A DNA stretch of 25,550 bases from a virus: IMG/VR virus record IMGVR_UViG_3300042905_002654, positions 1 through 25,550 of that record. One strand, 5' to 3'. This document shows, piece by piece, positions 1-25,550 of the stretch. Under the pieces are notes generated by a model, which was not told where the DNA came from, did not search any database, and saw nothing but the letters and a program-made list of their open reading frames with translations. The first letter of the stretch is position 1, and every line of letters begins with the position of its first letter. The translations under genes were made by a program, and so were the position numbers.

Positions 1-1
1 A

Positions 2-910
2 GACAAGCGCATCAAGGAGCTGCTGGACTACATCGGCAAGAACCAAGAAACAGCCGGCTGGCGAGACGAGGCGCTGAAGCGTCTGCTCACTCTCCAAGAT
101 CAGATCTCAGATGAGCTTTCTGGGCTTGCGGATCGAGGCGCGGCGATTGTCGAGGACGGGCAACGATCCGCGATACTCTCCACCACGCAGTACGCCGAGC
201 CTTTAGCGCGAGCCGCCGCAGGAGCCGTGCCCGCTGGAAAGACGTTCCCCTGGGCTACTCTCTCCTCTGATGCGTTTGAAGCGCTTGTGGGACTGTCGTC
301 CGATGGCTCACCACTCTCTACGCTTCTGGACTCGTTTGCTGGCGATACCGGCTTGCTGATTCGCAACGCGCTCCTCGACGGCATTGTCAAGGGCGAGAAC
401 CCGCGCACCGTAGCACAGCGCCTCTCTGTTACCACAAGCGTCTCACGCGCCCGTCTGGAAGCCATAGCGCGAACGGAGATGCTCAGAGCCTCACGCGAGG
501 CAAGCCGCCGAACCTACGCCGCCAATGGTGACGTACTGAGCGGATACCGCAGACTCTCTGCTGCTGACTCGCGCACCTGCGTCTCCTGCTGGGCGCTACA
601 CGGCACGCTCTCTACCACCGCTGAGATCATGCCTAGCCACACCAACTGTCGCTGCACGATGGTTCCTGAGATTCGTTCCTGGGCTGAGATTACCGGCGAC
701 ATGAGCATCCCTGACGAGCGGGAGACGATGGCAAGCGGCTCCGAGCTTTTTTCTATGCTCCCTGAATCCGATCAGGCTGAGATTCTAGGCCCATCGCGCT
801 TTGAACTGTACCGCGCTGGCGCTTCCCTGGAGTCATTCAACGCAACGGAGAACGATCCGCAGTGGGGGCCGACAACGAGAGTCAAGCCGCTCGCCGAGGT
901 AACACAATGA
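2..910 (+). CDS. Phage head morphogenesis protein (Mu gpF / SPP1 gp7 family), 5' end outside window
   Basis: Minor head protein of the Mu F family, which acts with the portal during procapsid assembly and often enters the capsid in few copies. The frame is open from base 2, giving 302 visible residues, so the true start is left of the window; a GTG at 227 is internal. The diagnostic C-terminal pattern is visible at visible residues about 155-218: an ARTE stretch, then DSRTCVSCWALHGT, then HTNCRC. The Cys pairs (193/196 and 216/218) and the two His are the conserved putative metal-binding set of PF04233. The remaining ~85 C-terminal residues are not recognised. The gene overlaps the prohead protease by ATGA at 907-910, and the portal gene is expected immediately upstream. 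Family call is firm; the exact role is from family knowledge. Confidence 0.9.
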   Translation, partial: DKRIKELLDYIGKNQETAGWRDEALKRLLTLQDQISDELSGLADRGAAIVEDGQRSAILSTTQYAEPLARAAAGAVPAGKTFPWATLSSDAFEALVGLSSDGSPLSTLLDSFAGDTGLLIRNALLDGIVKGENPRTVAQRLSVTTSVSRARLEAIARTEMLRASREASRRTYAANGDVLSGYRRLSAADSRTCVSCWALHGTLSTTAEIMPSHTNCRCTMVPEIRSWAEITGDMSIPDERETMASGSELFSMLPESDQAEILGPSRFELYRAGASLESFNATENDPQWGPTTRVKPLAEVTQ

Positions 911-1743
911 AACCCAATCAATTCGACGCTACCCAACCTATCCGCAAGCGCTTTTCCATTAAAGCGGCAGATGCGGCTCTGGAGGCCAACACGCTCAAGG
1001 GCGCGGCGGCTGGCATCGGCAACATCGACAGCCACGGTGACGTGATATTCCCGGGTGCGTTCTCTGCTGACGTGCTCACCGAGTTTCTGCGCTCGGGATT
1101 TGTGGCGCTTGCTCATGAGTGGGACGACTTGCCTATCGGCTACCCCACAATAGCCGAGGAGCGGGGACGGATGCTCTACACAGAGGCAACGTTTCATAGC
1201 ACGTCGGAAGCGCAGGACGTTCGCGCTGTGGCGTCCGAGCGTATCGCGGCAGGCAAGAGCGTGGGGCTATCGGTGGGCTTTTTCTGCCAGATGGGTGATT
1301 GCATTGACTTTCCCAATGGTATGGAGCTTCTCACCTATGCACGTGGCCTGGGCATCAACATGGACTTGCTGGATGTGGCGGCGATTGCGGCCTATGACGA
1401 CTACATCCGCGCAATCATCAAAGTCAGTCGGCTTGTTGAGTACAGCATCGTGACGATCCCCGCCAACCCTGAAGCCGAGGCCATGAGCGCCAAAGCACAG
1501 GCGGCGCAAAAACCAATTTCGACAGTGCGTGAGCTAGAGAATCTCCTGCGGGATGCAGGGCAGTCTCGGAGCATCGCCGCGCAGTCAATTACCAACCTCA
1601 AAGCACACCTGCGGGACGCGGAAACAGATGAGGTTTCACCGGGAGAGGCCACTCCTCCCCCAAGTCCGGGCGCGGATAACGCCATGCAAATAAACCTACG
1701 CGCTCGCGCTCTTGCAGCTCGTTCGCGCGCATTGAGGAACTAA
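907..1743 (+). CDS. Prohead protease, HK97 family (peptidase S78)
   Basis: Serine protease that cleaves the scaffolding part of the major capsid protein during head maturation. The 278-aa protein carries the family pattern in order: GIGNIDSHGDVIFPGAF (residues 36-52), FVALAHEWDDLPIGYP (65-80) with the probable catalytic His70, and SVGLSVGF (118-125) with the probable nucleophile Ser122. I chose the ATG at 907 because it forms an ATGA overlap with the upstream stop and has GAGG about 8 bases upstream; an in-frame start at 862 would add 15 residues lying inside the previous gene. The C-terminal ~60 residues are Ala/Pro-rich and probably a linker or autoprocessed tail. It sits directly before the capsid gene, as in HK97. 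Confidence 0.93.
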   Translation: MKPNQFDATQPIRKRFSIKAADAALEANTLKGAAAGIGNIDSHGDVIFPGAFSADVLTEFLRSGFVALAHEWDDLPIGYPTIAEERGRMLYTEATFHSTSEAQDVRAVASERIAAGKSVGLSVGFFCQMGDCIDFPNGMELLTYARGLGINMDLLDVAAIAAYDDYIRAIIKVSRLVEYSIVTIPANPEAEAMSAKAQAAQKPISTVRELENLLRDAGQSRSIAAQSITNLKAHLRDAETDEVSPGEATPPPSPGADNAMQINLRARALAARSRALRN

Positions 1744-3113
1744 TGAACCTGAAAGAGAAACTGGATGCTCTCCAGAAAAAGAGCCAATCGTTCGAGGGGA
1801 TGATTGAGGCCGGCACTCTTCTGTCTGCCGAACAGATGGCGGAGTTTGATACCGTCGTGAGTGAGATTGAGTCTGTCAATAAGCAGCTCGAGGTTGCTGA
1901 GCGAAGCGCCAAGGCTCGCGCCTCTGCCAACGCTCCTGCCAACGCGCTGCCCCTGCCTACCGCCACCAGCCCACAGGCCGAGCGCAAGACGCTCATCCTG
2001 CGAAGCGCTGCGGGTGCCAAGGTCGATCAGTGGGAAGGTGCTACTCGCGAGGAGAAGGCCACCAACGCGTACGGCTTTGGGATGTGGTGTCTCTCACTCA
2101 TGGGTGAGGATAAGATCGGCGCTCTGGCCACCAAGGCGACTGACTACTGCAAGAGCATCGGTGTACTCAAAGCGCATTTCGAGCGAGACAACGAGTCGGG
2201 CGGGTTCTTTGTCCCCGATCAGTTTGTCAATACCATCATCGACCTTCGCAACCAGTACGGACAGTTCCGCCAGTTCGCCCAAGTGCTTCCTATGTCCTCC
2301 GACGTGGCAACTATCTCCCGTCGCTCTACCGGCCTCTCTGCCCTCTGGGTTGGCGAGTCTGCCAGCATCAGCGAGAGCACAATGGCATGGGATCAGGTTC
2401 GCCTAGTTGCCAAGAAGCTTGCGTCCTACGCGGTTCTCTCCTCTGAGCTGTCTGAGGACTCGGTGATTGATCTTGCCAACTACCTCGCGCAAGAGATGGC
2501 CTACCAGATGGCCTACCAGGAGGATTTGGCAGGATTTACCGGAGACGGCACCAGCACATTCGGCGGCATCATCGGAGCCACTGCCAAGCTCAAGGGACTC
2601 TCTGCCACCATCGCCAACATTGCCGGGCTACGAGTCGGCACGGGCAACGCTTACAGTGAGCTTACCCTCGCCGACTTCCGCTCAGTGATTGGTCGATGCC
2701 CCAGCTACGCACGTCGCAACGCTGCCTGGTTTGTCCATCCCGTCCTCTACTTTGAGACGATGGTAGGCCTTGCTGAGTCGGCTGGTGGAACCACCACCAC
2801 CGAGCTCATCAACGGCACTCGCCGCGATATGTTCATGGGCTATCCGGTAAACCTTATCGAGGTTATGCCAAGCGTGGAGGCAAACAGCCAAGTCTGCGCC
2901 CTCTTTGGTGATCTGCGCTCTGCGGCCATCCTAGGCAACCGTCGCGGCATCACGGTATCGCGCTCGGAGCACGTGCGCTTCGTGAACGACGATCTCGTCC
3001 TCAAGGCCACGGCTCGTCTTGACATCAACGTCCACAGCACTGGCAACGCCTCTGCAACCGCCAGCCTGCGTGTACCCGGCCCGCTTGTCGGACTCATCAC
3101 CGCCGCCGCGTAA
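1743..3113 (+). CDS. Major capsid protein, HK97 fold
   Basis: Forms the icosahedral shell. The 456-aa protein begins with a charged, helical coiled-coil segment (about residues 1-60) typical of the HK97 delta domain, which acts as internal scaffold and is removed by the protease encoded just upstream. An Ala/Pro linker follows to about 80. The shell domain starts near ESGGFFVPDQF (about 157) and includes the family-typical FTGDGTSTFGGIIG (about 264-277). The ATG at 1743 shares a base with the TAA of the protease (TAATG). A 12-base in-frame tandem duplication (2496-2519) gives MAYQMAYQ in the region expected to be the long spine helix. A stable hairpin follows the stop codon. Confidence 0.95.
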   Translation: MNLKEKLDALQKKSQSFEGMIEAGTLLSAEQMAEFDTVVSEIESVNKQLEVAERSAKARASANAPANALPLPTATSPQAERKTLILRSAAGAKVDQWEGATREEKATNAYGFGMWCLSLMGEDKIGALATKATDYCKSIGVLKAHFERDNESGGFFVPDQFVNTIIDLRNQYGQFRQFAQVLPMSSDVATISRRSTGLSALWVGESASISESTMAWDQVRLVAKKLASYAVLSSELSEDSVIDLANYLAQEMAYQMAYQEDLAGFTGDGTSTFGGIIGATAKLKGLSATIANIAGLRVGTGNAYSELTLADFRSVIGRCPSYARRNAAWFVHPVLYFETMVGLAESAGGTTTTELINGTRRDMFMGYPVNLIEVMPSVEANSQVCALFGDLRSAAILGNRRGITVSRSEHVRFVNDDLVLKATARLDINVHSTGNASATASLRVPGPLVGLITAAA

Positions 3114-3124
3114 TGACTACGTTT

Positions 3125-3148
3125 AAGGGGCGGGATGGCCTGCCCCTT
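3125..3148 (+). other. Intergenic hairpin after the capsid gene
   Basis: AAGGGGCGGG and CCTGCCCCTT form a 10-bp stem (nine Watson-Crick pairs and one G-U) around the tetraloop ATGG. It lies 12 bases after the capsid stop and just before the next gene's GGAGA ribosome site (3149-3153). There is no following T-tract, so it is not an ordinary intrinsic terminator. A likely role is a block to 3' decay or an RNA-processing element that raises capsid mRNA over downstream genes; that role is inference. Confidence 0.7.
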
Positions 3149-3159
3149 GGAGAATCTAA

Positions 3160-3609
3160 ATGGGAATCCCTCTTCAAAATATCTATGTCCAGAACGTAAC
3201 GCCCCCAGCGGCGATTGTGGACAATGCCGCGTTTACCACGGCTGAGATTGATACCGTCGTGAGCGGCATCAAGTACAACTACCTCACCGTCCTAGTGAGC
3301 TTTGGCGCAATGGACATCGCGGTGTCTGCTATGGCGCTTCAGTCCAGCGACACTAGTGGCTCCGGCTTTGCCAACGTCACAGGGTATGTCGGTGGCACTG
3401 ACTTCACGCTCCCCAGCGCAACGTCGGATAACACCGTCTATGCGTTCCAGGTGGACTTGCGTGGTAAAAAGCGCTACTTCGATCTCTCCCTGACGGGCGG
3501 CGATGGAACTTCTGGTACGTTCTGCTCCGTGCTTGCGATCCTGAGCCAGGCCGCTGAAACCCCGATCACTGCTGCCACTAAGGGCTTTGCCGTGGAGATT
3601 ATCGGTTAA
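3160..3609 (+). CDS. Unknown structural protein, possible capsid decoration protein
   Basis: 149 aa, not recognised from motifs. It is beta-rich, low in charge, without signal peptide or membrane segment, and has alternating short strands separated by Gly/Ser/Thr turns (for example SSDTSGSGFANVTGY near residue 62 and LTGGDGTSGTF near 111). This composition fits a compact beta-sandwich or jelly-roll. The position immediately after the major capsid gene, behind a hairpin and with its own GGAGA site 6 bases before ATG, is where head decoration (cement) proteins or head fibres are commonly encoded. The decoration role is inferred from position and fold impression only; a small tail or neck protein is the alternative. 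Confidence 0.5.
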   Translation: MGIPLQNIYVQNVTPPAAIVDNAAFTTAEIDTVVSGIKYNYLTVLVSFGAMDIAVSAMALQSSDTSGSGFANVTGYVGGTDFTLPSATSDNTVYAFQVDLRGKKRYFDLSLTGGDGTSGTFCSVLAILSQAAETPITAATKGFAVEIIG

Positions 3610-4094
3610 TGACTCTAGCTGAGGCGCGCGCGGCCCTCAAGCGCACGGTGCAGGCAAGTGTCGAGCCAATCCTAACAGACGTTGAGATTGACGAGATACT
3701 AGCCGATCACCTGCGCTTCTCCGACTACGTGGCGGCTACCGCCTACATAGTCGGTAGCCGTGTTCGCCTCAGCAATGGGCGAATTTATCGGTGCATTGTG
3801 GCAGGAACAAGCGCCGACAGTGGCCTTGGCCCCGAGTGGCCTGATGCTCCCTATGCCCACACTGGGCAAACCTTTGATGACGGCACAGGTGACTTGCGCT
3901 GGCAAGACGATGGCGCAGACTCTATCGGCGCTTACGACTTAGGCGGCGCAACCCACGATGCGTGGATGCTCAAAGCGGCGAAAGTTTCGGCAAACGTGGA
4001 CTTCTCCGCAGACGGGCAGAGCATCAAGGCATCACAAGAGGCGGCAGAGTACCGCAAACGCGCCAATCTCACCACCGGGGCATGGGTGTTCTAG
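3609..4094 (+). CDS. Head-tail connector (adaptor) with inserted carbohydrate-binding-like domain
   Basis: 161 aa, probably the adaptor that binds under the portal (HK97 gp6 / SPP1 gp15 type). The helical connector signature is split: LTDVEIDEILADHLRF near the N-terminus (22-37), and a C-terminal stretch AWMLKAAKVSANVDFSADG (118-136) followed by SQEAAEYRKRA, which matches the usual connector ending. Between them (about 41-104) is a separate beta domain with YIVGSRVRLSNGRIYRCIVAG, GPEWP and DGTGDLRWQDDG, resembling small carbohydrate-binding (CBM5/12-like) or fibre modules. It begins at a TAATG junction and its TAG touches the next ATG. Connector call moderate; the insert's identity is inference. 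Confidence 0.65.
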   Translation: MTLAEARAALKRTVQASVEPILTDVEIDEILADHLRFSDYVAATAYIVGSRVRLSNGRIYRCIVAGTSADSGLGPEWPDAPYAHTGQTFDDGTGDLRWQDDGADSIGAYDLGGATHDAWMLKAAKVSANVDFSADGQSIKASQEAAEYRKRANLTTGAWVF

Positions 4095-4454
4095 ATGACT
4101 CTCCAGGCTCGCCAGTCGATGCACGTTAAGTATTTTCTCAAGCAGAAGTGCTCTGTCACTCGTGCGTCCATTGGCTCTAAATCTGCCTACGGAGGACGAG
4201 AGAATCGCCTCAAGAGCGTTGCTGAGAATGTCCCTTGCCGGGTTTCTGCTCCGGGGCGCTCACAGATAACAGAGAGCGGGACACGCTCTATCAGCCTCGG
4301 GGATTGGGATGTACTCCTGCCTATCGGCACGGACATCGCGCTAGAGGATGAGGTGCATATCGGTAGCGACACCTACGAGGTAATCGGGAGCGATGCCGGT
4401 AGAGCCGAAGCGCTTTGCCTGACAGTGTATTGCCGCAGAAAGAGCAGCAAATGA
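4095..4454 (+). CDS. Head closure (head-tail joining) protein
   Basis: 119 aa. The protein has the general composition of phage head-closure/stopper proteins (SPP1 gp16 / HK97 gp7 type), which close the portal channel and form the tail docking interface. Visible cues are a basic N-terminal part, VPCRVSAPGR (about 47-56), and the C-terminal beta pattern DWDVLLPIGTDIALEDEVHIG (71-91) and DTYEVIGSDAGRAEALCLTVYC (93-114). The last block, a property described for parameter-rich beta-barrels of this family, is common in head-tail adaptors. The start directly follows the connector's stop codon, and its own stop overlaps the next ATG (ATGA at 4451-4454). Position between connector and tail genes supports the role; sequence evidence is moderate. 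Confidence 0.65.
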   Translation: MTLQARQSMHVKYFLKQKCSVTRASIGSKSAYGGRENRLKSVAENVPCRVSAPGRSQITESGTRSISLGDWDVLLPIGTDIALEDEVHIGSDTYEVIGSDAGRAEALCLTVYCRRKSSK

Positions 4455-4813
4455 AACCAGAAACACCCGTTTATGATGATCTGCTTATCGGTGGCCTGGC
4501 GCAAATGCAGTGGACATGGCCGCTAGAAATGTTCAACACGGGACTTGACGACTTGCTGAACTGGGTATTTCCAGTGACTCCTGGGTGGGTTCAGCCTGCC
4601 TATGATCGCATCATGGGATGGGTAGACAAGATCAAGAGCTGGTTTAGCGCCAATGTCGCAATGGGCTACGAGTACCAAGACGAGGACGAGTTTATCGCCG
4701 ACTTTGAGGATGCAATTGCCTACGCAGAGCGAGAGACGGGCGACACCCGCGCAGAGATAATCGCCCTCATCGATGCTGGGCCGTCTCCTCTCGTTGCTGG
4801 GGAGCCGGGCTAG
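4451..4813 (+). CDS. Unknown 120-aa protein
   Basis: Not recognised. The N-terminal half is rich in Trp and hydrophobic residues (MQWTWPLEMF, LLNWVFPVTPGWVQP, IMGWVDKIKSWF at about residues 18-69) and looks amphipathic rather than a clean transmembrane helix; the C-terminal half is acidic (YQDEDEFIADFEDA). The start at 4451 is chosen for its ATGA overlap with the head-closure gene; a TTG at 4415 would add 12 residues inside that gene. It opens the block of membrane and fibre genes, so a membrane-associated or lysis-accessory role is possible but unproven. Confidence 0.6.
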   Translation: MKPETPVYDDLLIGGLAQMQWTWPLEMFNTGLDDLLNWVFPVTPGWVQPAYDRIMGWVDKIKSWFSANVAMGYEYQDEDEFIADFEDAIAYAERETGDTRAEIIALIDAGPSPLVAGEPG

Positions 4814-4817
4814 TTCG

Positions 4818-5126
4818 ATGGCGCTGATTAACATGATAACTGCACTGCCAGTAGGAGGGCATGGGATTTTGGCATTATCAATACCGGTGGAGTGGGCCGC
4901 AATTATTATTCCCGCGCTACTGCTGCTGCTTTCGGGCGGTATCGCTCACCTAAAAGTCGTTTGGGACATTCGCGGGGAGCTGCGGCACGTTGGCGAGAAA
5001 GTCACTGAAACCCTGGGTGACATCGATCACATTAGGCGCGATGTCGAGGATTTGAAAATTAGCCATGCCACTAACTCGGCTCATCATGAAGAGCGCATCA
5101 CTGCGCTGGAGAAAGTAGCGAGATGA
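4818..5126 (+). CDS. Small membrane protein: one transmembrane helix then coiled coil
   Basis: 102 aa. A single strong hydrophobic segment (about residues 16-42, including AAIIIPALLLLLSGGIA) is followed by a charged helical region to the C-terminus with heptad-like spacing (VGEKVTETLGDIDHIRRDVEDL). This one-span plus coiled-coil architecture is seen in phage lysis accessory or spanin-like proteins and in some holin partners. It lies next to a two-span membrane protein and about 3 kb before the endolysin. The ATG at 4818 lies 4 bases after the previous stop; an internal ATG at 4833 and an upstream ATG at 4773 are alternatives, and the ribosome site is weak. The lysis role is inference. Confidence 0.6.
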   Translation: MALINMITALPVGGHGILALSIPVEWAAIIIPALLLLLSGGIAHLKVVWDIRGELRHVGEKVTETLGDIDHIRRDVEDLKISHATNSAHHEERITALEKVAR

Positions 5127-5478
5127 AAAACAATGTGAACATTACCACGGGAGGACTGCTGATTCTGGTAGTGGTGGGCATTGCGGCTCTGACGACGCTT
5201 ACGGCGCTAGGCAAGCCCGTTCCCGAGGTTCTGTCCGTTGTCATCGCTGGCGCTCTAACGGGGCTACTGGGGCTATCCGTGCCGGGTGGCTCTAAAGCGC
5301 CTCCTGCAGCACTGCCAGGGCAAGCCGACGAGACTGGCCCCGCTGACGATGTCGAGCCAAGCATTGTCGAAGCGGCCATCAATGCCGCTCTGCCTCCTGC
5401 CGTTGGCGCAGTGGCTCCTGAGCTTGCAGGCAACATTGCCAAAGAAATTGGGCGCGTTTTGCGGCGGGGTATCAAGCT

Positions 5479-5482
<4 letters not shown>
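5123..5482 (+). CDS. Putative holin or lysis-associated membrane protein, two transmembrane helices
   Basis: 119 aa. Two adjacent hydrophobic segments are visible: GGLLILVVVGIAALTTLTAL (10-29) and VLSVVIAGALTGLLGLSV (36-53), joined by a short GKPVPE turn. A Pro/Ala/Asp-rich linker (54-80) and a C-terminal helix ending in basic RVLRRGIKL follow. Two spans and a positively charged tail fit a class II holin, which would release the amidase encoded at 8206, but no specific holin family motif is recognised. The ATG at 5123 overlaps the previous stop (ATGA), so the two membrane proteins are probably translated together. Confidence 0.5.
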
Positions 5483-6437
<955 letters not shown>

Positions 6438-6439
6438 TT

Positions 6440-6763
6440 ATGCCAGCACAAGAAATCATACCTGCCGATATTGCTTCAGAGACAACTCAAGAATCCTCTT
6501 TGGAGGTTCTTAGCGCTATTCGAGTGGCACTCGGCCTCATTGCCGCTCAGTCCTCGCGCATCATGCCCGATGCGTCGGGGCGCAACCGGGTTGCCATCGA
6601 ATCGGGTGGTGTGACGATCTCCAGTGGAACTGTAACGACGGTAACAACAATAACAACCCTCTCAAACCAGACGAGCATCGGAGGCATTGCGGCAAACCCT
6701 CAGGTGCCGTCTCTGATGATGCTGACAGCAGACAACTTGCGAAGGAACATAACGGTTAGCTAA
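6440..6763 (+). CDS. Small fibre-associated protein of unknown function
   Basis: 107 aa. The N-terminal half is helical and Ala/Ser-rich; the central part, PDASGRNRVAIESGGVTISSGTVTTV split across residues 50-75, is followed by Thr-rich beta sequence and a short C-terminus NLRRNITVS. Small proteins with a DASGR.RV....G..I.SGTVTTV-like pattern are common beside tail-fibre genes in environmental phages. No catalytic motif is seen. The ATG at 6440 has AGGAAG 7-12 bases upstream, preferred over an in-frame ATG at 6386 inside the collagen-like gene. It sits between two fibre genes, suggesting a connecting or tip protein; this is inference. Confidence 0.55.
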   Translation: MPAQEIIPADIASETTQESSLEVLSAIRVALGLIAAQSSRIMPDASGRNRVAIESGGVTISSGTVTTVTTITTLSNQTSIGGIAANPQVPSLMMLTADNLRRNITVS

Positions 6764-6767
6764 TCTA

Positions 6768-8204
6768 ATGGCAACACTCAACACAAACAGAAAAATTCTC
6801 GATCTCAAGCGGTGGGAGCTTCTCTCGGCTGCCCCTGTCGCAACGGCGGCGGGAATGTTCATCGCCTCGTCTCGCCACTACAGACAGCAACAGATGTACG
6901 TTACGTCCATCTCCGCTTGCTACCTCTACTCTCCAAATGAGGACGGATGGACACAGATTCCAACTCCTGCGCTTGCGGGTACGTTCGGCGCGGGGGCTTG
7001 TGGAGTAGCTGGCGCATGGTCTACGGGAAACACCGTCGGGGCGCAGTCGCTAACGGCTACAGCCGGGACAACCACTACCCTGACGACAAACCAGCCGCTT
7101 GCCAGGGATTTGCGCGGCTACTCGGTGCAGATTCTGGCAGGCCCCAATGCGGGGCAGACGTTCGTGATCGCATCCAACACCATCGGAACCAATGCAGTCA
7201 TCACGTTTACCACGACGGCAGGAACGGCGCACTCAGCATCAAGCGTCTACCGTCTTTGCACTCCCGTCTGGTACGTCATCAACGCGGGAACTTTGGCGGC
7301 AAACATCTTCAAAAAGTACTGCTTTGCGACGAACACCTGGACGGCACTCACGCAGACGGGTTTGCCTGCAACCATCAGCACCGACTCCAAGCTCATCTCT
7401 ACCCCGTCATGGATGGACTCGGACTACCACAACTTCGCAACAGGAACAGCTACGGCAGGCGCGGCAACGACGCTCACCCAAAGCGCGGCGAACTGGGCGA
7501 CGAACCAGTGGGCGAACTCCCAGGTTCGGATCGTCAGCGGGACTGGCGCGGGGCAGATTCGTACCATTGCAAGCAACACAGGGACGGTTCTGACGGTATC
7601 GGCGGCATGGACAACCAACCCGGACGCTACTTCGGTATTTCAGATTCAGGGCAACGACGACTTCCTCTACTACATGGGGAGCAATGCAGTAACCCTCTAC
7701 CGTTACTCCATCTCGGCAAACACCTGGACAACGCTATCCCCCACGGCAGCTCGTGCGGCGGCTCCAGGTACGGGCATGTCTGGGCACTGGGTCTGGGATT
7801 CAACCGACGCGGGATGGACAAATCAAAACGCCATCCAGAACGGGCGGTACATCTACTCCTTTCAAGGAGGCGGCACGACGAATCTCCACCGCTACGACAT
7901 TGCGGCAAATACTTGGGCGACTATCACCTACTCACCCGCAACCGATACGTTTACGACGGGCACAAAATACGCCTACAACCAGGACTACCTCTACATCCAG
8001 AAAGATGCTACGGGTCGGTGGTTTCGGTACAACTGCGTGACATCGGAGATGGACGGCTGGACGACGATGGCGTACCCCAACGGTGCAGCAGTCCTCGGGG
8101 ATACGGCGTTTGACGTTACCTACATCGACGGTGCGACTCAGATACCCTACGTCTACATGGTGCTCAACACCTCGGCAATCACGCTCAGGCAGATGGTGAT
8201 CTAA
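6768..8204 (+). CDS. Kelch-like beta-propeller fibre protein
   Basis: 478 aa. Repeating blade-like motifs with a conserved Asn-Thr-Trp turn are visible: DGWTQIP (59), NTWTALTQ (189), NTWTTLSP (318), NTWATITY (381) and DGWTTMAY (429), usually preceded by Tyr-rich strands such as LYRYSIS and LHRYDIA. This is the pattern of kelch-type beta-propellers, common in receptor-binding and fibre proteins. Two copies of a separate ~68-residue beta module (about 94-163 and 226-293) are inserted, each with G(A/P)..GAGQ/NAGQ followed by IASNT. No signal peptide. The start is 4 bases after the previous stop. Probably a host-surface-binding fibre; target unknown. Confidence 0.65.
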   Translation: MATLNTNRKILDLKRWELLSAAPVATAAGMFIASSRHYRQQQMYVTSISACYLYSPNEDGWTQIPTPALAGTFGAGACGVAGAWSTGNTVGAQSLTATAGTTTTLTTNQPLARDLRGYSVQILAGPNAGQTFVIASNTIGTNAVITFTTTAGTAHSASSVYRLCTPVWYVINAGTLAANIFKKYCFATNTWTALTQTGLPATISTDSKLISTPSWMDSDYHNFATGTATAGAATTLTQSAANWATNQWANSQVRIVSGTGAGQIRTIASNTGTVLTVSAAWTTNPDATSVFQIQGNDDFLYYMGSNAVTLYRYSISANTWTTLSPTAARAAAPGTGMSGHWVWDSTDAGWTNQNAIQNGRYIYSFQGGGTTNLHRYDIAANTWATITYSPATDTFTTGTKYAYNQDYLYIQKDATGRWFRYNCVTSEMDGWTTMAYPNGAAVLGDTAFDVTYIDGATQIPYVYMVLNTSAITLRQMVI

Positions 8205-8205
8205 G

Positions 8206-8769
8206 ATGAAATTATGCATTGATCCGGGGCATGGGTATGCAAATCGCCGCCCCGGTATCTATGACTCGGGCGCGACATCGGCAGGCGTAGCGGAAGCGGA
8301 CGTTGCTCTCCAGATCGCTCTCACGGGCAAGTGGCTCTGCAATCAGAGGGGCATTGAGTGCTGGCTAACCCGCGACGACGATACCGATCCTGCGCCCGTC
8401 TCTAGCCGTGACGACAGAGCAGAGCAGGCAGGATGCACACACTTTCTCTCGATCCACCTGAACGCCGCCACCGGAGCCGCTACCGGCACGGAGACGTTCT
8501 ACCGGGACATGGCAGATAAGGCGTGGGCAGATAAAGTCCAGTCCGCCGCGCTTGATGCCTGGGGGCTACGCAATCGTGGACTAAAAAGCGAGTCAGAGAG
8601 TCAGCACTCCCGGCTTGCGGTGTTTGACTTCGACGGCCCTGCAGCACTGCTGGAGGTGGGCTTTATCGACAACCCGCTGGATCGTGGACGGGCGCAGGAT
8701 CGTGATCGGCGCATCGCGTTCTGGTCGGCGCTTCTGGACAACCTGACATCAACTCAGGAAAAGCTATGA
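8206..8769 (+). CDS. Endolysin: N-acetylmuramoyl-L-alanine amidase (Amidase_3)
   Basis: 187 aa, a single zinc amidase domain that cuts between MurNAc and the peptide stem. The family's metal and catalytic residues are all in place: His9 in DPGHG, Glu30 in VAEADVAL, His84 in LSIHLNA, and the catalytic Glu150 in LLEVGF. Length equals the bare catalytic domain, so no separate cell-wall-binding module is present, and there is no signal peptide, consistent with holin-dependent release. It starts 1 base after the fibre gene stop. Its neighbours are fibre genes on both sides while the candidate holins are 3 kb upstream, so a tail-associated lysin is possible, though an ordinary endolysin is more likely. 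Confidence 0.9.
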   Translation: MKLCIDPGHGYANRRPGIYDSGATSAGVAEADVALQIALTGKWLCNQRGIECWLTRDDDTDPAPVSSRDDRAEQAGCTHFLSIHLNAATGAATGTETFYRDMADKAWADKVQSAALDAWGLRNRGLKSESESQHSRLAVFDFDGPAALLEVGFIDNPLDRGRAQDRDRRIAFWSALLDNLTSTQEKL

Positions 8770-8815
8770 AACTTTCGGAAATAGTTTGACATTGGTTTTG
8801 GACAAAGGATAAAAA

Positions 8816-9376
8816 ATGATTAACCTAACTCAAGGACTTTATGTAGATGCGCTAGGCTACTCCAAAGCGGAGCGGCTAGGGGCTGGCATCAGCGCAGGCG
8901 ACAAAGCCAAACTGCTTGCCGAGCTGGCCAGCGCAGGACTCTCTAGTGCGACCCTCGCGGCGAAGCTCGACTATCTCAACACGCCCAAGGAGTACACGCA
9001 GACCCCACCGACGATGTACGGGACTCCTGAACGGATGGCGGCGATGGCAGGGCTCGTGCAGGATCGCATGATGGGAATGCCTGCCAACCACGCAAATAAA
9101 GCACCTGCTATTGCGTTGTCTGATATGGCCTTCAAGCGGAGCCAGCTTATCACAAACGAGGGGCGCAATGCTCACCGAGACGCACTGTCCACTCAGGGGC
9201 TCAAGACCCAGGCAATCGCGCTAGGACTCATCACCGAGGAGGAGTTCAACGCGCACTTCACCGAGCTTCCTGATGGGTTCCAGTCTCCTATCTCGGTCAC
9301 TCCTGCCAGTTACGTGCTCGCTGTGCCGGGTGAGCCAATGCCCAGGGTTATTGTGCAGTCAGGAGATCTGAGCTAG
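8816..9376 (+). CDS. Unknown 186-aa protein
   Basis: Not recognised. The N-terminal two thirds is Ala-rich and helical (AGDKAKLLAELASAGLSSAT, about 27-46) with MAAMAGLVQDRMMGMPANHA near 73-92; the C-terminus is Pro-rich with short strands (SPISVTPASYVLAVPGEPMP). No membrane span, signal or catalytic motif is seen. AAGGA lies 7 bases before the ATG at 8816. The gene follows the endolysin after a 46-base gap and overlaps the next GTG by one base (TAGTG). A structural or host-interaction role is possible only by position. Confidence 0.6.
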   Translation: MINLTQGLYVDALGYSKAERLGAGISAGDKAKLLAELASAGLSSATLAAKLDYLNTPKEYTQTPPTMYGTPERMAAMAGLVQDRMMGMPANHANKAPAIALSDMAFKRSQLITNEGRNAHRDALSTQGLKTQAIALGLITEEEFNAHFTELPDGFQSPISVTPASYVLAVPGEPMPRVIVQSGDLS

Positions 9377-9921
9377 TGAGCCGTGGGGAACTCTTCAACG
9401 CACGCCGAAGCCCACTAAGGCGATCTCTTGGTACATGGGCTATCTCTGCCGCTGGTGGAGTGGTCAGCAACCAGTCTTATACCAACGGGCTCGCGGAGTG
9501 GTTCACGGTCAATACCGGGCAGACGCTCACGGTCACGGCGCTTGCTCTCTACACCAACAACGGAGCGGCCACCAACGGCAATGCCGTCGTGGTGATCTGG
9601 GAGACGACCAGCGGCAATCCCGTTGCGGGCGCGACTGCCACGTTTAGTACGGGCGGCTCCTACCCACTCGTTGCGGGCACGTACCGCTCAATAACGCTGG
9701 GGAGCCCTGTTGTGCTTGGGCCTGGATCGTACGCCATTGGAGCGTACACCAATATCAATAACTACAACGTGCAGGCTGGCGGCAACGTGTTCACTCTCAG
9801 CACCTTTGGGGGCAGGGTCACCTGGGGCTCAGGCAGGTTCAGCGGCACTCTGGGCGTGTTGCCCAGCGGGTCAGCTGGCGCCGCTCCTCAGTACGCTCTC
9901 GCCACATTTTTAGGATTCTAA
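9376..9921 (+). CDS. Beta-rich surface or fibre domain protein
   Basis: 181 aa, starting at GTG 9376 that shares a base with the previous TAG. After a basic N-terminus (RRSPLRRSLG) the protein is a continuous beta pattern with Gly/Thr/Asn turns: TVNTGQTLTVTALALYTNNG, VVVIWETTSGNP and LGPGSYAIGAYTNIN. This resembles extracellular jelly-roll/adhesin domains (for example DUF4082-like modules that bind or decorate surfaces), but I cannot fix the family. No signal peptide, consistent with a virion protein. Probably part of the adsorption apparatus with its fibre neighbours. Confidence 0.5.
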   Translation: MSRGELFNARRSPLRRSLGTWAISAAGGVVSNQSYTNGLAEWFTVNTGQTLTVTALALYTNNGAATNGNAVVVIWETTSGNPVAGATATFSTGGSYPLVAGTYRSITLGSPVVLGPGSYAIGAYTNINNYNVQAGGNVFTLSTFGGRVTWGSGRFSGTLGVLPSGSAGAAPQYALATFLGF

Positions 9922-9923
9922 CT

Positions 9924-10847
9924 ATGCCAAACTACTACCCAGCAGTTCAGACTGCCATCCCGCTCCGCATCTATACCGATGCTGCAGCGCCCTACACCAC
10001 AAGTGGGACTCCTCCCACACTCCTCGTCCGCAAAAACCGCACCGGGGCAGCGGCCACGGCCACGGGTACGCTCACCCATGCAGGAAACGGCATCTGGGAT
10101 TACACTCCTGCCAGTGGCGAGGTGTCCTCTCCCTGCACGTTCCTCATGCTGATTTGGAGCGGCACTGGCATTGCGCACGGTCACGAGGCCATTGAGTTTG
10201 AGGCAGACTATACCTCCACTGTCGCAGGCAGGATTGATGCCACTGTTTCCAGCCGATCTACACTCGCCGCCGCCGACATTCGCTCTGCAGTGGGGCTGGC
10301 AGCTGCCAATCTGGATACACAGCTCACTACTATTGATGATTTTCTGGACACTGAGGTGGCCGCGATCAAGGCCAAGACGGATAACCTGCCAGCCTCTCCT
10401 GCTGCTACGGGTGACGCTATGACACTGGCAACCGACGCGGTGAACTCTACCTCGCTGGCGGCGAGTGCAGTAACAGAAATCGCGGCAGGGATCAGCATTG
10501 CGACTGCTGTTTACGCCGTGCAGGGGATTCGCACTCGCATCTCGGATAGCGAGGACGACTTTATCACGCTCGTCAAGAGCGATGACAGGAGCGTCGTCTT
10601 GCTCTTTGAGGACGAGAGTCACAACCCTGCGATGATCCCCTCGACTGCTACCGCGGCGCTTCTGGACTCGGCAGGCTCAAGCGTGGGCACGGCAACGGTG
10701 ACAACCATCACGGCGGCGGCAGGCTATATGCTCCTGCGGCTCCAAGCGCCCAGCAGTGGCAACCTGCCTACCACGCTTCGAATCACGTTCACGGGCGGGA
10801 GCGGCGCGGCCTACAAGCACGACATCCCCGTGCGGAGCTTCAGCTAA
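9924..10847 (+). CDS. Putative tail fibre / baseplate upper-type protein
   Basis: 307 aa with three parts. An N-terminal beta domain (1-95) looks Ig-like, with GNGIWDYTPASGEV. A helical middle (about 100-195) contains LDTEVAAIKAKTDNLPASP, a motif seen very often in fibre proteins of diverse phages and likely a trimeric coiled coil. A C-terminal beta domain (about 210-307) ends with LPTTLRITFTGGSGAAYKHD. The architecture matches trimeric fibres with an attachment head, stalk and outer domain. It begins 2 bases after the previous stop and overlaps the gp10-like gene by one base (TAATG). Confidence 0.65.
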   Translation: MPNYYPAVQTAIPLRIYTDAAAPYTTSGTPPTLLVRKNRTGAAATATGTLTHAGNGIWDYTPASGEVSSPCTFLMLIWSGTGIAHGHEAIEFEADYTSTVAGRIDATVSSRSTLAAADIRSAVGLAAANLDTQLTTIDDFLDTEVAAIKAKTDNLPASPAATGDAMTLATDAVNSTSLAASAVTEIAAGISIATAVYAVQGIRTRISDSEDDFITLVKSDDRSVVLLFEDESHNPAMIPSTATAALLDSAGSSVGTATVTTITAAAGYMLLRLQAPSSGNLPTTLRITFTGGSGAAYKHDIPVRSFS

Positions 10848-11185
10848 TGGGCGTCGAGGTGAAAGTGGAGCTGCGCGGCATCGAGCGGCTCACTCGCGGA
10901 CTGTCTGCTCAGTCCATGCAACAGCTCCTGCAACGCGCAGGCTTCGAGGCCGAGGGACTCGCCAAGCAGAAAGCGCCGATAGATACGGGCTACCTGCGTA
11001 GTTCTATCGGAGCGGGTAAGGCCAGCGCGGTAGAGGTGCCTGTGAACGTGGGCGCGGAGTACGGCGTTTATCACGAGCTCGGGACGCGCTACATGAAAGC
11101 AAAGCCCTACCTCGAGCCGTCGCTCAAGAAAGCGGCAGGCAACCTGCAAGCGGCGTTAGAAGCGCTGTTTAGGAGTGCAAGCTAA
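10847..11185 (+). CDS. HK97 gp10-like tail completion / neck protein
   Basis: 112 aa. Shows the family signature KAPIDTGYLRSSI (about 44-56) and VGAEYGVYHELGTRYMKAKPYL.P (67-90), the hallmark of HK97-gp10_like proteins (PF04883), which sit at the head-tail interface or assist tail joining. The ATG at 10847 uses a TAATG junction. The last 21 bases together with the following spacer have been tandemly duplicated (11169-11210), so the C-terminal RSAS and stop codon occur twice. Its usual partner genes, connector and head closure, lie 6.4 kb upstream, separated by the fibre and lysis block. Confidence 0.88.
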   Translation: MGVEVKVELRGIERLTRGLSAQSMQQLLQRAGFEAEGLAKQKAPIDTGYLRSSIGAGKASAVEVPVNVGAEYGVYHELGTRYMKAKPYLEPSLKKAAGNLQAALEALFRSAS

Positions 11186-11210
11186 ATGGTTAGGAGTGCA
11201 AGCTAAATGG
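11169..11210 (+). repeat. Exact 21-bp tandem duplication creating a 6-codon mini-ORF
   Basis: TTAGGAGTGCAAGCTAAATG plus G occurs twice head to tail (11169-11189, 11190-11210). Each copy holds an AGGAG-containing sequence, a TAA and an ATG. The first ATG (11186) now opens a six-residue ORF, MVRSAS, whose TAA at 11204-11206 abuts the tail terminator ATG at 11207. It therefore duplicates a whole translation stop/restart signal. Confidence 0.95.
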
Positions 11211-11665
11211 CAGGAGCAATTCAGCCGCGCATCAATAAAGCGATCCTCTCCTTGCTCGGGGCGGATGCCACGCTCAAGGGGCTGCTTGCCGATCTTGGGG
11301 CGCTGGTGACTCCCGCCGATGGTGCGCCGCTCTTCTGGTTCCGCGCTCCCGCAAGCGTGGAGCCTCCCTACATCGTGTTCGGGCCGCAGGACACGCAGAG
11401 TACGATAGAGCCGACTCGGTGCGGGGAGTTTGGGCAGGGGCAAATTAACTACATCGTGGAGCTCATCACGGAGGGCATTAGTCCAGAGGATGGGCTTGCC
11501 GCAATGGATCGTGTCGGGGTGCTACTAGATGGCTACGACGCAAGCGTGGATGGCCAGGTGATTAACTTCCAGGCAATCGGGGATATGTGCTACCCGGACT
11601 TTGAGGCCAGCGAGTTTGGGGTGACGCACACGGCGTCGGTGTATCGGGTGCTTCTGCGCCCGTAA
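11207..11665 (+). CDS. Tail terminator (tail completion) protein
   Basis: 152 aa. Pattern of small tail-terminator proteins that cap the finished tube and bind the neck: N-terminal helix INKAILSLLGADATLKGLL (9-27), PPYIVFG strand (53-59), INYIVELITEG (80-90), a helix AAMDRVGVLLDG (98-109), and a C-terminal strand THTASVYRVLL (140-150). This alpha/beta order matches the lambda gpU / DUF3168-type fold. It lies between the gp10-like gene and the tail tube gene, the canonical place. Its ATG follows a duplicated stop/start signal, so expression may be tuned by restart translation. The call rests on order plus pattern. Confidence 0.75.
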   Translation: MAGAIQPRINKAILSLLGADATLKGLLADLGALVTPADGAPLFWFRAPASVEPPYIVFGPQDTQSTIEPTRCGEFGQGQINYIVELITEGISPEDGLAAMDRVGVLLDGYDASVDGQVINFQAIGDMCYPDFEASEFGVTHTASVYRVLLRP

Positions 11666-11692
11666 TGACTTAGAAAGGTTTAGGAGGTTGTT

Positions 11693-12091
11693 ATGCTTTT
11701 AGGAACAGATTTAGTAGTGACGGTTGGCAGTGGAGGTGCAGAGGACGGCACCTACACGTTTGCTACTGCGGTAGATATTTCGTGTGCGCTTCGGGAGTTC
11801 TCAAGCCCGAACACATCCATCAAAGTGGATACCACCACTCGCTGTGCTACGCTGGTGACGAGCCGGGGCATTCGTGCAGAGCGCAAGGTAACGCTCTCCA
11901 TCGATGTCCCTGACAGTGGCACTCCAACATTTGGCACAACTGTCAATACGGCTTGGCAGTTCGTGATCAAGTACATCACCACGGGAAGCTCCGAGACGCT
12001 CCAGGCTGCCATTCGCGAGAATACTATCTCGTCCTCGGCAGACGGGCGGCAGGTTCAGAGCGTCAGCTTTGACGTATTCGCAGTCAGCTAA
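11693..12091 (+). CDS. Major tail tube protein
   Basis: 132 aa. Beta-rich protein with low charge that fits the tail-tube fold: LVVTVGSGGAEDGTYTFATA (7-26), a central KVTLSIDVPDSGTPTFGTTV (65-84), WQFVIKYITTG (87-97) and a C-terminal strand QSVSFDVFAVS. Tube proteins of this type polymerise as stacked hexamers around the tape measure. AGGAGG lies 5 bases before the ATG, the strongest ribosome site in the block, consistent with high demand. It is followed by the tail chaperone and tape measure genes, the invariant order, which supports the assignment more than the sequence itself. Confidence 0.8.
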   Translation: MLLGTDLVVTVGSGGAEDGTYTFATAVDISCALREFSSPNTSIKVDTTTRCATLVTSRGIRAERKVTLSIDVPDSGTPTFGTTVNTAWQFVIKYITTGSSETLQAAIRENTISSSADGRQVQSVSFDVFAVS

Positions 12092-12114
12092 CGAGAGCAG
12101 GAGGAGGCTTTTGT

Positions 12115-12567
12115 ATGGCACTTAGAAAACTTGCGGAGGCAATGCCGGAGCGATCCGATCCGGCAGACGCCACGCTTACCTACATGGACGAGCCGCTCAG
12201 GTTCGCCCGTCCGCGTGTGTTTGACTTGCAGCCCACGCGGGAGCAGCTCGACGCAATCGGCAGGAACTTTCCGGGCTTGCGGCCAGATCAGCTTTACTAC
12301 GCGCACATCATGGGGCGTGGCTACATCCCTGATCCGTCCGAGGGCGCTATCGTGGCGTGGAAGGAGCTTGCCACCATTGCGGAGGGCAACGACTTGGCAT
12401 TTGCTGATCTCGTCAAGCAGTGGGAGACGGCCTTCCCCGAGTTTAGCAACTGGACTGCCGCGAGGTTCTCCGCAAAAAACGACTCCAGGGCGCAGGAGGA
12501 CTCAGATACCGCATCACCTACCTTGCCGCCCGTCTTGGACGACTCCCCGGAGATCTCGGGGAATTAG
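12115..12567 (+). CDS. Tail assembly chaperone, short form (gpG-like)
   Basis: 150 aa, unframeshifted product. It lies between tail tube and tape measure genes, where lambda G/T-type chaperones are encoded. The N-terminal ~115 residues are a mixed alpha/beta domain (TYMDEPLRFARPRVFDLQPT, then an alpha-rich DPSEGAIVAWKELATIAEGN region). The last ~28 residues after the slip site (DSRAQEDSDTASPTLPPVLD and on) are low-complexity and look like out-of-frame filler, as is usual in short forms. A strong AGGAGGAGG-rich ribosome site precedes the ATG. Chaperone short and long forms together coat the tape measure protein during tube polymerisation. Confidence 0.8.
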   Translation: MALRKLAEAMPERSDPADATLTYMDEPLRFARPRVFDLQPTREQLDAIGRNFPGLRPDQLYYAHIMGRGYIPDPSEGAIVAWKELATIAEGNDLAFADLVKQWETAFPEFSNWTAARFSAKNDSRAQEDSDTASPTLPPVLDDSPEISGN

Positions 12568-12683
12568 ATTTAGATGAGCTTGCCGAGATTGACGCGGTGG
12601 TGTGCGACATGGACGAGATAGATAACAAGCGCTTTGAGTATCTCGGTGAGGTTGTCAAAGCCGCGCTGGGCATCAGAGGATAG
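12115..12683 (+). CDS. Tail assembly chaperone, long form by -1 frameshift (gpGT-like)
   Basis: Predicted 189-aa fusion. After residue 122 (AAC at 12478-12480) a one-base backward slip at A-AAA-AAC continues in the -1 frame from 12480 to the TAG at 12681-12683. The 67 new residues are well formed and open throughout, including LRYRITYLAARLGRLPGDLG, an acidic stretch DLDELAEIDAVVCDMDEID, and FEYLGEVVKAALGIRG. This resembles the T domain of such chaperones, which binds the tape measure protein. The -1 frame has no good start of its own, and without the slip the 124 bases between the short form and the tape measure gene would be empty. Frame relations were checked by hand. Confidence 0.85.
12474..12480 (+). 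promoter_or_regulatory. -1 ribosomal slippery heptamer A AAA AAC
   Basis: In the reading frame of the chaperone gene the codons are GCA AAA AAC, so the heptamer is in the canonical X-XXY-YYZ register. This is one of the most efficient bacterial -1 slip sequences. I see no strong stem-loop in the 5-10 bases after it, although a weaker GGGCG/CGCCC pairing (12488-12492 with bases near 12529) and a CCCCG/CGGGG stem near the short-form stop are possible. Many tail chaperones work without a structure. Confidence 0.85.
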
Positions 12684-12691
12684 GGGGAGAT

Positions 12692-14359
12692 ATGGGGCTA
12701 TTTAGCCTAGTAGGTAAAATCAAGATTGAGGGCGCAGAGCAGGCAAAGAACGCGCTAGACAATGTGCGTAAAAGCGCACATTCGGCAGCCGAGGCGCTCT
12801 CCTCCCGCCTCGGCACTGCTGTCAAGTCCACAGGCGGACACATGGCAGATGCGGCAGGCAAGGCAGGACTATTGTCTACGGCGATTACCGGCATGATCGG
12901 CGCAGCGGCTTTTCAGAGCGCGGCGAAAATGGACTCGCTCGTCCGCGCATTAGCTGGAGTCTCGACAAACGCTCAGGATTTGCAAGCACAACTGACACGG
13001 CTGAAGGAAGTAGCCAAGCTCCCTGGCCTCGGCTTTGAGGAGGCGGTAGCGGGTTCGGTGGCGCTCCAGTCTGCCGGGTACTCGGCCAATCTTGCGGAGC
13101 GCTCCCTCATGGCGTTTGGCAACGCGCTGGCAGGCGCAGGCAAGGGTAAAGCAGAACTCGACGGCGTGTCTCTCGCTCTCCAGCAGATAGCCAGCAAGGG
13201 CAAGATAAGCGCCGAAGAAATCAACCAGCTCCGTGAGCGCACGCCACAGGTAGGCGAGGCCATGAAGCGCGCTTTCGGAACAGCAGACACCGAGGCCATT
13301 GGCAAAAGCGGCATCGGTGCTGTGCAGTTTGTCAGCAAGTTAGTAACGGAGCTGGAGAAGCTTCCCAAGGTGAGTGGAGGCATCCAGAACAGTATTGAGA
13401 ACCTGCAGGACGGTATCCAGGCAGCACTTCGTCCACTCGGGCAGGGAATCGCCGAGTTCTTTGGTAGCTTTGGTAGCCAGAGCGAAAGCCTCCTTACCAA
13501 ACTGGAGAAAATCGGCCAAAGCATCGGCGAGGCGTTCTCTGCGATTGGGCGCTCTGGCGTCTTTCAGGAGATTGTGCAGGGACTCGGTGGCGGACTAACC
13601 GGGATTGATGACTTGATTATCAAGATCGCGGGAAACCTTGCGGCGTTTGCTCAGAACGTGCCCACCATCTTTAAGGACATGGGCAATTACCTAAAAAGCC
13701 TTGGGAGCGTGGTAGGTGAAAACCTAGAGATTGCTTTTAATTACGCAATTGATAAAATCAAAGCCTCGTTTGCAAATATGTTTAGCGAGATTAAAGCGGA
13801 AGCACTCAGCACCGTTGGCTCTATTCTTCTCTCTATCCCCAAACTTCCCGGCATAGATACGGACGCATCCAAAACGGGAGCGGCGATGCTTGCTGAGGCG
13901 GCTAAACTTCGCGCATCTTCGCAGGTAGTGCCTTCTCCGACCTTCAAAGGATTGCCTGACTTTGGCGAGTTCTCTCCGTTCCGAGGCGCAGAGGGCATCA
14001 TAAGCCGAATTAATGCGGCGCGTCGGCCTATGTCCATGATTCCCGAGGGACTCACCTATGGCGGCGGCGGCAAGGGCTTAGAGGGCGCTGGTGGTGGCAA
14101 TAGCGTGTTCGCTCAGTGGGATAAACACTTAGCAGAAATTGAGAAAAATACCAAGAGCACAGCAGACGCGCTCGATCCGCGCAGAGTCTTTGGTGGCGGC
14201 GACCTAGCAAAGATCGGCGTAACGGCGGCAGAGCGATCTCGAATGTCTCCTGATCCCTACACACGCTCGGTGGACAGTACGCTTCAGAATGCCATTCGGC
14301 GCGCCGTAAGAGCCGACCAGCGGCAGACATCGCGCACGATGCCGCTCTACGGGAGGTAA
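12692..14359 (+). CDS. Tail tape measure protein
   Basis: 555 aa. Residues about 95-200 match the tape-measure N-terminal domain: RLKEVAKLPGLGFEEAVAGS, LQSAGYSANLAERSLMAFGN, and SKGKISAEEINQLRERTPQV, a very characteristic motif. Hydrophobic helices at about 58-75 and 290-330 may help DNA ejection through the membrane. The C-terminal third is Pro/Gly-rich with helices. Length sets tail length; at about 0.15 nm per residue, the usual rule, this gives roughly 80 nm, a short to medium siphovirus tail. GGGGGAGA precedes the ATG. Preceded by the chaperone and followed by the hub gene, as expected. Confidence 0.92.
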   Translation: MGLFSLVGKIKIEGAEQAKNALDNVRKSAHSAAEALSSRLGTAVKSTGGHMADAAGKAGLLSTAITGMIGAAAFQSAAKMDSLVRALAGVSTNAQDLQAQLTRLKEVAKLPGLGFEEAVAGSVALQSAGYSANLAERSLMAFGNALAGAGKGKAELDGVSLALQQIASKGKISAEEINQLRERTPQVGEAMKRAFGTADTEAIGKSGIGAVQFVSKLVTELEKLPKVSGGIQNSIENLQDGIQAALRPLGQGIAEFFGSFGSQSESLLTKLEKIGQSIGEAFSAIGRSGVFQEIVQGLGGGLTGIDDLIIKIAGNLAAFAQNVPTIFKDMGNYLKSLGSVVGENLEIAFNYAIDKIKASFANMFSEIKAEALSTVGSILLSIPKLPGIDTDASKTGAAMLAEAAKLRASSQVVPSPTFKGLPDFGEFSPFRGAEGIISRINAARRPMSMIPEGLTYGGGGKGLEGAGGGNSVFAQWDKHLAEIEKNTKSTADALDPRRVFGGGDLAKIGVTAAERSRMSPDPYTRSVDSTLQNAIRRAVRADQRQTSRTMPLYGR

Positions 14360-14362
14360 GCC

Positions 14363-16612
14363 ATGCCCTATGATTTTCCGATAAGCGTAGAGGTAGACAT
14401 CGCCGAGCCGCGCATCAACAAGGACAGGCTCACGGTAACGGCAGGCGGCAGACCGGAGCGGCAGGCATGGGACTTCAACGTGTCCACCGACGTTTGGCGC
14501 GATCCCCTGCGCCGCCGGGTGATGCTCCCGCCACTGCCCATTACTCCCGAGTGGCGCACCACCACCACGGGCAACTATGCACGACTCGCCAAGACGGACT
14601 ACACGCTCACGACTTCCTCTGCCTGGGTTGAGAACCACCGAGGACTCTCCGGCAACATCTACCTCGAGGGCAACGGCACCAACGAGCGGGTGACAACGGC
14701 AAGCAGCTACAGCGCCGATCAGCCGTGGTTTATCTCCATCTATGTGCCGGGCGTGGAGAGTCTCGGGGAGCAAACCATCTTAGAGTGCGGGTGGGGCACC
14801 TACGGTGGCTCTACAACCGTCTCTCTGCGATTTAGAGCCAATGGCGCGGTATCGGTGTGGGTTGGCTCTACGCAAGTGGGCTACCAGGATTTAGACTACG
14901 CGGCGGCGCAGAGCAACACGGTAGGCAATAGCGTGGGACTCTCGACGGTAAACATCCTGCTGCTCCCTGTGCGTCAGTACGATCCAGATGGCAATAAGCT
15001 CGGTGGTGAGCTCATGATCGTCACCGACGCCATGACAGCCTACGTCCAGGGGTTTGCCGATCTTGCCACGGGTGATGTCATCGTACCCTCTGGTGTGTTC
15101 TGGTGGACGGTGCCGATTGGTAGGCCATCGGTGCAGCTCGCGCCCGTGAAGTTCAAAACAAGCGGCACTCTCTACGGCCCGGTTCAGAAGCTGCGTTATG
15201 CTCCCGCATCGGGCAGGAGCTTTACCGGGCGCGGGTTCTACTCGATGATTGGGACAACGGCGACGGCGACGTATGCTATCTCCCAGTCGGACGGCTCCAG
15301 CTACTCTCCAGACGGCACGATAGATACCGTGCGGGGCAAAGTCACGTTTGCCAACACTTCCGGCGTCGGCTCTGTCTGCGTTGAGGCGGTGGACTGGGAG
15401 ATGCCGCGCACGGTAGTGGATACCAACGATTCGCAGAAAGTAAACATCACCGCAGTAGTCGAGCAGCTCGACTTCTCGGTGGACGATCAGGGAGTCACCA
15501 CCTGCAATATCCGTGCGCGGCGTGGGGCGCTTGTCACGGCAGGCATGAGCGGCTACATCGAAGCATCTGACAGGCCGTTTCGCGTGTTCCTCACCAACCC
15601 CGACACATCTGCCCAGGTGGACTTGATCCGTGGGGTTCTCTCCTCTCCAACCTGGGAGCCTGCGCCGGGTACGGGCAACGGTGACATGGACATCCTGACA
15701 TTTGAGGGCAAGGACAGGACAGCCGAGTTTGAGTACTACACCTACGGAGACACGATAGCAGATGACGGCAAGCTCATCACCGACGCCATAGAGGACTGCG
15801 TCACGGGCGCAGGATTCGACTCTGCACAGATTGGCATGAGCACAAGTACGACGCGAGTAGCAATCGGGGATGTGCCAATGGGTGAGTGGAGCCTCTTGCC
15901 CCAGCGAGGAGACAGCAAGCGCAGCCACCTAGACAAGATATTCGACACCTACGCGGCCAACTGGTACAAGGGCTGGGTTCCTGCGATTGCAGGATACTTC
16001 TACCGGGCACACGCACCTAGCGATTTAAGCGCCACTCCCTCCATCACGCTCTACGAGGACATTGCCGACGCAATCGCGGCAGGACTCACGGCGGCGCAGG
16101 GTGAGCATCGGACGATACGGAGCCTTGTGCGTCATGGGATACCGCCCGAGGCTAACCAGGTGGTGGTGCTTGGGATGTCTCCCTACACAGGCCGGGTGAT
16201 TCTCTCCCAGGCTAACGCAACCAGCAGCCAAACACCAAACACCGCGCCCTCCTCGCGCCCGGTGACATGGCGCGGCAGGGTTCACCGAGTGCTTGAGCTT
16301 GACGCGAGCTTAAAGACTCAGGCGCAGGCAGACGGTGTGCAGTCCGTCCTCACCAGCCGCCTTACCTCGGAGCGGTATCTGATCGACTGGACTAGCGACT
16401 TTCTGGTAGTTGCCTCGACAGGTAGGCCGCTATGGACGGGCGACGTTATCCGGCTCTACAAAAAAGGCCGCGCCACCTACGAGGACTACCGAATCGTAGG
16501 GATGCCCCGAGTTGATCTCGTTAAGATGGTAACGCCTGCCATGCTGACAGCAGGAGACTTGCCCTTCTACGTTGCAGACTACCGAGGCGAGCGCATCGCA
16601 GAGGGGCCGTAA
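14363..16612 (+). CDS. Tail hub / distal tail protein with lectin-like N-terminal region
   Basis: 749 aa. The gene following the tape measure normally encodes distal tail (Dit) and tail-associated (Tal) hub functions; here a single long protein seems to do both. Residues about 96-265 (LSGNIYLEGNGTNERVTTAS and a WFISIYVPG strand) look like a concanavalin/LamG-type beta-sandwich. Residues about 350-450 and 490-740 resemble baseplate hub proteins, with PQRGDSKRSHLDKIFDTYAA and NWYKGWVP near 510-540, typical of gp27/Tal-like domains. GGGAGG lies before the ATG at 14363, 3 bases after the tape measure stop. TAATG joins it to the next gene. Hub role moderate to good; domain limits approximate. Confidence 0.7.
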   Translation: MPYDFPISVEVDIAEPRINKDRLTVTAGGRPERQAWDFNVSTDVWRDPLRRRVMLPPLPITPEWRTTTTGNYARLAKTDYTLTTSSAWVENHRGLSGNIYLEGNGTNERVTTASSYSADQPWFISIYVPGVESLGEQTILECGWGTYGGSTTVSLRFRANGAVSVWVGSTQVGYQDLDYAAAQSNTVGNSVGLSTVNILLLPVRQYDPDGNKLGGELMIVTDAMTAYVQGFADLATGDVIVPSGVFWWTVPIGRPSVQLAPVKFKTSGTLYGPVQKLRYAPASGRSFTGRGFYSMIGTTATATYAISQSDGSSYSPDGTIDTVRGKVTFANTSGVGSVCVEAVDWEMPRTVVDTNDSQKVNITAVVEQLDFSVDDQGVTTCNIRARRGALVTAGMSGYIEASDRPFRVFLTNPDTSAQVDLIRGVLSSPTWEPAPGTGNGDMDILTFEGKDRTAEFEYYTYGDTIADDGKLITDAIEDCVTGAGFDSAQIGMSTSTTRVAIGDVPMGEWSLLPQRGDSKRSHLDKIFDTYAANWYKGWVPAIAGYFYRAHAPSDLSATPSITLYEDIADAIAAGLTAAQGEHRTIRSLVRHGIPPEANQVVVLGMSPYTGRVILSQANATSSQTPNTAPSSRPVTWRGRVHRVLELDASLKTQAQADGVQSVLTSRLTSERYLIDWTSDFLVVASTGRPLWTGDVIRLYKKGRATYEDYRIVGMPRVDLVKMVTPAMLTAGDLPFYVADYRGERIAEGP

Positions 16613-19476
16613 TGCCGACAAGAGCAACCTATAGTCTAGGAAGCAACACTAGAGCTGGCAGTGCAAATATAAGCATCACAGACGGTGGCGCAGGCGGTAC
16701 ATGGACTGCTACAGGGGTGGTGGCTGTCGCAAATTATGCCTTTTCATGGACAGCTTATTTTTACGATGGACTGGTATTGCCGGGGGAAACTACGCCTGTT
16801 ACTCCTCCAGGTGACGATCCTCCCGCCACGTACAGGCGCTGCACTCTCAATATCACCAGCAATGTAGGGGGGCAAACCTGGGACTTTCTTACCTCTGGGG
16901 TGTCTCTCACAGGTACTGTTTCCATCAGCATCCCAACAACAAGTCAGGCAGACATTGGCGCGTCATTTAGCGTAGACAGCGCCAGCGCCTACGACGTTCA
17001 GAGTAGCGGCGCGTCTATGTCTATGACGCTAATGGGCAAAACAAAAAGTGGCACCGCTACAGGCACTCCTCGCATTTTCCCTACATGGATACTGCGGAGC
17101 CGAGGAGATGTGACGGGCAATGGTAGCGGCTCGCAGACCGTAGAGTGGGACACTGCCGCGCCGGGTACGTGCTCGGCTCCCTCGACATCCGTGAGCAAGT
17201 CGGGTACATCGGTTGCCATTGGTGGTGGAGCTGGAACCTACACCTACTCGGTAAGCGCCTCAACAGATACGATGAGCGCGGAGGCAAGCGTCAGCAAGAG
17301 CTTCACGGGCGCACTTCCTGGCCCGGCTATCTATGCCGAGGGTATCACGCTGAGTACGCATGATAAAGATGCCACGCTATCGATTCGCTTCAATCGGCTC
17401 ATGGCTGCATGGCCTACTCCCATTGAGTACCAAATAATTAATTCGTTTACGTGGCTACCCTTGTCTGATGGTGACGACAGTATTTCTGTGGCTCAACGAA
17501 GGTACGATGTCTACTCAACGTGCTGGGATCATACCAATACTATATTCCAGAGTGCCACGCAGAGATTTACAACCAACACCATTGCACCAATTCAGCCTAG
17601 GGTTCGAGGCGTGGCTGGAGTCTATCCCTACGACCAGCCGCTCTACATTCATGGCCCACGCTGGACTGCGATCTCTTTCTCTCAAACCGATGTGCAAGAT
17701 GTAGACGATGGCAGTAGCCTGACACCTACGGGTGACTGGGTAGGAGCATGGACAGGCACAAACGGCGGCTCCGTGGCAGTAGTGAGCGGCGCGATAGAAA
17801 TAACGGGGAGTGCAGGTAAGAAAGCCCGGCGCACGTTCACCGACTCGCAAAAATACACAGCATGGCAGGGATACTCTCGCCTTCGCATCAGGCTAAAGGC
17901 AAGCACGGCCAATCACAGTATCACGGTTCGCCTCGGTGCTGACAGGACTGAATTTGGCATTACCTACAAAGCGCCAACATGGAGCCTCTCTACCGGCACG
18001 GCAGACACCTACACCGAGCACGTTATAGACCTCGGAGCAGACAGCAACGGGCCGGACTTTGCAGCGGGTGGCTATGGGTTCATTTTTGGCGTGGGCATTT
18101 TCGGCAATGCCTATGGCTCTAGAGCCTATAACGAGATGACGCTGGAGGACTTAGGCGCAGGCACCTACTCAGTAGACTATATCAAGCTCACCAACGCGGA
18201 CGACGGGATAGGCGGCTACACAGACGCGCAGCTGCATACTCTCCCCGACCAGGCAGTGGACAGACAAGCAATATGGGGTATTGCAGACAATGATGAGGTA
18301 TTCAGTAGCCCAATAGCACCGCTAGCCAGCATCACGGCAAATGTCACCACGATCAATGACGCATCAAACTTGCGGCGCATTTATGGATGGACTATCGGCG
18401 ACTTAGCGCCCGGCACAGCAGGAGCACAGCCTTGGCCTTCCTCGGAGCTCACCACCAATCGGCATGACGCACGGTTCCTCGGCGGCGGTGGACTGTACTG
18501 GAACGGAAGCACTCAGGAATGGACACTGCCATTTGACGGTGGCTCCGCTACGGATGCCCAGTGGCTTGTGCAGGTGATAGAGTGGGACTGGCCTACCACG
18601 CTGGGCGGATTTATCTCAAGTGGTGGCCATATTGGTGCGGGTGCCTGCGTGGGAAGCTCGGTGTGGGGCCGCGTGCTCACGGCAAGCGACTCATCCTCTC
18701 CTGTGGGCAAAGACGGGGTAAGCGGCGCTACTGTCTCCATAACGGAGCTGGATGGCACGGCGCTTGCCAGCACTACCACCGACTCCAGCGGGTGGTTTAG
18801 TATGCCGTCCGTAGCCAGTAAGCAATCCTTTGGCACGGTGCTTTTCACGGCGGTTGGCAGGACACTGCAAGTTCCCGTGGGAGTGTTTCGCACTCGGGTA
18901 GTGATTCAGCAGTACACGCCGCCTGATGGATCGCTTCTGGCTATGGCGTGCTCTGCTACGGGCAGGGTATGTAGAGCCTACAAAGACTCTGGCGGCGTGC
19001 TGCTCCTAGAGTTCTACTACGTCAATCTCGACTCATGGGAAACCGTGACGACGAGCCTGACACTCACTGGTGCAGGCGCTTTGTGTTACGACACGCAGAG
19101 CAGCAGTCAGCGACTCTGGCTCGTCTATGAGGACACCAGCACGACGATCAAAAGCAGGTACACAGACAATGAGGGAGGGACTTGGAGCGTGGCTACAACG
19201 ATAACGAGTGCAGGGACATTCCCGGCTATCGCACTCTCACCGACAGGCGTGACGCACTATTTCTGGGTGGACGGATCAGCCATCAAGAGCGCAATCTATG
19301 ACAGCCAGGCCAACGTGCTGACAGCGGCATTTAGCGCCGTGGCCTCGGGCGTGGCAAGCGCCGCCATCGATGCAATCCACGATGGCACGGTTATCTATCT
19401 CACCTACAAAAACACAACCGGCTCAGGGCAGGTAGTGACGGTAAAGAGCACGGACGGCGGACTCACCTACTCATAA
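16612..19476 (+). CDS. Large tail tip / fibre protein with sialidase-like C-terminus
   Basis: 954 aa, the largest gene. Mostly beta with Gly/Ser/Thr repeats. N-terminal ~110 residues attach to the hub (inferred from order). Residues about 365-520 (WTGTNGGSVAVVSGAIEITG and RLRIRLKAS) resemble a carbohydrate-binding jelly-roll. Residues about 699-735 (VSGATVSITELDGTALASTT, then DSSGWFSMP) match the CarboxypepD-regulatory/CNA-B-like fold. The last ~185 residues have BNR Asp-box-like turns, YTDNEGGTWS (about 850) and STDGGLTYS at the very C-terminus, as in sialidase-type propellers; only part of a propeller seems present. It probably recognises or trims host glycans; no catalytic set is proven. 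Confidence 0.7.
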   Translation: MPTRATYSLGSNTRAGSANISITDGGAGGTWTATGVVAVANYAFSWTAYFYDGLVLPGETTPVTPPGDDPPATYRRCTLNITSNVGGQTWDFLTSGVSLTGTVSISIPTTSQADIGASFSVDSASAYDVQSSGASMSMTLMGKTKSGTATGTPRIFPTWILRSRGDVTGNGSGSQTVEWDTAAPGTCSAPSTSVSKSGTSVAIGGGAGTYTYSVSASTDTMSAEASVSKSFTGALPGPAIYAEGITLSTHDKDATLSIRFNRLMAAWPTPIEYQIINSFTWLPLSDGDDSISVAQRRYDVYSTCWDHTNTIFQSATQRFTTNTIAPIQPRVRGVAGVYPYDQPLYIHGPRWTAISFSQTDVQDVDDGSSLTPTGDWVGAWTGTNGGSVAVVSGAIEITGSAGKKARRTFTDSQKYTAWQGYSRLRIRLKASTANHSITVRLGADRTEFGITYKAPTWSLSTGTADTYTEHVIDLGADSNGPDFAAGGYGFIFGVGIFGNAYGSRAYNEMTLEDLGAGTYSVDYIKLTNADDGIGGYTDAQLHTLPDQAVDRQAIWGIADNDEVFSSPIAPLASITANVTTINDASNLRRIYGWTIGDLAPGTAGAQPWPSSELTTNRHDARFLGGGGLYWNGSTQEWTLPFDGGSATDAQWLVQVIEWDWPTTLGGFISSGGHIGAGACVGSSVWGRVLTASDSSSPVGKDGVSGATVSITELDGTALASTTTDSSGWFSMPSVASKQSFGTVLFTAVGRTLQVPVGVFRTRVVIQQYTPPDGSLLAMACSATGRVCRAYKDSGGVLLLEFYYVNLDSWETVTTSLTLTGAGALCYDTQSSSQRLWLVYEDTSTTIKSRYTDNEGGTWSVATTITSAGTFPAIALSPTGVTHYFWVDGSAIKSAIYDSQANVLTAAFSAVASGVASAAIDAIHDGTVIYLTYKNTTGSGQVVTVKSTDGGLTYS

Positions 19477-19503
19477 AAAAGCCCCGCTCTTTTGGAGCGG
19501 GGC
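19475..19503 (-). terminator. Intrinsic terminator for leftward transcription, at the end of the late operon
   Basis: GCCCCGCTC (19481-19489) and GAGCGGGGC (19495-19503) form a 9-bp perfect stem around TTTTG. The six A at 19475-19480 become a U-tract only on the minus strand, so the classic arrangement stops leftward transcripts of the small genes at 19555-20091. On the plus strand no T-run follows, so its effect on the late operon is uncertain. The A-run overlaps the TAA stop of the tip gene. Confidence 0.8.
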
Positions 19504-19554
19504 GAGTAGGCACAGCTTGGTAGCGATGCCAGGGAAGATCGGATCGTCTGATGT

Positions 19555-19773
19555 TTATCTCATATCGTTACCCCGGACGCCACTAATCCCGCAGGCATTT
19601 GATAGCGTCGTCATCATGCCCACCAGCATCTTCTGCTCTGCTGCCATCGCCACCACGAGGGCAGAGCGCTCCCGTGGTGTTGATAGCTCCCAACTCCAGT
19701 GCAGCTCCAGCCCTATGAGCATGGCACCGGTGAGGAGGATGTAGGGGAGGCTCGGGTGTTTACTGCGCTTCAT
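19555..19773 (-). CDS. Small single-pass membrane protein
   Basis: 72 aa. A basic N-terminus (MKRSKHPSLP) precedes one hydrophobic segment, YILLTGAMLIGLELHW (about 11-26), so the N-terminus would be inside. The remainder (REREALVV-like helix, MAAEQKMLVGMMTTLSNACG) is amphipathic. I chose the ATG at 19773 because GAGGAGG lies 7 bases upstream; a longer in-frame ATG at 19884 would run through the six-cysteine gene. It overlaps that gene by 14 bases and is last in a three-gene leftward operon ended by the hairpin at 19475-19503. Function unknown; superinfection or lysogenic-state membrane functions are conceivable but unsupported. Confidence 0.6.
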   Translation of the reverse strand: MKRSKHPSLPYILLTGAMLIGLELHWSWELSTPRERSALVVAMAAEQKMLVGMMTTLSNACGISGVRGNDMR

Positions 19774-19918
19774 CGGTGGCCTCCTCGCACGCATCGCAAA
19801 ACTCGCAATCCTGAGCATACTCACACTCTGGATACCACTCCTCGCACGATGGGCAAACGTGCCCCCTCTCCTCGTCGTGGGCACTCTCTAGGTAGATACT
19901 CCGCTGGTCGTCGCTCAT
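19760..19918 (-). CDS. 52-aa six-cysteine protein, probable zinc-binding microprotein
   Basis: Short, easily overlooked. The acidic protein has Cys at 22, 25, 32, 38, 41 and 44, arranged C-P-S-C, then C, then C-E-F-C-D-A-C, plus His14 and His20 (ESAHDEERGH). This spacing fits two small zinc knuckles or one treble-clef-like fold. The start ATG at 19918 forms a TAATGA junction with the upstream stop, with AGAGGGA about 8 bases before it. Its 3' end overlaps the start of the membrane protein gene and contains that gene's ribosome site. Function unknown; small zinc proteins of phages often modulate host factors, but nothing here tells which. Confidence 0.7.
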   Translation of the reverse strand: MSDDQRSIYLESAHDEERGHVCPSCEEWYPECEYAQDCEFCDACEEATDEAQ

Positions 19919-20091
19919 TAGTTGTCCCTCTGCTCCGCACGCTCTAGCATACGCTGATTTACCCGCACGGTGGCCTCAGCATCGGCGAGCACTTCAGTAG
20001 ATGCCCCCGACTGCTTGAGGTTGTGCAGATCCGTTTTAGCTCGGCTAAGTGCCTGCCGGATGGTTTCGATTCTAGATGTTGCGCTATTCAT
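19918..20091 (-). CDS. 57-aa helical protein, first gene of leftward operon
   Basis: Highly charged, almost wholly helical (TSRIETIRQALSRAKTDLHN, then AEATVRVNQRMLERAEQ) and likely coiled-coil. No hydrophobic core segment or motif recognised. ATG 20091 is preferred because an excellent promoter (-35 20126..20121, -10 20103..20098) ends 6 bases before it; an in-frame ATG at 20121 falls inside that promoter. The predicted transcript would begin at the A of this ATG, so translation would be leaderless. It leads the operon with the six-cysteine and membrane proteins. Function unknown. Confidence 0.65.
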   Translation of the reverse strand: MNSATSRIETIRQALSRAKTDLHNLKQSGASTEVLADAEATVRVNQRMLERAEQRDN

Positions 20092-20097
20092 GACTCC

Positions 20098-20126
20098 ACT
20101 ATACCCCGCATAATCCCCCATGTCAA
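20098..20126 (-). promoter_or_regulatory. Leftward sigma-70-type promoter, predicted leaderless start
   Basis: On the minus strand: TTGACA (20126-20121), 17-bp spacer, TATAGT (20103-20098), then GGAGTC and ATG. Perfect -35 and 5/6 -10. Normal spacing puts +1 on the ATG's A at 20091. Confidence 0.85.
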
Positions 20127-20172
20127 GCTACACGACATGAGAAAATAGGCTCATGATATAATACGCGACATG
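20119..20172. promoter_or_regulatory. Divergent control region with nested inverted repeats
   Basis: CATGTC (20119-20124) and GACATG (20134-20139) are inverted around 9 bases; CATGAG (20136-20141) and CTCATG (20150-20155) are inverted around 8. GACATG recurs at 20167-20172 over the start of the rightward gene. The first repeat overlaps the leftward -35, and the second sits just upstream of the rightward -10 TATAAT (20157-20162). The arrangement looks like operator sites between divergent promoters. The rightward -35 is weak (ACGACA at 20132-20137, 19-bp spacer). Confidence 0.6.
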
Positions 20173-20373
20173 GAGAAACTAGACGGGGTTGAATACCTCA
20201 CGGTAGCGGAGGTAGCAGAGCAGAAGGGCGCAAAGCCCGACACGGTGAGGGTGGCTCTCAATCGAGGCACGCTCAAAGGCACGAAGATACTAGGCCGCTG
20301 GCTTATCACACCCTCAGATGCTCAGGAGTGGGCACCGGGGGGATGGGGAGGGGTGGAGAGGTTTAAGAAGTAG
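20170..20373 (+). CDS. Excisionase-like HTH protein (HTH_17 / MerR-like)
   Basis: 67 aa. The protein follows the helix_turn_helix_17 pattern of excisionase-type DNA-binding proteins: EYLTVAEVAEQKGAKPDTVR (8-27), ALNRGTLKGTKILGRWLITP (29-48), then DAQEW. Here the first helix pair binds DNA and the wing KILGRWLITP follows. Candidate roles are excisionase/recombination directionality factor or transcription regulator. The TATAAT at 20157-20162 ends 7 bases before ATG, so the mRNA should be leaderless. No integrase is visible in the window, so a regulator is more likely than Xis here. It is the only rightward gene between two leftward groups and converges on the gene ending at 20389. Confidence 0.75.
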   Translation: MEKLDGVEYLTVAEVAEQKGAKPDTVRVALNRGTLKGTKILGRWLITPSDAQEWAPGGWGGVERFKK

Positions 20374-20388
20374 CACAAAGGCCGGGTA

Positions 20389-20568
20389 TTACAGCCCCAG
20401 CGCACCGGCAATAAAGGCAATCACGAGCTGCACGCACACTGATAGCGCCCACAACACGGCAAGCCCGATGGCACCGACAAAGACAAAGCCCGTGAAGCCG
20501 GCATCGCGGATAGACTCCCACCAGTTTCGAGGGCGGCGTGGTGGCACATGGCGCGGCATCTCAGGCAT
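20389..20568 (-). CDS. Small membrane protein, partner of zinc-ribbon protein
   Basis: 59 aa. A Pro/Arg-rich N-terminus (MPEMPRHVPPRRPRNWWESI) leads into a long hydrophobic stretch, FTGFVFVGAIGLAVLWALSV and VCVQLVIAFIAGALGL (about 25-59), long enough for one long or two short membrane spans ending at the C-terminus. The start at 20568 is chosen by the TAATG junction with the upstream gene; a longer in-frame ATG at 20751 overlaps that gene completely. Coupling suggests the two act together at the membrane. Function unknown. Confidence 0.6.
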   Translation of the reverse strand: MPEMPRHVPPRRPRNWWESIRDAGFTGFVFVGAIGLAVLWALSVCVQLVIAFIAGALGL

Positions 20569-21005
20569 TACAGACTCCACCGGTTCGAGCAATACTGGCA
20601 CTCGAACGCTTTCTTTTTCTTCCCCTGGAGGAATGGGATCGCCAGCCACGCCACCGGCGAGAAAAAGCACCCAATGCATCCGGCAACAGCCTGGCCTGAG
20701 CCGCTCCCGCCCTCTTTGTAGGTGTACTGCTTGACGTTGGGACTCTTGCATTGGGGGCAGACTCCCTGCCTCGTAGCGCGGTTGTAAATTGCCTGCCTGC
20801 GGGATTCTGCGTCGAGGGCTGCTTGCTCCGATTGCTGAATCTCGTACTGCCTGCGCTCAATCTGCTGCTCGGCGGCGGCGAGGTACTCGGCTTTCTTAGC
20901 CTCCAGCGCCCTCTCTGGAGTGCTCGTCTTTGCTCCACAGTAGGGACACCGTGCGTCAGAGTCGTCGATCTCCTTTTTACAGATTGGGCAATAGATTGAA
21001 TTCAT
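20568..21005 (-). CDS. Zinc-ribbon protein with coiled coil and hydrophobic segment
   Basis: 145 aa. N-terminal zinc ribbon CPICKKEIDDSDARCPYCG (6-24), a long charged helix (about 30-80, RALEAKKAEYLAAAEQQIER onward), a second CPQC (about 83-86), a short Gly/Ser stretch, a hydrophobic segment CIGCFFSPVAWLAIPFLQG (about 109-127), and a C-terminal CQYC (about 136-139). Cys pairs at 83/86 and 136/139 could form one split ribbon around the membrane-like loop, a layout seen in zinc-ribbon membrane-associated proteins. ATG 21005 has TAAGAT ending 6 bases upstream, a possible leaderless -10, and only a distant GAGG. Function unknown; membrane association inferred. Confidence 0.75.
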   Translation of the reverse strand: MNSIYCPICKKEIDDSDARCPYCGAKTSTPERALEAKKAEYLAAAEQQIERRQYEIQQSEQAALDAESRRQAIYNRATRQGVCPQCKSPNVKQYTYKEGGSGSGQAVAGCIGCFFSPVAWLAIPFLQGKKKKAFECQYCSNRWSL

Positions 21006-21057
21006 ATCAACATCTTACCTCAGAATAATTTTCTGGAATTTTCCTTGCGTTGTATTA

Positions 21058-21071
21058 CAAACATTTGTTTG
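21058..21071. promoter_or_regulatory. Perfect palindrome, possible operator
   Basis: CAAACATTTGTTTG: 6-bp arms around TT. It lies in the gap between the repressor 3' side and the zinc-ribbon gene, 10 bases upstream of a rightward extended -10. It may bind a regulator of either direction. Palindromes this short can arise by chance. Confidence 0.4.
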
Positions 21072-21078
21072 CATCTTA

Positions 21079-21087
21079 TGTTATACT
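21079..21087 (+). promoter_or_regulatory. Rightward extended -10 promoter facing the repressor gene
   Basis: TGTTATACT: extended TG-N plus TATACT (21082-21087), then CCCGTT and ATG (21094). No good -35 at 16-18 bp. It would drive transcription antisense to the 3' part of the repressor gene and a possible 55-aa ORF (21094-21261). Confidence 0.4.
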
Positions 21088-21130
21088 CCCGTTATGGATA
21101 CTGCGTTAGTCAATTGCCTCGCCGCTCCAC

Positions 21131-21499
21131 TCACTGCTGCTCAGTGGGAGCTGGTTCTGCGATCTGCTGCCCTCTCGACGCTGAGAGACGGCGGATCAGG
21201 TTTAGTATGTACTGCTGATCGTCCGCATCTAGCCGGGATAATTCGACAGCTAGGGCGCTGATTTCCGTGCTATTTGTGCTGGTTATTCCTGCGGCCTCGT
21301 AAACATCATCAATTGGGATGCGGAGCGTTTGCGCTATCAGATTCGCTTCGTCCCTGCTAATTTTGGACTTTAGCCCATTTTCCATGCGAGAGATTACCGG
21401 CTGCTTGACACCGAGGGCAACTGCAAGTGCGCCCTGGGACACTCCCGCCTCTTCTCGAGCCTTTCGGAGCCATACCCCGAAGTTTTGATAGTGATTCAT
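21131..21499 (-). CDS. XRE-family repressor (CI-like), no protease domain
   Basis: 122 aa. N-terminal helix-turn-helix of the XRE/HTH_3 type at about residues 8-62: WLRKAREEAGVSQGALAVAL, GVKQPVISRMENGL and ANLIAQTLRIPIDDVYEAAG. The C-terminal part LSRLDADDQQYILNLIRRL (88-106) looks like a helical dimerisation segment. The LexA/S24 autocleavage domain of lambda CI is absent, so induction would need another trigger such as an antirepressor. It is divergent from the Cro-like gene with palindromic operators between. ATG 21499 is preceded on the minus strand by TTGTGA, 17 bp, TATAAA, then 9 bases, so the leader would be only 2-3 bases; AAGGA overlaps this. Best guess: prophage repressor. Confidence 0.82.
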   Translation of the reverse strand: MNHYQNFGVWLRKAREEAGVSQGALAVALGVKQPVISRMENGLKSKISRDEANLIAQTLRIPIDDVYEAAGITSTNSTEISALAVELSRLDADDQQYILNLIRRLSASRGQQIAEPAPTEQQ

Positions 21500-21508
21500 G
21501 CCTTATCC

Positions 21509-21537
21509 TTTATAACAGATTTTGGTATGAGTCACAA
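21509..21537 (-). promoter_or_regulatory. Promoter of the repressor gene
   Basis: Minus strand: TTGTGA (21537-21532), 17-bp spacer, extended -10 TGT-TATAAA (hexamer 21514-21509), then 9 bases to ATG at 21499. -35 is 4/6, -10 is 5/6. The -10 region includes the half-site TATAACA (plus strand, 21511-21517). Confidence 0.65.
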
Positions 21538-21564
21538 ATGACGAAATAGTTGCTATTTTAGTAT

Positions 21565-21585
21565 AACATTTTATGGTAAAATGTT
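21565..21585. promoter_or_regulatory. Perfect 9-bp-arm operator over the Cro-like promoter
   Basis: AACATTTTA-TGG-TAAAATGTT, 21 bp, exact dyad. It covers the extended -10 of the Cro-like gene, so a bound repressor would block RNA polymerase directly. Best candidate binding site for the XRE proteins on both sides. Confidence 0.8.
21574..21582 (+). promoter_or_regulatory. Promoter of the Cro-like gene, predicted leaderless
   Basis: Extended -10 TGG-TAAAAT (hexamer 21577-21582), then GTTGGC and ATG at 21589. The -35 is weak. Predicted +1 coincides with the start codon's A. Confidence 0.65.
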
Positions 21586-21588
21586 GGC

Positions 21589-21801
21589 ATGAATGAATTA
21601 TCGCCGACACCGGCATTGGCGAGGAGAACACAAAAGCAGATAGCTGAGGCGCTTGGAGTCCACCAGCCTGCCGTGTCTCGATGGCTCAGTGGTAGGGTAA
21701 TACCGAGGCCAGAGACAATGGCGCATCTAGCAGAGGTGATGGGGGTGAGTGCCGAATCCCTCTATACATATCTATGTAACAAGAACATGAGCCGTGCTTG
21801 A
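21589..21801 (+). CDS. Cro-like XRE regulator
   Basis: 70 aa, almost only an HTH domain: RRTQKQIAEALGVHQPAVSR (12-31), WLSGRVIPRPETMAHLAEVM (32-51) and GVSAESLYTYL. The AEALGVHQPAVSRWLSG recognition pattern is typical of Cro/CI-type XRE proteins. It is divergent from the CI-like gene and is followed 31 bases later by a second rightward gene with its own strong promoter and operator. No ribosome site is visible; the -10 ends 6 bases before ATG. Expected role: antagonist of the repressor that commits to lytic growth; inferred from arrangement. Confidence 0.85.
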   Translation: MNELSPTPALARRTQKQIAEALGVHQPAVSRWLSGRVIPRPETMAHLAEVMGVSAESLYTYLCNKNMSRA

Positions 21802-21826
21802 CATATAACATAATATGTTATAGAAT
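21798..21826 (+). promoter_or_regulatory. Early-operon promoter with embedded palindromic operator
   Basis: TTGACA (21798-21803), 17 bp, TAGAAT (21821-21826), then ACAGAC and ATG at 21833. The spacer is the perfect dyad TATAACATA-A-TATGTTATA (21804-21822), 9-bp arms. Binding there would shut the whole early operon. Predicted +1 is the ATG's A. Confidence 0.88.
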
Positions 21827-21832
21827 ACAGAC

Positions 21833-22114
21833 ATGGATAACCTAATCACAAACCTCTCCCGCGCCGGGCTTACCGCCGCTGGAGTCACTCGTCCACAAAC
21901 TAGCATGGACACTATCAAGCTCGAAGCTCGGCACACCGGCTCACCTATCGTTATTGAGCACGTTACAGGCCGCTGGCTCGTCGTTCTCCCTGGTGGCGCT
22001 GTACTCGGTGCAAGCGGAGCACCGCAGGGAGCGTTTTGGGCAGAGCATACGGCATGGGAGATGGACGGCGGCAATGACTACCAAGTCATTGTAGATCGGG
22101 TGGTGGGACGATGA
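21833..22114 (+). CDS. Unknown 93-aa protein, first gene of early operon
   Basis: Not recognised. N-terminal NLITNLSRAGLTAAGVTRPQ is helical, followed by a beta-rich core HTGSPIVIEHVTGRWLVVLP and LGASGAPQGAFWAEHTAWEM, then DYQVIVDRVVGR. The alternating pattern suggests a small alpha/beta fold; no catalytic, membrane or metal motif. Translation should start leaderless from the strong promoter above. It is coupled to the next gene by ATGA at 22111-22114. Early position suggests host takeover or regulation. Confidence 0.65.
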   Translation: MDNLITNLSRAGLTAAGVTRPQTSMDTIKLEARHTGSPIVIEHVTGRWLVVLPGGAVLGASGAPQGAFWAEHTAWEMDGGNDYQVIVDRVVGR

Positions 22115-22401
22115 AAAAACTACTCGACCTAAAAATTGAGCTGCTGGACAAGCCCGTGCGCCTCGGTGCCTACGACTTCGACGGGTTCCCCGCAAACGCT
22201 GTGCTGAGAGAGTACACCACGGGCAAGCTCTGGTGTACCGATAACCCGCTCTGTGGCAACGCGTGGTACGACCTGCGCGAAGTCAGAAGTAGCGCAGTGG
22301 AGGTGCAGGCAGGCGCTTATGTCTACTACCCGTCGCGCCGCTGGGTGCATGAGCGATTCGAGCAAGTCGGCACCGCTGTTTCGTTGGGGGTGACGGCATG
22401 A
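22111..22401 (+). CDS. Unknown 96-aa early protein
   Basis: Not recognised. Starts with charged KKLLDLKIELLDKPVRLGAY, followed by beta-like AVLREYTTGKLWCTDNPLCG and AYVYYPSRRWVHERFEQVGT. Aromatic-rich (several Tyr and Trp) with two Cys (CTDNPLC). No domain fixed. ATGA overlaps at both ends place it firmly in the operon. Could be a small nucleic-acid or protein-binding factor; nothing decides. Confidence 0.65.
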   Translation: MKKLLDLKIELLDKPVRLGAYDFDGFPANAVLREYTTGKLWCTDNPLCGNAWYDLREVRSSAVEVQAGAYVYYPSRRWVHERFEQVGTAVSLGVTA

Positions 22402-22547
22402 ACCTCTACGAACTCAAAGCCCTCCTGCGCCAGGCGCGGAGCATGGGAAGCGCCCAAGTGTGCCATCCCGACAACTGCACCAAACAGCAACGCATGACGC
22501 TCTGGCTGTTGGTGCGCTGGGCTATCACAGAGGAGGAGATGGCATGA
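22398..22547 (+). CDS. Unknown 49-aa early protein
   Basis: Begins MNLYELKALLRQARSMGSAQ and ends WLLVRWAITEEEMA; mostly amphipathic helix with a VCHPDNC segment (about 22-28) that may bind metal. It uses ATGA junctions on both sides, strong support for being translated despite its size. The second half contains the GAGGAGGAG ribosome site for the next gene. Function unknown. Confidence 0.65.
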   Translation: MNLYELKALLRQARSMGSAQVCHPDNCTKQQRMTLWLLVRWAITEEEMA

Positions 22548-22777
22548 TCGAGCTACCTAAACCCTCCGAAGTTGCCGAGATCGCACTCGGAGCCATTCAA
22601 GACGCACTAGCCGAGCCGTTCGACGCGCTTCTGTGCATCGTTGCTGTCCCGACCTCCGAGGAGGGCACTGCCTCTGTCGGTGTCGCCATTGCCGATGGAC
22701 TGGACAGAGTGTTTGCGGCTCGGATGCTGTCACAACTTGCCAAGCAGTATGCCGAGGAAGCCGGGGTGACGCTATGA
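22544..22777 (+). CDS. Unknown 77-aa early protein
   Basis: Starts MIELPKPSEVAEIALGAIQD; alpha/beta pattern with a hydrophobic strand FDALLCIVAVPTS (28-40), GTASVGVAIADGL (44-56), and a C-terminal helix FAARMLSQLAKQYAEEAG. ATG 22544 is chosen for ATGA coupling and the GAGGAGGAG site; an upstream in-frame ATG at 22460 overlaps the previous gene wholly. No recognised family. Confidence 0.65.
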   Translation: MIELPKPSEVAEIALGAIQDALAEPFDALLCIVAVPTSEEGTASVGVAIADGLDRVFAARMLSQLAKQYAEEAGVTL

Positions 22778-23031
22778 CCACCCTCACCTTCCAGCCCCTC
22801 CGCACCGAGGGCCGTGTGCTGGTTGCCACGGGATCGCCTGTGGTCGTCGAGACGGACTACCTCCACCTGGGCCGCGCCATCATTGAGGCATCTGGCGAGC
22901 GTGGCCTCTGTGTGCATCGCCGCTCCCGTGATCTCTGCCAGTGTGTGGCGGGAGAGACTGCCCCGGCTGAGGTTGTGTTCTCAGTCGGCGGTGAGCAGCT
23001 CCTTGGCGTGTGGCGTGGAGGTGCGGCATGA
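22774..23031 (+). CDS. Unknown 85-aa early protein
   Basis: Beta-rich N-terminal half (LTFQPLRTEGRVLVATGSPV, VVETDYLHLGRAIIEASG) followed by CVHRRSRDLCQCVAGE (about 47-62) with three Cys and one His, a possible metal site, and a C-terminal strand VVFSVGGEQLLGVWRGG. ATG 22774 gives the ATGA overlap. Not recognised. Confidence 0.65.
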   Translation: MTTLTFQPLRTEGRVLVATGSPVVVETDYLHLGRAIIEASGERGLCVHRRSRDLCQCVAGETAPAEVVFSVGGEQLLGVWRGGAA

Positions 23032-23354
23032 TTCTCTGGACAAACGAAACCACCGATAAAGGGAAAAACTATGACGTTTCTACTCGCCTACCTGTCGTGT
23101 TCTCTCGCAATGACGATTCTCTGGGTGCTGTGCGGCCTACGACTGCACAGCGAGATACCCGACTCCGCAGACTGTTAGCAGAGGCTGTTGCCTACTGGAC
23201 GAGCATCACCATTGCCCTCGTTGCCATCGCTCTGCTGTTTGCTCTTGCACCTAGCCTCACTGGGCAGGCGCAGGAGGGGCAGGGGCGGGATTGGATGGGC
23301 GAGAAGCTGTCGGCTCGGAGCTACCAATCTCCAGCACGGGAGGCACGGCGATGA
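23028..23354 (+). CDS. Putative 108-aa single-pass membrane protein
   Basis: N-terminal half is polar (MILWTNETTDKGKNYDVSTR, then basic TAQRDTRLRRLLAEA); a clear hydrophobic span SITIALVAIALLFALAP lies at about 60-76; the tail is polar and basic. ATG 23028 forms ATGA with the previous stop and has GGAGG upstream, consistent with the operon. However, another frame of the same DNA (23071-23178) also encodes a membrane-like peptide with a good ribosome site, so the N-terminal boundary is uncertain. Confidence 0.55.
   Translation: MILWTNETTDKGKNYDVSTRLPVVFSRNDDSLGAVRPTTAQRDTRLRRLLAEAVAYWTSITIALVAIALLFALAPSLTGQAQEGQGRDWMGEKLSARSYQSPAREARR
23071..23178 (+). CDS. Possible overlapping 35-aa membrane peptide
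   Basis: In +1 frame relative to the 108-aa protein: MTFLLAYLSCSLAMTILWVL then CGLRLHSEIPDSADC and stop. One hydrophobic helix near residues 3-24, and AAAGGG 5-10 bases before the ATG. Overlapping membrane frames occur in phage holin/antiholin and spanin pairs. It may also be a chance open frame. Confidence 0.35.
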   Translation: MTFLLAYLSCSLAMTILWVLCGLRLHSEIPDSADC

Positions 23355-23821
23355 CAAGCACAACACTACCGCCGCCGCCGCCATCGATGGTTTACGCCAA
23401 CGTTTTGGAGTACCCCAAGCACCGTGGCAGAGTAACGCCTCAGACATGGCTCATGGCGCTGGAGCAGCTGCAGGACACGCGAGAGGCACGAGCCGCAATG
23501 CGCGATGTGTGGGCATGGGAGCAAGCAGGATGCCCTCTGCCCGAGGAGCGGGAGCCAGAGCGGATCGTCTTGGATACTCGAACCTGCGATCAGTGCGGAG
23601 CCTCGTTTGTGCCTAGCGTCTCCCGACAAGTCTACTGCACTTCCCGGTGCCGCATGGCTAACCGACCGAGTCGCGCCAAAGTTACTGACAATGCGTTCTG
23701 CGCCAACCCCGAGTGCGGACTAGGATTTGATCGCACCAACCCTAAGAAAGCTTACTGCTGTGAGAGATGCTCCTCCCGCGCGGCTTACCTGATCCGAAAA
23801 ACGAAGGAGGCACGGCAATGA
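23351..23821 (+). CDS. Tandem treble-clef / Cys-cluster protein
   Basis: 156 aa. Pro-rich start (LPPPPPS), a helical part (VTPQTWLMALEQLQDTREAR), then two related Cys motifs: CDQCGASFVPSVSRQVYCTS with RC following (about 80-102), and CANPECGLGFDRTNPKKAYC with CERC following (about 119-142). Both have the C-x(2,4)-C-G-x-x-F ... Y-C-x-x-x-C pattern of treble-clef fingers found in nucleic-acid-binding phage proteins and HNH-like scaffolds, but no HNH catalytic His is seen. ATG 23351 is supported by ATGA and GGGAGG. Likely DNA/RNA binding. Confidence 0.7.
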   Translation: MTSTTLPPPPPSMVYANVLEYPKHRGRVTPQTWLMALEQLQDTREARAAMRDVWAWEQAGCPLPEEREPERIVLDTRTCDQCGASFVPSVSRQVYCTSRCRMANRPSRAKVTDNAFCANPECGLGFDRTNPKKAYCCERCSSRAAYLIRKTKEARQ

Positions 23822-24813
23822 CACCGAGCAACCCTATTACCACATCCAACCCTACTACCCCATCCAACACCACCCAGCGACTCATTGAGATGCTCCTAGA
23901 TCGCGATGCATCAGGCCAGCGCAAGTACAACCACACGCTGGATCGCTCAGACCTATTGTGCGAGGATTGGGCACAGCACGCCATTGAGGAGTCTCTCGAC
24001 CGTGCCGGCTACCTCCTGCGGATGGTGGACACTGCCGCCACTCTGCGCGCCGAGAACATTCAGCTCGCCGAGGAGAATGCCCATCTGCGATCCATGATCC
24101 TGCCGCTGGTGCGTTTTGCAAAGACGCTGGACATTGAGCCGACACCCCAGGCTGAGGCGCCTGTTGTCGAGGCTCCGGTACATAACATCTTGACTGATGA
24201 CAAGATGTTATGTCAGGTTCCCTCTGTTTCTGAGCCAATGCCCATCGCGGCTCCTGTCGTGGTTGTTGCCGCTCCTATCGGGATGACGGCTCAGGAGATT
24301 GCCGCCGCGCTGGGATGCCACAAGGACAGCATCCACAACTACAAAAAAGCGGGACTCCTGCCTGAGCCTGTGCCTGGCACGGGAAGACACCCGCACAACC
24401 CATTGCGCTACGCACTCGACATCGAGGAGCTGCGCGAGAAAGTCAAAGCGCGGCAGGAGGCGGCAAAGAACGCAATGTCTGGTAAGGCTCGCAAGGTTTT
24501 ACCAACACCCATTGCACCGCCTGAGCCTACATTCGACATCAACGAGGAGGGCAAGCTCAACCAGATTGAGCAGGGCAAGAGCACCTATCGCCTTATCAAA
24601 ATCTTCTACCTCGCACGTCGCACCACGGACTCTGGCTACCTCTGGGATAACCAACCTAACCGCAACTGTGATCTTGGTTGGGAGGTTGTCGAGGAATGGC
24701 GCTGCAATGGCCTTGGGCGCTGGGAGTCTACCCCAGAGGTTCCCGGCGTTGTCGGCACTGGCAATGGCATTACGCAGGGTGCGGGTGCTTACAAAGTCCC
24801 GGTTTTGGGATGA
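23818..24813 (+). CDS. Multidomain protein: MazG-like motif, leucine zipper and MerR-like HTH
   Basis: 331 aa. Residues about 23-67 include RKYNHTLDRSDLLCEDWAQH and AIEESLDRAGYLLRM; HA.EE..D..YL with a preceding YG/YN..LD is the pattern of phage MazG-like/DUF5664 nucleotide pyrophosphohydrolases. A heptad helix TLRAENIQLAEENAHLRSM (about 75-95) and a Pro/Ala/Val linker follow. Residues about 157-215 (GMTAQEIAAALGCHKDSIHN, YKKAGLLPEP, then RYALDIEELREKV) form a MerR-like HTH. The C-terminus (STYRLIKIFYLARRTTDSGY, WDNQPNRNC) is unknown. AAGGAGG precedes ATG 23818. The fusion could couple nucleotide sensing to DNA binding; inference. Confidence 0.6.
   Translation: MTPSNPITTSNPTTPSNTTQRLIEMLLDRDASGQRKYNHTLDRSDLLCEDWAQHAIEESLDRAGYLLRMVDTAATLRAENIQLAEENAHLRSMILPLVRFAKTLDIEPTPQAEAPVVEAPVHNILTDDKMLCQVPSVSEPMPIAAPVVVVAAPIGMTAQEIAAALGCHKDSIHNYKKAGLLPEPVPGTGRHPHNPLRYALDIEELREKVKARQEAAKNAMSGKARKVLPTPIAPPEPTFDINEEGKLNQIEQGKSTYRLIKIFYLARRTTDSGYLWDNQPNRNCDLGWEVVEEWRCNGLGRWESTPEVPGVVGTGNGITQGAGAYKVPVLG
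24180..24213. repeat. Perfect 13-bp inverted repeat inside the MazG-like/HTH gene
   Basis: ACATAACATCTTG and CAAGATGTTATGT flank ACTGATGA. It encodes part of the Pro/Val-rich linker (VHNILTDDKMLC). The outer part of each arm is the ATAACAT/ATGTTAT half-site seen in the early promoters. It may be a DNA operator or an RNA hairpin attenuating the operon. Confidence 0.85.
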
Positions 24814-24827
24814 GAAAGGCAAACGAA

Positions 24828-25358
24828 ATGAAAGAGGCTCAAGCACGGGGCGCTAACGGGCGATTTCTGCCAACCACCAGCCCACAAGAGGCACGGATCG
24901 CCACGCTGGAGGCGCAGGTAGTTCAGCTACAGACATCGAACGCATGGAACGCCGCTGAGTCTGTGCGCCTGGCTGAGGAGAAGCGCCTCGCCGAGCAGGG
25001 ACGTGATGCGGCACTCTCGCTCATGGAGGAATGTCGCTCTGTCATGGCTCCCTACATGGCAGATGGTGGCAAGCACCAGCCGCTCCGTCAGCTATGCGCG
25101 GCGTCTGCTATTGCCATGAGCCGCACCAAAGCGCTGGGAAAAGAGCGCGATGCACTGGAGATGGAGCTGGACGCCACGATAGCGCATCTCGACGAGCTCT
25201 CGCAGGAGAACACGCGCCTAGCATCACAGCTAATGCCTGAGGAGCTGCCGCTCCTGCCGCTCTGGATACGCATCGCGTTCTCTTGCGTCGTGTTCTTCCT
25301 CATCGCCTACCTCGCCCATCAAGCTGGATTTAATGCGGCGATGGAGGCAGTCAGGTGA
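24828..25358 (+). CDS. Coiled-coil membrane-anchored protein
   Basis: 176 aa. Begins MKEAQARGANGRFLPTTSPQ; long heptad-rich helices (ARIATLEAQVVQLQTSNAWN, SVRLAEEKRLAEQGRDAAL, and ALGKERDALEMELDATIAHL) are followed by PEELPLLPLWIRIAFSCVVF and FFLIAYLAHQAG, a single C-terminal membrane span. Tail-anchored coiled-coil topology resembles superinfection or structural anchors but no family is fixed. I chose ATG 24828 because AAAGG lies 8 bases upstream; ATG 24810 (ATGA with the previous stop, plus six residues) is a real alternative. GTGA couples it to the next gene. Confidence 0.6.
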   Translation: MKEAQARGANGRFLPTTSPQEARIATLEAQVVQLQTSNAWNAAESVRLAEEKRLAEQGRDAALSLMEECRSVMAPYMADGGKHQPLRQLCAASAIAMSRTKALGKERDALEMELDATIAHLDELSQENTRLASQLMPEELPLLPLWIRIAFSCVVFFLIAYLAHQAGFNAAMEAVR

Positions 25359-25550
25359 GCCGAGCGCCGAAATCCTACCCTGGCTATCGCACGGTGGGCA
25401 TGGGGCAAGCAGCTCAGTACGTTGTCGCAATGGTGGGTGAGCGCGACTCGAACAAACGCGCCCGGCTTGCAGGACACGCCATGCTCCTGCTCTCCGATGC
25501 TGACAAGGCCATTGGGCAGGTAGCTGGCATCCTAGAGGCAAACGAGCAGT
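25355..25550 (+). CDS. Unknown early protein, 3' end outside window
   Basis: Starts at GTG 25355 in a GTGA overlap. 65 residues visible: SRAPKSYPGYRTVGMGQAAQ, YVVAMVGERDSNKRARLAGH, and AMLLLSDADKAIGQVAGILE. Helical and not recognised. It continues past the window, so domain content is unknown. Confidence 0.55.
   Translation, partial: MSRAPKSYPGYRTVGMGQAAQYVVAMVGERDSNKRARLAGHAMLLLSDADKAIGQVAGILEANEQ

Follow-up and report, generated by a model that had tools for sequence, protein, structure and literature searches.

Candidate leaderless, operator-overlapped transcription units in the control region of a tailed phage with a probable Armatimonadota host

Results and discussion

The control region around the lysis/lysogeny switch of the phage is best read as a series of ordinary sigma-70-type promoters that are repressed via operators over the -10 and would yield leaders of 0-3 nt, with SD (Shine-Dalgarno) sites serving the operon-internal genes and a probable host among the Armatimonadota. 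We hold this reading with good confidence. A first, sequence-only reading had proposed that the control-region units are leaderless, and this remained the best reading of the sequence, backed by spacing statistics and by operators on the same promoters. Motif spacing, its significance, the placement of operators and the operon position of the genes were taken directly from the sequence.

Genome organization

The window, i.e. the whole stretch of DNA analysed, comprises 25,550 bases from IMG/VR and represents a tailed-phage genome from which the terminase end is missing. The segment 1-19.5 kb is occupied by structural genes in rightward orientation (minor head, head protease, major head, tape measure, endolysin); a collagen-like protein with Gly-X-Y repeats is encoded within this structural operon at 5763-6437 (+). 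The control region at 19.9-22.1 kb has a GC content of 49%, against 58% around it. Besides small leftward genes it comprises genes for an excisionase-like HTH_17 protein, a zinc-ribbon protein, a CI-type repressor and, divergently oriented, a Cro-like protein. From 21833 onwards a rightward early operon follows. A CI-like and a Cro-like HTH gene, transcribed divergently and sharing operators that lie over their promoters, characterize the segment as a CI/Cro-type immunity region. A search of the control region for RNA families returned none. Its promoters and lead genes are as follows.

20098..20126 (-): promoter TTGACA-17-TATAGT, 6 nt before ATG 20091
19918..20091 (-): small gene of 57 aa leading a leftward unit, no confident family
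20154..20162 (+): extended -10 TGATATAAT (hexamer TATAAT), 7 nt before ATG 20170
20170..20373 (+): HTH_17/excisionase-like DNA-binding protein (PF12728, E 8e-7)
21012..21017 (-): -10 TAAGAT, 6 nt before ATG 21005; weakest promoter, with neither -35 nor TGN
20568..21005 (-): LITAF-like zinc-ribbon protein, 75% identity to the relative L090
21079..21087 (+): extended -10 TGTTATACT (hexamer TATACT), 6 nt before ATG 21094, overlapped by a weak operator-like site
21094..21261 (+): tentative ORF of 55 aa that runs opposite to the repressor gene and overlaps its 3' end
21509..21537 (-): repressor promoter TTGTGA-17-TATAAA with extended -10 TGTTATAAA, 9 nt before ATG 21499
21131..21499 (-): CI-type repressor (HTH_3)
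21574..21582 (+): extended -10 TGGTAAAAT (hexamer TAAAAT), 6 nt before ATG 21589
21589..21801 (+): Cro-like HTH protein, homologue in L237
21798..21826 (+): promoter TTGACA-17-TAGAAT, 6 nt before ATG 21833
21833..22114 (+): lead gene of the rightward early operon, no family assigned, homologue in L090

Promoter spacing

All seven -10-like hexamers of the sequence-only reading were recovered at the spacings it had given (TATAGT-6, TATAAT-7, TAAGAT-6, TATAAA-9, TAAAAT-6, TAGAAT-6 and TATACT-6), and the perfect TTGACA that it had reported at 17 bp for two of them belongs to 20091 and 21833, and to no other of the seven promoters. Four of the five promoters lacking a perfect TTGACA carry an extended -10 with TGN directly before the hexamer, 21005 being the exception. 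An exact TANNNT stands 6-7 nt before the ATG at 6/7 control-region starts; the repressor start at 21499 deviates with 9 nt. In dinucleotide shuffles of the 60-nt region upstream of each start, this coincidence had a probability of 3.6e-7. Since an in-frame upstream stop (TAA or TAG at -12) could favour TANNNT at 6-7 nt, a further null was built from the first ATGs of 150 other window ORFs; only 3/150 carried the motif at this distance (P = 4e-10). Scanned over offsets of 0-44 nt, the signal was confined to 6 nt (five genes) and 7 nt (one gene), with every other offset at no more than 2/7 genes. Among 32 other gene starts one had TANNNT at 6-9 nt. The predicted folding energy of the 5' mRNA ends averaged -5.8 kcal/mol for the leaderless candidates and -5.9 kcal/mol for late genes and thus did not differ.

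The start codons themselves appear not to be misplaced by much, because the HTH domains and the zinc ribbon begin 4-13 residues from these ATGs and the alignment of the zinc-ribbon protein with its relative runs from residue 1.

The seven hexamers would thus be true -10 elements: two with a perfect -35, four extended and one weak. At a spacing of 6 nt, a +1 at the usual distance coincides with the A of the ATG, and RNA polymerase would start at, or no more than 3 nt from, the A of each start codon. From these predicted transcription starts the lead gene of each control-region unit would be translated as a leaderless mRNA, and later genes of the operon from SD sites on the same mRNA; host ribosomes would accept leaderless and SD-led mRNAs alike.

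Operators on the promoters

Repressor-type operators (TATAACATNNNATGGTA) were found only at control-region promoters; in three units (repressor, cro and 21833) they overlap the -10 or the spacer:

21511..21527: TATAACAGATTTTGGTA, covering the repressor -10
21562..21578: TATAACATTTTATGGTA, partly upstream of the cro extended -10 and partly overlapping it
21804..21822: TATAACATAATATGTTATA, a 19-bp palindrome lying between the -35 and -10 elements of the 21833 promoter

With up to 3 mismatches allowed, the 17-bp element TATAACATTTTATGGTA occurs at these three positions and nowhere else in the window (expected 0.01 per 25.5 kb). A weaker operator-like site at 21069-21083 touches the 21094 promoter. 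The operators had been detected without the use of promoter prediction, so their coincidence with the same hexamers supports the promoters independently; a CI/Cro switch needs such a placement. The CI-type repressor and/or Cro would bind these 17-19-bp operators on the -10 or spacer of three promoters (repressor, cro and 21833) and perhaps on that of 21094. Operator, promoter and start codon would be packed in about 40 bp.

At 21069-21261 (+), the rightward promoter and the 55-aa ORF read antisense into the repressor gene and may serve to control the repressor unit by antisense transcription; the related contig L090 has a rightward promoter in a similar position (TAAAAT-6-ATG at 1891).

Alternative readings

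A -10-like hexamer is more easily found by chance in A+T-rich DNA, and the control region is lower in GC than its surroundings. Such an origin for the whole set is nevertheless highly improbable: the shuffles preserved the composition, the offset is sharp at 6-7 nt, and the operators lie on the same hexamers. Among the non-gene ATGs of the region, TANNNT at 6-9 nt precedes 3/70, each at a spacing of 8. A partial version is less remote, though we consider it unlikely: only some units (20091, 20170, 21589, 21833) would be leaderless, and 21005 and 21499 would be transcribed from further upstream and use SD-like sequences. No SD core lies within reach at five of the seven starts, and the other two are precisely these, with AGGA 6 nt before ATG 21499 and GAGG 12 nt before ATG 21005, the latter also lacking -35 and TGN. 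The repressor promoter, however, is a good one for its intergenic region: it combines TTGTGA-17-TATAAA with an extended -10 and is overlain by an operator. A normal transcription start from it would leave the AGGA untranscribed.

The sequence-only reading had gone further and regarded leaderless initiation as a regulatory mode that separates early and lysogeny genes from late genes. The candidate leaderless starts are indeed confined to the control region, and late genes use SD sites, as that reading had stated. The contrast it drew between early and late was not supported; it is one between lead and internal genes. In the window all SD-led genes are operon-internal and all leaderless candidates are lead genes; the late genes have no promoters of their own there, and the internal early genes behind 21833 use SD cores as well (22544 AGGAGG, 23351 GGAGG, 25355 GGAGG). 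Leadered promoters also exist, in L100 of the same species and in L090. Operon position explains the contrast, so that a regulatory mode is not needed, and we regard it as improbable.

Related phages

Relatives were reached via the terminase of the near-identical contigs L005 and L010. In L005 a single 789-aa ORF (3813-6182) unites the portal with the MuF-like minor head protein; its C-terminal part corresponds to the first ORF of the window (2-910). The large terminase of L005 (2280-3652) is divided into two overlapping frames but is a single intact ORF in L100; the split is probably a sequencing error. A cassette at L100:2300-3790 with the operator-like repeat GTGTGTACATACT is present in L010 and L100 and absent from the near-identical L005.

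Close relatives of the control region, as DNA or protein, were not found in phage records. The near-identical contigs obtained via the capsid (L003-L005) lack the control region, and synteny among viral contigs was restricted to L012/L090. A scan with a Cro profile yielded G015 as the only true relative; a repressor match in L002, an A+T-rich contig, was dismissed as a chance HTH match.

The contig L090, the nearest relative, shares a syntenic region with identities of 73% (terminase), 75% (zinc ribbon) and 70% (small membrane protein). Its HTH_17 gene at 2981 is preceded by TTGCAC-17-CATAAT-6-ATG with the operator ATGACTTCAGGTCAT. Its homologue of the 21833 gene has a promoter built identically, with TTGCTT-17-CATAAT and the operator ATGACTTTAAGTCAT, followed by a leader of 83 nt that contains a hairpin and the SD sequence AGAGGA. 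The Cro homologue of L237/G015 (53% terminase identity for L237, 37% for Cro) shows TGTTATAGT-6-ATG and the same TATAACATAAT operator half-site, and adjoins a divergent gene with AGGAGG. In L091 the HTH_17 gene has TACAAT-6, and a switch gene of L234 has TTGACA-18-TATAAT-9. Each of these four relatives (L090, L091, L234, L237) thus has one switch gene with a -10 at 6 or 9 nt. In L100, of the same species as the window, inspection of the terminase-portal cassette located TTGACA-18-TATAGT about 90 nt upstream of the first gene. Conservation of the spacing in the same genes was therefore obtained for the Cro homologue of L237 but not for the leadered 21833 homologue of L090. As judged from these predicted starts, leaderless initiation recurs at the switch and is neither phage-wide nor fixed gene by gene. 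If this is right, the same gene can change between leaderless and SD-led expression among related phages, and the trait is governed more by where the promoter sits than by the class of the gene.

The gene pair of LITAF-like zinc-ribbon and small membrane protein (20389-21005 (-); L090:790-1406) is 70-75% identical, other genes being more diverged. In L090 it is preceded by an ImmA/IrrE-like metallopeptidase gene, and a serine recombinase is located nearby.

Host

The host is probably a member of the Armatimonadota, a phylum that has received little study. In 84,980 genomes the best terminase matches were to Capsulimonadaceae (60%), Fimbriimonadaceae (60%) and Chthonomonas (53%), and 38 of 291 Armatimonadota genomes had a match at 1e-20; the nearest cellular relatives of TerL thus lie in this phylum. 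In the terminase tree the phage falls within a 12-row clade (support 90/91) whose sole assigned hosts are Armatimonadota. These are good though indirect indications. A prophage of the same species was not found. The matches and the clade give no support to a host among the Deinococcota or Actinobacteria, at which the sequence-only reading had hinted.

The same reading had suggested a host that translates leaderless mRNAs well. Counts from a simple gene caller in three Armatimonadota genomes agree with this for two of them: TANNNT at 6-7 nt was observed 41 times against 12.9 expected in a Fimbriimonadaceae genome (P 4e-10) and 14 times against 4.6 in Chthonomonas (P 3e-4), both with a weak SD signal. 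Restriction to stop-free hexamers left the enrichment in place (P 2e-6 and 2.5e-3, respectively). Against it stands the genome from Capsulimonadaceae, which shares the top two terminase matches with Fimbriimonadaceae: its SD signal is strong and TANNNT is not enriched. In the Fimbriimonadaceae genome (L174-L193, L275-L294) the TANNNT signal forms a narrow peak at 6 nt upstream of the starts, and the Capsulimonadaceae genome (L134-L153) has no such peak. Among the comparison genomes, the enrichment was present in Nocardia, the expected positive, and absent from Acetobacter and Anaerolineaceae.

A literature search yielded nothing on leaderless expression in members of the Armatimonadota, and in the text of two large surveys (PMC12340547, PMC3160421) the phylum is unmentioned. 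Parts of it (Fimbriimonadia, Chthonomonadia) may use leaderless mRNAs regularly and SD sites little, their temperate phages running the whole control region from leaderless, operator-overlapped promoters. We put this generalization forward tentatively, at slightly less than even odds.

Comparison with known systems

Leaderless genes of Deinococcus-Thermus (PMC12340547; PMC3160421) resemble the present units in a TANNNT about 6-7 nt before the start, an optional -35 and SD-led genes alongside, and so do those of Actinobacteria; here, in contrast, the probable host belongs to the Armatimonadota. In the Yersinia phage PY54 both cI and cro were found to be leaderless by RACE (PMC4488713). Shared with PY54 are the start of both divergent switch genes at the AUG, a strong promoter directly before the ATG and a nearby palindromic operator (PMC4488713). 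The present case differs in that all seven units, small accessory genes included, would be affected, that phage family and host phylum are others, and that the starts are predicted. Lambda cI (PRM) and P22 c2 are likewise CI-type repressors with a -10 at 6 (lambda) or 9 nt (P22) before the ATG, but in these phages the arrangement is limited to the repressor, SD sites or longer leaders being present at cro and at the leftward early genes.

Leaderless switch genes are thus known for one or two per phage, and a whole control region of this kind would be unusual. The present analysis would extend them to such a region and points to the Armatimonadota; if it is right, it provides native leaderless promoters, complete with operators, as a compact set. 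In the annotated records of lambda, P22, TP901-1 and phi11, a -10 of normal quality lies 4-10 nt from the start in 2/15 control-region lead genes, namely lambda cI, a leaderless gene, and P22 c2, for which the annotation places the RNA start 4 nt upstream; this count leaves out the weak GAGAAT before P22 sieB, a gene with its annotated start site at another place. Against these 2/15, the 7/7 of the present control region are significantly more (Fisher P = 2e-4).
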